From Pseudothauera rhizosphaerae (GTDB lineage Bacteria > Pseudomonadota > Gammaproteobacteria > Burkholderiales > Rhodocyclaceae): a DNA stretch of 64,000 bases. Made by a program: the position numbers and the translations under genes. The notes below the pieces were generated by a model. The model was not told where the DNA came from. It ran no database searches and saw only the letters and a program-made list of their open reading frames with translations. Of the stretch, positions 1 to 64,000 are shown in pieces; within the stretch, counting starts at the first letter, position 1, and each line of letters opens with the position of its first letter. Location of the stretch: assembly GCF_004801305.1 (NCBI RefSeq), contig NZ_SSOD01000007.1, positions 124,001-188,000 of the forward strand, written 5' to 3'.

Positions 1-59
1 GTGATGAAGATGGCGACCACCCAGGCGAAGTTGGGGCGGTCGATGAAGAACTTGGACAT
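1..59 (-). CDS. RND multidrug efflux permease, N-terminal fragment
   Basis: Only the first 19 codons lie in the window; the gene continues beyond base 1. They read MSKFFIDRPNFAWVVAIFIT, the typical start of an AcrB/MexB-type inner-membrane pump: the cytoplasmic FF-DRP motif followed by the first membrane helix. The gene lies 44 bases downstream of the adaptor gene on the same strand, the usual adaptor-then-pump order, so the two are probably cotranscribed and work together in proton-driven efflux. Substrate range cannot be judged from this fragment. Confidence 0.85.
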   Translation of the reverse strand, partial: MSKFFIDRPNFAWVVAIFI

Positions 60-103
60 GGGGCTTTATCCTCGGCAAGCGCGCGCGGCGGCGACGCCTG
101 GAT

Positions 104-1249
104 TCAGGGGCGGGCGTCGGAAACGGGCCGGGCCGGCGCGGCCACGGCGACCTTGTCGCCGGGATTGGCGCTGCCTCCGACGATCACCCGCTCGCCGGGC
201 CGCAGCCCTTCCACGACGTGCCAGTCCGCCCCGCGCATCGCGCCGGTGCGCACCGGCCGCGCCTCGACCACCTCGTCCACGCCCACCACCAGCACCTGCG
301 CGGTGCCGTCGGTGCCGCGCCGCACCGCGCGCTGCGGCACCAGGATGGCCTGCGAATCGAGGCCCTGGGCGACGTGCACGCGCACGTACATGCCCGGCAG
401 CAGCAGCGCGTCCGGGTTGGCGAACAGGCCGCGCAGCGACACCTGGCCGGTGCCGCGGTCCACGGTGACGTCGGAGAACAGCAGGCGGCCGTCGCGCCGT
501 TCGGCGGTGCCCTCGACGGTGAGCGAGATCGGCGCGCTTTCGCCGCCGTCCCGCGCCAGCCGGCCTTCGGCCAGCGCGGCGCGCAGGCGCAGCAGGTCGG
601 CGGCCGACTGCTTGAAATCCGCATGGATCGGGTCGAGCTGCTGGATGATGGCCAGCGGCGTGGCCTCACCCTGCCCCACCAGCGCCCCTTCGGTGACCAG
701 GGCGCGGCCGATGCGCCCGGTGATGGGCGCGCTGACCGTGGCATAGCCCAGGTTCAGCTTCGCCGTGTCCACCTCGGCAGCGGCCGACTGGCGCGCCGCC
801 CGCGCGCTCCTGAACGCGGCCTGGGCGGCGTCGAAGTCCTGCTGGCTGACGGCCTCGATCTCCACCAGCGGCGTGTAGCGCCGCAGTACCGCCTCGGCCT
901 CGAACAGCGCCGCCTCGGCGCGCGCCAGTTCGCCTTCCGCACGCGCCAGCGCGGCCTTGAACGGCGCCGGGTCGATCTGGAACAGCAGTTGGCCGGCCCG
1001 GACGTCGGCGCCTTCCTCGAAATGGCGGCGGAGCACGATGCCGGCCACCCGCGCGCGCACCTCGGCCACCCGCACCGGCTCGATGCGGCCGGGCAGTTCG
1101 CTGCTCAGTTCGAAGGGCTCGGCCCGTACCGTGACCACTTCGACGGCCGGCGGCGCGGCCTCCGGCGGGCCGCCCTGCTCCGCGCCGCATCCGGCGACCA
1201 GCCCCACGGCGGCGAGCACGAGCAGTCGTTGCATTCCTGGACCCTTCAT
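104..1249 (-). CDS. RND efflux periplasmic adaptor lipoprotein (AcrA/MexA family)
   Basis: Membrane-fusion protein linking the RND pump to an outer-membrane channel. The 381-residue product begins with a lipoprotein signal whose lipobox LVAGC places the acylated Cys at about residue 21. It then shows the family order: beta-barrel/lipoyl half-motif, a coiled hairpin rich in Ala, Glu and Arg (about 95-165), the second lipoyl half (SAPITGRIG), and the barrel and membrane-proximal domains. I start at the ATG at 1249 because AAAGGTG lies about seven bases upstream; a GTG at 1258 and an ATG at 1234 are also in frame. It is divergent from the TetR gene, which probably represses it. Confidence 0.9.
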   Translation of the reverse strand: MKGPGMQRLLVLAAVGLVAGCGAEQGGPPEAAPPAVEVVTVRAEPFELSSELPGRIEPVRVAEVRARVAGIVLRRHFEEGADVRAGQLLFQIDPAPFKAALARAEGELARAEAALFEAEAVLRRYTPLVEIEAVSQQDFDAAQAAFRSARAARQSAAAEVDTAKLNLGYATVSAPITGRIGRALVTEGALVGQGEATPLAIIQQLDPIHADFKQSAADLLRLRAALAEGRLARDGGESAPISLTVEGTAERRDGRLLFSDVTVDRGTGQVSLRGLFANPDALLLPGMYVRVHVAQGLDSQAILVPQRAVRRGTDGTAQVLVVGVDEVVEARPVRTGAMRGADWHVVEGLRPGERVIVGGSANPGDKVAVAAPARPVSDARP

Positions 1250-1309
1250 CGTCGGCACCTTTCAGCTATGGATTCGCAAAGGCGCCCATGGTGCCATGCG
1301 GAAGAAAAC

Positions 1310-1325
1310 GAATCAATTAAGATTC
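1310..1325. promoter_or_regulatory. Inverted repeat, candidate TetR operator 1
   Basis: GAATC and GATTC are separated by six bases (AATTAA). The same arms with the same spacing recur at 1400-1415, both between the divergent efflux and TetR genes. TetR proteins usually bind such short palindromes in the divergent promoter region. This copy lies nearer the efflux genes. Confidence 0.6.
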
Positions 1326-1345
1326 ATTAGGAACCACAAACATCC

Positions 1346-1357
1346 AAATGGCCATTT
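1346..1357. promoter_or_regulatory. Perfect 12-base palindrome in divergent promoter region
   Basis: AAATGGCCATTT is a perfect palindrome between the two GAATC-N6-GATTC repeats, within an AT-rich stretch that probably holds the divergent promoters. Its function is unknown; it could bind a second regulator or be chance in AT-rich sequence. Confidence 0.3.
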
Positions 1358-1399
1358 TTCGTCTATATATCGTTAAATCTCCGTGGAACTTACGATGTT

Positions 1400-1415
1400 G
1401 AATCCAATGTGATTC
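1400..1415. promoter_or_regulatory. Inverted repeat, candidate TetR operator 2
   Basis: GAATC-CAATGT-GATTC, extendable by one pair to TGAATC/GATTCA. It matches the repeat at 1310-1325 in both arms and spacing and lies 48 bases upstream of the TetR start codon, where binding could give autoregulation. Confidence 0.6.
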
Positions 1416-1463
1416 ACATTTAAGATTTCGGCCCTTCCTTGTATGGAACGATGGTGAACTGCA

Positions 1464-2015
1464 ATGGCAACCCCTGGCGTTGAAGTGGAAGACGGCCGGA
1501 TACTGGCGGCACTGGCCCTGGCCCTGGTCGATCGGCCGCGGGCCTCCCTGCAGGAGCTGGCCGGTGCCATCGGCATCAGCAAGACGACGCTGTACCGCTT
1601 CTGCCGTACCCGCGAGCAATTGATCGAACGACTGATCAACCACGCCACCCAGGTGATCAGCGAAACCCTGCGCAAGGCGGAACTGGAGCAGGGGGGCCCG
1701 CTGGAAGGGCTCAGGCGCCTGCTCGCCAACAGCCTGGAACACCGCGAACTGACCGCCTTCCTGATGTACTACTGGAAGGACGCCTCGGTGACCCCCAGCG
1801 AGGAGGCCGAGTGGAATGCCACGCTCGATGCCTTTTTCCTGCGCGGGCAGCAGGCGGGCATGTTCCGCATCGACATCGCCGCGCCCGCCCTGACCGAGAT
1901 CTGGGTCAACATCCTCGTCGGACTGATGGATGCCGAGCGCCGCGGCCGGGTCGCCAGGAGCGGCCTGGCGGCGCTGGTGGAACGCGCCTTCCTTTATGGC
2001 GCTGCCGCCCGGTGA
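1464..2015 (+). CDS. TetR/AcrR-family transcriptional regulator
   Basis: A 183-residue DNA-binding repressor-type protein. The N-terminal helix-turn-helix is clear: [20 protein letters not shown] (about residues 29-48), followed by the usual helix 4 (REQLIERLI). The remaining residues form the helical ligand/dimer domain, whose ligand cannot be inferred. GGTGA precedes the ATG by about six bases. It is divergent from an RND adaptor/pump pair, and two identical-arm inverted repeats lie between them, so it most likely represses the pump and itself until an inducer binds. Confidence 0.88.
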
Positions 2016-2164
2016 GGGGCGCGGCTTTCCGCCTCAGCGTAAACGCGCGCCCGCCGGCCATGCCGCCAACGGCCGCGCAAATCCGGTACGCTCGTCACCT
2101 TCGTCCACCAACGCCGCCCTCCGCACCGAACCGAAGTGCAAGGGAAGGCCAAGCCAGGTGAAGC

Positions 2165-2236
2165 ATGAACGTTACCGAACCGCTGACGCCCGCCCCATTC
2201 TCCACGACCGCCCGCACGGGGAGCCGGCTGCGATGA
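2165..2236 (+). CDS. Possible 23-residue leader peptide overlapping yacG
   Basis: A short reading frame (begins [10 protein letters not shown]) with AGGTG just upstream of its ATG ends in a TGA that overlaps the yacG start as ATGA. Such an overlap suggests translational coupling. It has no recognisable family and is too short for codon statistics. It may instead be the remnant of a longer gene that once preceded yacG. Confidence 0.3.
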
Positions 2237-2427
2237 GCAACAAACCCGCACGCACGGTGAAGTGCCCCACTTGCGGCAAACAGGTGGAGTGGAAGCCGGA
2301 AAACCGCTACCGCCCGTTCTGCTCCGAACGCTGCCGGCAGATCGACCTGGGCGCCTGGGCGTCCGAGAACTACCGTGTGCCGGCCGAAGCGCCGCCGGAT
2401 GCGGACAAGGACGTCCCCCGCGACTGA
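2233..2427 (+). CDS. yacG: DNA gyrase inhibitor YacG (zinc-binding)
   Basis: A 64-residue protein of the YacG family, which binds GyrB and inhibits gyrase DNA binding. Four zinc ligands are visible: C11 and C14 (CPTC) and C30 and C34 (CSERC), followed by the conserved [16 protein letters not shown] segment. Length is typical. Upstream in-frame sequence is not conserved YacG, so the ATG at 2233 is taken as the start, overlapping the stop of a 23-codon frame. It often sits near coaE/pilD in proteobacteria; here it is isolated between the TetR gene and the converging Nudix gene. Confidence 0.9.
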
Positions 2428-2454
2428 ACCCTTGGCTCGTGCCTTGCACACAAG

Positions 2455-3399
2455 CTAGGCGAACGCTCCCCACACCCCGCGGATGGCCGCGATGCCGTGC
2501 GCCCCGGCGGCCCGCGCCGCCGCCATGTCGGCCGCCGTCAGGCCGCCGACGGCGAACACGGGCAGCGGCAACCCGGCCGCCAGCCGCGCAAAGCCTTCCC
2601 AGCCCAGTGCTGCCTGGCCGGGGTGGGTGGGCGTCTCGCCCACCGCCCCCAGCACCGCGTAATCCAGTTCCAGCGCCGCGGCGCGCTCCAGCTCCGCGCG
2701 CGTGTGGCAGGAAGCCCCCACCCAGGGCAGATCGGGACGCACGTCCAGCGCGGCCAGTTGCACCGCCGGCAGATGCACGCCGTCCGCGCCGCAGCGCAGC
2801 GCCAGTTGTTCATCGCCGTTGACCACGGCGAGGGCGCCGGCCGCTCGCGCACGGCGCACCGCCTCGATGGCAAAGGACTCGCGCACCGCGGCATCGAGCG
2901 CCGGCTCGCGCACCTGCACCAGGCGCAAGCCGCCGGCCAGCGCCGTATCCAGCACGGCAAGCTGCGCCTCGACACCGATCTCGCCCGCATGGGTGATGCC
3001 CATCGTACGCGGCAGGCGCAGGGCCTTCAGGATGGGGCCGTTGGCCGGCAGCATGGGGCCGACTTCCAGCCGGCCGGCGTGCTGCCAGACCAGCGCGCTG
3101 TGCACGTGGTCGTTCACTTCGCCCGACCACGCCGGCACCTCGAAGAAGTGCAGGCGCACGTGGGCATGCTCGTAGTGGTGCTCGCGCATCAGCCAGGGGT
3201 TGAGGGCCTGTACGCGGATGCCCAGTTCCTCGTCCAGCTCGCGCACCAGTGCCTGCGCCGGGGTTTCGCCCGCCTCGACCTTGCCGCCGGGAAACTCCCA
3301 GTAGCCGGGATAGAAGGTGCCGGGCGCGCGCTGACCGAGCAGGAAACTGCCGTCCGGCCGGGTGATCACGCCAGCCGCCACGTCCACGATCTTCTTCAT
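2455..3399 (-). CDS. Nudix hydrolase fused to a thiamine-phosphate-synthase-like domain
   Basis: A 314-residue two-domain protein. Residues 1-130 are a MutT-type Nudix domain with an intact box (GGKVEAGETPAQ through RELDEELGI), expected to hydrolyse oxidised nucleotides such as 8-oxo-dGTP. Residues 135-314 form a TMP-synthase/TenI-like barrel (ADGVHLP, GASCHT, VFAVGGL), but the phosphate- and substrate-binding T-x-T-K segment of ThiE is replaced by ETPTHPG, so thiamine synthesis by this domain is doubtful. This fusion is known in beta- and gammaproteobacteria. It lies four bases after the DUF815 ATPase gene and is probably cotranscribed. A full ThiE is encoded at 9045-9707. Confidence 0.88.
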   Translation of the reverse strand: MKKIVDVAAGVITRPDGSFLLGQRAPGTFYPGYWEFPGGKVEAGETPAQALVRELDEELGIRVQALNPWLMREHHYEHAHVRLHFFEVPAWSGEVNDHVHSALVWQHAGRLEVGPMLPANGPILKALRLPRTMGITHAGEIGVEAQLAVLDTALAGGLRLVQVREPALDAAVRESFAIEAVRRARAAGALAVVNGDEQLALRCGADGVHLPAVQLAALDVRPDLPWVGASCHTRAELERAAALELDYAVLGAVGETPTHPGQAALGWEGFARLAAGLPLPVFAVGGLTAADMAAARAAGAHGIAAIRGVWGAFA

Positions 3400-3403
3400 C
3401 GCC

Positions 3404-4300
3404 CTAACCCCCGACGCGGCCGGCGTAGTCGCGGGCGAACTGCCAGGCCACGCGGCCGGAACGGGACCCGCGCATCAGCGCCCATTGCAGGGCTTCCTGG
3501 CGGGCGCGCTCGACGGCCTTGGGCTTGAGGCCGAAGGCGCCCAGCCAGTGGGCGACGATGGCCAGATATTCGTCCTGGTTGAAGGGGTAGAAGGACACCC
3601 ACAGGCCGAAACGCTCGGACAGGGATATCTTCTCCTCGGTGGCCTCGCCCGGATGGATCTCGCCATCCACGTGGCGGGCCTGCAGGTTCTCGTCGTGGTA
3701 TTCCGGCATCAGGTGGCGGCGGTTGGAGGTGGCATACACCAGCACGTTGTCGGGCACCGCCGACACGGAGCCGTCCAGCACGCTCTTCAACGCCTTGTAG
3801 GCCGCCTCGCCTTCCTCGAAGGAGAGGTCGTCGCAGAACAGGATGAAGTGCTCGGGGCGACCGGCCAGCAGGTCCACGATGTCCGGCAAATCCACCAGAT
3901 CGGACTTGTCCACCTCGATCAGGCGCAGGCCCTGGGCCGCGTATTCCGCCAGCACCGCCTTGACCAGGGACGACTTGCCGGTGCCGCGGGCACCGGTCAG
4001 CAGCACGTTGTTGGCGCGCCGCCCGGCGAGGAACTGGCGGGTGTTGTCGGCGATGCGCTGCTTCTGCTCGTCGATGTCCTGCAGGTCGGCCAGGCGGATC
4101 ACATGGGGATGCGCCACCGGCTGCAGCCAGGCCCGGCCGTGCCGGCGGCGCCAGCGGAAGGCGGTGGCGGCGGTCCAGTCGGGGGCTTCGGGGGTGCCCG
4201 GCAGCGTGGCCTCCAGGCGCGCGAGCACGCGCTCGGCGCGCTCGATGAGACGGGAGAAATCGGTGGAGGCGGGGATCGCCCCGGGTTGGTGCTTACTCAT
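3404..4300 (-). CDS. DUF815-family P-loop ATPase
   Basis: A 298-residue AAA-like ATPase. The Walker A motif is GARGTGKSSL (about residues 104-113) and a Walker B-like segment is FILFCDDLSFEEG. An arginine-rich sensor segment (VYATSNRRHLMPE) and a C-terminal helical lid (GSRSGRVAWQFARDYAG) follow, all typical of DUF815. The cellular role of the family is not established. Its ATG overlaps the end of the small membrane-protein gene upstream, and it lies four bases from the Nudix fusion gene, giving a three-gene minus-strand operon. Coupling to a membrane peptide suggests action at the membrane, which is inference. Confidence 0.85.
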   Translation of the reverse strand: MSKHQPGAIPASTDFSRLIERAERVLARLEATLPGTPEAPDWTAATAFRWRRRHGRAWLQPVAHPHVIRLADLQDIDEQKQRIADNTRQFLAGRRANNVLLTGARGTGKSSLVKAVLAEYAAQGLRLIEVDKSDLVDLPDIVDLLAGRPEHFILFCDDLSFEEGEAAYKALKSVLDGSVSAVPDNVLVYATSNRRHLMPEYHDENLQARHVDGEIHPGEATEEKISLSERFGLWVSFYPFNQDEYLAIVAHWLGAFGLKPKAVERARQEALQWALMRGSRSGRVAWQFARDYAGRVGG

Positions 4301-4409
4301 CTTCTGCCTGCTGGTCCTCGTCGTTGCGGCCCTTCTTCGGCCAGGTGGCCCACACGATGATGAGCACGAGTGCCAGCGCGAGGCCGGCTTCGAGAAAGAT
4401 CACCCACAT
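4293..4409 (-). CDS. Small single-pass membrane protein, 38 residues
   Basis: This short frame begins MWVIFLEAGLALALVLIIVW: one hydrophobic helix (about 2-22) followed by a charged tail (WPKKGRNDEDQQAEDE). The positive-then-acidic tail predicts a cytoplasmic C-terminus. GGTGG precedes the ATG by about five bases, and the stop codon overlaps the ATG of the DUF815 ATPase gene, so the two are probably translationally coupled. No family is recognised. Overlap with a conserved ATPase gene, a good ribosome site and clear helix-plus-tail design argue that it is real. Confidence 0.6.
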   Translation of the reverse strand: MWVIFLEAGLALALVLIIVWATWPKKGRNDEDQQAEDE

Positions 4410-4477
4410 GGCACCACCCGTGTTCCTGTCCTGGCTGCGTCGCCGCCCCAGGTACGGGCGGCTCCCGGCCCGCCGGG

Positions 4478-4483
4478 TATACT
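4478..4483 (+). promoter_or_regulatory. Candidate -10 element for mltA
   Basis: TATACT matches the sigma-70 -10 consensus in five of six positions and lies about 40 bases upstream of the mltA start. No good -35 is visible 16-18 bases upstream, so this is a tentative call. Confidence 0.35.
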
Positions 4484-4523
4484 GGCGGCGAGCCGCCCCG
4501 AGTGTAACCCGAAGCCCCTGCCG

Positions 4524-5768
4524 ATGACCCCTCCCAACCTTCGGGCGCGCCGCCTGCTGGCCGGCGCGCTGTTCCTCGCCGCCGCGCTGGGCGGTTGCGC
4601 CACGCCGCCCCCCGCCCCTACCGCCGAACCGGCCGCCTGCCCGAAGCCGGCGCCGTGCCCGGCCTGTCCGGTGTGCCCCGCCGTGGAGGCGCCCGTCCCC
4701 CCGCCGCCGGCCGCCGAGCCGCTGCAGGCCGCCGACTGGTCGGCGCTCGCGGGCTGGCAGGACGACGACCACGCCGCGGCCTGGCCGGCCCTGCTTGCTT
4801 CGTGCGCGGCCCTCGGCGCGCGCGCCGAATGGCAGGCGGTGTGCGCCGCTGCCTCCGCGCAGGGCGACCGGGTGTCGCCGGCAGGCGCGCGGCAGTTCTT
4901 CGAGGCGCATTTCGTGCCCTGGGCGGTGGTCAACCCGGACGGCAGCCGCGAGGGTCTCGTCACCGGCTATTACGAACCGCTGATCAAGGGCAGCCGCAAC
5001 CGCGACGAACGCTACCGCTGGCCGGTGCACGGCGTGCCGGCGGACATGCTGGCCATCGACCTGGGCGGGCAGTACCCGGAACTGAAGAACATGCGCCTGC
5101 GCGGCCGGCTGGACGGCAACCGGGTGGTGCCCTACTTCTCCCGCGGGGAGCTGGAACAGCGCGGTGACGCCCTGCCCGCCCCCGTCCTGCTGTGGGCGGA
5201 GGACGCCATCGACCTGTTCTTCCTGCACGTGCAGGGCTCGGGCCGGGTGGAACTGCCGGACGGCAGCCGGGTGCGCATCGGCTACGCGGACCAGAACGGC
5301 CATCCCTACGCCTCCATCGGCCGCTGGCTGATCGACCAGGGCGAACTGACCCGGGACAGAGCGTCCATGCAGGGCATCAAGGACTGGGCGCGGCGCAACC
5401 CCCTGCGCCTGTCGGAACTGCTCAACGCCAACCCGAGCTACGTCTTCTTCCGCGAACTGACCCAGGCCGACGGCGGGCCCATCGGCGCGCTGGGCGTGCC
5501 CCTCACCGACGAGCGCAGCGTTGCGGTGGACCCGCGCACGGTGCCGCTGGGCGCACCGGTCTTCCTGTCCACCACCTGGCCGCTTTCGGACCGTCCGCTC
5601 GAGCGGCTGATGCTGGCCCAGGATACCGGCAGCGCGATCAAAGGCGCGGTACGTGCGGACTTCTTCTGGGGCTTCGGCCCCGACGCCGGCGCGCGCGCGG
5701 GGCGCATGCGCCAGCAGGGCCGCATGTGGGTGCTGCTCCCCCGCGGCATGCAGCCGCCGCGGCCCTGA
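4524..5768 (+). CDS. mltA: Membrane-bound lytic murein transglycosylase A
   Basis: Outer-membrane lipoprotein that cleaves peptidoglycan glycan strands to 1,6-anhydromuropeptides. The 414-residue product begins with a signal ending in a lipobox (LGGC, Cys near residue 26) and a Pro/Cys-rich tether. The MltA barrel follows with GYYEP, VQGSGR and NPSYVFFRE, then the 3D domain with the catalytic Asp in LAQDTGSAIKGAVRADFFWG. An in-frame open stretch continues far upstream, but the lipoprotein signal fixes the start at 4524. A GC stem-loop terminates the gene just downstream. Confidence 0.93.
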   Translation: MTPPNLRARRLLAGALFLAAALGGCATPPPAPTAEPAACPKPAPCPACPVCPAVEAPVPPPPAAEPLQAADWSALAGWQDDDHAAAWPALLASCAALGARAEWQAVCAAASAQGDRVSPAGARQFFEAHFVPWAVVNPDGSREGLVTGYYEPLIKGSRNRDERYRWPVHGVPADMLAIDLGGQYPELKNMRLRGRLDGNRVVPYFSRGELEQRGDALPAPVLLWAEDAIDLFFLHVQGSGRVELPDGSRVRIGYADQNGHPYASIGRWLIDQGELTRDRASMQGIKDWARRNPLRLSELLNANPSYVFFRELTQADGGPIGALGVPLTDERSVAVDPRTVPLGAPVFLSTTWPLSDRPLERLMLAQDTGSAIKGAVRADFFWGFGPDAGARAGRMRQQGRMWVLLPRGMQPPRP

Positions 5769-5775
5769 AACGACA

Positions 5776-5800
5776 CGGGGCGCCATCGGCGCCCCGCTTT
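5776..5800 (+). terminator. Rho-independent-like terminator after mltA
   Basis: GGGGCGCC-ATC-GGCGCCCC forms an eight-pair stem with a three-base loop, plus one outer C-G pair, followed by CTTT on the plus strand. It lies between the convergent mltA and dsbC genes. The T run is short, so termination may be partial. Confidence 0.6.
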
Positions 5801-5821
5801 CCCGCCACGGCGTAAGAACGC

Positions 5822-6541
5822 TTACTTGGTGGCGACGCCGTCCAGCGCCTTCTCCAGCTCGGTGGCCGGCACGTAGCCGCCAATGCGGCTGCCGTCGGCC
5901 AGGAACATGGTGGGCGTGCCGTTGATGCGCAGCTTCCGTCCGAGGGCCACGTTGCTATCCACCACGCTGCTGTCGCAGTCGGCTGCCGCCGGCGTCTTGC
6001 CGTTCACGATCCAGTCGTTCCAGGCCCCGGCCTGGTCCTTGGCGCACCAGATGTGGCGCGATTTCTGCGTGGAATCCGGGCTCAGGATGGGGTAGAGGAA
6101 GGTGTACAGGGTGACGTTGTCCATCCTGGACAGCTCCTTGCCCAGGCGCTTGCAGTAGCCGCAGTTCGGGTCCTCGAAAGTCACCAGCACACGCTTGCCG
6201 TCGCCGCGCACCTGCTTGATGGCCTGGTCGAGGGGCAGCGTGGAGAAATCGATGGCGGAAAGCTGATTCAGCCGCGCCTGGGTGATGTCGGCGCGGGTCT
6301 TGGCGTCGATGATGCGCCCGTCGATGATGAAGCTGGCCTTGGCATCCGTATAAACCAGCTCGCCGCTCTTCAGTACGACCTCGTACAGGCTTCCGTAGGG
6401 GGTACGGCTCACGCTCTGCACGGCCGGTGCGCCGAGGAAGGCCTCGATGCCCTTCTTGACCGCCTCCTCGGACGCGTGGGCGAAACCGCCGCCGGCGAGA
6501 GCCAGGGCGAGGACGGCGGGGCGAAGCAGGGTGTGCGGCAT
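5822..6541 (-). CDS. dsbC: Thiol:disulfide interchange protein DsbC
   Basis: Periplasmic disulfide isomerase. The 239-residue precursor has a signal peptide (residues 1-23, ending AHA), an N-terminal dimerisation domain and a thioredoxin fold. The redox pair is CGYC (C127, C130), followed by the cis-Pro loop GTPTMFL. A second Cys pair (WCAKD and DCDSS) matches the structural disulfide of DsbC. GGAGAATTCG directly precedes the ATG at 6541, so the longer in-frame extension is rejected. It lies downstream of ubiH on the same strand with a short gap. Confidence 0.93.
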   Translation of the reverse strand: MPHTLLRPAVLALALAGGGFAHASEEAVKKGIEAFLGAPAVQSVSRTPYGSLYEVVLKSGELVYTDAKASFIIDGRIIDAKTRADITQARLNQLSAIDFSTLPLDQAIKQVRGDGKRVLVTFEDPNCGYCKRLGKELSRMDNVTLYTFLYPILSPDSTQKSRHIWCAKDQAGAWNDWIVNGKTPAAADCDSSVVDSNVALGRKLRINGTPTMFLADGSRIGGYVPATELEKALDGVATK

Positions 6542-6557
6542 CGAATTCTCCAGAAGT

Positions 6558-7727
6558 CTAGAAGCGCCCGCTGACCGCGTAGCGGACGAGGGCGTTGCGT
6601 ACGACAGGCAGGGCATTGGTGAGGTTCAACCCGAGGTTGCGCGCCGCGGCGAGCAGCGGGTTGCGGGTGTTGAACAGACGATTGAGGGCATGGGTGGTGT
6701 ACTGCATCAGCAGCGGCTCCTCGGCACGCGCCCGGGCATAGGCGCGCAGGGCCTGCAACTCGCCCGGATCGCGCCAGGCCGGGAGCGCACCGAGCACCTC
6801 GGCCAGCGCGCGCGCGTCCTGGAAGCCGAGATTGATGCCGTGCCCGGACAGGGGATGGATGGCGTGGGCCGCATCCCCGATCAGCGCCAGCCGCGGGGCC
6901 ACCGTGCGCCCGACGCGCATCAGGCGCAAGGAGAAACCCTGGGCCGGGGTCACCAGTTCGAAGTCGCCCAGCAGCCCGCCGCCGGCTTCCGCCACGCGGG
7001 CGCACAGGGCCTCGCCGTCCAGCGCGAGCAGTTCCTGCGCCTTCGCGTCCGGTGTGGACCACACCATGGACATCAGGTTGTCCGGCAGCGGCAGCCAGGC
7101 CAGGATGCCGTCCTCGCGGAACCACTGGAAGGCGGTGTTGCGATGGGGCTTGCCGCAGCGGAAATTGGCCACCACGCCCATCTCGTCGTAGGGCGTGAAG
7201 CGGGCCTCGATGCCGGCCTGGCGGCGCACCCAGGAATTGGCGCCGTCCGCGCCCACGACCAGGCGGGCGCGCAGGCTGCGGCCGTCTTCCAGCGTCAGCA
7301 CGGCACTGGCCTCGTCCAGATCGAGTGCCTGCGGCGCGGCCGGGCAGAACAGGGTGACGTTGTGCTGGCGCTTGAGGGTCTCCCACAATTCGGCCTGCAT
7401 CAGGCCGGCTTCCAGGATCCAGGCCAGCTCGCCCAGGCCGCTGTCGTAGGCGGAGAAATCCAGCCGGCCGCCGGCGTCGCCGAACACCGCCATGTCGTAC
7501 ACCGCGCAGATGCGGTCCGCGTCCAGATGCTGCCAGGCGCCCAGGCCGCGCAGGAAGTCGGCATTGGCCGGGCTGACCGCATACACCCGCGCGTCCCAGC
7601 CCTCGGCCCGGCGCGGCGGCTGCGCTTCCACCACGGCGATGGAGAGCCGGCTCGCGCGCAGGGCCACGGCGAGGCTGGCGCCCGCCAGCCCGCCGCCGAC
7701 GATGGCCAGATCGAAACGGTCGCTCAT
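6558..7727 (-). CDS. UbiH/UbiF-family FAD-dependent ubiquinone hydroxylase
   Basis: A 389-residue flavoprotein monooxygenase of ubiquinone biosynthesis. The N-terminal dinucleotide fold has [10 protein letters not shown], the middle holds [12 protein letters not shown], and the FAD ribityl motif is [20 protein letters not shown]. Members hydroxylate different ring carbons (C5, C1, C6), and sequence reading alone does not settle which. Its ATG overlaps the hemL stop as ATGA, so it is translationally coupled to hemL, with dsbC following. The hydrophobic C-terminus ([14 protein letters not shown]) suits peripheral membrane association. Confidence 0.9.
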
Positions 7728-9010
7728 CCGGCCAGCCCGGCGAACACCTTGCGCGCGGCGGCCACGGTTTCCGCGATCTCCGCCTCGCCGTGGGCGGCGG
7801 AGACGAAGCCGGCCTCGAAGGCCGAGGGCGCGAAGTAGTGGCCGGCGTCCAGCATGGCGTGGAAGAAGCGGTTGAAGCGTTCCCGGTCGGAAGCCATCAC
7901 GTCGGCAAAGGAAGCCGGCACGCCGGCGCTGAAATAGACGCCGAACATGCCGCCCACCGCGTCGGCGCTGAAGGTCACGCCGGCCTCGCGCGCAGCTCCC
8001 GCCAGCCCATCGACCAGCGCGCGGGTGCGTGCCGCCAGTTGCTCGTAGAAACCGGGTTCCCGCGTCAGGCGCAGGGAGGCGATCCCCGCGGCCACCGCCA
8101 CCGGGCTGCCGGACAGGGTGCCGGCCTGGTACACCGCCCCCAGCGGGGCGATCTTCTCCATGATGTCGCGCCGGCCGCCGAAGGCGCCCACCGGCATGCC
8201 GCCGCCGATCACCTTGCCCAGCGTGGTGAGGTCCGGGGTGATGCCGTACAGCCCCTGCACGCCCTGCGGGCCGACGCGAAAACCGGTCATGACCTCGTCG
8301 AAGATCAGCACCGCGCCGTGCTCGGTGCACAAGCGGCGCAGGCCTTCCAGGAAGCCGGGCACGGGCTTGACCAGGTTCATGTTGCCGGCCACGGGCTCGA
8401 CGATGATGGCGGCGATCTCGCTGCCGCGGGCCTTGAAGACTTCCTCCACGCCGGCCAGGTCGTTGTAGTCCAGCACGATGGTGTGTCTGGCGAAGTCCGC
8501 CGGCACGCCGCCCGAGGACGGGTTGCCGAAGGTCAGCAGGCCCGAGCCGGCCTTGACCAGCAGGCTGTCGGCGTGGCCGTGGTAGCAGCCCTCGAACTTG
8601 ACGATGGCGTCGCGCCCGGTGAAGCCGCGGGCGAGGCGGATCGCGCTCATCGTGGCCTCGGTGCCGGAGCTGACCAGGCGCACCATCTCCACGGAGGGCA
8701 ACAGCTCGCACAGCAGCTCGGCCATCTCCACCTCGGCCTCCGTGGGCGCGCCGAAGGACAGGCCGCGCAAGGCCGCCTCCCGCACCGCCTCGACGATGGC
8801 CGGATGGGCGTGGCCGGCGATGGCCGGGCCCCAGGAGCCGACGTAGTCGATGTAGGCCTTGCCATCCGCATCCCACACCCGCGCGCCCTCGGCGCGGGCC
8901 AGGAAACGCGGCGTGCCGCCCACCGAGCGGAAGGCCCGCACGGGCGAATTGACGCCGCCGGGGATGGTTCGCTGGGCACGCTGGAAGAGGGTTTCGTTGC
9001 GGCTGGTCAT
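7724..9010 (-). CDS. hemL: Glutamate-1-semialdehyde 2,1-aminomutase
   Basis: PLP enzyme that converts glutamate-1-semialdehyde to 5-aminolevulinate in the C5 haem pathway. The 428-residue length is typical. Visible motifs are [10 protein letters not shown] near the N-terminus, [16 protein letters not shown] for cofactor phosphate binding, FDEVMTGFR with the PLP-ring Asp, and the Schiff-base Lys at about residue 266 in [16 protein letters not shown]. It lies 34 bases downstream of thiE and overlaps ubiH, forming part of the minus-strand run thiD-thiE-hemL-ubiH-dsbC. Confidence 0.96.
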
Positions 9011-9044
9011 GGCGTTCTTGTTCGCTTGCTGAAAATGAAGGGCA

Positions 9045-9707
9045 TCATTGTGGCCGCGCCGCCGGCACGGGTCCAGCGCGGAAGGCCTGCCCGTAGGCCG
9101 TCGCGCGGGCGGCCGGATCGGCGGCCGCGAACACGTCGCTGATCACCGCCAGCAGGTCGGCACCGGCGGCCACCAGTTGCGGCGCGTTGTCCACCGTGAT
9201 GCCGCCGATGGCCGCCACCGCCACGCCCAGCTCGCGCCGCGCGCGGCCGAGCAGTTCCAGCGGCGCGCGCACCGCGGCCGGCTTGGTGGGCGAGGCGAAC
9301 ATGGCGCCGAAGGCCACGTAGTCCGCCCCGGCCCGGGCGCCGGCCTCGGCGCGCGCCCATTCGTCGTAGCAGGACACGCCCAGGATGCGCCCGGTGCCGA
9401 GCCGCGCGCGCGCCGCGGCCGGGTCGCCGTCGTCGCGCCCCAGGTGCACGCCGTCGGCGCCGATCGCGAGCGCGAGGTCCACGCTGTCGTTGACCACCAG
9501 CGGCACGCCCGCCGCCCGGCACAGCGCCAGCACGGCGGCGGCCTGGGTGTGCCGGCGCTCCGCGGGCAGCAGCTTGTTGCGGTACTGCAACAGCGCGGGC
9601 CCGCCACGCAGCGCGGCCTCCACCTGCGCCACCAGGCGAGTGTCGTCGGCCTCGTCGGGGGTGACCAGATACAGGCCGCGCAGCCCGTGCTCAGTACGCC
9701 TCGTCAT
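9045..9707 (-). CDS. thiE: Thiamine-phosphate synthase ThiE
   Basis: Joins hydroxymethylpyrimidine pyrophosphate and thiazole phosphate to thiamine phosphate. The 220-residue barrel keeps the family signatures: [47 protein letters not shown] with the phosphate-binding Thr-Lys, and [11 protein letters not shown]. The ATG at 9707 lies inside the last codons of thiD (17-base overlap), supporting coupling. Its complete motifs contrast with the altered ThiE-like domain of the Nudix fusion at 2455-3399, so this is the likely functional enzyme. Confidence 0.95.
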
Positions 9708-10563
9708 TGCGCGGGCGGGCCCAGAAGAAGCGGTCGGGAATGGCCGGACCCATGCCGGGACGGAAGGCCGCGGCCAGTGCGGCCTGGGTGAATTCCTGCG
9801 CTTCGCGCACCGCCTCGGGCACGTCCATGCCGTGGGCCAGCGCGGCGGCGGCAGCGGCCGACAGCGTCGCACCGGCACCGAGGAAGGGGCCGGGCAGACG
9901 CTCCCAGGCGTCCGTGCGCACCAGCCCTTCCGCGCCGAACAGGCGGTTGACCACCTGCGGGCCGTGCTGGCCGGCGCCGGTCAGCAGCACGTACTCCACG
10001 CCCAGCGCCAGCAGGCGGGCGACCGCCTCCTCGGGCGCCAGGGGCACGCCACCCTCCTCGTCGTCGAGGTCGTCCTCGGGGGCGTCCGCCTCCCAATCCG
10101 GGCCGGCCAGGCGCAGCACTTCGTCGCGGCTCGCCACCAGCAGCGTCACCTGGGGCAGGATCAGTTCCGTCAGCGCGGCCACCATGTCCTCGGCCTCCGC
10201 CTCGTCGGCGGGCCCGTAGGCCAGTGCGGGTTCCAGCACCAGCGGCACGTCCGGGTAGTCGGAAAGGATTTCGGCCACCGCGGCGACGTTCTCCACGCCG
10301 CCGCACATGCCCAGCTTGAAGGCCTGCACCTCGATGTCCTCGAGCACCACCCGCGCCTGCAGGGCGAACACGTCCGGCTCGATGGACAGCAGGTCGTCCA
10401 CGCCGCGCGTGTCGCGCACGCTGACCGCGGTCACCACGCCGAGGGGATGGCAGCCCATGCTGCTCAGGGTCAGCACGTCGGACTGCAGGCCGCCCCCGCC
10501 GGTGGCATCGCTGGCGGCCAGGCAAAGGACGACGGGAGGGAATTCGGGCGGCAGGGCGGGCAT
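9691..10563 (-). CDS. thiD: Hydroxymethylpyrimidine/phosphomethylpyrimidine kinase
   Basis: Phosphorylates HMP and HMP-P to supply ThiE. The 290-residue ribokinase-fold protein begins with ASDATGGGGLQSD, the pyrimidine-binding segment, then GVVTAVSVRDT and the C-terminal anion-hole/ATP region GPFLGAGATLSAAAAAALAHG. The last has GAGATLS where many family members have GTGCTLS. A Glu/Asp-rich insertion (about 182-192, EADAPEDDLDDEEGG) lengthens the protein slightly. The gene overlaps thiE and is divergent from rubredoxin. No TPP riboswitch is visible in its 98-base upstream gap. Confidence 0.92.
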   Translation of the reverse strand: MPALPPEFPPVVLCLAASDATGGGGLQSDVLTLSSMGCHPLGVVTAVSVRDTRGVDDLLSIEPDVFALQARVVLEDIEVQAFKLGMCGGVENVAAVAEILSDYPDVPLVLEPALAYGPADEAEAEDMVAALTELILPQVTLLVASRDEVLRLAGPDWEADAPEDDLDDEEGGVPLAPEEAVARLLALGVEYVLLTGAGQHGPQVVNRLFGAEGLVRTDAWERLPGPFLGAGATLSAAAAAALAHGMDVPEAVREAQEFTQAALAAAFRPGMGPAIPDRFFWARPRNDEAY

Positions 10564-10590
10564 AGTGCGAAAGGCAGATTCAGGGCGGTA

Positions 10591-10619
10591 CTGGCATGCC
10601 AGCCCGAATGCGGTAATAT
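10591..10619 (+). promoter_or_regulatory. Candidate sigma-70 promoter for rubredoxin
   Basis: CTGGCA and TAATAT are separated by 17 bases, each matching consensus at four of six positions, about 42 bases upstream of the rubredoxin ATG. The -35 is part of a perfect palindrome, CTGGCATGCCAG (10591-10602), which could also be an operator for this divergent region. Confidence 0.4.
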
Positions 10620-10661
10620 TTCACGCATTTTAGCGCCATTCGTTGCCGAGAACGCCGCCAG

Positions 10662-10841
10662 ATGCCGGACGCCGGATACAAAACCTACATGTGCCTGATC
10701 TGCGGCTTCATCTACGACGAAGCCGCGGGACTGCCGGCGGACGGCATTCCCCCCGGCACGCGCTGGGAAGACCTGCCGCCGAACTGGACCTGTCCCGAGT
10801 GCGAGGCGCGCAAGGAAGACTTCGAACTCGTCGAGATATGA
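10662..10841 (+). CDS. Rubredoxin
   Basis: A 59-residue one-iron electron carrier. The four iron-binding cysteines are C11 and C14 (CLICG) and C44 and C47 (CPEC), with the typical aromatic core ([25 protein letters not shown]). The acidic C-terminus (KEDFELVEI) is usual. It is divergent from thiD and precedes pilG. Its redox partner is not identifiable; the NAD(P)H-flavin iron-sulfur reductase at 33824 is one remote possibility. Confidence 0.96.
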
Positions 10842-10931
10842 CGCCCGCGCAGCACCTGGCGCGGCATTGTTGTATGCTTGTGGCCTCCCGCGAGGGGCGG
10901 ACCGCATGAAACACCGAGGAATAAGGACGCG

Positions 10932-11318
10932 ATGGATCTGAACGGACTGAAGGTGATGGTGATCGACGACAGCAATACCATCCGGCGCAGCGCCGAGATC
11001 TTTCTCGGCCAGGCCGGCTGTCAGGTCCTACTTGCCGAAGACGGTTTCGACGCGCTCGCCAAGATCGCCGACCATCACCCCGACGTCATCTTCGTCGATA
11101 TCATGATGCCGCGCCTGGACGGCTACCAGACCTGCGCGCTGATCAAGAAGAACCCCCGCCTGTCATCCACGCCGGTGATCATGCTGTCGTCCAAGGACGG
11201 ACTGTTCGACCGGGCCCGTGGCCGCATGGTGGGCTCGGACGAATACCTCACCAAACCTTTCACCAAGGACAGCCTGCTCAAGACGGTGGCGGAACATGCG
11301 CCGCAGCGGGCGGGTTGA
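10932..11318 (+). CDS. pilG: Twitching motility response regulator PilG
   Basis: A single receiver domain (128 residues) of the Pil-Chp chemosensory pathway. The acidic pair lies in VMVIDDSNT, the phospho-accepting Asp in VIFVDIMMPRLDGY, and the conserved Lys in YLTKPFTKD. GAGGAATAAGG precedes the ATG at 10932; an in-frame upstream extension lacks REC homology. First gene of pilG-pilH-pilI-pilJ-chpA. In Pseudomonas PilG promotes pilus extension; the same role here is inferred from order and similarity. Confidence 0.93.
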   Translation: MDLNGLKVMVIDDSNTIRRSAEIFLGQAGCQVLLAEDGFDALAKIADHHPDVIFVDIMMPRLDGYQTCALIKKNPRLSSTPVIMLSSKDGLFDRARGRMVGSDEYLTKPFTKDSLLKTVAEHAPQRAG

Positions 11319-11362
11319 TACCGCCATTCACCGCAACGGAAACGAGACGGAAGACCAAGACG

Positions 11363-11728
11363 ATGCCGATCAAGAAAATCCTCGTGGTTGACGATTCCCC
11401 CACCGAACGCCTGGCGCTGACCGAAATGCTGGTCAAGCACGGCTACCAGGTCGTGACCGCCGAAAACGGCGAGGACGCGATCACCAAGGCCAAGGCCGAA
11501 CTGCCCGACCTGATCCTGATGGACGTGGTCATGCCGGGCATCAACGGCTACCAGGCCACCCGCACGATCTCGCGCGAAGAGGCCACCCGCACGATCCCGA
11601 TCATCATGTGTACCAGCAAGGGGCTGGAAACCGACCGTATCTGGGGCATGCGCCAGGGCGCCTACGACTATATGGTGAAGCCGGTCGACCAGGCCGACCT
11701 GCTCGCCCGCATCAAGGCCCTGGGCTGA
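11363..11728 (+). CDS. pilH: Twitching motility response regulator PilH
   Basis: A 121-residue lone receiver domain with ILVVDDSPTERL, the phospho-accepting Asp in LILMDVVMPGINGYQATR, and the Lys in YMVKPVDQADLL. The sequence from residue 1 (MPIKKILVVDD) is PilH-like, so the 16-residue upstream extension that overlaps pilG is not included. It lies between pilG and pilI. Two lone receivers fed by one CheA-type kinase is the hallmark of the Pil-Chp system; PilH often acts as a phosphate sink or retraction signal. Confidence 0.92.
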   Translation: MPIKKILVVDDSPTERLALTEMLVKHGYQVVTAENGEDAITKAKAELPDLILMDVVMPGINGYQATRTISREEATRTIPIIMCTSKGLETDRIWGMRQGAYDYMVKPVDQADLLARIKALG

Positions 11729-11731
11729 CCG

Positions 11732-12244
11732 ATGGCCAAGCGGATCAGCCTGCGCGAGTTTCAGGAAAGCCTGGTACGGCGCCTGGCCGAGGCGCGCACC
11801 GGTGACCGGCGCACCCTGCTCGGCCTGCAGGCCGGCAACGACAACTGGCTGATCGATCTCGCCGACAGCGGCGAGATTCTGCCGGTACCGCCGCTCAGCC
11901 CGGTGCCGCTCACCCGCAACTGGTTCAGCGGCGTGGCCAACGTGCGCGGCACCCTGTTCGGCGTGATCGACCTGTCGGCCTTCCACGACGGGCCGCCCAT
12001 CGCGCCGGCCGGCCATGCCCGCCTGCTGCTGGTCGGCGCCAAGCACGGCATCAGCAGCGCCGTCCTCGTTTCCCGCGCGCTGGGCCTGCGCAGCCGCGAC
12101 GATTTCGAAGCCGACGACGGCGAGGCGGACCCGCGTCCCTGGGTCGCCCAGCGTTTGCGCGACACCCAGAACCGCCTGTGGCTGAAGCTCGACGCATCCA
12201 AGCTGCTGGCGCACCCCGGCTTTCTCGATGCAGGACTCGACTAA
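11732..12244 (+). CDS. pilI: CheW-like adaptor PilI
   Basis: A 170-residue CheW-domain protein expected to couple PilJ to the ChpA kinase at the inner membrane. The domain runs from about residue 30 to the end, with FSGVANVRGTLFGVIDLSAF as the CheW core. It starts three bases after pilH, which indicates cotranscription. It is followed by a GC-rich stem-loop before pilJ. Confidence 0.9.
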   Translation: MAKRISLREFQESLVRRLAEARTGDRRTLLGLQAGNDNWLIDLADSGEILPVPPLSPVPLTRNWFSGVANVRGTLFGVIDLSAFHDGPPIAPAGHARLLLVGAKHGISSAVLVSRALGLRSRDDFEADDGEADPRPWVAQRLRDTQNRLWLKLDASKLLAHPGFLDAGLD

Positions 12245-12249
12245 TCCTT

Positions 12250-12272
12250 CCCGCCGGCCTTACGCCGGCGGG
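12250..12272 (+). other. Intercistronic stem-loop between pilI and pilJ
   Basis: CCCGCCGGC-CTTAC-GCCGGCGGG forms a nine-pair perfect stem with a five-base loop, immediately followed by CATTGACACTTT. It could reduce readthrough, mark an mRNA processing site, or precede a pilJ-proximal promoter (TTGACA at 12275-12280). No clear -10 follows before the pilJ ribosome site. Confidence 0.45.
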
Positions 12273-12301
12273 CATTGACACTTTGTGGCGGAGCACGCGA
12301 C

Positions 12302-14431
12302 ATGGCATTCAAGTTTCCAGAGCTTTCCCTGGCGAAAAAGAAAAGCGCCCGGGTAAAAACGACGTCCGACACCACCATCCTGGAAACCCATGAAGCGGTG
12401 CCGCCGGCCGCCGGGCAGGACGCACCGTCGGGCGGCCGCCCGGTCGCCGAGCGCCTGCGCAACCTGGGCGTGCTATTCGCCGCGCTGGTGCTGGTGACCG
12501 CCGCCCTGCTCGTGTATCAGGGGCGCCAGGCGAGCTACGCCACCACCTACGTCGCCAGTGCCGGCGAAATGCAGATGCTGTCGCAGCAGATCGCCAAGGC
12601 CGCCCAGCTCTCGCTGCAGGGCAACACTTCCGCCTTCGACGAGTTGCGCCGCGCCAGCACCCGCTTCAGCACCCTGCTGCGCGCCCTGACCCAGGGCGGC
12701 GAAATCGACGCCAACGCCGTCCCGGCGAGCCCGGCGGCCATCCAGCCGGCGCTGCAGGCGCTGGCCGAAGCCTGGCGCAAGACCGAACAGGACACCGGCA
12801 AGCTGCTCGAACAGGACAAGAACCTGGTCACGCTCAACCAGTCGGTGGACACCATCAACTCCCAGAACGCCCTGCTGCTCGACCTGACCGAGCAGATCGC
12901 CTCGCTGAAGCTGCTCGCCGGCGCGAAGGCGCAGGACATCGCCACCGCCAACCGCGCGGTGATGCTGACCCAGCGCATGGCCAAGAACGCCAACGCCCTG
13001 CTGGTGGCCAACGCGATCGACCCGGAAGTGGCCTTCCTGCTCGGCAAGGACACCAACACCTTCCGCGAGCACCTGGCGCAACTGCAGCAGTCGTCCAACG
13101 ACGCCGAGACGCGCGCACGGCTGGCCGAACTCGACCAGACGGCCAAGGAAACCCTGGACTCGGTCAGCGGCATCCTCGGCAACATGCAGTTGCTGGTGCA
13201 GGCCAAGCAGGCCGGCAGCCGCATCTTCCGCGACTCCACCACCCTCCTCGAACGCACCAACGAACTGTCCGAGGCCTACAACCAGGCCTTCCGCGGCTTC
13301 AACCCCATCATCCTGCTCATCATCGTCTCGGCCCTGGCCGGCATCGCCGTGCTGGTCATGATGGCCAAGGCCTACAACGACGACCTCGCCGCCCGCCGCG
13401 CCGAATCCGAACGCCAGCGGATGAGCGCCGAAGGCGAGCGCAACCAGACCCAGCAGGCCATCCTGCGGCTGATGAACGAGATGGGCGACCTGGCCGACGG
13501 CGACCTGACCATCCGCGCCACCGTGTCCGAGGACATCACCGGCGCCATCGCCGACTCGGTGAACTACACCATCGAAGAACTCTCCGTGCTGGTGCGCCGC
13601 ATCAACGACGCCGCCACCCGCGTGACCGCTGCCACCCAGTCCGCCCAGCAAACCTCCAACGAACTGCTCGCCGCCACCCAGAAGCAGGCGCAGGAACTGA
13701 AGACCGCCGGCTCCACGGTCGAACAGATGGCCAAGCTGATGACCGAATCCTCCGCCCGCGCGCTGCAGTCCGCCCAGGTCGCCCGGCGCTCGCTGGATTC
13801 CGCGCGCAAGGGCGCGGACGCGGTGGAAAACACCATCCGCGGCATGAACGACATCCGCGAGAAGATCCAGGAAACCTCCAAGCGCATCAAGCGCCTGGGC
13901 GAATCCTCCCAGGAGATCGGTGAAATCGTGGAACTGATCTCGGACATTACCGAACAGACCAACGTGCTGGCGCTCAACGCCGCCATCCAGGCGGCCTCGG
14001 CCGGCGAAGCGGGACGCGGCTTCACCGTGGTTGCGGAAGAAGTGCAGCGCCTCGCGGAGCGCTCGGCGGAAGCGACCAAGCAGATCTCGGCGATCGTGAA
14101 GACCATTCAGACCGACACCCAGGACGCGGTGAGCGCGATGGAAAACGCCACCCGCGACGTGGTCGAGGGCGCCCAGCTCTCCGACGCCGCCGGCCAGGCC
14201 CTGTCCGAGATCGGCCAGGTGTCGATGGAAACCGCCCGCCTCATCGAACAGATCTCCAGCGACACCCAGCGCCAGGCGGCCACCGCCACCGGCGTGGCGC
14301 GGACCATGAAGGACATTCTGAGCATCACCGAGCAGACCACGCGCGGCACCCAGCAGACCGCCGTGTCCATCGGTCAGCTCGCCGACCTCGCGGTCGAGCT
14401 GAAAGGCTCCGTTTCGGGCTTCAAGGTCTGA
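12302..14431 (+). CDS. pilJ: Type IV pilus chemoreceptor PilJ
   Basis: A 709-residue methyl-accepting chemotaxis protein for pilus-based sensing. It has a cytoplasmic N-terminal segment (1-53), TM1 (about 55-73), a periplasmic helical PilJ domain with two repeat-like halves (about 80-330), TM2 (about 335-358), a HAMP region and a long signalling coiled coil. The kinase-contacting hairpin tip is in [20 protein letters not shown], near residues 545-565. GGAG lies nine bases before the ATG. It sits between the CheW-type pilI and the CheA-type chpA. No CheR/CheB-type adaptation gene is present in the cluster. Confidence 0.94.
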
Positions 14432-14454
14432 CCCCGCCGGCGAGAACCCCACAC

Positions 14455-17400
14455 ATGACGCAAGCAATCGAACGGGATCTCGGCCCGCTCACCTGGGTCA
14501 AGAGCGAGATCGACAACGCGCTCGCACACGCCGCCGAAGGTCTCGAACAGGCCGGTTCCGCGGACGATCCCGCGACCCAGGTCCAGTTCGCCCAGACCCA
14601 TCTGCACCAGGCCCGCGGCGCGCTGTCCATCGTCGGCCTGGATGGCCTGACCCAGTTTGCCGACGCGCTGGACCAGTTGTTCGGTGCCGCGGTGCGCGGC
14701 GACGTCGCCGCCGACGCCGAGTTGCTCGCGCTCGGCCGGCGCAGCCTGTCGGCCATCGGCAACTACCTCGAAGAACTGGTGCATGGCGCCACCGACCAGC
14801 CGCTGCGGCTGGCCTCGCTGTACGGCGAAATCCAGACCGCGCGCGGCCGCACCGGCTCCGCGGTGGATCTGTTCTTCCCCGACCTCGGCCGTCGCCCGCC
14901 GCGCCGTGCCGCGGCCCCCCGGCTGGGCGAGGAGGCGCGCCGCACCCGCCTGCGCGGATTGCGTACCCGGTTCGAACGCGGCCTGCTCGGCTGGCTGCGT
15001 TCGCCGCAGGACCCGGCGGGCGCCAAGACCATGCGAGACGCCGTCACCGGCATCGAACAGACCCTCGCCGACTCCCCCGCCCGCACCCTGTGGTGGGCCA
15101 GCATCGCCCTGTTCGAGGCGCTGGCCGCCGGGGAAGCCGCGGCCGACACCGAGACCCGCAGGCTGTGCGCCCAACTCGATGCGCAACTGCGGCGCACCTT
15201 GGGCGGCAACAGCGCCGTCCCGGATCGCCTGATGCGCGAGGTGCTCTACCTGGTCGCACGCGCGCCCGCCTCCACCGCCCACCAGCGCGCGGTGCGCGAC
15301 ACCTGGCAACTCGACACGCTGATGCCTGAAGCCGGCTCGGCGGTCAGCGATGCGCCCCTCGGCCCCCTGTTGCAGACCCTGCACGGCAAGCTCGCCGCGG
15401 CCAAGGAAACCTGGGACGAGTTCTGCACCGGCAGCGCCGAGGCCCTGGCGCGCTTCGAAACCCAGCTCGGCGAACTCACCCGCCAGGCCGAACAGCTCGG
15501 CCGCCCGCCCTTCGTGCGCCTGCTCGTCGGCGTGAACGGCTTTCTGCAGTGGCTGCGCAAGGATCCGCTGCAGAATACCGAGGCGCTTTCGATGGAAGTG
15601 GCCACCGCGCTGCTGCTCGGCGAATCCGCGCTCGAACGCGGCGGCCCGGACACGACCTTCTCCGCCCAGGTCGCCGACACCCTGAAGCGCATCGCCGCCC
15701 TGATGCGCGGCGAAGCGGTGGAATCGGCCGACCAGTCGCCCACCACCCTGGGCGCACGGCGCAACCAGGAACGCGAAGCGCTGACCCAGCTCTCGCGCGA
15801 AATCCTCTCCAGCCTCGCGCATGTCGAGCAGGCGCTCGACGACTTCTTCCGCAACAGCGAGAAGCGCGCCCCGCTGGCCGCGCTGGCCACGCCGTTGCGC
15901 CAGATCGAAGGAGCGCTCAGCCTGCTCGGCGACGAGGAGGCGATCGCCGTGGTGCACGAGGCGGCCGAAGAGATCGCCGCCCTTGCCGCCGCCGAGGACG
16001 AGCCCGCCGCGGAACAATCCGCTTCGCTCGCCCATCGCCTGTCCGCCCTGGGCTTCTACATCCAGGCCCTGCAGCACGGACCGGCGAGCCTCGCGCGTTT
16101 CCTGAACCCCGAACAGATCGAAGCGACCGAACTCGTCGAGCCCCCCGAGCTGCCCGAAGCCGCTCCGGCCATCGAGGAGCTGTCCCTGGCGCCCGAACCC
16201 GCGCCGGCCGACGCGGTGGAGGCACAGGCCGAACCTGCCCCCGCCGTGGAGGCACCGCCCGAGGAAGTACCGGTCGAGGAAATCGTCGTCGAGGAAGTGC
16301 AGGAGGAGGATTTCAGCACCGAGCCGCCGCCCGCGCCGGCCGAAGTGCCCGCCCCCGCGGCCGAGACCCAGCGCCTGATCGAAGCCAGCGCCGAGGAGAT
16401 CGACGCCGAACTGCTCGGCATCTTCATCGAGGAAGCCCACGAGGTCCTCGACACGATCTCCGAGAACCTCGGGCTGCTGCGCGCCGAACCGTCGAACACC
16501 GAATACCTCACCGCCGTCCGGCGCGGCTTCCACACCCTCAAGGGCAGCGGCCGCATGGTCGGCCTGCGCGAACTGGGCGAAGCCGCCTGGGGCCTGGAGC
16601 AGACGCTCAACCGCTGGCTGCAGCTCGAGTGGACGCCGACCCCGGCGCTCTACGGCCTGGTCGAAGCCGCCCGGGAGGTCTTCTCGGCCTGGGTGAAACA
16701 GCTCGAACAGGGCGGCGCCCACGGGCGTGACGTCACCGCCCTGCTCGCCGAAGCCGAGCTCCTGCGCGCTGACGACGCCCAGAGCCGTGAACCCGCATCC
16801 ATCGGCGGAGCCACGGCACCGGCCGGTGCGGAACCGGCACAGCCTGCCGAACCCGTCAGCTACGACTTCGATCTCGCCGATGCCGGCGACGCCGAAGGGG
16901 CGGTGGAAGCCACCGCAACGGTCGCCGAAAGCACGGGCACAGCGGAATGGAAGCCCGAATCCACGGTGATCCTGGCGCCGATCGAAGCCTCGGAGTTCGA
17001 CCTGCAGCACGAGCCCGAGACCGTTGCGCGCACGGCGCCGCACGTCCGGGCCGAAAACCCGTTCCTGCCGAGCACCGCGGAAGCGGCCGACGAGGACGTC
17101 GTGGCCGAAGCGCTCGAAGAGTTCGAGTTCGACCTCGAGCCCGCACTGGAGATCGAGCAGCAGCTCGCGCCCGAGCGCCCTGCCGCACCCGAAGCCGCCC
17201 CGGCGGCCGCGGACGCCACCATCATCCAGCGCGAAGCCCCGTCCGTGGCGCCGCAGCCCACAGCGGAAGCCACCGCCCCGGCCGAGGACGAAAGCGATTT
17301 CGTGCGCATCGGCGAAGCGGAGATCTCGCGCCCGCTCTACGACCTCTATCTCGCCGAGGCGCGCCACCACATCGCCACCCTCCATCACGAACTCGCGCGC

Positions 17401-20223
17401 CTGCAGGCCAACCCGGTACTGCTGCCGCCCGAAGTATCGGTCCGTGCCGCCCACACCCTGGCCGGCATTTCCGGCACGGCGCGCATGGCCCCGCTGCAGG
17501 CGCTCGCACGCGCCCTGGAGCATGCCCTGTCGCGCAGCCGCGACAACCAGATCGCCCCGACGGCCGAACAGGCCGCCCTGCTGCAGAGCTCGCTGGAGAC
17601 GCTCGAAGCGATGGTCGCCGAGGTCGGCGGCTTCCGCATGCCGCTACCGGTGCCGGAGCTGGCCGAACAGCTCGAAACCGTCGGCCGCCACCCGGTGGAG
17701 GAAGTGTCCGCCGAACCGCTGTACGAAGCGGCGGACGAGATCGTTCTCGAGCCCGCGCCCGAACCTGCGGTTGAAGCCGCGCTTGAAGCCGCGCTTGAAG
17801 CCGAATTCGCCGCCGACGCCGAGCTCGCGACCGAGCCCGAAGAGCCGGACGAGGCCGTCCAACCCGTCGAGGCTGCGGCCGAAGAAATGACCGTGGCCGA
17901 GGTGGTGGCAGTGGCGACGGCCGCTGCGGAAGCGGCGGCGGCCGAACCCGCGGCGCCGGAAGCCGCTCCGGTCCATGACGAAATCGACACCCAGTTGCTG
18001 CCCATCTTCCTTGAGGAAGGGGCCGAACTGCTGAGCGAACTGCACGCGGCGCTGCGGGCCTGGCGCGAGGCGCCGGCGGATGCCGATCACCCGCAGCGCA
18101 TCGCCCGCCAGTTGCATACCCTGAAGGGCAGCGCGCGCATGACCGGGGCGATGAACCTCGGCGAGCACGTCCACCAGATGGAATCGGCCTTTGAGGCCCA
18201 GCGCAAGAAGGGCGAGGACGTCGCCGCGCTCATCGAGTATCTGGAGGGCGGACTCGACGTGGTCGAACAGGCCCTCGACGTCCTCGCCAGCGGCGGCGAA
18301 CCCGCAGGGGCGGCCGCATCCGCCGCTGCGGCGGCGACCCAGACCGCCGGGGCAGCGGAAACCGGCGCCGTCGAGATCGCCGCCGAGGGCGAAGCCAGTT
18401 CCGCCAGTGCCACCTTGCGCGTCCGCGCCGACGCGGTGGACAGCTTCGTCAACCAGGCCGGCGAAATCGGCATCGCCCGCACCCGCATCGAGGGAGAACT
18501 GCGCACGCTGCGCCGCTCGCTCCTCGACCTCACGGAAAACGTCATCCGCCTGCGCAACCAGTTGCGCGAAGTGGAAATCCAGGCCGAGGTGCAGATGCAG
18601 TCGCGCATCGCCCAGGCCGAAAGCCATGAGGACGACTTCGATCCACTGGAGATGGACCGCTACACCCGCCTGCAGGAACTCACGCGGATGATGGCGGAGA
18701 GCGTCAACGACGTCACCACCGTGCAGCAGAACCTGCTCAAGAACCTGGACGGCGCCGACGTGGCGCTGCACGGCCAGGCGCGCATCTCGCGCGAACTGCA
18801 GCAGGCGCTGATGCAGGTGCGCATGGTGCCCTTCGACAGCCTCGCCGACCGCCTCTACCGCGTCGTGCGCCAGGCCGCCAAGGATCTCGGCAAGCGCGCC
18901 AACCTGGACCTGCGCGGCGGACGCATCGAACTGGACCGCGGCGTGCTGGAGCACATGGTCGCCCCGCTCGAACACCTGTTGCGCAACTCGCTCGCCCACG
19001 GCATCGAGGACGCCGAGGCGCGCCGCGCCGCCGGCAAGGCGGAGATCGGCGAGATCACGCTCACCGTGCGCCAGGAAGGCAACGAAATCGCCATCGAGCT
19101 GGCCGACGACGGCGCCGGCCTGAACTTCGCGCGCATCGCCGAACGGGCGCGGGCCAACGGCCTGCTCGGCGCAGACGAACAGACCGACGAGAAGCGCCTG
19201 ACCAACCTGATCTTCGTGCCCGGCTTCTCCACCGCCGGTTCGGTCTCCACCATCGCCGGCCGCGGCGTCGGCATGGACGTGGTGAAGGCCGAGACCGCCG
19301 CGGTCGGCGGCCGCATCGAAGTGAGCAGCGAACGCGGCGAAGGCACCCGCTTCCGCATCTACCTGCCGCTCACGCTGGCCGTGACCCAGGCCTTGCTGGT
19401 GCGCGCCGGCAACCGCAGTTGGGCGATCCCGTCCAGCATGATCGCCCAGGTGCTGGAACTGAAGGCCGATCCGCTCGAACGCCTGCGCACCGAGCATGGC
19501 ACCGAATGGCAGGGCGAGCACTACAGCTACCGCTACCTGCCGCGCCTGCTCGGCGACCACCACACCCAGCCGGAAGTCCAGCGCTTCAACTGGGTGCTGC
19601 TGCTGCGTGCCGGCGCCCAGACCCTGGCGCTGCACGTGGACGCCTTGCGCGGCAACCAGGAAATCGTGGTCAAGAACGCCGGCCCGCAGGTCGCCCGCCT
19701 GGTCGGCGTGTCGGGCGCCACGGTGCTCGGCGACGGCGAGATCGTGCTCATCCTCAACCCGGTCGCCCTGGCCAGCCGCGGCCTGGGCGGCGAGGAAGGG
19801 GCGGACGCCGGTGCCGGCCTGCAGGCGGAGGCCGCCCCGGCCGTGGTGCGCATCCCGACCATCATGGTGGTGGACGATTCCCTCACCGTGCGCAAGATCA
19901 CCGGCCGCCTGCTCGAACGGGAAGGCTACCGCGTGGTCACCGCCAAGGACGGCGTGGATGCGCTGGAAAAGCTCATCGAGACGGTGCCGGACGTGGTGCT
20001 CTCGGACATCGAGATGCCGCGTATGGACGGCTTCGACCTGGTGCGCAACATCCGCGCCGACGAGCGCACCCGGGCCGTGCCGGTGATCATGATCACCTCG
20101 CGCCTGGCGGACAAGCACAAGCGTTACGCCGAAGAGGTGGGCGCCAACCACTACCTGGGCAAGCCCTTCCAGGAAGAGGAACTGCTGGGCCTGCTGGCCG
20201 ATTACACCGCCGCCGTCCACTGA
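14455..20223 (+). CDS. chpA: Hybrid CheA-type histidine kinase ChpA/PilL
   Basis: A 1,922-residue kinase of the Pil-Chp system. The N-terminus (1-110) resembles a degenerate Hpt. Three Hpt domains with phospho-accepting His follow: H693 in HTLKGSGRM, H1000 in HTLAGISGTARM and H1221 in HTLKGSARM. They are joined by long Ala/Glu/Pro-rich linkers, one holding a 12-base tandem repeat. Next come the dimerisation helices (about 1315-1430), a HATPase domain (N box near H1500, GRGVGMDVV near 1602), a CheW domain (about 1638-1778) and a C-terminal receiver (phospho-Asp D1851). It follows pilJ and should phosphorylate PilG and PilH. Confidence 0.95.
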   Translation: MTQAIERDLGPLTWVKSEIDNALAHAAEGLEQAGSADDPATQVQFAQTHLHQARGALSIVGLDGLTQFADALDQLFGAAVRGDVAADAELLALGRRSLSAIGNYLEELVHGATDQPLRLASLYGEIQTARGRTGSAVDLFFPDLGRRPPRRAAAPRLGEEARRTRLRGLRTRFERGLLGWLRSPQDPAGAKTMRDAVTGIEQTLADSPARTLWWASIALFEALAAGEAAADTETRRLCAQLDAQLRRTLGGNSAVPDRLMREVLYLVARAPASTAHQRAVRDTWQLDTLMPEAGSAVSDAPLGPLLQTLHGKLAAAKETWDEFCTGSAEALARFETQLGELTRQAEQLGRPPFVRLLVGVNGFLQWLRKDPLQNTEALSMEVATALLLGESALERGGPDTTFSAQVADTLKRIAALMRGEAVESADQSPTTLGARRNQEREALTQLSREILSSLAHVEQALDDFFRNSEKRAPLAALATPLRQIEGALSLLGDEEAIAVVHEAAEEIAALAAAEDEPAAEQSASLAHRLSALGFYIQALQHGPASLARFLNPEQIEATELVEPPELPEAAPAIEELSLAPEPAPADAVEAQAEPAPAVEAPPEEVPVEEIVVEEVQEEDFSTEPPPAPAEVPAPAAETQRLIEASAEEIDAELLGIFIEEAHEVLDTISENLGLLRAEPSNTEYLTAVRRGFHTLKGSGRMVGLRELGEAAWGLEQTLNRWLQLEWTPTPALYGLVEAAREVFSAWVKQLEQGGAHGRDVTALLAEAELLRADDAQSREPASIGGATAPAGAEPAQPAEPVSYDFDLADAGDAEGAVEATATVAESTGTAEWKPESTVILAPIEASEFDLQHEPETVARTAPHVRAENPFLPSTAEAADEDVVAEALEEFEFDLEPALEIEQQLAPERPAAPEAAPAAADATIIQREAPSVAPQPTAEATAPAEDESDFVRIGEAEISRPLYDLYLAEARHHIATLHHELARLQANPVLLPPEVSVRAAHTLAGISGTARMAPLQALARALEHALSRSRDNQIAPTAEQAALLQSSLETLEAMVAEVGGFRMPLPVPELAEQLETVGRHPVEEVSAEPLYEAADEIVLEPAPEPAVEAALEAALEAEFAADAELATEPEEPDEAVQPVEAAAEEMTVAEVVAVATAAAEAAAAEPAAPEAAPVHDEIDTQLLPIFLEEGAELLSELHAALRAWREAPADADHPQRIARQLHTLKGSARMTGAMNLGEHVHQMESAFEAQRKKGEDVAALIEYLEGGLDVVEQALDVLASGGEPAGAAASAAAAATQTAGAAETGAVEIAAEGEASSASATLRVRADAVDSFVNQAGEIGIARTRIEGELRTLRRSLLDLTENVIRLRNQLREVEIQAEVQMQSRIAQAESHEDDFDPLEMDRYTRLQELTRMMAESVNDVTTVQQNLLKNLDGADVALHGQARISRELQQALMQVRMVPFDSLADRLYRVVRQAAKDLGKRANLDLRGGRIELDRGVLEHMVAPLEHLLRNSLAHGIEDAEARRAAGKAEIGEITLTVRQEGNEIAIELADDGAGLNFARIAERARANGLLGADEQTDEKRLTNLIFVPGFSTAGSVSTIAGRGVGMDVVKAETAAVGGRIEVSSERGEGTRFRIYLPLTLAVTQALLVRAGNRSWAIPSSMIAQVLELKADPLERLRTEHGTEWQGEHYSYRYLPRLLGDHHTQPEVQRFNWVLLLRAGAQTLALHVDALRGNQEIVVKNAGPQVARLVGVSGATVLGDGEIVLILNPVALASRGLGGEEGADAGAGLQAEAAPAVVRIPTIMVVDDSLTVRKITGRLLEREGYRVVTAKDGVDALEKLIETVPDVVLSDIEMPRMDGFDLVRNIRADERTRAVPVIMITSRLADKHKRYAEEVGANHYLGKPFQEEELLGLLADYTAAVH
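17771..17803 (+). repeat. 12-base tandem repeat inside the chpA linker
   Basis: TTGAAGCCGCGC is repeated 2.75 times within an Ala/Glu-rich linker between Hpt domains, encoding VEAALEAALEAE. The unit is a multiple of three, so copy-number change would alter linker length without a frameshift. Confidence 0.7.
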
Positions 20224-20234
20224 AACCCGCCGCC

Positions 20235-20297
20235 GGCGCGGCGAACGGGCCGCGCCAGCGCCTACGCACATGCTGCGGCGGATTCGCCCTGCCGCAG
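20235..20297 (+). terminator. Tandem GC stem-loops after chpA
   Basis: Two hairpins follow the chpA stop: GGCGCGGC-N6-GCCGCGCC (20235-20256) and CTGCGGC-N11-GCCGCAG (20273-20297), the second followed by CTTCCCCC. Neither has a true T run, so they are only plausible terminators or RNA-end stabilisers for the long pil-chp transcript. Confidence 0.35.
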
Positions 20298-20327
20298 CTT
20301 CCCCCGGCAGGGTGCGCTCGGAGCGCG

Positions 20328-20333
20328 TAAAAT
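20328..20333 (+). promoter_or_regulatory. Candidate -10 element placing the start at the algH ATG
   Basis: TAAAAT matches the -10 consensus at five of six positions and ends six bases before the algH ATG (20340). A transcript from it would begin at or next to the start codon, giving a leaderless mRNA. The -35 is not convincing. Confidence 0.4.
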
Positions 20334-20339
20334 ACCCGC

Positions 20340-20906
20340 ATGAGCGAACTGACCGCCAACCTCACGCATCACTTCCTGATCGCCATGCCGCGCATGGCCG
20401 ATCCGAACTTTGCGCGCACGCTCACCTACATCGCCGAGCACAACGACCAGGGCGCGCTCGGCATCATCGTCAACCGCCCCATCGACATGACCCTGGGCGC
20501 GCTGTTCGAGCGCGTCGAGGTGCCGCTGGAGGCCGACGGCTTTTCGGAGCAGCCGGTGTATTTCGGCGGTCCGGTACAGACCGACCGCGGCTTCGTGCTG
20601 CACCGCCCGGCCGGCGAATGGCACTCCACGCTCAAGGTCAACGACGACATCGCGCTCACCAGCAGCCGCGACATCCTGCAGGCCATCGGCAGCCAGGGCG
20701 AACCGGAACAGATCCTGGTGACCCTCGGCTATGCCGGCTGGGCCGCCGGCCAACTGGAACAGGAACTGGCCGACAACGCCTGGCTCACCGTCCCGGCCGA
20801 CATGGCCATCGTCTTCGACCTGCCGCCGGAAGAAAGGCTGGTCGCGGCGATGCAGCACCTGGGCATCGATTTCGCCAATCTCAGCGACGTGGCGGGGCAT
20901 GCCTGA
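20340..20906 (+). CDS. YqgE/AlgH family protein (UPF0301)
   Basis: A 188-residue conserved cytoplasmic protein. Family motifs are [45 protein letters not shown] and [18 protein letters not shown]. The biochemical function is not settled. It commonly precedes the Holliday-junction resolvase-like ruvX/yqgF gene, as here, where the two overlap by eight bases. It is the first gene of the plus-strand string algH-ruvX-pyrR-pyrB-pyrC'. Confidence 0.92.
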
Positions 20907-21351
20907 GGCCATTCCGGGACTGCCTTCCCGCGGCACCCTGCTCGGCTTCGACTTCGGCCTCGCGCGCATCGGCGTCGCGGTCGGCGAACTCGAAACCGCC
21001 CACGCCAGCCCCCTGGCCACCATCGCCGGCGAAGCCAATGCCCCGCGCTTCGCCGCCATCGAAAAGCTGATCGCCGAATGGCGCCCGGTCGGCCTGGTGG
21101 TGGGCATCCCCACCCATCTCGACGGCGGCGCGCACGAGATGACCGCCCGCTGCCGGCGTTTCGCCCACCAGTTGCACGGCCGCTTCGGCCTGCCGGTGGC
21201 CGAGGTGGACGAACGCCTGTCCTCGGCCGAGGCCGAAGGCGGCCTGCGCGAAGCCGGCGTCGGACGCTGGCGCGAACGCAAGGCGGTGCTGGACGCGGCC
21301 GCCGCGCAGATCATCCTGCAACACTTCCTGGACGCACACCGACATGCCTAG
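20899..21351 (+). CDS. ruvX: Putative pre-16S rRNA nuclease / Holliday-junction resolvase-like YqgF
   Basis: A 150-residue RNase H-fold protein. The N-terminal catalytic Asp is in [26 protein letters not shown] precedes the second acidic strand ([14 protein letters not shown]), and a C-terminal Asp lies in [15 protein letters not shown]. coli YqgF matures the 16S rRNA 5' end. The ATG at 20899 overlaps the algH stop, and its own end overlaps the pyrR start, so the three genes are tightly coupled. Confidence 0.92.
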
Positions 21352-21844
21352 CCTAGACGCAGAAGCCCTGTGCGCGCAGCTCATCGAGCAGATGCGCCCG
21401 CAGGTCGGACCCGACACCGCCCTGGTCGGCATCCACACCGGCGGCCTGTGGCTCGCCGAACGCCTGCACAAGGCGCTCGGCATCCGCCAGCCGCTGGGCG
21501 CCATCGACGTTTCCTTCTACCGCGACGACTACGGCTCCAAGGGCCTGCACCCGCAGCCGCAGCGCACCGAAATCCCCTTCAACGTGGAAGGCGCCCACGT
21601 GATCATCGTGGACGACGTGCTCTACACCGGACGCACCACGCGCGCCGCGCTCAACGAGCTGTTCGACTTCGGCCGTCCCGCCCGGGTCGAACTGGCGGTG
21701 CTGGTGGATCGCGGCGGGCGCGAACTGCCCATCGCCGCGCGCTACTGCGCCCACACCCTGCCCCAAGCCCTGCCCACCTCGCAGAACCTGCAACTGGAAC
21801 GCGGCGAGGACGGCACGTTCGCCCTGAGGTTGATCGATGCGTGA
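21344..21844 (+). CDS. pyrR: PyrR, pyr operon regulator/uracil phosphoribosyltransferase
   Basis: A 166-residue type I phosphoribosyltransferase. The PRPP loop is [17 protein letters not shown] and the base-side hood includes [21 protein letters not shown]. In Firmicutes PyrR binds pyr mRNA; in many proteobacteria it is mainly an uracil phosphoribosyltransferase or an uncharacterised regulator, and no obvious anti-terminator hairpin is visible upstream here. It overlaps ruvX by eight bases and pyrB by eight. Confidence 0.92.
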
Positions 21845-22796
21845 CCCCCAACTGAACAAGCACGGCGAACTGCAGCACCTGCTCACGCTGGACGGGCTGC
21901 CGCGGGAAATCCTCACCGCCATCCTGGACACCGCCGCGCCCTTCACCGAGGTGGCCGAGCGCGAGGTCAAGAAGCTGCCCCTGCTGCGCGGCAAGAGCGT
22001 GTTCAACCTGTTCTTCGAGAACTCCACGCGCACCCGCACTACCTTCGAGATCGCCGCCAAACGCCTGTCGGCCGACGTGGTGAACCTCAACATCAACACC
22101 AGCTCCACGGCCAAGGGCGAGAGCCTGCTCGACACCGTGGACAACCTGTGCGCCATGCAGGCCGACATGTTCGTCGTGCGCCACGCCGCCAGCGGCGCAC
22201 CGGTGCTGATCGCCCAGCACCTGCAGGCCACCGGGCGCGACCACATCCACGTGGTCAATGCCGGCGACGGGCGTCACGCCCACCCCACCCAGGGGCTGCT
22301 GGACATGTACACCATCCGCCACTACAAGCGCGACTTCACCAATCTCACCGTGGCCATCGTCGGCGACGTGCTGCACTCCCGCGTCGCCCGCAGCCAGATC
22401 GGCGCACTCGCCACGCTGGGCGTGCCGGAGATTCGCGTCATCGGCCCCAAGACCCTGCTGCCCACCGCGCTGGACCAGATGGGCGTGCGCGTCTTCCACG
22501 ACATGCGCGCCGGGCTCAAGGACGTGGACGTGGTGATGATGCTGCGCCTGCAGAACGAGCGCATGAACGGCGCGCTGCTGCCCACGCCGCAGGAATTCTT
22601 CAAGGTCTGGGGGCTCACCGCCGAGAAGCTGGCCCTCGCCAAACCGGACGCCATCGTCATGCACCCGGGACCGATGAACCGCGGCGTGGAAATCGACTCC
22701 GCCGTGGCCGACGGCGCCCAGGCGGTAATCCTGCCCCAGGTCACCTTCGGCATCGCGGTGCGCATGGCGGTGATGAGCATGCTCGGGAGCCACTGA
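21837..22796 (+). CDS. pyrB: Aspartate carbamoyltransferase catalytic chain
   Basis: Catalyses carbamoyl-aspartate formation, the committed step of pyrimidine synthesis. The 319-residue protein has the carbamoyl-phosphate site [13 protein letters not shown] (about 58-70), [12 protein letters not shown] and a C-terminal [11 protein letters not shown]. No pyrI regulatory chain follows. Instead the next gene encodes a dihydroorotase-like protein lacking metal ligands, the arrangement of class A ATCases in pseudomonads, where the inactive partner is needed for assembly. Confidence 0.96.
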
Positions 22797-22806
22797 GGAA
22801 GGCACG

Positions 22807-24084
22807 ATGAAGATTCGCATCACGAACGGCCGGGTGATCGACCCGGCGAACAAGCTCGACACGGTCACCGACCTCTTCATCGCCGACGGCCGCGTCCTCG
22901 CCCACGGCCGCGCGCCGGAGGGCTTCGCCGCCGAACGTGTCATCGACGCCACGGGGCTGGTGGTCTGCCCGGGCCTGATCGACGTGGCCGCGCGCCTGCG
23001 CGAGCCCGGCTTCGAATACCGCGCCACGCTGGAATCCGAGATGGAAGCGGCGATGGCCGGCGGCGTGACCAGCGTGGCGATCCCGCCCGACACCGACCCG
23101 ACCCTGGACGAGCCCGGTCTCGTCGAAATGCTGTGCTACCGCGCCAAGAAGCTCAACCGCGCCCACATCTACCCGGTGGGTGCGCTCACCCTGGGCCTCC
23201 AGGGCGAACGCCTGTCCGAGATGGCCGAACTGGTCGAAGCCGGCTGCGTGGCCTTCTCTCAGGCCAACGTGCCCATCGTGGACAACGCCGTACTGATGCG
23301 CGCCATGCAGTACGCCGCCACCTTCGGCTTCCGCGTCTGGCTGCAGCCCATCGCGCCCTTCCTGTCCCGCGGCGGCTATGCCCACGACGGCGAGTACGCC
23401 AGCCGCCTGGGGCTGCCCGGCATCCCGGTGGCGGCGGAGACGGTGGCGCTGTACACCTACCTGCAGCTCGCCCAGGCCACCGGCGCCCGCCTGCACATCA
23501 CCCGCCTGTCCTCGGCCGCCGGCCTGCGCCTGATCGAGCAGGCCCGCGCCGACGGCATGGACGTGAGCTGCGACGTGTCCATCAACCACCTGCACCTGTG
23601 CGACCGGGACATCGGCCACTTCGACGCCAACTGCCACCTGATTCCACCCCTCCGGAGCGCGGCCGACCGGGACGCGCTGCGCGCCGCCCTTGCCGCGGGC
23701 AGCATCAATGCGCTGTGTTCGGACCACACCCCGGTGGACGACGACGGCAAGCAGACGCCCTTCTCCGAATCCGAGCCCGGCGCCACCGGCCTGGAACTGC
23801 TGCTGCCGCTGACGCTGAAATGGGCGCAGGAAACCGACACCGCACTGCCGGCGGCGCTGGCCCGCGTCACCTCCGACGCGGCGAAGGTCGTCGGCATCAC
23901 CAAGGCCGGCCACCTCGCCCCGGGCGCGCGCGCCGACATCTGCGCGTTCGATCCGGCCGCCTCCACCACGGTGAGCCGCCAGGCGCTGAAGAGCCAGGGC
24001 AAGAACACGCCCTTCCTCGGCCGCGAACTGCCCGGCCGGGTGCGCTACACCCTGGTCGAAGGCCAGGTGATGTTCGGCGAGTGA
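22807..24084 (+). CDS. Dihydroorotase-like protein PyrC' (probably inactive ATCase partner)
   Basis: A 425-residue amidohydrolase-fold protein related to type I dihydroorotase. The metal-binding HxH of active enzymes is lost: where DxHxHLREPG is expected, residues 59-68 read DVAARLREPG (His to Ala61 and Arg63). Downstream motifs remain recognisable (RLHITRLSSAAG, INHLHLCD, CSDHTPVDDD). This matches the PyrC' of Pseudomonas, which does not catalyse the reaction but supports PyrB oligomer assembly. It begins ten bases after pyrB. An active dihydroorotase should be encoded elsewhere. Confidence 0.88.
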   Translation: MKIRITNGRVIDPANKLDTVTDLFIADGRVLAHGRAPEGFAAERVIDATGLVVCPGLIDVAARLREPGFEYRATLESEMEAAMAGGVTSVAIPPDTDPTLDEPGLVEMLCYRAKKLNRAHIYPVGALTLGLQGERLSEMAELVEAGCVAFSQANVPIVDNAVLMRAMQYAATFGFRVWLQPIAPFLSRGGYAHDGEYASRLGLPGIPVAAETVALYTYLQLAQATGARLHITRLSSAAGLRLIEQARADGMDVSCDVSINHLHLCDRDIGHFDANCHLIPPLRSAADRDALRAALAAGSINALCSDHTPVDDDGKQTPFSESEPGATGLELLLPLTLKWAQETDTALPAALARVTSDAAKVVGITKAGHLAPGARADICAFDPAASTTVSRQALKSQGKNTPFLGRELPGRVRYTLVEGQVMFGE

Positions 24085-24095
24085 ATCCCCAGCCC

Positions 24096-24117
24096 TGCGG
24101 CCGGACGTCCGGCCGCA
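24096..24117. terminator. Perfect palindrome between convergent pyrC' and acyl-CoA synthetase
   Basis: GCGGCCGGAC-GTCCGGCCGC (24097-24116) plus one outer T-A pair is a perfect 22-base inverted repeat without a spacer, 12 bases after the pyrC' stop. It could fold on either strand as a transcription end. There is no T run. Confidence 0.5.
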
Positions 24118-24123
24118 AGGCTG

Positions 24124-25776
24124 CTACCGCCTGCCCGCCCGCTCCTCCTCCATCCGGCGCAGCACCCGGCGTTGCACCTTGCCGGTGGTGGTCATGGGCA
24201 GCGCGTCGATGAATTCGATCTCCTTGGGATACTCGTAGGGCGCGAGCCGGCCGCGCACGTGGGCCTGCAGTTCGGCCACCAGCTCTGCGCCCGGCGCGAA
24301 GCCCGCCGCCAGCACCACGAAGGCCTTCACCACCGCGCCCCGCTCCGGGTCGGGCTTGGGCACCACGGCGGCGTTGGCCACCGCCGGATGGCCGACCAGG
24401 CAGTTCTCCACCTCGGACGGCCCGATGCGGTAGCCGGCGGCCTTGAACACGTCGTCCGCGCGGCCCTTGTACCAGAGGTAGCCGTCCTCGTCCTGCACCG
24501 CCAGGTCGCCGGTGCGGCACCAGCCGCCGCTGTACTTGCGCGCCGTGGCCTCCGGGTTGTTCCAGTAGCCGAGGAAGAACACCGGGTCCGGGTCGCCGTG
24601 GCGGTCGCAGCGATTCACCGCCACCTCCCCCGGCGTGCCCGGCGGCAAGGGGTGGCCGGCGTCATCAATGACCGCCACCCGGTGGCCCGGGTAGGCGCGC
24701 CCCATGGAACCGGGCCGCGCCGGCCAGTCCTCGCAGGAGTTGCCCACGATGTAGTTGATCTCGGTCTGGCCGAACATCTCGTTCACGGTGACGCCCAGCG
24801 CATCGCGGCACCACTCGAACACCGTGTCGCCCACCGCCTCGCCGGCGCTCATGATGGCGCGCAGGCACAGGTCGAAATGCTCCCGCGGACGCGGCCAGGC
24901 CTTCATCATCGCCTTCAGCGCGGTGGGGAACAGGAAGGTGTTGGTGACCCGGTACCCGGCCATCAGGCGGAAGGCCGTGTCGGGCGAAAAGCGCCCGCGC
25001 CAGGCCACGATGGGGTGGCCGAAGTACAGCGTGGGCAGCAGCGCATCCCACAGGCCGCCGGTCCACGCCCAGTCGGCCGGCGACCAGAACACGTCGCCGG
25101 GACGCGGGAAACCGTTCTGGCTGGCGACGAAGCCCGTGAGGTTGCCGAACATCGCCCGTTGGGGGATCAGCGCGCCTTTCGGGGGTCCGGTGGTGCCGCT
25201 GGTGTAGATCAGCACCGCCCCGTCATCGGCCCGCGTGTCGGCCGGCGGCGGCGCACCGGAACCGGCCAGCAGCGCCTGCCAGGCGGTTTCGCCCGTGCCG
25301 GCTGGGGACTCGTCCACCACGATCAGGTGGCACAGGTCGGGGCACCGGGCGCGCAGTTCGCGCAGGGCCGGCAGGGCCGCGCCGTCCACGATGGCCGCCA
25401 CCGCGCCGCTGTCCTGCAGGCGGTATTCCAGCGCCTCGGGGCCGAACAGCACGGACAGGGGCGTGGACACCGCGCCGAGGCGGGCGATGGCCATGTAGGC
25501 CACCGCGGTCTCGAAGCGCTGGGGCAGCACGATGGCCACCCGCTCGCCCGCGGCGACCCCCAGCGCCGCCAGCCCGGCCGACAGCCTCACAGCCGCGTCG
25601 AACAGCCCGGCGTAGGTATGGACGGCCTTGCGCCCGTCTGCGTCCTCGGCGTACAGCGCCACCCGCCCGGCTTCGCCGGCCCAGCGCGCGCAACAGGCCT
25701 GGAACAGGTTGAAGCGCTCCGGCACCTGCCAGCGATGGGCGGCGTGCAGATCGGCGTAGCGATCCACATGGGTCAT
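24124..25776 (-). CDS. Acyl-CoA synthetase (AMP-forming, medium-chain/acetate-like)
   Basis: A 550-residue ANL-superfamily ligase that activates a carboxylic acid through an acyl-adenylate. The phosphate loop is LIYTSGTTGPPKG, later motifs are NEMFGQTEINYI, GWCRTGDLAVQDEDGYLWYKGRADD (A7-A8), and the C-terminal catalytic Lys is in TTTGKVQRRVLRR. The WSPADWAWTGG segment is typical of acetyl-CoA-like and medium-chain acyl-CoA synthetases; exact substrate is unknown. Translation may be controlled by a hairpin that masks its ribosome site (25782-25816). Confidence 0.9.
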   Translation of the reverse strand: MTHVDRYADLHAAHRWQVPERFNLFQACCARWAGEAGRVALYAEDADGRKAVHTYAGLFDAAVRLSAGLAALGVAAGERVAIVLPQRFETAVAYMAIARLGAVSTPLSVLFGPEALEYRLQDSGAVAAIVDGAALPALRELRARCPDLCHLIVVDESPAGTGETAWQALLAGSGAPPPADTRADDGAVLIYTSGTTGPPKGALIPQRAMFGNLTGFVASQNGFPRPGDVFWSPADWAWTGGLWDALLPTLYFGHPIVAWRGRFSPDTAFRLMAGYRVTNTFLFPTALKAMMKAWPRPREHFDLCLRAIMSAGEAVGDTVFEWCRDALGVTVNEMFGQTEINYIVGNSCEDWPARPGSMGRAYPGHRVAVIDDAGHPLPPGTPGEVAVNRCDRHGDPDPVFFLGYWNNPEATARKYSGGWCRTGDLAVQDEDGYLWYKGRADDVFKAAGYRIGPSEVENCLVGHPAVANAAVVPKPDPERGAVVKAFVVLAAGFAPGAELVAELQAHVRGRLAPYEYPKEIEFIDALPMTTTGKVQRRVLRRMEEERAGRR

Positions 25777-25781
25777 GTCGT

Positions 25782-25816
25782 CTCCTCCTCTTTCGTACCG
25801 CTTTTTTTGGAGGAGG
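25782..25816 (-). promoter_or_regulatory. Hairpin that could mask the acyl-CoA synthetase ribosome site
   Basis: On the minus strand CCTCCTCC lies about 20 bases upstream of the Shine-Dalgarno stretch GAGGAGGAG, which precedes the ATG at 25776. The two can pair for seven to eight bases, with an A7-containing loop between. Such pairing would hide the ribosome site. Confidence 0.45.
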
Positions 25817-25855
25817 CTACCACGCCGCCGCGCCGGCAGGCGCGGGCGGCGTCGT

Positions 25856-26155
25856 TCAGCCGAGCCGGCGCAGGCGGCGCAGCACCTCGTCGTCCACGCC
25901 CTCGATGCGCACCCGCTTGGCGCGGGAGGATTCGCCCGACAGCAGGCTGACGGCGCTGCGGGGCACCTCGCAGAACTGCGCCAGAAAGGCGCACAGGGCG
26001 GTATTGGCCTTGCCGTCCACCGGCGGCGCGGCCAGGCGCAGCTTCATCGCCTCGCCGTGCAGGCCGGCGAACTCGGTGTGGCGGGCATTGGGTTGCACGT
26101 GCAGGGTGAGGACGACGCAGTCCTCGTCCGCCTGCCTCAGCCAGGGTCCGCTCAT
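25856..26155 (-). CDS. DUF167 family protein YggU
   Basis: A 99-residue DUF167 (UPF0235) protein of unknown function. Typical segments are LTLHVQPNARHTEFAGLHGEAMKLRLAAPPVDGKAN and VSLLSGESSRAKRVRIEGV, shortened here into conserved blocks. Its ATG at 26155 overlaps the yggT stop as ATGA. Together with proC and yggT it forms the common proteobacterial proC-yggT-yggU string. Confidence 0.88.
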   Translation of the reverse strand: MSGPWLRQADEDCVVLTLHVQPNARHTEFAGLHGEAMKLRLAAPPVDGKANTALCAFLAQFCEVPRSAVSLLSGESSRAKRVRIEGVDDEVLRRLRRLG

Positions 26156-26733
26156 GTCCCGAACAGCAGCGGCGCGAAGTTGCCGCGCAGGCCGGCGAGC
26201 ACCATCAGCACGATCTGCAGCACCAGCAGCAGGACCAGCGGCGACAGGTCCACATTGGCGATCGGCGGAATGACGCGCCGGAACGGCCGCAGGAAGGGGT
26301 CCGCAAGGCGATGGAAGACGGCCGCGGCCGGCGCGTGGGGGCTGACCCAGGACAGTACGGCGGAGATCAGCACCACGCCGAACACCAGATAGATGGCCAT
26401 GCGCAGCGTCTCCAGCAGGCCCAGGCCCCACAGGCCGAGCAGCACCCCCGCGGGGTTGCCGCCCAGGGGCACGCCGCGCACGGCGAGTTCCACGAACACG
26501 TACAACGTCTGCAGCCCCCAGGCCGGCAGCAGGCTGGCCAGATCCAGCCCCATCAACCCCGGCATCACGCGGCGCAGGGGGCGCACCAGCCAGTCGGTGG
26601 CGGCGAGCACGAACTGGCCGACCTGGTTGTGGAAGGAAACCCGCAGCCACTGCATGAAGAAGCGCGCCAGCAGCACCAGGGTGAACAGGCCGACGACGAC
26701 GTCGAGCACCAGCAGGACGATGTTGCCGAGCAT
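26152..26733 (-). CDS. YggT family integral membrane protein
   Basis: A 193-residue inner-membrane protein with two copies of the YggT unit, each a hydrophobic pair of helices around a conserved FxxPxRRxxPxxxxxDLxPL segment (WLVRPLRRVMPGLMGLDLA and FLRPFRRVIPPIANVDLSP). Four to five helices are predicted. The function is unproven; related proteins have been linked to osmotic or cell-division processes. It starts three bases after proC and overlaps yggU. Confidence 0.9.
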   Translation of the reverse strand: MLGNIVLLVLDVVVGLFTLVLLARFFMQWLRVSFHNQVGQFVLAATDWLVRPLRRVMPGLMGLDLASLLPAWGLQTLYVFVELAVRGVPLGGNPAGVLLGLWGLGLLETLRMAIYLVFGVVLISAVLSWVSPHAPAAAVFHRLADPFLRPFRRVIPPIANVDLSPLVLLLVLQIVLMVLAGLRGNFAPLLFGT

Positions 26734-26736
26734 GGT

Positions 26737-27549
26737 TCAGTCCTTGCCCAGTTGGTCGCCCAGCTCGCGCCCGCGCGCCTCGGCCGCGGCAATCGCGGCC
26801 ACCAGGGCGTCGTGCCAGCCGGCCGCGGCCAGGCTCTTCAGCGCGGCCTCGGTGGTGCCGCCCTTGGAGGTGACGCGTTCGCGCAGCACCGCCGCCGGCT
26901 CGGGCGAATCGGCCGCCAGGCGGGCCGCGCCCAGCACAGTGTCGATGGCGAGCCGGCGCGCGGTGTGCTCGTCGAAGCCGAAACCCTGCCCGGCCGCCTG
27001 CAGCGCCTCGATGAAGTGGAACACGTAGGCCGGGCCGCTGCCGGAGATCGCGGTGACCGCATCCATCTGCGCCTCGTCGGCGATCCACACCGTGCTGCCC
27101 ACGGCCGCGAGCACGCGCTCGGCGGCCTCCCGTCCGGCCGCGTCCACCGCCGGATCGGCGTACAGGCCGGTGACGCCGGCGCCGATCAGCGCCGGGGTGT
27201 TGGGCATGCAGCGCACCAGCCGGCGGTGGCCACCGAGCCAGCGCGACAGGTCCGCCAGGCGCAGGCCGGCGGCGATGCTGACCACCAGTTGCCCGGCCAG
27301 CCGGCCGGCCAGCGGGGCGAGCGCCTCCTTCATCTGCTGCGGCTTGACCGCCAGCACCAGCACGTCGCAGCCGAGCACACGGTCGTCCACCGTTTCCACC
27401 GCGCGCACCCCGAAGCGTTCCGCCAGCCGTTCGCGGTTCGCCGCCTGCAGGTCCACCACCTGCAGCGCGCCACCGGCGAAACCCTTGTCCGTCAGGCCGC
27501 CGATCAGTGCCGCGGCCATGTTGCCGCCGCCGAGGAAGCTAATCTTCAT
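26737..27549 (-). CDS. proC: Pyrroline-5-carboxylate reductase
   Basis: Last step of proline synthesis: reduces pyrroline-5-carboxylate with NAD(P)H. The 270-residue protein begins KISFLGGGNMAAALIGG (Rossmann loop), has VLAVKPQQM and RCMPNTPALIGAG, and ends with the dimer domain containing SGSGPAYVFHFIEAL and SPEPAAVLRERVTSKGGTTEAAL as separated conserved blocks. I choose the ATG at 27549 over the one at 27555 because GCGAG is correctly spaced only for the former. It heads the proC-yggT-yggU string. Confidence 0.94.
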   Translation of the reverse strand: MKISFLGGGNMAAALIGGLTDKGFAGGALQVVDLQAANRERLAERFGVRAVETVDDRVLGCDVLVLAVKPQQMKEALAPLAGRLAGQLVVSIAAGLRLADLSRWLGGHRRLVRCMPNTPALIGAGVTGLYADPAVDAAGREAAERVLAAVGSTVWIADEAQMDAVTAISGSGPAYVFHFIEALQAAGQGFGFDEHTARRLAIDTVLGAARLAADSPEPAAVLRERVTSKGGTTEAALKSLAAAGWHDALVAAIAAAEARGRELGDQLGKD

Positions 27550-27606
27550 GTCCATCTCGCTGTTTCGTGAGGGGTGAGGGCTGAACGCCGGCCGCCGGCC
27601 GCTCGC

Positions 27607-28296
27607 TCAGGCCTGACGCCTCGCACCGAAGATCGCCGTGCCCACCCGCACGATGGTCGCCCCCGCGGCGATGGCCGCCTCCAGGTCGTGGGACATACCC
27701 ATGGACAGCGTGTCCAGCGCCAGCCCTTCCGCGGCCAGTCGTGCCTGCAGCGTGCGCAGCACGCCGAAGCGCGCCGCCAGCAGCGCGGCGTCTTCGGTGG
27801 GTTCGGGGATGCACATCAGCCCTCGCAGGCGCAGGCGGGGCAGCGCCGCCACCGCGCGGGCGAGCGCCACGGCCTCCTGCGGCGCCACGCCGCTCTTGCT
27901 CTCCTCGCCGCTGACGTTCACCTGGATGCACGCGTTGAGCGGCGGCAGATGCGCGTCGCGCTGGGCGGACAGGCGCTCGGCGACCTTGAGCCGGTCGATG
28001 CTGTGCACCCAGTGGAAATGCTGCGCCACCAGGCGCGTCTTGTTGCTCTGCAGGGGGCCGATGAAATGCCATTCCAGGCCCAGGTCCGCGAGCGCCTCGG
28101 CCTTGGCGCAGCCCTCCTGCACGTAGTTCTCGCCGAAGGCGCGCTGCCCGGCGGCGGCAGCCTCGCGCACGGCCTCGGCCGGCCAGGTCTTGCTCACCGC
28201 CAGCAGGGCGACCTCTTCCGGAGCCCGTCCGCAGGCCCGCGCAGCGGCCCGGATGCGGTCGCGCACGGCTTGCAAGTTGGAGGGGATTGATGTCAT
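27607..28296 (-). CDS. Pyridoxal phosphate homeostasis protein YggS
   Basis: A 229-residue alanine-racemase-fold protein that binds PLP but has no known catalytic activity. The PLP Lys is K36 in LLAVSKTWP. Other signatures are FGENYVQE, EWHFIGPLQSNK, the Ser-rich C-terminal phosphate site LSMGMSHDLEAAI, and VRVGTAIFG. It lies upstream of proC with a short gap, and is divergent from pilT, the arrangement seen in many beta- and gammaproteobacteria. Confidence 0.94.
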   Translation of the reverse strand: MTSIPSNLQAVRDRIRAAARACGRAPEEVALLAVSKTWPAEAVREAAAAGQRAFGENYVQEGCAKAEALADLGLEWHFIGPLQSNKTRLVAQHFHWVHSIDRLKVAERLSAQRDAHLPPLNACIQVNVSGEESKSGVAPQEAVALARAVAALPRLRLRGLMCIPEPTEDAALLAARFGVLRTLQARLAAEGLALDTLSMGMSHDLEAAIAAGATIVRVGTAIFGARRQA

Positions 28297-28321
28297 ATAG
28301 CGCCTGCCCAGGCCGCGAAAA

Positions 28322-28356
28322 GGCCGGCAAAGTATAGCACCGGCCCCTTGCCGGCC
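28322..28356. promoter_or_regulatory. Nine-base inverted repeat between yggS and pilT
   Basis: GGCCGGCAA (28322-28330) and TTGCCGGCC (28348-28356) are perfect complements flanking 17 bases that include AGTATAGCA. The site lies in the 90-base divergent gap, 30 bases before the pilT ATG. It could be a shared operator or an RNA hairpin in the pilT leader. Confidence 0.4.
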
Positions 28357-28386
28357 CGTCCCGTCGCCAGGCTCAGTACCCTACCT

Positions 28387-29427
28387 ATGGACATCACCGA
28401 ACTGCTCGCCTTCGCGGTCAAGAACTCCGCCTCCGACCTCCATCTCTCCGCCGGTCTGCCGCCGATGATCCGCGTGCATGGCGATGTGCGCCGCATCAAC
28501 CTGCCGCCCATGGAGCACAAGGACGTACACGCGATGGTGTACGACATCATGAACGACTCCCAGCGCAAGCAGTTCGAGGAAACGCTGGAGTGCGACTTCT
28601 CGTTCGCGGTGCCCAACCTGGCGCGCTTCCGGGTCAACGCCTTCAATCAGAACCGCGGCGCCGGCTCGGTGTTCCGGACCATCCCGTCCAAGGTGCTGAC
28701 CCTCGAACAGCTCAACGCGCCCAAGATCTTCAAGGAAATCGCCCACCAGCCGCGCGGCATCGTGCTGGTGACCGGGCCGACCGGCTCGGGCAAGTCCACC
28801 ACGCTGGCGGCGATGATCGACTACGTGAACGAAAACGAGTACGGCCACATCCTCACCGTCGAGGACCCGATCGAATTCGTGCATGAGTCCAAGCGCTGTC
28901 TGATCAACCAGCGCGAAGTGCACCGCGACACCATGTCCTTCTCCAATGCGCTGCGCGCCGCACTGCGCGAGGACCCGGACGTGGTCCTGGTGGGCGAAAT
29001 GCGCGACCTGGAAACCATCCGCCTCGCGCTCACCGCGGCCGAAACCGGCCACCTGGTGTTCGGCACCCTGCACACGTCGTCGGCCGCCAAGACCATCGAC
29101 CGCATCGTGGACGTCTTCCCCGCGGCCGAGAAGGACATGGTGCGGGCGATGCTGTCCGAATCGCTGCGCGCGGTGATCTCCCAGACCCTGCTCAAGACCA
29201 AGGACGGCACCGGACGGGTGGCGGCGCACGAGATCATGATCGGCACCCCCGCCATCCGCAACCTGATCCGCGAAAACAAGATCGCGCAGATGTACTCCGC
29301 GATCCAGACCGGCCAGAACGTGGGCATGCAGACCCTGGACCAGTGCCTGCAAGACCTGGTGCGGCGCAACGTGGTCTCGGCGGCGGAAGCGAAGCTCCGC
29401 GCCCAGAACAAGGACAACTTCAACTGA
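28387..29427 (+). CDS. pilT: Type IV pilus retraction ATPase PilT
   Basis: Hexameric motor that depolymerises type IV pili. The 346-residue protein has the N-terminal ASDLHLSAGLPPMIRVHGDV, a Walker A GPTGSGKSTTLAAM, the Asp box EDPIEFVH, Walker B GEMRDLETI, a His box TGHLVFGTLHT and the retraction-specific C-terminal motif AIRNLIRE. The start at 28387 (MDITELLAFAVKN) is canonical. It is followed by pilU. Confidence 0.96.
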   Translation: MDITELLAFAVKNSASDLHLSAGLPPMIRVHGDVRRINLPPMEHKDVHAMVYDIMNDSQRKQFEETLECDFSFAVPNLARFRVNAFNQNRGAGSVFRTIPSKVLTLEQLNAPKIFKEIAHQPRGIVLVTGPTGSGKSTTLAAMIDYVNENEYGHILTVEDPIEFVHESKRCLINQREVHRDTMSFSNALRAALREDPDVVLVGEMRDLETIRLALTAAETGHLVFGTLHTSSAAKTIDRIVDVFPAAEKDMVRAMLSESLRAVISQTLLKTKDGTGRVAAHEIMIGTPAIRNLIRENKIAQMYSAIQTGQNVGMQTLDQCLQDLVRRNVVSAAEAKLRAQNKDNFN

Positions 29428-29433
29428 GCCCGC

Positions 29434-29454
29434 CGCCCGGACAAGGTCCGGGCG
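29434..29454 (+). other. Stem-loop between pilT and pilU
   Basis: CGCCCGGAC-AAG-GTCCGGGCG is a nine-pair perfect stem with a three-base loop, six bases after the pilT stop. No T run follows, so it is more likely an mRNA-end stabiliser or partial attenuator than a full terminator. Confidence 0.45.
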
Positions 29455-29509
29455 CGCTCGGCACGGCAACCCGACAACCCAGCCGGCAGTCCGGCCGGAG
29501 GACGCCACG

Positions 29510-30643
29510 ATGGAACGCGATCAGGCACTCAAGTTCATGCACGACCTGCTGCGGCTGATGCTGCAGAAGAACGGCTCCGACCTCTTCATCACCGCCGGCT
29601 TCCCGCCGGCGATCAAGGTGGACGGCAAGATCGTGCCGCAGTCCAACCAGGTGCTGTCGCCGCAGCACACGGCCGAACTCGCGCGCGCGATCATGAACGA
29701 CCGCCAGGCCGCCGAGTTCGAGGCCTCCAAGGAATGCAACTTCGCCATCTCGCCGGCCGGCATCGGCCGCTTCCGCGCCAATGCCTACATCCAGCAGGGC
29801 CGCGTGGGCCTGGTGCTGCGCACGATCGCGCAGAAGATTCCCACTTTCGACGACCTGGGCCTGCCCGTGGTGCTGCGCGACGTGGCCATGTCCAAGCGCG
29901 GCCTGGTGATCTTCGTCGGCGGCACCGGCACCGGCAAGACCACGTCGCTCGCCGCCATGGTGGATTTCCGCAACGAGAACTCCTACGGCCACATCATCAC
30001 CGTCGAGGACCCGATCGAGTACGTGCATCCGCACAAGAACTGCATCGTCTCCCAGCGCGAGATCGGCATCGACACCGACACCTGGGAGGCCGCGCTGAAG
30101 AACACCCTGCGCCAGGCTCCCGACGTGATCCTGATGGGCGAAATCCGCGACCGGGAAACGATGGACTACGCCATCGCCTTCGCCGAGACCGGCCACCTGT
30201 GCCTGGCGACCCTGCACGCCAACAGCTCCAACCAGGCCATCGACCGCATCATCAACTTCTTCCCCGAAGACCGCCGCCCGCAACTGCTGATGGACCTGTC
30301 GCTGAACCTGCGCGCCATGATCTCCCAGCGCCTGCTGCCGCTCAAAGGGCGCAAGGGCCGCGTGCCGGCGGTGGAAATCCTGCTCAACTCGCCCCTGATC
30401 GCCGACCTGATCTTCAAGGGCGAGGTGCCGGGCATCAAGGAAGTCATGAAGCGCTCGCGCGAGTTGGGTATGCAGACCTTCGACCAGGCCCTGTTCGACC
30501 TCTACGAGGAAGACAAGATCACCTACGAGGACGCCCTGCGCAACGCCGACTCCATCAACGACCTGCGCCTGCAGATCAAGCTCAACAGCAAGCACGGCGA
30601 CCGCGACCTGCAGTCGGGCATCCAGCACCTGGATATCGTTTAG
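29510..30643 (+). CDS. pilU: Type IV pilus twitching ATPase PilU
   Basis: PilT-dependent accessory retraction motor. The 377-residue PilT-like ATPase has Walker A GGTGTGKTTSLAAM, EDPIEYVHPHKN, Walker B GEIRDRETM and TGHLCLATLHAN. It lacks the PilT-type AIRNLIRE at the equivalent place (LLNSPLIADLIFKGEV), matching PilU. GGAGG precedes the ATG. It follows pilT after an 82-base gap holding a stem-loop, and overlaps the convergent RlmL-like gene by four bases. Confidence 0.95.
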   Translation: MERDQALKFMHDLLRLMLQKNGSDLFITAGFPPAIKVDGKIVPQSNQVLSPQHTAELARAIMNDRQAAEFEASKECNFAISPAGIGRFRANAYIQQGRVGLVLRTIAQKIPTFDDLGLPVVLRDVAMSKRGLVIFVGGTGTGKTTSLAAMVDFRNENSYGHIITVEDPIEYVHPHKNCIVSQREIGIDTDTWEAALKNTLRQAPDVILMGEIRDRETMDYAIAFAETGHLCLATLHANSSNQAIDRIINFFPEDRRPQLLMDLSLNLRAMISQRLLPLKGRKGRVPAVEILLNSPLIADLIFKGEVPGIKEVMKRSRELGMQTFDQALFDLYEEDKITYEDALRNADSINDLRLQIKLNSKHGDRDLQSGIQHLDIV

Positions 30644-31782
30644 GGCCTGTTCGACCCGGCCACCATGCGGTACTCGAACAGCCGGCATTCCAGCGCGCCG
30701 TTGTAGAGCGGCGTGCGCTTGCTGGCCTTGAGGCCGACCAGCTTGGGCAGGGCCGGGTCGCCGCTGAAGACGTAGCAGCGCCAGCCGCTCCAGTGCTTCT
30801 TCAGCGCATCTCCCAGCTTCGGATAGAACGCGGCCAGCTCCTCGGCCTCGCCGATGCGCACGCCGTAGGGCGGATTGGTCACCAGCACGCCCTCCGGCGC
30901 CGGCGCGACACGCTCCAGCACGTCCGCGCGGTCCAGGTATACGCCCTCCGCCAGCCCGGCCGCTTCCAGGTTCACCCGCGCCCGCCGCACCTGCTCGCCG
31001 ACGATGTCCGAGCCGTAGATCGCCAGCCGCCGCACGGGCTTGCGGCGCTCCTCGGCGGCCGTCCGCAGCGCCGCCCAGGCGGCGCGGTCGAACTGGCGCA
31101 GGCGCTCGAAGCCGAAGCTGCGCCCCAGGCCCGGCGCGATGTCCAGCGCGATCTGCGCCGCCTCGATGAGAAAGGTGCCGCTGCCGCACATGGGGTCCAC
31201 CAGCGCTTCGTCGGGCTGCCAGCCGGTCAGGCGCAGGATGCCCGCGGCCAGGTTCTCCTTCAGCGGCGCTTCCACCGCGGCGCGCTTGAAGCCGCGCCGG
31301 TAGAGCGGATCGCCCGAGGTGTCGACGTAGAGCGTGACCGCGTCGCGGGTCAGGAAGGCGTGGATGCGCACCGCCGGATTGGCGGTATCCACGCTGGGCC
31401 GCCGCCCGGCCACGGTGCGGAAGTGGTCGCACACCGCGTCCTTGATGCGCAGCGTAACGAACTCCAGGCTCTTCAGCGGCGACTGCTTGGCGGTCACGTA
31501 GACCCGCAGCGTGTCGTCCGCCGTGAACCATTTCGCCCAGGTTGGCGCATAGGCGATGCGGTAGATGTCCTCCTCGCTGCGGTAGCGCCCGCCCGCCACG
31601 CGCCACAGCACGCGGGTGGCGAGCCGGCTCTCCAGGTTCACCCGGTAGCAGGTCGTCCAGTCGCCGCCGAAGGCCACGCCGCCGGGCACGGCCTGCGGCG
31701 CGTGCGCGCCCAGCGCGCCGAGTTCTTCGACCAGCAGCGGTTCGAGGCCGCGCGGACAGGGGGAGAAAAACTGCTCGGACAT
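30640..31782 (-). CDS. THUMP-domain 23S rRNA (guanine-N2) methyltransferase, RlmL-like
   Basis: A 380-residue protein with an N-terminal ferredoxin-like/THUMP region (about 1-160) and a class I SAM methyltransferase domain. The SAM motif is LVDPMCGSGTFLIEAA, and the catalytic loop is LVTNPPYGVRIG, which fits N2-guanine methylation. It matches the first half of E. coli RlmKL (the m2G2445 activity) and lacks the second RlmK domain, as in many betaproteobacteria. It converges on pilU with a four-base overlap. Confidence 0.87.
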   Translation of the reverse strand: MSEQFFSPCPRGLEPLLVEELGALGAHAPQAVPGGVAFGGDWTTCYRVNLESRLATRVLWRVAGGRYRSEEDIYRIAYAPTWAKWFTADDTLRVYVTAKQSPLKSLEFVTLRIKDAVCDHFRTVAGRRPSVDTANPAVRIHAFLTRDAVTLYVDTSGDPLYRRGFKRAAVEAPLKENLAAGILRLTGWQPDEALVDPMCGSGTFLIEAAQIALDIAPGLGRSFGFERLRQFDRAAWAALRTAAEERRKPVRRLAIYGSDIVGEQVRRARVNLEAAGLAEGVYLDRADVLERVAPAPEGVLVTNPPYGVRIGEAEELAAFYPKLGDALKKHWSGWRCYVFSGDPALPKLVGLKASKRTPLYNGALECRLFEYRMVAGSNRP

Positions 31783-31891
31783 GGATGATCCGTCAAGGCT
31801 GGGCGCGCCCGCCGCACGGCGGACACGGAATGGAAGGAGAAACCGTGCAATCGGCGCCCATTGTAACGGCGCCCCCGCCCCACGGCACCGG

Positions 31892-31897
31892 TAGAAT
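31892..31897 (+). promoter_or_regulatory. Candidate -10 element placing the start at the mobA ATG
   Basis: TAGAAT lies seven bases before the mobA ATG (31905), like the TAAAAT element before algH. A transcript would start at the initiation codon and lack a leader. No Shine-Dalgarno sequence is visible, which fits; the -35 is weak. Confidence 0.35.
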
Positions 31898-31904
31898 CCC
31901 GCCC

Positions 31905-32495
31905 ATGGACGCCATCACTCCCCTTCCCCCGGTCAGCGGCCTGGTGCTGGCCGGCGGCCGCGGCCTGCGCATGGGCGGGGCCGACAAGGGCTTGGTCGAT
32001 TTCCGCGGGCGGCCCATGGTCGCCAGCGTGCTGGAACGCTTCGCGCCCCAGGTCGCCGAACTGATGATCAGCGCCAACCGCAACCTGGACGCCTATGCGC
32101 GCTTCGGCCATCCGGTGTTCGCCGACGACATGGCGGACTTCGCCGGCCCCCTCGCCGGACTGAAGGCGGGACTCGCGCGGGCACGCCACGAACTGGTCGC
32201 CACGGTACCGTGCGACGCACCGCTGCTGCCGCCCGACCTGGTCGCCCGCCTGCTGGCGGCGCTGCTGCGCGAGGATGCGGAGATCGCCGTGGCCACGGCC
32301 GGCGGGCGCAGCCATCCGGTGTTCTGCCTGTGCCGGCGCGCGCTGCTGCCGGCCCTCGCCGACTATCTGGCCGCGGGGGGGCGCAAGGTGGATGCCTGGC
32401 AGCGCAGCCGGCGGCGCGTGGAGGTGGCCTTCGACGACGCGGCCGAGGCCTTCGCCAACCTCAACAGCCCGGCCGACCTGCCGCCGGCGGGCTGA
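31905..32495 (+). CDS. mobA: Molybdenum cofactor guanylyltransferase
   Basis: Transfers GMP from GTP to molybdopterin to make the bis-MGD cofactor. The 196-residue protein has the nucleotidyltransferase signature LVLAGGRGLRMGGADKGLV, the metal-binding region VATVPCDAPLLPPDLV and the C-terminal FANLNSPADL. In-frame sequence upstream is not conserved, so the start is at 31905. It is divergent from the RlmL-like gene and converges on hemJ; it may be transcribed alone. Confidence 0.94.
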   Translation: MDAITPLPPVSGLVLAGGRGLRMGGADKGLVDFRGRPMVASVLERFAPQVAELMISANRNLDAYARFGHPVFADDMADFAGPLAGLKAGLARARHELVATVPCDAPLLPPDLVARLLAALLREDAEIAVATAGGRSHPVFCLCRRALLPALADYLAAGGRKVDAWQRSRRRVEVAFDDAAEAFANLNSPADLPPAG

Positions 32496-32501
32496 ATCCC
32501 G

Positions 32502-32918
32502 TCAGAAAGGCTTGAGCACCGCCAGGAAGACCACCGCCACCAGCACCAGCACCGGCACCTCGTTGAACACCCGGTACCATACGTGGCTCTTCCTGCTGCG
32601 CCCGGCGGCGAAGTCGCGCAGCAGCTTGCCGCAGTACAGGTGGTAGCCCACCAGGCCGAGCACCAGGGTGGTCTTGGCGTGCAGCCAGCCGCCGCCGTAC
32701 ACCTCCGGGTAGCCGAACCACAGCCACAGCCCCAGCCCCACCGCCAGGATGCCCAGCGGGGTCATGAAACGGTAGAGCTTGTGCTCCATCAGCTTCAAGC
32801 GCTCGATGGTGGCCGCGTCCTCGACCATCGCATGATTGACGAAGATGCGCGGCAGGTAGAACAGGCCGGCGAACCAGGACACGACGAAGACGATGTGCAG
32901 GGCTTTGATCACGAGCAT
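32502..32918 (-). CDS. hemJ: Protoporphyrinogen IX oxidase HemJ
   Basis: Membrane oxidase of the penultimate haem step. The 138-residue protein has four predicted helices and the conserved H8 (IKALHIVF), R24 and K82 (GGGWLHAKTTL) that are important in HemJ. It was formerly annotated as CopD-like UPF0093. Its start overlaps the end of the epimerase-like gene upstream by ten bases, and its end converges on mobA. Confidence 0.92.
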   Translation of the reverse strand: MLVIKALHIVFVVSWFAGLFYLPRIFVNHAMVEDAATIERLKLMEHKLYRFMTPLGILAVGLGLWLWFGYPEVYGGGWLHAKTTLVLGLVGYHLYCGKLLRDFAAGRSRKSHVWYRVFNEVPVLVLVAVVFLAVLKPF

Positions 32919-33799
32919 GGGGAAGGATTCTCCTGGGCAATGGCGATGGGAAGGCTGTGCAGCACGGTCGGATAGCGCAGGCCCACGCGCAGTTCCCGGC
33001 GCAGGCGCGCGTTCGACAGCACGCGGGATTCGGACATGAAGGACAGCGCCATGGGCGACAGGCGGGCGGCGATCTCGGCGCGGGTGAGGCGCGGCGGGCG
33101 GGGGAGGCCGAAGCGGTCCGCGAGCAGATCGAAGTAGGCCCCCATCGTCATGTGCGTATCATCGGCGGCATTGTAGGCACGCCCGCCGCGTCCGCGGAAC
33201 AGGGCGGCACAGGCCAGGCGTGCCAGGTCGTCGGCGTGGATGTGGTTGGTATGCACGTCCTCTTCGGCCCGCAGCACCGGATCGCCGCGCCGCAGGCGTT
33301 CGAGGGGCAGGCGGTCGGCCGCGTAGATGCCGGGCGCGCGCAGCAGGCTTACCCGCAACGCGTGGCGCCGGCCGAAGGCGCGCAGGCGGTCCTCCGCATC
33401 CACCCGGCGCCGTGCCCGCGCGGTCTGCGGACGGCGCGGGCGGGTTTCGTCCACGGCCTGCCCGCCGCAATCGCCGTACACCCCGGTCGTACTGATGTAT
33501 ACGATGCACCGTGGTAGACTCCCGCGCGCCAGCGCAGCCAGCAGGTGCGCCGTGCGCGGGTCGGTGGTGCCGGTCGCGGGCGGGGGGGCGAAGTGCAGCA
33601 CGGCATCGGCCACGCCGGCCAGCCGCGCGAGGCTGCGGCGGTCGTCGAGATCGCCGCGCACGGGCACGGCGCCCAGCGCCCGCAACGCCGGACCGGCCGC
33701 GGCGTCGCGCACCAGCGCCAGTACCCGGAAGCGGCGCGCCAGCCAGGGAATCGCGCGCCGTGCGACGTCGCCGCTGCCGACGATCAGTATCCTCTTCAT
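32909..33799 (-). CDS. NAD(P)-binding epimerase/dehydratase-like protein
   Basis: A 296-residue extended SDR-fold protein. The N-terminal dinucleotide loop is ILIVGSGDVARRAIPWLA, followed by DAVLHFAPP and YISTTGVYGD; the usual YxxxK pair is not evident (the region reads ARARRRVDAED), so it may be an atypical or non-catalytic SDR (YeeZ-like group). The substrate is unknown. It overlaps hemJ downstream. Its start lies only 24 bases from the divergent reductase gene. Confidence 0.78.
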   Translation of the reverse strand: MKRILIVGSGDVARRAIPWLARRFRVLALVRDAAAGPALRALGAVPVRGDLDDRRSLARLAGVADAVLHFAPPPATGTTDPRTAHLLAALARGSLPRCIVYISTTGVYGDCGGQAVDETRPRRPQTARARRRVDAEDRLRAFGRRHALRVSLLRAPGIYAADRLPLERLRRGDPVLRAEEDVHTNHIHADDLARLACAALFRGRGGRAYNAADDTHMTMGAYFDLLADRFGLPRPPRLTRAEIAARLSPMALSFMSESRVLSNARLRRELRVGLRYPTVLHSLPIAIAQENPSPCS

Positions 33800-33823
33800 A
33801 GCGCCAGGATTATCTCACGCAAG

Positions 33824-34840
33824 ATGCCCTTCCAGATTTCACTCCAGCCCGGCGGCCAGCAGTTCCAGGCCGAACCCGACCAGACCATCCTGGACGCGGC
33901 CCTGGCGGCCGGCCTGCTGCTGCCTTACGGCTGCCGCGACGGGGCCTGCGGCGCGTGCAAGGGCAAGGTGATCGCGGGCACGGTGGATCACGGCGGCGTG
34001 TCGGGCGCGGTGCTCACCGACGAGGAGCGGGCCGCCGGCCTGGCCCTGTTCTGCCGCGCCACGGCGCGCTCGGACCTGGTGCTGGAAGCGCGCACCGTGG
34101 CGCGCACCGGCGACATCCCGGTCAAGAAGCTGCCCTGCCGCGTGCAGAAGCTCGAACGCGCGGCCGACGACGTGATGATCCTGGACCTCAAACTGCCGGC
34201 CACGGAGCAGTTCCAGTTCCACGCCGGGCAGTACATCGACATCCTGCTCGCCGACGGTGGACGGCGCAGTTTCTCCATTGCCAACGCGCCCCACGACGCC
34301 GGCCACCTGGAACTGCACGTGCGCCGGGTACCCGGCGGCCGCTTCACCAGCCACGTGTTCGAGGGCATGAAGGAACGCGACATCCTGCGCTTGGAAGGCC
34401 CGCTCGGCAGCTTCTTCCTGCGCGAGGACAGCGGCAAGCCCATCGTGCTGGTGGCCGGCGGCACCGGCTTCGCGCCGATCAAGAGCATCGTGGAGCACGC
34501 CCGGCACATCGGCCTCGACCGCCCGATGACGCTGTACTGGGGGTCGCGCGACCGTGCCGGCCTGTACATGGACGGACTCGCTCGCGGGTGGGAGGGGGCT
34601 CTTCCCGGCTTCCGCTATATTCCGGTACTCTCCGACCCGTCGGCCGATGACGCATGGGACGGACGTCGCGGATTGGTGCATCGTGCGGTCATGGAGGATC
34701 TGCCGGACCTGTCCGGGCACGAAGTCTATGCCTGCGGCGCGCCGGCGATGATCACGGCCGCCCGCATGGATTTCGCATCGGGCTGCGGCCTGCCGGACAC
34801 GGCTTTCTTCGCCGATTCCTTCACCTATTCGAACAAGTGA
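33824..34840 (+). CDS. 2Fe-2S/FAD/NAD(P)H oxidoreductase (CDP-6-deoxyglucoseen reductase-like)
   Basis: A 338-residue electron-transfer flavoprotein. Residues 1-90 are a plant-type 2Fe-2S ferredoxin with CRDGACGACKG and a distant fourth Cys (LFCRA). Then come an FAD domain (RRSFSIANAPHD) and an NAD(P)H domain (IVLVAGGTGFAPIKSIVEHA, YACGAP). Such proteins serve as reductases for oxygenases or in deoxysugar synthesis; none of those partners is adjacent. The HDOD gene follows after four bases, so the two are probably cotranscribed. Confidence 0.88.
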   Translation: MPFQISLQPGGQQFQAEPDQTILDAALAAGLLLPYGCRDGACGACKGKVIAGTVDHGGVSGAVLTDEERAAGLALFCRATARSDLVLEARTVARTGDIPVKKLPCRVQKLERAADDVMILDLKLPATEQFQFHAGQYIDILLADGGRRSFSIANAPHDAGHLELHVRRVPGGRFTSHVFEGMKERDILRLEGPLGSFFLREDSGKPIVLVAGGTGFAPIKSIVEHARHIGLDRPMTLYWGSRDRAGLYMDGLARGWEGALPGFRYIPVLSDPSADDAWDGRRGLVHRAVMEDLPDLSGHEVYACGAPAMITAARMDFASGCGLPDTAFFADSFTYSNK

Positions 34841-34844
34841 TGCC

Positions 34845-35981
34845 ATGAGCCAGACCGTCATCCTCACCCGCGAGCCCGTCGTCAACAAGAGCCGCGCGAT
34901 CACCGCCAACCGGCTCATCGCCCACGGCCAGAACATGGGGGCCGTGGTGGACGCGCTCAACGGCCTGGCCGACGTGTGGCCGACGCGCCACACGGTGTTC
35001 GTGTGCCTGGGGCGGCTCGTGCCCACGCCCGACCTGATGAACTGGTCGGCGCCGCAGAACGCCATGGTGGAGATTCCGGTGCAGGCCCTGAACCACCCCC
35101 AGACCCAGGCCCTGCTGCCGCAGTTGCGCGAAGCCGGCATCAGCACCTGCCTGAGCTGGTACGCACCGGGCACCGCGCTGCCGGCCGGCGCCGAATGGCG
35201 CTTCGTGCTGCTCGATGCACGCAAGAACGCCGCACCCAACGGGGCGCCGGGGCTCAGCCTGGCCTGGGGCCTGGCGGATCTGCCCGCCTTCCAGAAGGCG
35301 GTGGCCGCGGGCTACGACGGCGCCTCGGGCTGGTTCTTCCTGCACGGCAACCCGCCGCCCAAGGATCTGACGCCGGGGCACGCCCAGATCGTGCGGCTGC
35401 TCAACCTGGTGCGCAACAACGGCGACATCAAGGAGATCGAGGCGGTGCTCAAGCAGGACGTGGCCCTGTCCTACAAGCTGCTGCGCTACATCAACTCGGC
35501 CGGCTTCGGCCTGATGTGCGAGATCCAGTCCTTCCGCCACGCGGTCAGCATCCTGGGCTACGACAAGCTCAACAAGTGGCTGTCGCTGCTGCTGGTCACC
35601 GCCAGCCGCGACCCCAGCGCACCGGCCATGATGCAGACCGCGATCACGCGCGGCCGCTTCATGGAGGAAGCGGGGGCGCAATTCTTCGACAAATCCGAAC
35701 GGGACAACCTGTTCATCACCGGCGCCTTCTCGCTGCTCAACCTGCTGCTCGGCACCTCCATGCAGGCGGTGCTCGACGAGATGAACCTGCCGCCCAACGT
35801 CACCGAGGCCCTGCTCTACGAGCAGGGCGAATTCGCCCCCTTCCTCAAGCTCGCCCGGCTGTGCGAGAGCTTCGACGGCAGTGCGCTGGCCAAGGCCGCC
35901 GACGAACTGCAGCTCGCACCCGACGTGCTCAACCGCGCCCACCTGACCGCCCTCGCCTTCGCCGACGACCTGCAGGCCTGA
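34845..35981 (+). CDS. Degenerate EAL-HDOD signalling protein
   Basis: A 378-residue protein of the YuxH-like group. The N-terminal ~175 residues resemble an EAL phosphodiesterase fold, beginning VILTREPVVNKSRAITANRL, but the E-A-L and metal-binding residues are absent, so c-di-GMP hydrolysis is unlikely. The C-terminal half is an HDOD domain (about 185-375), with LNLVRNNGDIKEIEAVLKQDVALSYKLLRYIN as the family start, shown here only as recognition blocks. HDOD proteins often control signalling or gene expression. It starts four bases after the reductase. Confidence 0.82.
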   Translation: MSQTVILTREPVVNKSRAITANRLIAHGQNMGAVVDALNGLADVWPTRHTVFVCLGRLVPTPDLMNWSAPQNAMVEIPVQALNHPQTQALLPQLREAGISTCLSWYAPGTALPAGAEWRFVLLDARKNAAPNGAPGLSLAWGLADLPAFQKAVAAGYDGASGWFFLHGNPPPKDLTPGHAQIVRLLNLVRNNGDIKEIEAVLKQDVALSYKLLRYINSAGFGLMCEIQSFRHAVSILGYDKLNKWLSLLLVTASRDPSAPAMMQTAITRGRFMEEAGAQFFDKSERDNLFITGAFSLLNLLLGTSMQAVLDEMNLPPNVTEALLYEQGEFAPFLKLARLCESFDGSALAKAADELQLAPDVLNRAHLTALAFADDLQA

Positions 35982-35983
35982 GA

Positions 35984-36018
35984 GATCCTCCGTCGCAGTC
36001 CGGCGACAGCGGAGGATC
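35984..36018 (+). other. Bulged stem-loop after the EAL-HDOD gene
   Basis: GATCCTCCG (35984-35992) pairs with CGGAGGATC (36010-36018), and TCGC pairs with GCGA inside it, leaving a CAG bulge and a six-base loop. It begins three bases after the stop codon. Without a T run it may be a structured mRNA end or a protein-binding RNA element. The rest of the 207-base gap to the next gene shows only a possible TAATAT -10 at 36171-36176. Confidence 0.4.
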
Positions 36019-36188
36019 GGACCGGACGGCAGGCCCTCTTCCGCGCCGGGCTTGCACCCTGTGTGTTGGGCCTATGCCTTTCGTCGCATGGGCGGCGCGC
36101 ACCGGAGCGCGACGAAACCAGCCACTGCGCCTCTGCGCATTCGGTCACGTCGCCGCTGGCCGATTGTCGCTAATATCCGGGCAGTCCA

Positions 36189-38210
36189 ATGAATGCCCGG
36201 AGCCAGCCCCTGATGGCCCACCCGGTGCCGAGCGCACTCCGCCCTGCTGCGCCCAGCCTCGTGCCGAGCGGCAGCGAGGCTCTCCTCGGCCTGCTCGGCA
36301 ATCCCGAACCCGACTGGCGCGCCGCCGCCGAACTCACCCTGCGCGACGTCACCCTGTGCTTCCCGCTGCTGGCGGCGCGGCCGCTCGCGGGCGGGGAGGC
36401 GTGCGACCTCGGGGCGCTGCTCGAACAGCGTCTGCGCCAGGCGGGCACCGGACTGCTGCGGGCCTGGATGCTCCACCTCGCCCAGGCCGACCCGCCCCGT
36501 GCCGCCGCCCCTGCGGCCGAACTCGCGCAGACGGCCTTGCTGGCCGCCGAATGCGCCCGCCACATCGCCCAGGAAAATCGCTATCCGCGCCCGGACGAAG
36601 CCTATCTGGCCGGCATGTGGCTGGCGCTCGGCCAGGCGGTCGGCGGCGCGAGCGGGCAGTCGGCCAATGCGGCCGCAGCCGCGCTCGCCACGCAGTGCGG
36701 CCTGCCCTCACCGATCGTGGACGCCCTGCTCATCGAACAGGCCCTCGAAGAATACGTTGCCGCCGCCCATCCCCTCGCCCGCATCCTGTGGTCGGCGGTG
36801 CGGCTCGCCCGCGAGCCGGACAGCGCATCCGACCCCCGCTTCGCGGCGATGGCGCACCTGGCGCCGGAGGTGCTCGCCAGCCTGCGCACCGACATCGCGT
36901 TTCTCGCCGGCGGACGGGCCGCTCCGCCCGCCACGGCGGGCGCGCCGTGGCCCCGTGGCCCGCTGCCGCCCCAGTTGCAGGCGGCCGCGCTGGGCGGCCT
37001 TCTGCAAGGGGCCTTCGCCGGACTGGATGCCGAGGCCGTGCACGCACGCCTCGCCCTCGGCTGCCGCCTGCTCGCCGGCGTCGAGCAACCGCTGATCCTC
37101 AGCCCCGCCGACGACCGCCCGCTGGCCCTGCTCTCGCCCGGCGCTCCGCGGCTTGCCGAGTGGGTGGACGAACTGGCCCTGCGCAGCGACGACGAATCGA
37201 GCATGATCGCGCTGGCGCTGCGCAGCACCACACCGACCACCGTGGTACTCGGCGAGAGCCTCGACACGCGCAGCGCGGCCGACTGGCAGATCGGACGCTG
37301 GCTCGGCGCGGGCGTTATCGCCTGCGTGCCCCTCGCACTGGCGCACACCCGCACGGTGGCGGTGTTCGGCTGCCCCCTGGAGCATCTGCCGCTGGACGCC
37401 GCGGCGTCGACGCTTGGCATCCTGATCGCCCGCGCCGCCGACCGTCTGCTCGACGAACAGGCGCGCGTCCGCGCCCAGACCGAGCAGGCCGAGCAGTTCC
37501 AGGCGCGCTACCGCCAGCACGCGCGCACGCTGGTGCACGAGGCCAACAATCCGCTGACCGTGATCCGCAGCTACGTGGGCCTGCTGGAGCAGCGCCACGC
37601 CGACGACACCTCGCTGCGCGACAAGCTCGCCCTCATCGACGAGGAACTGGCCCGCGTCGGCGACCTGCTCGGCCGCTTCAGCGCGCTGCCCGGCCAGGAC
37701 GCGCCGGAGGAACCGCATTGCGCCGTCGGCAGCCTGCTCGACGAACTGCGCGCCCTGTGCGCCGAACCGCTGTTCGAGAGCCACGGCATCCGTTTCGAAC
37801 TGCGCAAGCCGGCCGTCCTGCCACGGGTCGCCATGCCGGCTTCCGCCCTCAGGCAGGTGCTGCTCAACCTGCTGCGCAATGCCTCCGAGGCGCTCTCGCC
37901 GGGCACCCGCTTCGCGCTCGCCGTGCCCGGCCAGCTCGTGGTCGACGGACGCCCCTGCCTGGAGATCCGGCTGATCGACAACGGCCCCGGTCTGTCGGCC
38001 GAACGCATGGCCGACCTGTTCGCCAGCGGCAGTACTACCAAAGGCGGGGAACACCAGGGTATCGGGCTTTCAATCGTTCGCGATATTCTTTTGCGTTGGA
38101 ACGCGACCGTCGTCTGCCGCAGCCAGGCGGGCAGCGGAACCGGCTTCCAGTTGTTCGTTCCGGTACAAATTCCTCCGGATCGATTAAATGCCTTTAAGAA
38201 TTTGGTTTAA
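36189..38210 (+). CDS. HDOD-domain sensor histidine kinase
   Basis: A 673-residue cytoplasmic protein without clear membrane helices. The N-terminal ~200 residues form an HDOD domain, residues about 250-430 resemble a GAF-like sensory region, and the C-terminus is a kinase: H-box His H450 in LVHEANNPLTVIRSYVGLL, N-box VLLNLLRNASEAL, NGPGLS and GIGLSIVRDIL. The last codons are unusually AT-rich. It is followed by a REC-PAS-GGDEF-EAL protein, which is the obvious phosphorylation partner. HDOD fused directly to a kinase is uncommon but known. Confidence 0.85.
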   Translation: MNARSQPLMAHPVPSALRPAAPSLVPSGSEALLGLLGNPEPDWRAAAELTLRDVTLCFPLLAARPLAGGEACDLGALLEQRLRQAGTGLLRAWMLHLAQADPPRAAAPAAELAQTALLAAECARHIAQENRYPRPDEAYLAGMWLALGQAVGGASGQSANAAAAALATQCGLPSPIVDALLIEQALEEYVAAAHPLARILWSAVRLAREPDSASDPRFAAMAHLAPEVLASLRTDIAFLAGGRAAPPATAGAPWPRGPLPPQLQAAALGGLLQGAFAGLDAEAVHARLALGCRLLAGVEQPLILSPADDRPLALLSPGAPRLAEWVDELALRSDDESSMIALALRSTTPTTVVLGESLDTRSAADWQIGRWLGAGVIACVPLALAHTRTVAVFGCPLEHLPLDAAASTLGILIARAADRLLDEQARVRAQTEQAEQFQARYRQHARTLVHEANNPLTVIRSYVGLLEQRHADDTSLRDKLALIDEELARVGDLLGRFSALPGQDAPEEPHCAVGSLLDELRALCAEPLFESHGIRFELRKPAVLPRVAMPASALRQVLLNLLRNASEALSPGTRFALAVPGQLVVDGRPCLEIRLIDNGPGLSAERMADLFASGSTTKGGEHQGIGLSIVRDILLRWNATVVCRSQAGSGTGFQLFVPVQIPPDRLNAFKNLV

Positions 38211-38355
38211 ACTTTTGGCACAGAAGAGATTTCCGTCGGATTCGATGACGAAACGCTTTCCCGCCCGCATCCGGTGGCGGTAAGCTCCGCGGCACGAAAA
38301 CGGAAAGCTCGTGCAGTACCGGAACGCTCCATAACCAGCGCAGCTCAGGGGGGTC

Positions 38356-40521
38356 ATGGTTATCCCGGCAGAGCAACCCTTCTTCGATCAGGCGGCAACG
38401 CGCGACGGCGCCGAACTGCCGTGCCGCATCCTGATCGTCGATGACGACGTGGCGCTGCGCCGCACGCTTCCGCACGTGCTCGCGCACTCGACGCGCCAGT
38501 TCGACGAATGCGGTACGGTCGCCGAAGCCCTCGAGAAGCTCGCCGGCACCGAATACGATTTGATCCTGCTCGACTACCGCCTGCCCGACGGCAACGGCCT
38601 CGCGGTGCTCGACTGGCTGGCCGAGCGGCACCGGGGCGAGGCGGTGATCATGATCAGCGGCGAGGACGCCATCGATGCCGCCATCGGCGCCCTGCGCGGC
38701 GGCGCCGACGATTTCGTGCGCAAGCCCTACCATGTGGTGCAGATGCAGCGCACGGTGCAGAACGTGCTGCACCGTACCGCCCTCGAACGTGCCAACCGCG
38801 CCATGAGCCAGCGCCTGCACGCCTCCGAGCGCCTGCACCGCTACCTCGTGGAAAGTTCGCCCGACCTCATCTTCACCCTCGATGCGGACGGCTGCTTCAG
38901 CTACCTGAATCCGCGCGTGGAAGCCCTGCTCGGCTTCGAGCGCGCCCAGTTGCTCAGGCGCCCCTTCATCCTGCTGGTGATGCCCGAGGACCAGGACCGC
39001 ATCCAGGCCCTGCTGCAGGTCTGCCGCAGCGGCCGTTCGGACGGCTTCAGCATCGAACTGCGCCTGCGCCGCAACCGCCACATGGTGGAGGACGGCGAGA
39101 ACACCTACGTCACCGTCGCCCTCAACGGCCTGCCCATGGCCGGCGAGGACGGCGCAGGCATCGGTCTCTACGGCGTCGCCCGCGACATCTCCGAGCGCAA
39201 GCGGGCCGAGGAGATCATCACCTTCCAGGCCTACCACGACCAGCTCACCCGCCTGCCCAACCGCGTGCTGTTCCGCGACCGCCTCGAACTCGCGGTTGCC
39301 CAGGCGCAGCGGCGCGCCGGCATGCTGGCGGTGATGTTCATCGACGTGGACCGCTTCAAGCTCGTCAACGACACCTACGGGCACGCCGCGGGCGACGCCC
39401 TGCTGCGCAATCTGGCCGAACGGCTGGGCACCGCCCTGCGCCGCGGCGACACGCTGGCCCGGCTCGGCGGGGACGAGTTCACCATCCTGTTGCCGGACAT
39501 CTCCCGTCCCGAGGACGCCGAGACCACCGCGCGCAAGATACTCGACACGCTGGCCCGGCCGTTCGCGCTGCCGTCAGGCGAATTCCGCGCCACGGTCAGC
39601 ATCGGCATCTCCATCTATCCGCGCGACGGCAAGAGCGCGGAAGAGCTGACCAAGCATGCCGACGTGGCCATGTACAAGGTCAAGCGCTCCGGCAAGAACG
39701 GCTTCCGCTTCTTCGACGCCGAACTCAACGCCCACCACCGCCAGCGCGTGACGCTGGAGAACGACCTGCACAACGCCCTCGAACGCAACGAGTTCGAGCT
39801 CCACTTCCAGCCCCAGGTCAGCATGGCCGGGCGGCGGGTGGTCGGCATGGAGGCGCTGCTGCGCTGGAACCATCCCCTGCACGGGCAGATCGGGCCTGCA
39901 GTGTTCATCCCGGTCGCCGAGGAGATGGGCCTGATCACCGACATCAGCCGCTGGGTGCTGGACCGCTCCTGCCACCAGTTGATGCGCTGGCGCGACTCCG
40001 GACACACGGACCTGCGCATGTCCCTCAACCTGTCGCCGCACGATTTCGACCGCGCCGGCATGGTGGACGAGGTGCTCGCCGCGGTCACCCGCTACCGCAT
40101 CCCGCCCGCCCAGCTCGAACTCGAGATCACCGAGAGCATGATGATGCAGGACACGGAGGGCGCGGCCGCCAAGGTGCAGGCCCTGCGCGCGGCCGGCCTG
40201 GGGGTGGCGATCGACGACTTCGGCACCGGCTATTCCTCCCTGTCCTACCTGCAGAAATTCCCGGTGAGCTGCCTGAAGATAGACCGCAGCTTCGTGGGCG
40301 ACCTGTACGGCCCCGCCCTCAACCCCATCATCTCCGCGATCACCGGCATCGCGCGCGGCTTCGGCCTGCAACTGATCGCCGAAGGCGTGGAACAGGCCGA
40401 GCAGGTCGAAGTGCTGCGCTCCCTCGGCTGCGACGTCATGCAGGGCTACTACTTCGCCCATCCGGCCGCCGCGGCCGAGGCCGAGCAGTGGCTGCAGACC
40501 CCGCCCTGCGCCATGCTCTGA
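38356..40521 (+). CDS. Response regulator with PAS, GGDEF and EAL domains
   Basis: A 721-residue c-di-GMP enzyme controlled by phosphorylation. Receiver domain at about 22-140 (ILIVDDDVA, LILLDYRLPDG, VRKPYHV), PAS at about 155-280, GGDEF at about 290-455 with the motif at 371-375 and an inhibitory RxxD site (RRGD) five residues before it, and EAL at about 465-715 with E499-A-L and DDFGTGYSSLSYL. Both catalytic signatures are intact, so it could make and degrade c-di-GMP. AGGGGGG precedes the ATG. It follows the HDOD-kinase gene and ends in a strong terminator. Confidence 0.93.
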   Translation: MVIPAEQPFFDQAATRDGAELPCRILIVDDDVALRRTLPHVLAHSTRQFDECGTVAEALEKLAGTEYDLILLDYRLPDGNGLAVLDWLAERHRGEAVIMISGEDAIDAAIGALRGGADDFVRKPYHVVQMQRTVQNVLHRTALERANRAMSQRLHASERLHRYLVESSPDLIFTLDADGCFSYLNPRVEALLGFERAQLLRRPFILLVMPEDQDRIQALLQVCRSGRSDGFSIELRLRRNRHMVEDGENTYVTVALNGLPMAGEDGAGIGLYGVARDISERKRAEEIITFQAYHDQLTRLPNRVLFRDRLELAVAQAQRRAGMLAVMFIDVDRFKLVNDTYGHAAGDALLRNLAERLGTALRRGDTLARLGGDEFTILLPDISRPEDAETTARKILDTLARPFALPSGEFRATVSIGISIYPRDGKSAEELTKHADVAMYKVKRSGKNGFRFFDAELNAHHRQRVTLENDLHNALERNEFELHFQPQVSMAGRRVVGMEALLRWNHPLHGQIGPAVFIPVAEEMGLITDISRWVLDRSCHQLMRWRDSGHTDLRMSLNLSPHDFDRAGMVDEVLAAVTRYRIPPAQLELEITESMMMQDTEGAAAKVQALRAAGLGVAIDDFGTGYSSLSYLQKFPVSCLKIDRSFVGDLYGPALNPIISAITGIARGFGLQLIAEGVEQAEQVEVLRSLGCDVMQGYYFAHPAAAAEAEQWLQTPPCAML

Positions 40522-40540
40522 ACGGCACGCGGCGAGGAAT

Positions 40541-40580
40541 GCCAACAAAAAACCAGCCCGCGGGCTGGTTTCTTGTTGGT
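40541..40580. terminator. Bidirectional rho-independent terminator
   Basis: AACCAGCCCG-CGGGCTGGTT (40551-40570) is a perfect palindrome. It is flanked by CCAACAA and TTGTTGG, so 40 bases are almost fully self-complementary, with A-rich and T-rich sides on the two strands. It lies between the convergent EAL and cytochrome genes. Confidence 0.85.
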
Positions 40581-40593
40581 GCGTGTCAGGCGC

Positions 40594-40902
40594 TTACTTC
40601 TGGGTCAGCACCCACTCGGCCAGCGTCTTGGCATCGGCCTCGCTGACCTGCGGGTTGGGGGGCATCGGGATCTGGCCCCAAACGCCCACGCCGCCCTTCT
40701 GGATCTTGGTCGCCAGCGTGGCGGCTGCACCGGCCTGGCCGGCGTACTTGGCGGCCACGTCCTTGTAGGCCGGACCGACCAGCTTCTTGTCCACCGTATG
40801 ACAGGCCAGGCAGTTCTTGGCCTTGGCCAGATCGGCGGAGGCGAAGGCCGGAGCGGCCGAAAGCAGGCCGGCAGCAACCGCGGCAGCAACGAAAAGCTTC
40901 AT
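40594..40902 (-). CDS. Class I cytochrome c (c551/c552-like)
   Basis: A 102-residue periplasmic monohaem electron carrier. A signal peptide covers about residues 1-22 (AAPAFA). The haem attaches to C31 and C34 with H35 (CLACH), and M80 in QIPMPPNP is the axial sixth ligand. The mature size of about 80 residues fits cytochrome c551, which delivers electrons to terminal oxidases or nitrite reductase. It stands alone between the terminator and queF. Confidence 0.94.
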
Positions 40903-41046
40903 GGTTTCTTCCTCATGGTGGTGGTAGAACGTGGGCGGATACTAAACCAGTCGGCCCACCCTTGCCTACCTGTTCAACAAATGTTGCAGCACTCCGACCG
41001 CCTCGCGACGCCTTGATTCCCAAGGGAAATCGCATCGCCCGGCGTC

Positions 41047-41904
41047 CTACTGGCGTATTTCCATAGTATTAGCCGGCGGCGCCATTCCAGGCGTGGCGCG
41101 CCACGGGTTGATGTCCAGCCCGCCGCGCCGCGTGTAGCGCGCCCACACCAGCAGTTCGCGCGGCCGGCAGCGCGCCATCAGGTCGCAGAAGATACGCTCC
41201 ACGCACTGCTCGTGAAATTCGTTGTGGCGGCGGAACGACACGATGTAACGCAGCAGCCCGGCGCGCTCGATCGGTGCGCCGCGATAACGCACCGCCACCA
41301 TGCCCCAGTCCGGCTGGCCGGTGACCAGGCAATTGGATTTCAGCAGGTACGAGTACAGGGTCTCGGCCACTTCCGGCTGCCCGGCGGCGGCCGCGAGAAA
41401 GGCCGGCTGCGGACGGTAGGTGTCGATGTCGATGTCCAGCCCGTCCAGACAGATGCCCTCCGGCGTGCCGGACGCGCGCCGCGGCGCCTCGCCCAGCGGT
41501 TCGACGGCGACCTCCACCGGCGCGCCGGCAGCGGCCGACAGGTCGGCGCGGATGAGCGCGGCCACCGCCTGTGCATCCGCGCAGCGGCTCTGGTTGAAGG
41601 CGTTCAGATACAGCTTGAGGGACTTGGATTCGATTAGCCGCGGCGAATCGGCCGACACGGTGAAGCTCGCCAGCGCCACCACCGGCTTGCCGCGCGGGTT
41701 GAGCCAGGACAGCTCATAGGCGTTCCACAGGTCGGCGCCGACGAAGGGCAGCGCACCCGCGGCGATGCCCAGCTCGTCGCGCTTCAACTGGCGTTCGATG
41801 GGAAACAGCAGCTCCGGCGCGTAGGTGTCGCGGTAGGCGACCGGCTGGCCGAGGGGCGAGGCTTCGGCGCCGTGCAGGGCGGGAGCAGCAGGGGTGTCTT
41901 TCAT
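41047..41904 (-). CDS. queF: NADPH-dependent 7-cyano-7-deazaguanine reductase
   Basis: Reduces preQ0 to preQ1 in queuosine synthesis. The 285-residue length and two-part layout mark the bimodular (type II) QueF. The QueF motif ESKSLKLYLNAFNQ lies at 92-105, and the catalytic Cys C192 with Asp D199 in LLKSNCLVTGQPDWG. It lies 45 bases downstream of the anti-sigma-like gene on the same strand; no other queuosine genes are in view. Confidence 0.95.
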   Translation of the reverse strand: MKDTPAAPALHGAEASPLGQPVAYRDTYAPELLFPIERQLKRDELGIAAGALPFVGADLWNAYELSWLNPRGKPVVALASFTVSADSPRLIESKSLKLYLNAFNQSRCADAQAVAALIRADLSAAAGAPVEVAVEPLGEAPRRASGTPEGICLDGLDIDIDTYRPQPAFLAAAAGQPEVAETLYSYLLKSNCLVTGQPDWGMVAVRYRGAPIERAGLLRYIVSFRRHNEFHEQCVERIFCDLMARCRPRELLVWARYTRRGGLDINPWRATPGMAPPANTMEIRQ

Positions 41905-41949
41905 GGCGCGCGATTGTATGCGATGGCGGAAGGCGCAGCGTGGACATCG

Positions 41950-42426
41950 CTAGTCGACGGATGGTTCGTGGACATGGGCGCGCACCCGGCTGCCCGGCGG
42001 CAGGAACTCCAGGCGATCGAAATGGAGCGCACGGGCCAGCGCAATGCCGCGCCCGCTGGGCGCCCGGCTGCGCACCGGGTCCAGGGCCAGCCAGGGCAGC
42101 CAGTCGAAACCCCGGCCTGCGTCGGCGATCTCGAAGCACCAGCCCTCGGCAGTGCGCCACGCGGCAAGCTGCGCGCGGCGCTCGCCCAGTCCGGGCGAGG
42201 CCAGGCGGCGCGCCACCTCCGCCTCCCACTGCCCGGAAGCCCGCAGCTCCGTCTTCAGCGCGTGACCGATCTCCAGGTTGCCGTGTTCGATGGCGTTGAC
42301 CAGCAGCTCGTAGAGGCCGGGCTCGGCCCGCTGCGGCCGGGCGCACAACGCAGCGGCCCGACGTGCGGCGGCGTGGGCTTCCGTCAGGGTGCGGACGTGG
42401 AGCGAGAGGACGATGGCGGCGGACAT
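41950..42426 (-). CDS. Anti-sigma-type ATP-binding protein (GHKL/RsbW-like)
   Basis: A 158-residue lone HATPase domain like RsbW/SpoIIAB anti-sigma kinases. The N box is ELLVNAIEHGN, the G1 box DAGRGFD, and the G2 region SGRGIALAR. No histidine-phosphorylation domain is attached. No sigma factor, anti-anti-sigma factor or PP2C phosphatase lies nearby, so its partner is unknown. The ATG at 42426 (MSAAIVLSLHVR) is chosen over an upstream in-frame start that has no homology. It is divergent from the unknown membrane protein. Confidence 0.78.
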   Translation of the reverse strand: MSAAIVLSLHVRTLTEAHAAARRAAALCARPQRAEPGLYELLVNAIEHGNLEIGHALKTELRASGQWEAEVARRLASPGLGERRAQLAAWRTAEGWCFEIADAGRGFDWLPWLALDPVRSRAPSGRGIALARALHFDRLEFLPPGSRVRAHVHEPSVD

Positions 42427-42692
42427 GGGGCGAACGCTAGCACAGCCCCACCCTCTGCCGCACCCGGCCAGCATGATCTACGCCGCCGGGAGGGGCGCGC
42501 CCGGTCCCCTGCGTGGGCAAGTCCGCTCATGCCGTCTGTCGGGGATATCCTACGTCATGTCGGTGGCTACCGACCCCGGATTGACAGCATCGACTGATAT
42601 TACGCAAGCATTCCCGGGGCGATCATTCCCTCCCGGAGACGTCTTGCCGGTTATGTCATTGGTGTCGACAACGACCCTGGAGGACAACCATC
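42427..42692. other. 266-base divergent intergenic region
   Basis: It separates the anti-sigma-type gene from the membrane-protein gene and is less GC-rich toward the middle. TTGACA occurs at 42581-42586, but no -10 is found at proper spacing. I see no RNA gene or clear operator. Confidence 0.4.
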
Positions 42693-43235
42693 ATGCATAC
42701 GATCCACGAGAATACATCCGTCGGCAGGCCGACCTGGTTCAATGGTCCGGCCGGCACCTGGACCACCCTGTGCCAACTGGCCGAAGCGATGCTGGCCAAG
42801 GAAAGGCGGCGGCTGGAACGCCTGGCGTACGGCCTCGCCGGCAGTGCCGTGCTCATCCTGCTGGGCGGCATCGTCCTGTCGCGGGCCATGACGGCGCATG
42901 CCGCGCCGCAGACCGGAACGGCGCTGACCACCGCAGTGTTGATGCTGATCGTCTTCGTCATCGTGGGCGGATTCCAGGTGCTGCACTACCTGGAGCAGCA
43001 CGCCCTGGACGTGGCCGAGGAAAGCCGTTTCCTGGAGGTCGCACGGCAAGCGCTGCGGCGCGGCGAGGTGGACACGGGGGCCATGCCCTCGTCGCCCGAG
43101 ACGCCGGTCGAGCACCTGATCCGCCGCGAGACGGGGAAGATCCGCGCAGCGCAAATGAGCGCGCACGGCATCGTTCCCGCATTGTGGGGCGCGGGGCTCG
43201 CCGTTACCACGCGCCTGCGCGGGCCGCAGCCCTGA
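42693..43235 (+). CDS. Unknown membrane protein with two transmembrane helices
   Basis: A 180-residue protein that I do not recognise. A 45-residue cytoplasmic-like segment precedes two hydrophobic helices (about 46-65 and 78-98) joined by a short loop, and a charged C-terminal tail of about 80 residues (EESRFLEVARQALRRGEV). An excellent ribosome site, GGAGGACAACCATC, precedes the ATG, which supports expression. It is divergent from the anti-sigma-type gene and converges on the chelatase gene with a ten-base gap. Function unknown. Confidence 0.75.
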   Translation: MHTIHENTSVGRPTWFNGPAGTWTTLCQLAEAMLAKERRRLERLAYGLAGSAVLILLGGIVLSRAMTAHAAPQTGTALTTAVLMLIVFVIVGGFQVLHYLEQHALDVAEESRFLEVARQALRRGEVDTGAMPSSPETPVEHLIRRETGKIRAAQMSAHGIVPALWGAGLAVTTRLRGPQP

Positions 43236-43245
43236 AGGCGCAGGC

Positions 43246-43623
43246 TCAGGGGCGCGTGAAGTTCGCGGCGTAGGCCGCCATCGCGGCCAGCACGCCGTCG
43301 TCCTCGCCGACCGCCGGCGCCAGCGTGAAGGCGGTGCCGGGGTGGCACGCACGGGCGGCGTCCACGAGCGCGGGGAGGTCGCGCTTGAGATGGCCGCCCT
43401 GGGCGAGGAACATGGGCAGCACGGTCACGCGGCAGGCGCCGTCCGCGACGAGGCGGCCGATCGCCTCGTCCAGCGTGGGGGCCATGAACTCCAGGAAGGC
43501 CAACTCCACGCGCAGTTCCGGTGCCTGCGCGGCCAGCAGTTCGCGCACGCGGCGCATGGGCCCGGCCCATTCCGGGTCGCGCGCGCCGTGGCCGAACAGG
43601 ATCAGCGCCTCGCCGGGATTCAT
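43246..43623 (-). CDS. Small CbiX/SirB-type chelatase-like protein
   Basis: A 125-residue single-domain class II chelatase. Conserved residues are H12 in ILFGHGARD and the second His in MFLAQGGHLKRDLP, which bind metal. Short CbiX/SirB forms insert cobalt, nickel or iron into sirohydrochlorin as homodimers; the metal is unknown here. Its ATG overlaps the tcdA stop as ATGA, so the two are coupled, although no tetrapyrrole partner is nearby. Confidence 0.85.
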   Translation of the reverse strand: MNPGEALILFGHGARDPEWAGPMRRVRELLAAQAPELRVELAFLEFMAPTLDEAIGRLVADGACRVTVLPMFLAQGGHLKRDLPALVDAARACHPGTAFTLAPAVGEDDGVLAAMAAYAANFTRP

Positions 43624-44417
43624 GATTCGGAACCGCCCTGCACCTGCGCCGCCAGCAGGCGTTCGAGTGCCCGCGCGGCGGCGGCGAGGCCCACGCTGGC
43701 GGTCATCATCATGCTGGAGCCGTAGCCGGCGCACGCCAGCCCCTGCGGGCCACGCCCGCTCCCGCAGGCCTGCGCCGGCCGGCGCAGGGGCTGATCCACG
43801 TACACCACCTCGATGCCGAAGCGGCGCCGCGGATCGCGCGGATAGCCGTGCTCCTTGCGCAGACGGCTGCGCACCTTGGCGAGCAGGGGGTCCTGCGTGC
43901 TGCGCGCGAGGTCGTCCACGCGGATGGCACAGGGGTCGGTCTTGCCGCCGGCGCCGCCGGCCATGGTCAGGGGCATGCGCGCGTCACGGCAGGCCAGAGC
44001 GATGGCGGCCTTGGCTCGCACGTTGTCGATGGCGTCGATGACGTAGTCGTAACCCCGCAGCAGCGCGGCGGCGTTCTCAGCGGTGACGAACTCCTCCACC
44101 CCATGGACGGCGGCCTGGGGGTTGATGGCGTGGATGCGCTCGGCCATGGCCAGCACCTTGGCCTGGCCGAGGGTGTGTTCCAGGGCGTGGGCCTGGCGGT
44201 TGATGTTGGATTCGGCCACGTGGTCCAGGTCGATCAGGCTGATCCGCCCCACGCCACTGCGGGCCAGTGCCTCGGCGCTCCACGAGCCGACCCCGCCCAC
44301 GCCGATCACGCACACGTGCGCGGCAGCGAGGCGTGCGAGAGCGTCGTCGCCGTAGAGCCGCGCGATGCCGCCGAAACGGCGCTGGGGATCGACTTCGAAC
44401 AGGGTATCGGCAAACAT
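43620..44417 (-). CDS. tcdA: tRNA threonylcarbamoyladenosine dehydratase TcdA
   Basis: An E1-like enzyme that cyclises t6A37 of tRNA to ct6A with ATP. The 265-residue protein has the adenylation loop VIGVGGVGSWSAEALARSG, the DLDHVAESNINRQ segment, YVIDAIDNVRAKA and a C-terminal extension containing GSSMMMTASVGLAAA. These fit TcdA/CsdL rather than MoeB or ThiF. It is coupled to the chelatase gene by an ATGA overlap and lies 14 bases after the hydrolase gene. Confidence 0.92.
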   Translation of the reverse strand: MFADTLFEVDPQRRFGGIARLYGDDALARLAAAHVCVIGVGGVGSWSAEALARSGVGRISLIDLDHVAESNINRQAHALEHTLGQAKVLAMAERIHAINPQAAVHGVEEFVTAENAAALLRGYDYVIDAIDNVRAKAAIALACRDARMPLTMAGGAGGKTDPCAIRVDDLARSTQDPLLAKVRSRLRKEHGYPRDPRRRFGIEVVYVDQPLRRPAQACGSGRGPQGLACAGYGSSMMMTASVGLAAAARALERLLAAQVQGGSES

Positions 44418-44431
44418 GCGCGGCGCCGGGC

Positions 44432-45397
44432 TCAGACCGTCTCGGGTTCGGCCACCCGCAGGCTGTCGAGCCAGACGCCCAGCCCCTGGGCATTGAGCTC
44501 CAGGTCGTCGCGCAGCAGTTCCAGCGCGTCGTTCTCGGACAGCGTCCATCCGTGCCGCGCCGCCTCCTCGCGCACGATCTGCTCCAGGCCGGCGAGAATC
44601 TCCACGTGGCGGGCCACGCCGCCGCCGCGCGCCGCCTGCGCCACCGCCACCTGGGTGTCGATCAGGCGGTGCAGGTCGCCGGCCAGGCGCTCCACCTCGG
44701 TCACCCGGCTGTAGTGGGTGAGGTACATGGCCTCGGGCGCGAAGGACAGCAGGCGGTCGATGGAGGCGTGCAGCGCGTCGGGGTCGAACTGGGTCGGGGT
44801 CGTGGTCGGGTAGGCGAAGGCGCGGCCGTCCATGTCGAACTCGCGATAGGACAGGCCGAAGGTGTCGCCGGTGAAGAAGGCGCGCGCCGTTTCGTCCCAG
44901 ATGCAGATGTGGTGGCGCGCGTGCCCGGGGGTGTCGAGCACGCGGAAGCGCCGCCCGGCCAGGTCGATCTCGTCGCCGTCGCGTGCCGGCACGATGCGCT
45001 CGGCCGGCACCGGCACGATGCGCCCGTACAGCTCGAAGGCACGCTCGGCGCCATACACCGCCGCGGTCCCCTCCCACAGCCGGGACGGGTCCGCCATGTG
45101 GCGCACGCCGCGCGGGTGCACGAGCAGGCGCGCGTTCGGCAGCGCGCACATCAGGCTGCCCGCGCCACCCGCATGGTCCAGATGGATGTGGGTGAGCATG
45201 ACCCAGTCCACCGCCGCGGGCGCGACGCCGAGCTTGGCCAGCACCGCCAGCACGCGCGGCACCGAGGCGTTGGTACCGGTATCGACGACCGCGGCACGCC
45301 CCTGGTGGACGATCAGATGGATGGCCGCGAGCTGCGGCCGGCCGTAGCCGGAATCCACCGCATAGATGCCGTCGGGGTGGGCAATCACGTCCTGCAC
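44432..45397 (-). CDS. Metallo-beta-lactamase-fold hydrolase
   Basis: A 321-residue hydrolase with the zinc motif THIHLDHAGG, later ligands in DTPGHARHHICIW and FTGDTFG, and LTHYSRV near the C-terminus. A C-terminal helical tail (about 250-321) distinguishes it from glyoxalase II. Substrate unknown. I start at the GTG at 45397 because AGGAGG lies nine bases upstream; an in-frame TTG at 45436 would place that ribosome site inside the gene. It is divergent from the MalY/PatB gene and precedes tcdA. Confidence 0.85.
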   Translation of the reverse strand: MQDVIAHPDGIYAVDSGYGRPQLAAIHLIVHQGRAAVVDTGTNASVPRVLAVLAKLGVAPAAVDWVMLTHIHLDHAGGAGSLMCALPNARLLVHPRGVRHMADPSRLWEGTAAVYGAERAFELYGRIVPVPAERIVPARDGDEIDLAGRRFRVLDTPGHARHHICIWDETARAFFTGDTFGLSYREFDMDGRAFAYPTTTPTQFDPDALHASIDRLLSFAPEAMYLTHYSRVTEVERLAGDLHRLIDTQVAVAQAARGGGVARHVEILAGLEQIVREEAARHGWTLSENDALELLRDDLELNAQGLGVWLDSLRVAEPETV

Positions 45398-45510
45398 CTT
45401 GGTCTCCCTCCTTCCTGCTCGAATAATTTTGCGCAATTCTATCCGCAGCCCGGCGGCCCGTGGCGGCAGCGAACACCGGGTTACACTGTGCCCAACGTGA
45501 GGAGCTGTGC

Positions 45511-46659
45511 ATGACGGACATCTTCGGCTTTGACCGGCAAATCGACAGGGGTTCGCTGCCTGGCGAAAAATGGGGCCGCTACGCCGGCCGCGACGTGCTG
45601 CCGCTGTGGGTGGCGGACATGGACTTCGCCGCGCCGCCGGCCGTGATCGGCGCCGTGCAGGCGCGCGTGGCGCACGGCGTGTTCGGCTACACCCAGCCGT
45701 GGCCGTCCCTCGTCGAGGCCGTCGTCGACGCCGTCGAGCGCGACCACGGCTGGCGCATCGAGCCGGACTGGCTGGTGTGGCTGCCGGGCGTGGTGAGCGG
45801 CTTCAACATCGCCTGCCGGGCCGTGGGCGAACCGGGCGACGAGGTGTTCACCGCCACGCCGGTCTATCCGCCCTTTCTCAGTGCGCCGGCCAACAGCGAA
45901 CGCCGCCTGGTGAGCCGCCCCCTGGAACTCGCCGGCGGGCGCTGGGGCTGGAACCGGGCCGCGGTAGAAGAGGCCATCGGGCCGCGCACCCGGTTGTTCA
46001 TGCTGTGCAACCCCCACAACCCGGTGGGCCGGGTGTTCGACCGGGACGAACTGGGCTGGATCGCGGATCTGGCCGAACGGCGCGACCTGGTGATCTGCAG
46101 CGACGAGATCCATTGCGGCCTGGTGCTCGACGACGGGCTGCCGCACCTGCCCATCGCCGCCCTCGACGAGCGCGTGGCGCGGCGCACCATCACGCTGATG
46201 GCACCGTCCAAGACCTGGAACATCGCCTCCCTCTACTGCGCACTGGCCATCATCCCCGACCCGGCCCTGCGCCGCCGCTTCCGCGACGCCATGCGCGGCA
46301 TCGTGCCCCACGTGAACCTGCTCGGCCTGGTGGCCTGCGAGGCCGCCTACCGGGACGGCGGGCCGTGGCGGGAGGCCCTGCTGGAGGTGCTGCGCGCCAA
46401 CCGCGCGCGCGTGGCCGCCGCCGTGGCCGACATGCCCGGCCTCGCCAGCGTGCCGCCGGAGGCCACCTACCTCGCCTGGATCGACTGCCGCGGAGCCGGA
46501 CTGGAACATCCGGCGGCCTTCTTCGAAGCGGGCGGGGTCGGGCTCTCGGACGGTGCACCGTTCGGCGCCCCGGGGTTCGTCCGGCTCAACTTCGGCTGCC
46601 CGCCGGCCACGCTGGCCGAGGCCCTGGCACGCATGCAGCGCGCCCTGCGGGGGCGCTAG
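45511..46659 (+). CDS. MalY/PatB family PLP-dependent cystathionine beta-lyase
   Basis: A 382-residue aminotransferase-fold C-S lyase. Signatures are the N-terminal VLPLWVADMDFAAPPAV, LFMLCNPHNPVGRVF, SDEIHCGLVLDDG and the PLP Lys K234 in LMAPSKTWNIASL. Family members cleave cystathionine or other cysteine S-conjugates; E. coli MalY also affects maltose regulation. GAGGAG lies about eight bases upstream of the ATG. It is divergent from the hydrolase gene. Confidence 0.93.
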   Translation: MTDIFGFDRQIDRGSLPGEKWGRYAGRDVLPLWVADMDFAAPPAVIGAVQARVAHGVFGYTQPWPSLVEAVVDAVERDHGWRIEPDWLVWLPGVVSGFNIACRAVGEPGDEVFTATPVYPPFLSAPANSERRLVSRPLELAGGRWGWNRAAVEEAIGPRTRLFMLCNPHNPVGRVFDRDELGWIADLAERRDLVICSDEIHCGLVLDDGLPHLPIAALDERVARRTITLMAPSKTWNIASLYCALAIIPDPALRRRFRDAMRGIVPHVNLLGLVACEAAYRDGGPWREALLEVLRANRARVAAAVADMPGLASVPPEATYLAWIDCRGAGLEHPAAFFEAGGVGLSDGAPFGAPGFVRLNFGCPPATLAEALARMQRALRGR

Positions 46660-46666
46660 GGCGGAT

Positions 46667-49153
46667 TCAGCGCCGCGCCAGGAAGCGGGCGTGGAATTCG
46701 TCGGCGGGCAGGGCCGGGCTGCACAGATAGCCTTGGTAGCTGCCGCAGCACAGTTCGCGCAGCAGATCGAGCTGGGCTTCGGTTTCCACCCCTTCGGCCT
46801 GCACCGAGATGTCCAGCGCCCGCGCCATGGCCACCACCGCGGCGGCGATGGCCAGGTCGTTGCGGTCGTCGGCGATGTCCTGGACGAAGCTGCGGTCGAT
46901 CTTGAGCTTGTCGATGGAGAAGCGCTTGAGGTAGGCCAGCGACGAATAGCCGGTGCCGAAGTCGTCGATGGCCAGGCCGATGCCGAGCGCCTTCAGCGCG
47001 GCGAGCAGCGCTTCGGCCTGTTCGCCCTGCGCCATCAGGCTGCTCTCGGTGATCTCCAGTTCCAGCCACCGGGGCGGCAGGCCGGTGTCGTGCAGCGCTT
47101 CGCGCAACATGCCTTCCACGTCGCGGCGGCGGATCTGCTCCACCGACAGGTTCACCGCGAGCGATCCCGGCTGCAGGCCGGTGTCCAGCCACTCCCGCCA
47201 CTGCCGGCAGGCCGTGCCCAGCACCCATTCGCCCAGCGCCACGATGAGCCCGGTCTCTTCGGCGATGGGGATGAAGGCGCCGGGCGGCACCATGACCTCG
47301 CCCGGCGGCTGCCAGCGCACCAGGGCCTCGGCGCCGAGCAGGCGGCCGTCGGCCACCGCGATGACGGGCTGGTAATGCACGACGAACTCGCCGCCCGCAA
47401 GCGCGCGGCGCAAACGGGTTTCCAGTTCCAGGCGCTGGCTGGCGAGGCGGGTGAGGTCCTCGGTGTAGAAGCCGTAGGTGTTGCGGCCTTCGGCCTTGGC
47501 GCGGTACATCGCCGCATCCGCGTTGCGCACCAGGGCGAGATAGTCGTCGCCGTCGTCCGGATAGACGCTGATGCCCATGCTGGCATGCATGAACATCTCC
47601 GCCCCGCTGGGCAGGGCGAAGGGTTCGGCCAGCGCCCCGAGCAGTTCGTTGGCGACCACGGCGGCATCCTGCGGTGCGTCCAGGTCGTCGAGCAGCACCA
47701 TGAACTCGTCGCCCCCGAGCCGGCCGAGGGTGTCTTCCTCGCGCAGGCGCGCGTGCAGGCGCTCCGCCACGGCACACAGCAGTTCGTCGCCGACCGAATG
47801 GCCGAGGCTGTCGTTGACGGTCTTGAAGCGGTCCAGGTCGAGGCACAGTACGGCCAGCCGGTGGCCCCGGCGCTGTGCCACCTCGATGGCGTGCGCCAGG
47901 CGCGACAGCACCAGCAGGCGGTTGGGCAGCCCGGTGAGGGGGTCGTGGTGGGCCAGATGGCTCAGGCGCTCCTCGGCGTTGCGCAGCTTGCTGATGTCGG
48001 TGAACACGCCCACGTAGTTGGTGAGCACGCCGTTCTCGTCGTGTACCGCGTTGAGCGTGAGCCATTCGGGAAACAGCTCGCCGTTCCTGCGCCGGTTCCA
48101 CAGTTCGCCCTGCCAGCAGCCGGTCTCGGTCAGCGCGGCCCACATTTCCTTGTAGAACGCGCGGCCGTGGCGCCCGGACTGCAGGAAGCGCGGATTGCGC
48201 CCCCGGCTCTCCTCGTCCGGGTAGCCGGTGATTTCGGTGAAGGCGCGGTTGACCGAGACGATGTTGCCGTCGAGATCGGTGATCAGCACGCCGTCGTGGG
48301 TACTGTCGATGACCGCCGAGTGCAGCCTGAGCTTGTCCACCGCGTCGCGCAGGGCCGCGCGCTCGCGCATCAGGTCGGCTTGGCGGCAGGCCTTCTCGAG
48401 CACCAGCGGCAGTTCCTGCAGATAGCCGTGGTGCTTGACCAGGTAATCGGACACGCCGATGCGCAGGGCCTGCGCCGCCGTCTCCTCGCTGCCCTGCCCG
48501 GTCACCATGACGATGGGGATGTCGAACTTGCGCTCCTCGCGCAGGATCTTGGTCAGGCCCAGCGCATCGGTGCCCGGCAGCATGTGATCCACCAGCAGCA
48601 CGTCGTATCCCCCGCCGCTCTCGCCCTCCAGCCTTTCGAGCACGGCGGCGGCGCTGTCCACGATGTCCAGCCGCAGATGGGGCGCCACCTGGGCCAGGTG
48701 GCGGATGGTCAGGTCGATGTCGAACCGGTGGTGTTCCGCATACAGCACCCGGATCGGCCGGCTGCGCCGGTTGCGCTCGGCGCGGGCGCGCTCGATCGCC
48801 GCGTCCAGGGTGGCGGACAGGCGGTGCAGGTGGTCGCCGTCCTTGGCCAGGTAGTCGTCGGCGCCGGCCTTGAGCGCGGCCACGGCGGCACGCTGGTCGC
48901 CCGAGCCGGTGAGCACGACGACGGCCGCCGGCAGGCGGCGCTCGCGCACCCAGTTGAGCAGTTCCAGGCCCGAGCCGTCGGGCAGGCACAGGTCGGTGAG
49001 CACGACGTCCACGTCCAGACCTTCGGCCAGCCGCGCCGTGCCTTCGGCGAGCGACCGGGCCAGGTGCAGCTCGGCGGTCGGCAGTTCGCGCGCGAACGCC
49101 CGCGCAAAGAGATCCGCATCCACCGGGTTGTCTTCGACGTAGAGGGCCTTCAT
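46667..49153 (-). CDS. Tandem-receiver PAS-GGDEF-EAL protein
   Basis: An 828-residue c-di-GMP enzyme with two receiver domains. REC1 (about 1-120) has ALYVEDNPVDADL, VVLTDLCLPDGSG and YLAKD; REC2 (about 135-260) has VLLVDHMLPGTDAL and YLVKHH. PAS follows at about 275-390, then GGDEF with LGGDEFMVL preceded by an RxxD inhibitory site (REED), and EAL (GAEALVRWQPP, DDFGTGYSSLAYL). Both enzymatic motifs are intact. It follows a single-receiver gene and a histidine kinase on the same strand, and converges on the MalY/PatB gene with a seven-base gap. Confidence 0.92.
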   Translation of the reverse strand: MKALYVEDNPVDADLFARAFARELPTAELHLARSLAEGTARLAEGLDVDVVLTDLCLPDGSGLELLNWVRERRLPAAVVVLTGSGDQRAAVAALKAGADDYLAKDGDHLHRLSATLDAAIERARAERNRRSRPIRVLYAEHHRFDIDLTIRHLAQVAPHLRLDIVDSAAAVLERLEGESGGGYDVLLVDHMLPGTDALGLTKILREERKFDIPIVMVTGQGSEETAAQALRIGVSDYLVKHHGYLQELPLVLEKACRQADLMRERAALRDAVDKLRLHSAVIDSTHDGVLITDLDGNIVSVNRAFTEITGYPDEESRGRNPRFLQSGRHGRAFYKEMWAALTETGCWQGELWNRRRNGELFPEWLTLNAVHDENGVLTNYVGVFTDISKLRNAEERLSHLAHHDPLTGLPNRLLVLSRLAHAIEVAQRRGHRLAVLCLDLDRFKTVNDSLGHSVGDELLCAVAERLHARLREEDTLGRLGGDEFMVLLDDLDAPQDAAVVANELLGALAEPFALPSGAEMFMHASMGISVYPDDGDDYLALVRNADAAMYRAKAEGRNTYGFYTEDLTRLASQRLELETRLRRALAGGEFVVHYQPVIAVADGRLLGAEALVRWQPPGEVMVPPGAFIPIAEETGLIVALGEWVLGTACRQWREWLDTGLQPGSLAVNLSVEQIRRRDVEGMLREALHDTGLPPRWLELEITESSLMAQGEQAEALLAALKALGIGLAIDDFGTGYSSLAYLKRFSIDKLKIDRSFVQDIADDRNDLAIAAAVVAMARALDISVQAEGVETEAQLDLLRELCCGSYQGYLCSPALPADEFHARFLARR

Positions 49154-49164
49154 GGGGGCAAGGC

Positions 49165-49605
49165 CTACTGGCGCGGCGCTGTGTTGAGCGCGCACCAGTA
49201 CAGTTCGATCTGCCCGGCGACGTGGACGAACATGTCGAAATCGACCGGCTTCAGGATGTAGGAATTCGCCCCCAGGCGGTAGGCGGTGTCGATGTCCACG
49301 TCCTCGTCGGAGGTGGTGAGCACCACCACCGGCACCGTCCGCCCCGCCGGATGCTCGCGGTAGCGGCGCAGCACCTCCAGGCCATGCACACGCGGCAGCT
49401 TGAGGTCGAGCAGCACCACCAGCGGCAGGGGGTCGCCGGCCGCCCAGCGCGGCACGAAGTCGAGCGCCTCCTGGCCGTCGCGCGCGACCTGCAGCGGGTT
49501 GGCCAGGTGGCTGCGCTCGAAGGCGCGCCGGGTGAGGTCGAGATCGGCCGGATTGTCCTCGACCAGCAGGATGGGCCGGGCGGCAGCGGACAGGGTTTGC
49601 CTCAT
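49165..49605 (-). CDS. Single-domain response regulator (Rcp1-like)
   Basis: A 146-residue receiver-only protein with ILLVEDNPADLDLTRRAF, the phospho-accepting Asp in VVLLDLKLPRVHGLE, and the Lys in YILKPVDFDMF. The sequence resembles the Rcp1-type regulators that pair with phytochrome-like kinases. Its ATG overlaps the kinase stop as ATGA, so the two are coupled. The next gene encodes the tandem-receiver GGDEF-EAL protein, suggesting a phosphorelay or divided output. Confidence 0.92.
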   Translation of the reverse strand: MRQTLSAAARPILLVEDNPADLDLTRRAFERSHLANPLQVARDGQEALDFVPRWAAGDPLPLVVLLDLKLPRVHGLEVLRRYREHPAGRTVPVVVLTTSDEDVDIDTAYRLGANSYILKPVDFDMFVHVAGQIELYWCALNTAPRQ

Positions 49606-52214
49606 CGCGGCAGCTCCACGTGGAAGGTGGCCCCCGCGCCGGGCGCGCTCTCCGCCCATACCCGGCCGCCCATGCGGGTCACCGCCCGCTTCACCATAGC
49701 CAGGCCGACACCGGTGCCGCCGTATTCCTCGGCACGCTGCAGGCGCTGGAATATCTCGAAGATGCGGTCATGAAATTGCATGTCGAATCCGATCCCGTTG
49801 TCCCGGACCCAGAGGTGATGGACGTCGCCGGCCGTGGACGCGCCGATGCGCACGAGTGGAGGCGCCGCATTGCGGGAGTACTTGAAGGCGTTGTCCACGA
49901 GATTGCGCAACACCTGGGCAAGCCCGTCCACATCGGCACGCACGACGATGTCTTCGGGCACCTCGATCTCCACGCGGGCGCCGCCCCGCTCCAGCTCGGC
50001 GGCACGCTCGGCAAGTATGCCATGCACCATCTCGCGCAGGTTGATGTCGGTGTGCTGCAGATTGCGCCGCTCCAGCCGCGAGTAGGCCAGCAGGTCGTCG
50101 ATCAGGCGGCTCATCTGGCGCACGCCGGCGCGGATGTTGCCGAGAAAAAGGCGCCCTTCCTCGTCGAGCTGGGCGGCATGTTCCTCCAGCAGCAGATGGC
50201 TGTAGCCGTCGATGCCGCGCAAGGGAGCCTTGAGGTCGTGGGACACGGAATAGGCGAAGGTCTCCAGTTCCTTGTTCACCACGCCCAGCTCGCGCGTGCG
50301 CTGCTCCACCCGCTCTTCGAGTTCGGCGTTGAACTGCCTGAGCGCCTCCTGCGCGGCGTGGCGCGCGCTGATGTCGGTGAGCAGTCCCTCCAGATGCAGC
50401 AGCGCACCGTCTTCGTCGCGGTGCGCACTGATGAAGTCCTCGATCCAGATGTAACTGCCGTCGGCGCGGCGCAGGCGGTACTCCTGCACGAACTCGCGGC
50501 GGCCCGCGGCCAGGTGGGCGCTCACTTCGGCCCCGACCCGATCGATGTCGTCCGGATGCACCACATCGGCGAAGCGGAAGTCGCCCTTCAGCATGTCGGT
50601 CGCGCGGTAGCCCCAGCGATGGACGTTCTCGGACACGTAGCGCACCGGCCAGCCTTCGTCCGGCGACCAGCGGAAGAGCACTGTGGGGCTGGCCTCGACC
50701 ACCTCGGCGGCGGCGGCCAGCGCGGCACGGTCGCGTTCGCGCTCGGTCACGTCGAGCAGGGTGCCGATCACCGCCAGGCGGCCGTCGATGTCGATGCGCG
50801 TACCGAACACCTCCACCGGGAACACGCTGCCGTCGCGCCGGCGCGCGCGGAAGCCGTAGTTCAGATGCAGCACGCCGGCTTCCAGCCGCTGGCGCAGCAT
50901 CTCGCGCACCAGCAATACGTCCTCGGACGCGACCAAGTCGTCGACCGGCACGCCGGCGATCTCGTCGGACGGATAGCCGAACCACTCCGCGAGGCGCGGA
51001 TTGGCGTAGCTCATCACGCCGTCCTGGATCAGATAGACGCCCACCAGGGAGCGCTCCACGAGGCCGCGGAAGCGCACCTCGCTGGCCCGGATCGCGGCGG
51101 CGGCCTCCTTCTGCTGCTGCAGGTCGAAGCAACTGCCCAGGTAGCCGATGAACTCCCCGCCCGGACCGAAGATGGGCTGGCCATGGTCGGCCAGCCAATG
51201 GTAGCTGCCGTCGTGATGGCGCAGCCGGTATTCCAGATAGAAGGGAGTACGTGCCGCGACGGCGGCGCGGTAGCCGCCCAGGCAGTACTCCGCGTCCTGC
51301 GGATGCACGCCCTCGGCCCAGCCGTCGCCCAGTTCCTGCTCGAGTCTGCGCCCGGTGAATTGCAGCCAGGCGCGGTTGAAGTAGTCGCACTTGCCGTCCA
51401 CGCCGGCGCGCCAGATCGGATTGGGCATGCCGTCGAGCAGATGGACGTGGAAGTCGCGCGAGGCCACCACCGAACGCATCAGCGCCGCGAGGCGCTCGCC
51501 GAGCTGGCCGAGTTCGTCCCGCCCGGTGACCGGCGGCGGCAGGCTGCGCCCTTCGACCTGCGAGCGCGTGTAGGCGAGCAGTTGCTCGATGCGGTCGGTG
51601 AGCAGCATCTTCACCAGCACACCGATGCCCAGCGACAGCAGCAGGATGGGAACCAGCACGAACAGCGTCTGCTCCAGCGCGCGGGGCAGCGCCTCGCGCT
51701 GGATCATCGCCGTATCGACCAGCAGCACGACCAGGCCGCTTCGCGCTGCGGACGTTTCGCCGCCCGCCCCGGGCAGGCGGACCGGGAAAACGGCCCACAG
51801 CCGTTTGTGCGCCGCATCCTCGGTAACCCGACTGCCGCGCTGCCGCCGTGCCGCGTCGATGAGCGCGGCGGACGGCAGGTCCGCATCGCCGAGCCGCCGT
51901 CCGGCAAGCGCGGGCGTGGTGGCGTGGCGCACCACGCCGTCGGCATCGACGTAAGCCGCGTAGACCAGGTGCGGCAGGGACACCATCTGCGCCACCAGAT
52001 GGTGGGCGTGGTGTTCCAGTTCATCCGCGCTCAGGTCGATTTCCAGATTGGCGGCCAGGAAGCGGCCGGCATGGTCCGTCATCTGGCGGGTCTGGTGGAG
52101 CAGCTCGGCGGTGTAGGTATGCATGATGAAGGTGAACTGGCCGCCCGCGACCAGCAGGCCGAACAGCACCACCAGGCCCAGCAGCAGCCGGCGCAAGGAA
52201 ATGTTTGCGTTCAT
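49602..52214 (-). CDS. Membrane-bound multi-PAS sensor histidine kinase
   Basis: An 870-residue kinase. TM1 (about 9-31) and TM2 (about 190-212) flank a periplasmic sensor domain, followed by a HAMP-like linker and three PAS domains (about 275-395, 400-515, 520-640). The H-box is SVSHDLKAPLRGIDGYSHLL with H659, and the HATPase domain has VLRNLVDNAFKYSRN and a C-terminal GTGVGLAMVKRAV. The last PAS carries a PAC-like WIEDFISAHRDEDG. The start at 52214 begins the first helix. It is translationally coupled to the single-domain regulator. Confidence 0.93.
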   Translation of the reverse strand: MNANISLRRLLLGLVVLFGLLVAGGQFTFIMHTYTAELLHQTRQMTDHAGRFLAANLEIDLSADELEHHAHHLVAQMVSLPHLVYAAYVDADGVVRHATTPALAGRRLGDADLPSAALIDAARRQRGSRVTEDAAHKRLWAVFPVRLPGAGGETSAARSGLVVLLVDTAMIQREALPRALEQTLFVLVPILLLSLGIGVLVKMLLTDRIEQLLAYTRSQVEGRSLPPPVTGRDELGQLGERLAALMRSVVASRDFHVHLLDGMPNPIWRAGVDGKCDYFNRAWLQFTGRRLEQELGDGWAEGVHPQDAEYCLGGYRAAVAARTPFYLEYRLRHHDGSYHWLADHGQPIFGPGGEFIGYLGSCFDLQQQKEAAAAIRASEVRFRGLVERSLVGVYLIQDGVMSYANPRLAEWFGYPSDEIAGVPVDDLVASEDVLLVREMLRQRLEAGVLHLNYGFRARRRDGSVFPVEVFGTRIDIDGRLAVIGTLLDVTERERDRAALAAAAEVVEASPTVLFRWSPDEGWPVRYVSENVHRWGYRATDMLKGDFRFADVVHPDDIDRVGAEVSAHLAAGRREFVQEYRLRRADGSYIWIEDFISAHRDEDGALLHLEGLLTDISARHAAQEALRQFNAELEERVEQRTRELGVVNKELETFAYSVSHDLKAPLRGIDGYSHLLLEEHAAQLDEEGRLFLGNIRAGVRQMSRLIDDLLAYSRLERRNLQHTDINLREMVHGILAERAAELERGGARVEIEVPEDIVVRADVDGLAQVLRNLVDNAFKYSRNAAPPLVRIGASTAGDVHHLWVRDNGIGFDMQFHDRIFEIFQRLQRAEEYGGTGVGLAMVKRAVTRMGGRVWAESAPGAGATFHVELPR

Positions 52215-52388
52215 CACGATCCTCGTGCAACCGCCCGGGCCGGGGTTGCCGCGGACCGGGGGGCACCGGCGCCGCAAGACCGGCGCACGGCACGGCGAGC
52301 GACGCGGTCTCGCACCGCCCACTGCCGAATGGGCGCGAGTGTAAAGCAGCGGCCCAGGGTATCCGCGGGAAGTTTCCGCACCTGGCTG

Positions 52389-52418
52389 CAAAAAGAAAGA
52401 GCCGCCCGTGTGGGCGGC
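52389..52418 (-). terminator. Rho-independent terminator after ssb
   Basis: On the minus strand GCCGCCC-ACAC-GGGCGGC is followed by TCTTTCTTTTT. The hairpin lies 78 bases past the ssb stop codon. The 281-base region 52215-52495 otherwise holds the kinase leader and shows no gene. Confidence 0.8.
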
Positions 52419-52495
52419 CTTGGCAGTCGCGTTCCTGCGGCAGAGGCGGCAAACCTCACCCGCCCTGCAAGACGGGGCTCACGCCCCCAGCGCGC

Positions 52496-52975
52496 TCAGA
52501 ACGGAATGTCGTCGTCGAATTCGCCGAAGCCGCCGCTGCCGGCCGGCTTGCCCTGCGGGGCGGCGGGCGCGGGGGCACGCTCCTGGCGCGCCGGCGGGGC
52601 GGAATCGTAGCCGCCTTCGCGCATGGGCACGTCCCCACCTTCGCGGCGGCCCAGCATCTTCATTTCATCGCCGCGAATCTCGGTGGTGTAGCGGTCCTGG
52701 CCGTCCTTGTCCTGCCACTTGCGCGTCTGCAGGCGGCCCTCGACGTAGACCTGGCTGCCCTTGCGCAGGTACTGCGCGGCGATTTCCGCCAGGCGGCCGA
52801 AGAACACCACGCGGTGCCACTCGGTGGCCTCGCGCCGCTCGCCGCTGGCCTTGTCCTTCCAGGTCTCGGTGGTGGCGATGGTGACGTTGCAGATCGCGTC
52901 GCCGCTGGGCATGTAGCGGGTTTCGGGATCCCGGCCGAGGTTGCCGATCAGGATCACTTTATTTACGGAAGCCAT
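52496..52975 (-). CDS. ssb: Single-stranded DNA-binding protein
   Basis: A 159-residue SSB that coats single-stranded DNA and recruits repair and replication proteins. The OB fold begins [20 protein letters not shown] and includes [21 protein letters not shown]; a Gly/Pro/Ala/Arg-rich linker leads to the partner-binding acidic tip DDDIPF. It lies 24 bases after the MFS gene, with GGAG upstream, and close to divergent uvrA, a common proteobacterial arrangement. Confidence 0.97.
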
Positions 52976-52999
52976 CCGGAGTCTCCAGTACTGGTTGTT

Positions 53000-54205
53000 T
53001 CAGCCGGCGGTCGCGGGCGCTTGCACGCGACGCGGCGGCGGGTTCATCGAAGCGGCGGCGAGCAGCCAGAGCACCGCCAGCAGCGCACACGTCAGGCTGA
53101 CCGAGCCGGGGCCGAAGCGCTGCGCCAGCCAGCCGCCCAGCACGCCGCCGAGGAACAGCCCGGCCGACTGCAGCGTATTGTATACGCCCAGTGCCGTCCC
53201 CTTGGCGTGCGCCGGGGCAATCTTCGATATCCATGACGGCTGGGTAGCCTCCAGGATATTGAAGGCAACGAAGAACAGGGTCAACCACGTCGCCAGCGGC
53301 CACAGCCCCTCGCCGAACAGGTTGAGCCCGAGCTGCACGGCGACGAGCAGGCCCACCGCCGCCAGGAACACCTGCTTCATCCAGCCGCGCCGCTCGGCGA
53401 CGATGACCGCCGGCACCATGGCGGCGAAGGACAGCAGCACGGCCGGCAGATACACCTTCCAGTGCGCGGCCACCGGCAGGCCGCCGCTGGCCACCAGCGC
53501 GGCCGGCACCATGACCCACATCGTGGTCTGGATCAGGTGCAGCACGAACACGCCGAAATTCAGCCGCATCAGCTGGCCGTCGAGCAGCACTTCAGCGAAG
53601 CGCCCGGTGGCGCGCGGCACCGGCGGCGCGGCCGGCACCACCCGCAGCACCACCCAGATGGCGGCAAGCGCCAGGGCGGCGGTGAACCAGAAGATGCCGG
53701 CCATGCCGACCGCTGCGTAGAGCATGGGCGCGGCCACCAGCGAGAGCGCGAACACGAGGCCGATGCTGGAGCCGATCATGGCCATCACCTTGGTGCGGTG
53801 CTGGTCGCGGGTGAGGTCGGCTGCCAGCGCGGTGACCGCGGCCGAAATCGCGCCCGCGCCCTGCAGCACGCGCCCGGCGATGATCCACGAGATGTTCTCG
53901 GCCAGGGCTGCGATCACGCTGCCGGCCACGAAGAGGACCAGGCCGAAGACGATGACCGGCTTGCGCCCGAAACGGTCGGACGCCGCACCGAAGGGAATCT
54001 GCAGCACGGCCTGGGTCAGGCCGTAGGCGCCGATGGCCAGGCCGACCAGCATCAGGTCGTCGCCGCCCGGCACCTTGTTCGCATGCACCGCGAACACCGG
54101 CAGGATCAGGAACAGCCCCAGCATGCGCAACGCAAAGATCGCCGCCAGGCTGATGCCGGCGCGGCGCTCCTGCGGGCTCATGGTGTCGTGCTCGGGGGTG
54201 GTCAT
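53000..54205 (-). CDS. MFS transporter (drug efflux-like, YajR group)
   Basis: A 401-residue major facilitator with about 12 hydrophobic helices. The loop 2-3 motif is [13 protein letters not shown], and the helix-5 antiporter-type signature is [19 protein letters not shown] charged N-terminus ([14 protein letters not shown]) precedes the first helix. The start at 54205 (ATG) is preferred to an in-frame GTG at 54244; the region between has no homology. It lies divergently from uvrA and just upstream of ssb, as in many proteobacteria. Substrate unknown. Confidence 0.88.
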
Positions 54206-54255
54206 GCGAAAGCCGGCGGGCGGGAAAGGGCTGGATTCTATCACCGCACGGTGGA

Positions 54256-54285
54256 TTGGCCCTGCCGCGGCTTCTCTCTTATAGT
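54256..54285 (+). promoter_or_regulatory. Candidate sigma-70 promoter for uvrA
   Basis: TTGGCC and TATAGT are separated by 18 bases, matching the -35 and -10 consensus at four and five of six positions. The -10 ends 30 bases before the uvrA ATG. No LexA-type operator is obvious in the gap to the divergent MFS gene. Confidence 0.5.
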
Positions 54286-54315
54286 GTCGGGTCGTCTTTC
54301 TCCAGCCTCTGTTCC

Positions 54316-57141
<2,826 letters not shown>

Positions 57142-57260
57142 GCCGGCGCTGGGCACGCCGCGGCGCGGCGGGCCTTACAATTGGCGATGTAATCGCACTT
57201 GCATATCGTCCGCCGCTGCGCGACGATACTGCACCCCAACCCTTGCCGGGAGTATGCAAA

Positions 57261-57560
57261 GTGGCCACTGCTCCGACCGACCCACAAGCCCGTTTCCTAG
57301 AGCGCATCGACCGCCGGGCCCGTTATCTGAAGTCCCTGCAGTCGGCAGGGCTCGGCGTCTATCTGCCGGCCGACGAGCGCCAGCGCAATCACGCCATCGA
57401 ACAGGTGGTGCGCACTACCGCACGCCCGAGCGAGATCAGCGTGCTGACCGCCGACACGCTCAAGACGGCCACCGAACTCATCCGCAACCACCTCGAGGCC
57501 ATGCAGCACGTGCTGCCCCACGACGTGCAATACCGCAACCGCATCAAGCGCAGTTGGTAG
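57261..57560 (+). CDS. Unknown protein, 99 residues
   Basis: A soluble, charged, predicted helical protein (begins MATAPTDPQARFLERIDRRA if the GTG is read as Met). I do not recognise a family. It starts at GTG 57261 with GGGAG eight bases upstream and 119 bases beyond uvrA, and ends in a converging hairpin shared with galE. No signal peptide or membrane helix is seen, and it has no Cys. The helices contain alternating Arg/Glu and Leu (RYLKSLQ, TATELIRNHLEAM), suggesting a coiled or DNA/RNA-binding role, which is speculation. Confidence 0.6.
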   Translation: MATAPTDPQARFLERIDRRARYLKSLQSAGLGVYLPADERQRNHAIEQVVRTTARPSEISVLTADTLKTATELIRNHLEAMQHVLPHDVQYRNRIKRSW

Positions 57561-57563
57561 CGC

Positions 57564-57582
57564 AGCGCCGGGCGCCGGCGCT
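57564..57582. terminator. Stem-loop between the unknown gene and galE
   Basis: AGCGCCGG-GCG-CCGGCGCT has an eight-pair stem and three-base loop and touches the galE stop codon. It lies between convergent genes and may end transcription from both sides. It lacks a T run. Confidence 0.5.
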
Positions 57583-58613
57583 CAGCCTTCCTCATCCTCG
57601 CCGTAACCGGCCGGATTGGCCGACTGCCAGCGCCAGGCGTCCTCGCACATCGTTTCCAGGCCGCGTTCCGCCCTCCAGCCCAGCAGTTCGGCCGCCCGCT
57701 GCGGATCGGCCCAGCACGCCGCCACGTCACCCGGCCGGCGCTCCACGACGCGATGGGGTACGGGCCGTCCGCTGGCGCGCTCGAACGCACTGATCATCTC
57801 CAGCACGCTGTAGCCGCGCCCCGTGCCCAGATTCACCGTCGTCAGCCCGGGCAGCGCATCCAGACGCTCCAGCGCGCGCACGTGGCCTTCCGCCAGATCC
57901 ATCACGTGGATGTAGTCGCGTACGCCGGTGCCGTCGGGCGTCGGGTAGTCGCCGCCGAACACCTGCAGTTCGGGCAGACGCCCCACGGCGACCTGGGCGA
58001 CATAGGGCATGAGGTTGTTCGGCACCCCGGCGGGGTCCTCGCCGATGCGCCCGCTCTCGTGCGCTCCGACCGGATTGAAGTAACGCAGGCACACGGCCCG
58101 CCAGCGCCGGTCCGCGGCGGCCTGATCCGCCAGGATGGCTTCGATGAACTGCTTCGTCCGCCCGTACGGATTGGTGGGCGCGAGCGGCGCCTCTTCGCCG
58201 ATCGGCACGCGCGCCGGATCGCCGTACACCGTCGCCGAGGAACTGAACACGATCGCACGCACCCCGCTCGCCTCCATGACGTCGAGCAGAGCGACCGTAC
58301 CGCAGACGTTGTTGTCGTAATAGAGGCCGGGGTTTTGCACCGACTCCCCGACCGCCTTCAGTCCCGCGAAGTGAACGACGGCGGCGACCTCATGCGCGCC
58401 GAACACCGCCCCTAGCGCGTTCCGGTCGCGAATGTCGGCCACATGGAAGGCGGCCAGCGCACGGCCCGCCAGCGCCTCCACGCGCCGCAGGGATTCACGC
58501 TTCGCATTGGAGAGGTTGTCCACCACCACGACCTCGTAACCCGCCTGCAGCAACGCGAGGCAGGTATGGCTGCCGATGTAGCCCGCCCCGCCGGTGACCA
58601 GTACTGCGCCCAT
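57582..58613 (-). CDS. galE: UDP-glucose 4-epimerase
   Basis: Interconverts UDP-glucose and UDP-galactose for polysaccharide synthesis. The 343-residue extended SDR has [21 protein letters not shown] and the catalytic YGRTK, with [14 protein letters not shown] and [10 protein letters not shown] toward the C-terminus. AAGGGG precedes the ATG at 58613; the longer in-frame start lies in the ribosomal-operon terminator and is rejected. It follows the rplQ terminator on the same strand, so it is probably transcribed separately or by readthrough. Confidence 0.95.
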
Positions 58614-58649
58614 GCGCTTCCCCTTGTGGACCGTGCAGAAATGGTAGGC

Positions 58650-58675
58650 GAAAAAAAACCGGACGACGTCCGGTT
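58650..58675 (-). terminator. Terminator of the ribosomal-protein operon
   Basis: On the minus strand AACCGGAC-GTC-GTCCGGTT is followed by six more T residues, directly after rplQ. It is a classic rho-independent terminator. Confidence 0.9.
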
Positions 58676-58696
58676 TCTTCACAAGCCCGATGCGAC

Positions 58697-59104
58697 TCAG
58701 GCGGCAGCGGCCTCGGATTCCACCGGGGCGTCGGCCTCGGACACCTCCGGCCGGTCGAGCAGTTCGACCAGCGCCAGCGGCGCGTTGTCGCCGTTGCGGA
58801 AGCCGAACTTCAGGATGCGCAGGTAGCCGCCGTTGCGGTTGGCGTAGCGCGGGCCCAGTTCGTCGAACAGCTTGACCACCATGTCGCGGTCGCGCAGGCG
58901 GCTGAACGCCAGGCGGCGATTGGACAGGCTGGGCTTCTTGCCCAGGGTGATCAGCGGCTCGACCACGCGGCGCAGTTCCTTGGCCTTGGGCAGGGTCGTC
59001 TTGATCACTTCGTGCTGCAGCAGGGAGTTGGCCATGTTGCGGAACATGGCCTGACGGTGGCTGCTGGTGCGATTCAGCTTGCGAAGACCGTTACGGTGAC
59101 GCAT
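58697..59104 (-). CDS. rplQ: 50S ribosomal protein L17
   Basis: Large-subunit protein near the exit tunnel. The 135-residue sequence has the N-terminal [20 protein letters not shown] and [11 protein letters not shown], and a short acidic C-terminal tail ([14 protein letters not shown]) beyond the core. It is last in the alpha operon, 27 bases after rpoA, and ends in a strong terminator. Confidence 0.98.
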
Positions 59105-59131
59105 TTCAATACCTCACTTCACTGTCACCGT

Positions 59132-60112
59132 TCAACCGAGCTTCTCGAGCCCGGCCGGCGGCCAGTTTTCCAGTTTCATGCCGAGGGTCAGCCCGCGGGA
59201 GGCCAACACTTCCTTGATTTCGTTGAGCGACTTGCGGCCCAGGTTCGGGGTCTTCAGCAGCTCGGTCTCGGTGCGCTGGATCAGGTCACCGATGTAGTAG
59301 ATGTTCTCGGCCTTCAGGCAGTTCGCCGAACGAACCGTCAGTTCGAGGTCATCCACGGGGCGCAGCAGCACCGGATCGATGGTCTGCGGCTTGGGCGCCT
59401 CGATGTCGGTCGGGGTGCCTTCCAGGTCGGCGAACACCGACAGTTGATCCATCAGCACGCGGGCCGCGTAGCGGATCGCTTCTTCCGGATCGACCGCACC
59501 GTTGGTCTCGATGTCGATGACCAGGCGGTCCAGGTCGGTGCGCTGCTCGACGCGGGCGCTCTCGACCAGATAGCTCACGCGGCGCACGGGGCTGAACGAG
59601 GCGTCGAGCACGATGCGGCCGATGCTCTTGGACTCGCCGGACACCGGACGCACGTTGCCGGGCACGTAGCCGCGGCCTTCCTCGACCTTGATCTGCATGT
59701 CCAGCTTGCCGCCGGGGGCGAGATGGGCGATCACGTGGTCGGGGTTGATGATCTCGACATCGTGGCCGATCTCGATGTCGGCCGCGGTGACCACGCCTTC
59801 GCCGGACTTCGCCAGGCGCAGGGTGGCTTCGCTGCGGTTGTGGAGCTTGAGCACCACGCCCTTCAGGTTCAGCAGCAGGTCGACCACGTCCTCGCGCACG
59901 CCGTCGATGGTCGAGTACTCGTGCAGCACGCCCTCGATGGCGACCTCGGTCGGCGCATGGCCGGGCAGCGAGGACAGGAGAATGCGCCGCAGCGCGTTCC
60001 CCAGGGTATGGCCGAAGCCGCGCTCGAACGGTTCCATGGTCACGCGGGCCTGGACCGGCGAAACACTGTGGACGTCGATGATGCGCGGTTTCAGCAGAGC
60101 ATTGCTTTGCAT
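59132..60112 (-). CDS. rpoA: RNA polymerase alpha subunit
   Basis: Assembles the polymerase core and contacts activators and UP elements. The 326-residue protein has the N-terminal assembly domain ([19 protein letters not shown]) and the C-terminal DNA-binding domain (about 245-326; [37 protein letters not shown]). I start at the ATG at 60112 because GAGGAA is six bases upstream of it, whereas it directly abuts the earlier ATG at 60118. Confidence 0.97.
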
Positions 60113-60154
60113 CGGCATTTCCTCGAATCTAGGGAAGCTTCACCGTCCCGCGGA

Positions 60155-60784
60155 TCAGCGGGAGTACAGTTCGACGACCAGACCTTCGTTGATCGTGGCC
60201 GGCAGTTCGGCGCGCTGCGGATAGGCCTTGAACACACCCTTGGCCGCCTTGGCGTCCACCTCGATCCACTCGGGGAAACCGCGCGACTCGGCGGCCTCGA
60301 TGGCGGCCTTGACGCGCAGCGAGGCACGCACGCGCTCGGTCAGCTCGATCACGTCGCCGGGCTTGACGGTGTAGGACGGAATGTTGGTGCGCTTGCCGTT
60401 GACCAGCACGCCGTTGTGGCGCACGACCTGGCGCGCCTCGGCACGCGAGGCGCCGAAGCCCATGCGGTAGGCCACGGAATCCAGGCGGCCTTCCAGCAGT
60501 TGCAGCAGGTTTTCGCCGGTCTGGCCGCGGCGGCGGTCGGCTTCCGCATACACCTTGCGGAACTGGCGTTCCAGCACGCCGTACAGACGGCGGATCTTCT
60601 GCTTCTCACGCAGTTGCACACCGTAGCCCGACAGGCGCTGGCCGGAGCGCTGGCCGTGCTGGCCCGGCGCGTAGGCGCGGCGCTCGATGGCGCACTTGTC
60701 GGTGAAACATTTTTCGCCCTTCAGGAAGAGCTTTTCGCCCTCGCGACGGCACTGACGGCACTTGGGATCGAGATTACGAGCCAC
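60155..60784 (-). CDS. rpsD: 30S ribosomal protein S4
   Basis: Primary 16S-binding protein and, in E. coli, translational repressor of this operon. The 209-residue protein has an N-terminal zinc-type Cys set (CRQC, then KCFTDKC) and the S4 RNA-binding domain ([13 protein letters not shown]-type region, here [21 protein letters not shown] as conserved core). It starts at GTG 60784, with AAGGAG six bases upstream. Confidence 0.97.
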
Positions 60785-60794
60785 TTTCTACTCC

Positions 60795-61184
60795 TTAGAT
60801 ACGGCGCTTCTTGGGCGGGCGGCAGCCGTTGTGCGGGATCGGGGTGATGTCCGTGATGCTGGAGATCTTCATCCCGAGCGCATTGAGCGCACGCACGGCG
60901 GACTCGCGGCCCGGGCCGGGGCCCTTGATCCGCACTTCGAGGTTCTTCACGCCGCATTCCTGCGCGGCCTTGCCGGCGGCCTCGGCCGCGACCTGGGCGG
61001 CGAACGGGGTGCTCTTGCGCGAGCCCTTGAAGCCAGCGCCACCGGACGTGGCCCACGACAGCGCATTGCCCTGGCGGTCGGTAATGGTGATGATGGTGTT
61101 GTTGAAGCTCGCGTGAACGTGCGCGATGCCTTCGGCAACGTTCTTCTTGACCTTCTTGCGAACCTTTGCAGCAGTCTTAGCCAT
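60795..61184 (-). CDS. rpsK: 30S ribosomal protein S11
   Basis: Platform protein contacting mRNA and S7. The 129-residue protein shows the basic N-terminus ([10 protein letters not shown]), [20 protein letters not shown], and the C-terminal [18 protein letters not shown]. It lies between rpsM and rpsD with short gaps of 12 and 10 bases. Confidence 0.98.
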
Positions 61185-61196
61185 TATCAGTTCCTA

Positions 61197-61559
61197 TCAC
61201 TTCTTGCCGGCGATCGGCTTGCGCGGCCCCTTGCGGGTGCGCGCGTTGGTGCGGGTGCGCTGGCCGCGCAGCGGCAGGCCCCGGCGGTGGCGTACGCCAC
61301 GGTAGCAGCCGAGGTCCATGAGGCGCTTGATGTTCATGGTGACTTCGCGGCGCAGGTCGCCCTCGACGACGAACTTGCCCACTTCGTCGCGCAGCTTCTC
61401 CATGTCCGACTCGGTCAGGTCCTTGACCTTGGTCGAGCGGACCACGCCGGCGGCGTCGCAAATCTTCTGAGCACGCGTACGGCCGATCCCATAGATGGCG
61501 GTCAGCGCGATCTCGGCATGCTTGTGGTTGGGAATGTTTACCCCAGCAATACGGGCCAT
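61197..61559 (-). CDS. rpsM: 30S ribosomal protein S13
   Basis: Head protein forming intersubunit bridges and contacting P-site tRNA. The 120-residue sequence begins [20 protein letters not shown] and ends in the basic tail ([20 protein letters not shown]), which reaches the t[14 protein letters not shown] is the helix-hairpin-helix. It follows rpmJ and heads the alpha-operon part of the cluster. Confidence 0.98.
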
Positions 61560-61612
61560 CCGATTACCCCAAAAAGCAAAACGTTAAATTTTAATATCCG
61601 GGATCGAGTAGA

Positions 61613-61726
61613 TCAACCCTGGCGCTGCTTGTGACGCGGATCGCTGCAGATCACGCGCACGACACCCTTGCGTCGAATGATCTTGCAGTTGCGGCACAGC
61701 CGCTTGACCGAAGCCTGGACTCTCAT
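61613..61726 (-). CDS. rpmJ: 50S ribosomal protein L36, zinc-binding form
   Basis: The 37-residue protein reads [20 protein letters not shown] at the start, with zinc ligands C11, C14, C27 and H32, so this is the zinc-containing type expressed under zinc sufficiency. It lies between infA and rpsM, the usual betaproteobacterial order. Confidence 0.96.
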
Positions 61727-61748
61727 GTTCTTGCTCCTGTTTCTGTAT

Positions 61749-61967
61749 TCACTTGGTCCGGAACACGATCCGGCCCTTCGTCAGGTCATAGGGCGTCAGT
61801 TGCACGGTAACCTTGTCGCCCGGCAGGATGCGGATGTAGTGCATGCGCATCTTGCCCGAGATATGCCCGAGGACCATGTGGCCGTTTTCGAGCCGAACGC
61901 GGAACGTCGCGTTGGGGAGGTTCTCGGTGACCTCGCCCTGCATCTCGATTACATCTTCCTTCGCCAT
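61749..61967 (-). CDS. infA: Translation initiation factor IF-1
   Basis: OB-fold factor binding the A site of the 30S subunit during initiation. The 72-residue sequence ([20 protein letters not shown] at the N-terminus, then [19 protein letters not shown]) is canonical. Its position between secY and rpmJ in the ribosomal operon is typical of betaproteobacteria and supports the taxonomic call. Confidence 0.97.
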
Positions 61968-61970
61968 CGC

Positions 61971-63296
61971 TTACCTGAGCGGCAGACCCGCACCCTTGAA
62001 GTTCGCCTTCTTCAGCAGGCTCTCGTACTGATGCGACATCACGTACGCCTGTACCTGGGACATGAAGTCCATGGTGACCACCACGATGATCAGCAGCGAG
62101 GTGCCACCGAAATAGAACGGCACGTTCCACTTCAGGATCAGGAACTCCGGCAGCAGGCACACCAGTGTGATGTACACCGCGCCGGCCAGCGTCAGGCGCG
62201 TGAGGATGCGGTCGATGTAGCGCGCGGTCTGCTCGCCCGGCCGGATCCCCGGCACGAAGGCGCCGCTCTTCTTCAGGTTGTCGGCCGTGTCCCGCGCATT
62301 GAACACCAGCGCAGTGTAGAAGAAGCAGAAGAACACGATCGCCAGCGCATACAGCATCACGTAGATCGGCTGGCCCGGGGACAGCGTGGCGGCGATGTCG
62401 CGCAGCCAGTACATGCCCTCGGAGGCGCCGAACCACTGCCCCAGCGTGGCCGGAAACAGGATGATGCTGGAGGCGAAGATCGGCGGGATCACGCCTGCCA
62501 TGTTCAGCTTCAGCGGCAGGTGCGAGGACTGCCCGCCATACACCTTGTTCCCTACCTGGCGCTTGGCGTAGTTCACCAGGATCTTGCGCATGCCGCGCTC
62601 GACGAACACCACGAAGGCGGTCACCAGCGCCACCAGCACGCAGATGAACAGTGCCGTAAAGGGGTGCATCGCGCCAGTGCGCACCAGCTCGAACAGGCCG
62701 CCGATGGCGCTGGGCAGGCCCGCCACGATACCGGCGAAGATGATCAGCGAAATGCCGTTGCCGATGCCCCGTTCGGTGATCTGCTCGCCCAGCCACATCA
62801 GGAACATCGTGCCGGTGACCAGCGTGGCAACGGTGACGAAGCGGAACATCAGGCCGGGATCCAGCACCAGCCCCGGCTGACCTTCGAGTGCGATGGCCAT
62901 ACCCAGCGACTGGGCGAACGCCAGCAGCAGCGTGCCGTAGCGCGTGTACTGGGTGATCTTGCGCCGGCCGGCCTCGCCTTCCTTCTTGAGCTGTTCGAGC
63001 GCCGGCACCGCCACGGTCATCAACTGCATGATGATCGATGCCGAGATGTACGGCATGATCCCCAGCGCGAAGATCGTGAAGCGCGACAGCGCGCCGCCCG
63101 AGAACAGGTTGAACACGCCCAGGATGCCGCCGGCCTGCGACTGGAACAGCTCGGCCAGCTTGTCCGGGTCGATGCCCGGCACCGGGATGTGGGCGCCGAT
63201 CCGATAGACGATCAGCGCGCCCAGGAGGAACAGCACCCGGCGCTTCAGGTCGCCGAACTTGCCTGCGCTCCCGAGCGTGGCGGAAGGATTGGCCAC
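61971..63296 (-). CDS. secY: Preprotein translocase subunit SecY
   Basis: Pore-forming subunit of the Sec channel. The 441-residue protein has ten predicted helices; visible family segments are IPVPGIDP near TM1, the plug region [22 protein letters not shown], and cytoplasmic loop [19 protein letters not shown]. It starts at GTG 63296 with GAGGT about five bases upstream and lies 15 bases after rplO. The C-terminus ends [19 protein letters not shown]. Confidence 0.97.
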
Positions 63297-63311
63297 AACC
63301 GACCTCGACGC

Positions 63312-63752
63312 TTACTCGGCGACCGCGACGGAGCCGCCGGCGGCCTCGATGGCAGCCCGGGCACCCTTGGTCGCACCGACGCCGCGCAGGTTGACCTTGC
63401 GCGAGATCGTGCCGGACAGGACGACCTTGGCCGCCAGCGCATCCGCCGGCACCACGCCGGCCTGCATCAGCACCAGCAGGTCCACGTCTTCCACCGGCAG
63501 CTTGTCCAGTTCGGACAGGCGCACCTCGACGTTGCGCGCGCCGGTCAGCGACACGAAGCCCCGCTTCGGCAGACGACGCTGCAGCGGCATCTGGCCGCCC
63601 TCGAAGCCGGTCTTGTGGAAACCGCCCGCACGGGACTTCTGGCCCTTGTGGCCGCGGCCGCAGGTCTTGCCCAGGCCGCTGCCGATGCCACGGCCCACGC
63701 GCTTGGCCGGCGATTTGGAACCCGCGCCGGGTTTGATGTCATTCAGCCGCAT
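63312..63752 (-). CDS. rplO: 50S ribosomal protein L15
   Basis: Large-subunit assembly protein. The 146-residue sequence has the Gly/Lys-rich extended N-terminus ([20 protein letters not shown], then [18 protein letters not shown]) and a globular C-terminal domain. It starts immediately beside the rpmD stop codon and precedes secY in the spc operon. Confidence 0.98.
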
Positions 63753-63935
63753 TTATGCCTCGCACTTCACCAGGTAGGACACCTTGTTGATCATGCCGCG
63801 CACTTCGGGCGTGTCCTGCAGCTCGACCGTATGATTCAGCCGGCGCAGGCCCAGGCCGCGAACGGTGGCGCGATGGGACTGTTTGGTGCCGATCACGCTC
63901 TTGACCAGCGTAACCTTGAGTTTCTTGTCGGACAT
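63753..63935 (-). CDS. rpmD: 50S ribosomal protein L30
   Basis: The 60-residue protein ([20 protein letters not shown] near the start, then [20 protein letters not shown]) is typical bacterial L30. The gene abuts rplO with no intergenic base and lies three bases after rpsE, in spc-operon order. Confidence 0.98.
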
Positions 63936-63938
63936 CGC

Positions 63939-64000
63939 TTACCCCAGGATCTCTTCGACGGTCTTGCCGCGCTTGGCAGCGATTTCCGCCGGGGTGTTGA
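63939..64000 (-). CDS. rpsE: 30S ribosomal protein S5, C-terminal fragment
   Basis: Only the last 20 codons are in the window (NTPAEIAAKRGKTVEEILG then stop), matching the C-terminus of S5. The gene continues past the right edge and precedes rpmD, completing the visible spc-operon order. Confidence 0.93.
   Translation of the reverse strand, partial: NTPAEIAAKRGKTVEEILG

Follow-up and report, generated by a model that had tools for sequence, protein, structure and literature searches.

The four genes examined here make up two modules that lie end to end on one strand. Module 1 consists of an FNR-type reductase (FNR) and an EAL-HDOD protein, and module 2 of an HDOD histidine kinase and a REC-PAS-GGDEF-EAL response regulator, which are a conserved pair with an unusual HDOD input. 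We propose, with a probability of about 0.7, that module 2 is a two-component system in which the HDOD kinase sets c-di-GMP turnover, likely through phosphodiesterase activity, and that module 1 need not share this pathway. The genes are found in a stretch of 64,000 nucleotides (the window) from the 4.6-Mb genome of Pseudothauera rhizosphaerae.

Gene organization and the reductase/EAL-HDOD module

The four plus-strand open reading frames of the initial annotation were all located, with the motifs that it had assigned to them, and the Pfam matches of the first gene confirm a 2Fe-2S/FAD reductase (Table 1). They are flanked by a divergent SDR gene on one side and a convergent cytochrome c gene on the other. 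At positions 32909-33824, the SDR gene and FNR start in opposite directions from codons just 24 bases from each other, which leaves scant space for separate promoters. A sigma-70 promoter scan of 33500-41000 found none (0.4 expected), and scans for Rfam families and tRNA genes gave zero matches in the window. FNR and the EAL-HDOD gene are separated by 4 bp, and the kinase and regulator genes by 145 bp. The terminator with which the cluster was said to end is borne out as a hairpin by folding: the stretch 40536-40585, which contains the hairpin, folds at -27 kcal/mol (z -5.0), and the convergent cytochrome c gene lies beyond it. A simple terminator pattern scan returned two sites versus 3.3 in shuffled sequences; thus, the scan alone is no evidence for a terminator. 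Sitting between convergent genes, the hairpin may serve both.

Table 1. Coordinates of the four genes and the downstream hairpin in the window
Feature	Positions	Strand	Basis
FNR-type 2Fe-2S/FAD/NAD reductase (module 1)	33824-34840	+	Pfam Fer2, FAD_binding_6, NAD_binding_1
Degenerate EAL (~residues 1-166) + HDOD protein (module 1)	34845-35981	+	Pfam HDOD; EAL fold by model
HDOD-GAF-HisKA-HATPase histidine kinase (module 2)	36189-38210	+	Pfam, orthologue alignment, predicted model
REC-PAS-GGDEF-EAL response regulator (module 2)	38356-40521	+	Pfam Response_reg, PAS, GGDEF, EAL
Terminator-like hairpin 3' of regulator, facing convergent cytochrome c gene	40550-40571	+	Folding and pattern scan

The EAL-HDOD protein of the window matches Pfam HDOD at residues 188-247 (42.6 bits; cut-off 22.9), and Pfam EAL matched none of its 31 orthologues. 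Its predicted model has a mean pLDDT of 77, falling below 65 across much of residues 161-260. Residues 1-166 of the model nevertheless match EAL structures (Z 11.8-14.1 over 157-169 residues, rmsd 2.8-3.7, 50 matches listed), which bears out the earlier description of a catalytically degenerate EAL domain despite the lack of Pfam matches. The position of the EAL motif, placed by eye with the aid of a paralogue, reads A-N-R, and R23 is invariant in 31/31 orthologues. As aligned, the EAL motif is lost in the window protein, with R23 standing where the catalytic Glu would be expected. When the PDB was searched with this sequence, the matches were to chains of HDOD type and all weak (best E 0.01). 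Profile-profile comparison was not usable, either with the regulator (probability 0.2) or with the kinase (probability 3.1, though both HDOD regions aligned); the EAL and HDOD assignments therefore rest on Pfam and the predicted model.

FNR and EAL-HDOD are a family-wide gene pair. FNR accompanies EAL-HDOD in all 50 loci examined, at a spacing of -4 to +36 bp in the 30 loci measured. We searched 297 genomes of the family, which includes Thauera, Zoogloea and Rhodocyclus, the window's own genome among them; 268 have an EAL-HDOD match at E<=1e-15, a threshold that admits paralogues. Among 228 other genomes of the class, no full-length EAL-HDOD was found at E<=1e-40, and the five with matches gave only partial ones starting at residue 126 or later.

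The kinase-regulator pair

Across the same 297 genomes, 97 have a kinase match (E<=1e-30) and 103 a regulator match (E<=1e-140). Both occur in 95 genomes, and in all 95 they are adjacent on one strand (Fisher's test for co-occurrence, p ~3e-65, a value that ignores kinship). In two genomes, G164 and G203, the kinase occurs without the regulator, and eight have a regulator match without a kinase match, six of which may hold a sub-threshold kinase. We call the pair embedded when it lies beside FNR and EAL-HDOD, and stand-alone when it occurs without them. Of 29 embedded loci, 24 have 35-85 bp between the kinase and regulator genes and five have 133-252 bp; in three of nine stand-alone pairs the two genes overlap by 4 bp. 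With the top few candidates per genome scored, 101 of the 103 regulator genomes have a single match; there seems to be one copy of the pair per genome, embedded or stand-alone.

The window kinase matches Pfam HisKA and HATPase_c. The HDOD domain fused to it according to the initial annotation holds at the level of the family, with matches in 28 of 38 orthologues (E<=0.01, best 8.6e-51); the window copy itself is below the cut-off (19.3 vs 22.9 bits). At the same E-value, HATPase_c is matched in 38/38 orthologues and HisKA in 33/38. GAF_2 is matched in 5/38, adding a GAF-like domain that was absent from the first account; taken together with the HDOD matches, this gives the architecture HDOD-GAF-HisKA-HATPase. 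Pfam PAS has no match in the kinase, where HDOD and GAF are found instead. H450, E451, N560, N564, D597, G599, G601, G624 and G626 are invariant in all 38 orthologues, so that by its H, N, G1 and G2 boxes, together with HisKA and HATPase_c, the protein is predicted to be an orthodox histidine kinase. Its predicted model has a mean pLDDT of 88.5, and the fold comparison spans mainly residues 421-662. Cys643 in the catalytic domain is likewise invariant in 38/38; a regex check over 23 distant loci obtained a reading in only four, with Cys in three of them.

Across species of the window's genus, the kinase is far more divergent than its neighbour genes. Against L039, L040 and L041, identity is 61, 52 and 52% in the HDOD domain of the kinase and 75, 76 and 66% in its HATPase domain; in the domains of EAL-HDOD, compared with L039, L040 and L043, it is 82-89%. 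The faster change of the kinase is consistent with relaxed or changing selection on a sensor.

The regulator was described at the outset as having intact motifs, and D73, GGDEF and EAL are indeed all intact in the window protein. In the alignment of 34 regulators, receiver residues D29, D73 and K123 are kept in every row and D30 in 32; with its acidic pocket, phospho-acceptor Asp and Lys, the receiver is predicted to be phosphorylatable. What we take to be the EAL catalytic residues are present in 34/34 rows (E499, N558, E593, D620, D621, K641, D643, E676, E679, Q696), with E590 in 33/34, and EAL phosphodiesterase activity is predicted from them. GGDEF is intact in 30/34 rows, including the window's, and altered in L059, L060, L075 and L107, all of which keep the EAL residues. 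The RxxD inhibitory-site motif occurs in 33/34 rows. The best NCBIfam match is the phosphodiesterase DibA, far under its cut-off (459.7 vs 980 bits). Because EAL is nearly invariant and GGDEF is altered in four rows, we predict a kinase-controlled phosphodiesterase.

In two loci, L107 and L108, the regulator lies directly 3' of EAL-HDOD without a kinase, which makes them a natural test of the regulator alone. Theirs are the sole rows in which D30 is changed (to G and S), with D73 and K123 kept. The loss of D30 where the kinase is missing would agree with a dedicated pair; this is suggestive only, as the two rows belong to one lineage and thus count as one event at most.

Linkage of the two modules across genomes

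Forty kinase loci were hand-picked over the range of kinase matches. All four genes occur in order in 29 of them; thus, the gene order recurs in other genomes and is not limited to this strain. In ten loci the pair is stand-alone, and one, L061, lacks the regulator. We chose 20 further loci in which no kinase lies near the best EAL-HDOD match. All 20 have FNR immediately upstream of EAL-HDOD, and 17, including L099 from the window's genus, have neither kinase nor regulator at the site. The other three are L107 and L108, and L103, whose contig ends 143 bases past EAL-HDOD. A stand-alone pair is present elsewhere in seven of these 20 genomes.

The junction between EAL-HDOD and the kinase is also interrupted. 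Among 30 embedded loci, this point holds the gene of a Cache-domain MCP in four (L039:8204-9706 and L045:5703-7202, also L040 and L046) and, in one, a DDE transposase encoded on the other strand. The MCP may be an extra partner or a chance neighbour. Over 25 loci of the stand-alone pair, we found no third conserved partner: only the kinase and regulator recur broadly, and the other shared open reading frames reflect synteny in a few loci or overlap with the genes of the pair. Genes of pilT/pilU type lie several genes upstream, and many loci have them upstream as well; no pilus role is drawn from them, since they are separated from the cluster by genes on both strands and the neighbourhood is inherited as a unit.

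The pair extends beyond the family. The kinase profile matches in 14 of 273 other genomes of the class (E<=1e-45), and in 13 of these a regulator homologue reaching into GGDEF is found downstream within a 1.5-kb flank; the fourteenth, L213, shows only a receiver match there. From 80 named distant loci, many of which match only the catalytic part of the kinase, 27 were analysed. A GGDEF-EAL regulator match lies downstream in 21 of 24 of these (L119-L141 and L143), among which are Competibacter, Contendobacter and a Desulfuromonadales MAG. L129 and L135 are cut by the contig end, and L132 (Thermodesulfobacteriota) has a kinase of this type followed by a receiver-PAS match and another kinase-like match, with no GGDEF-EAL. 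In a midpoint-rooted tree of 49 regulators, the 30 embedded regulators group with the two kinase-less ones in a single clade (support 100/99), and the stand-alone group has support of 94/88. L107 and L108 are nested within the embedded clade on a long branch. From this topology, the kinase-regulator cassette probably landed beside EAL-HDOD once, and the kinase loss in L107 and L108 is probably secondary.

The modules thus separate between genomes, and a single four-gene system, as first proposed, is dropped as the default. From the HDOD-gated c-di-GMP pathway of the initial annotation, what stands is a kinase/effector pair with HDOD on the kinase; membership of the reductase and the second HDOD protein in the same pathway is not supported, and we found no evidence of redox input to the kinase. 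Functional ties between the modules would also fit, as most embedded genomes keep the four genes together.

Proposed mechanism, alternatives and known systems

We propose that the kinase, with its HDOD and GAF-like inputs, autophosphorylates at H450 and that the phosphate would pass to D73 of the adjacent regulator. The phosphorylated receiver would then set how fast c-di-GMP is turned over by GGDEF-EAL, which most likely acts as a phosphodiesterase, GGDEF being mainly regulatory. Module 1 would be the site where the cassette came to lie, with no need for a shared pathway.

Several alternatives have to be weighed against this mechanism. All four genes may instead form one HDOD-gated, perhaps redox-fed c-di-GMP pathway, in which EAL-HDOD would serve the kinase as an adaptor or as a receptor of c-di-GMP. 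The common strand and the order kept in most of the hand-picked loci agree with such a pathway, as does the location of kinase and EAL-HDOD at one locus in 56 of the 68 kinase genomes with EAL-HDOD among the matches listed (150 genomes listed). However, either module occurs without the other beside it, foreign genes sit at the junction in 5/30 loci and the two modules differ in distribution range, and we regard it as improbable. It is equally hard to favour a kinase that is branched or serves mainly another receiver, with the regulator as a phosphate sink or fed by several kinases; the persistence of the regulator in L107 and L108 would agree with it, and so would RavR, described as a phosphate sink for RavS in PMC6707612, whereas the adjacency in every genome that has both genes, together with their joint absence, favours a dedicated pair.

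The alternative of a net cyclase keeps the rest of the mechanism and has GGDEF switched on by phosphorylation, so that the regulator would make c-di-GMP. A cyclase role is possible because GGDEF is intact in most rows, the window's included, and the widespread RxxD motif also speaks for it; the rows that alter GGDEF while keeping the EAL residues, and the DibA match, sub-threshold as it is, argue the other way and leave synthesis unlikely. Returning to the kinase-controlled phosphodiesterase, a speculative extension, which we consider doubtful, is that the kinase HDOD, perhaps with GAF, binds c-di-GMP. The pair would then be a self-contained homeostat, with the kinase reading c-di-GMP and setting the regulator that breaks or makes it. 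If true, HDOD, on whose function there is no agreement, would have a ligand-gated role in a kinase.

The domain order of the regulator is common to FimX. FimX is degenerate in its receiver, GGDEF and EAL, and we know of no kinase paired with it. A degenerate regulator of this type was rejected for the window protein, given the intact D73, GGDEF and EAL.

The EAL-HDOD protein can be compared with ZpdA and CdgJ of Vibrio cholerae, described as EAL-HDOD proteins in PMC12607878, with ZpdA an active phosphodiesterase. An N-terminal EAL fold and a C-terminal HDOD domain are also found in the window protein; unlike ZpdA, it appears to be without an EAL motif, and it sits with a reductase gene. It does not belong to the active ZpdA/CdgJ type, since the EAL motif and catalytic residues are lacking by Pfam and by eye. 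SadB of Pseudomonas fluorescens is an HDOD protein of a c-di-GMP pathway that binds c-di-GMP (PMC6543031); an HDOD protein in a c-di-GMP pathway is thus common to both, but SadB has no kinase, unlike the window pair.

Our literature search, which covered only a minority of the subscription journals, recognised no description of a REC-PAS-GGDEF-EAL regulator with an HDOD kinase as its partner. In the two-component system ArrS-ArrR of Aeromonas veronii, phosphorylation controls a regulator that is a c-di-GMP phosphodiesterase (PMC11841396); ArrS has PBP2 and PAS inputs, an HPT domain and no HDOD, whereas the window kinase has HDOD-GAF. The nearest characterised analogue that we found is RavS-RavR of Xanthomonas campestris, in which a histidine kinase is paired with a c-di-GMP-degrading response regulator of the GGDEF-EAL kind; c-di-GMP binds the CA domain of RavS (PMC6707612). 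The pairing of a kinase with a GGDEF-EAL regulator is shared, and the inputs differ, with PAS in RavS versus HDOD-GAF in the window kinase. The RavR receiver appears to follow GGDEF-EAL, judged from the number of its receiver Asp, whereas the receiver comes first in the window regulator. Two-component control of c-di-GMP is already known, and HDOD as the kinase input is the unusual part. The role of the HDOD domain is described as unsettled in PMC6543031 and PMC11004494; with a conserved HDOD-GAF kinase next to a c-di-GMP enzyme, the output of HDOD input becomes measurable, and relatives without the kinase, or without both genes of the pair, are natural controls.
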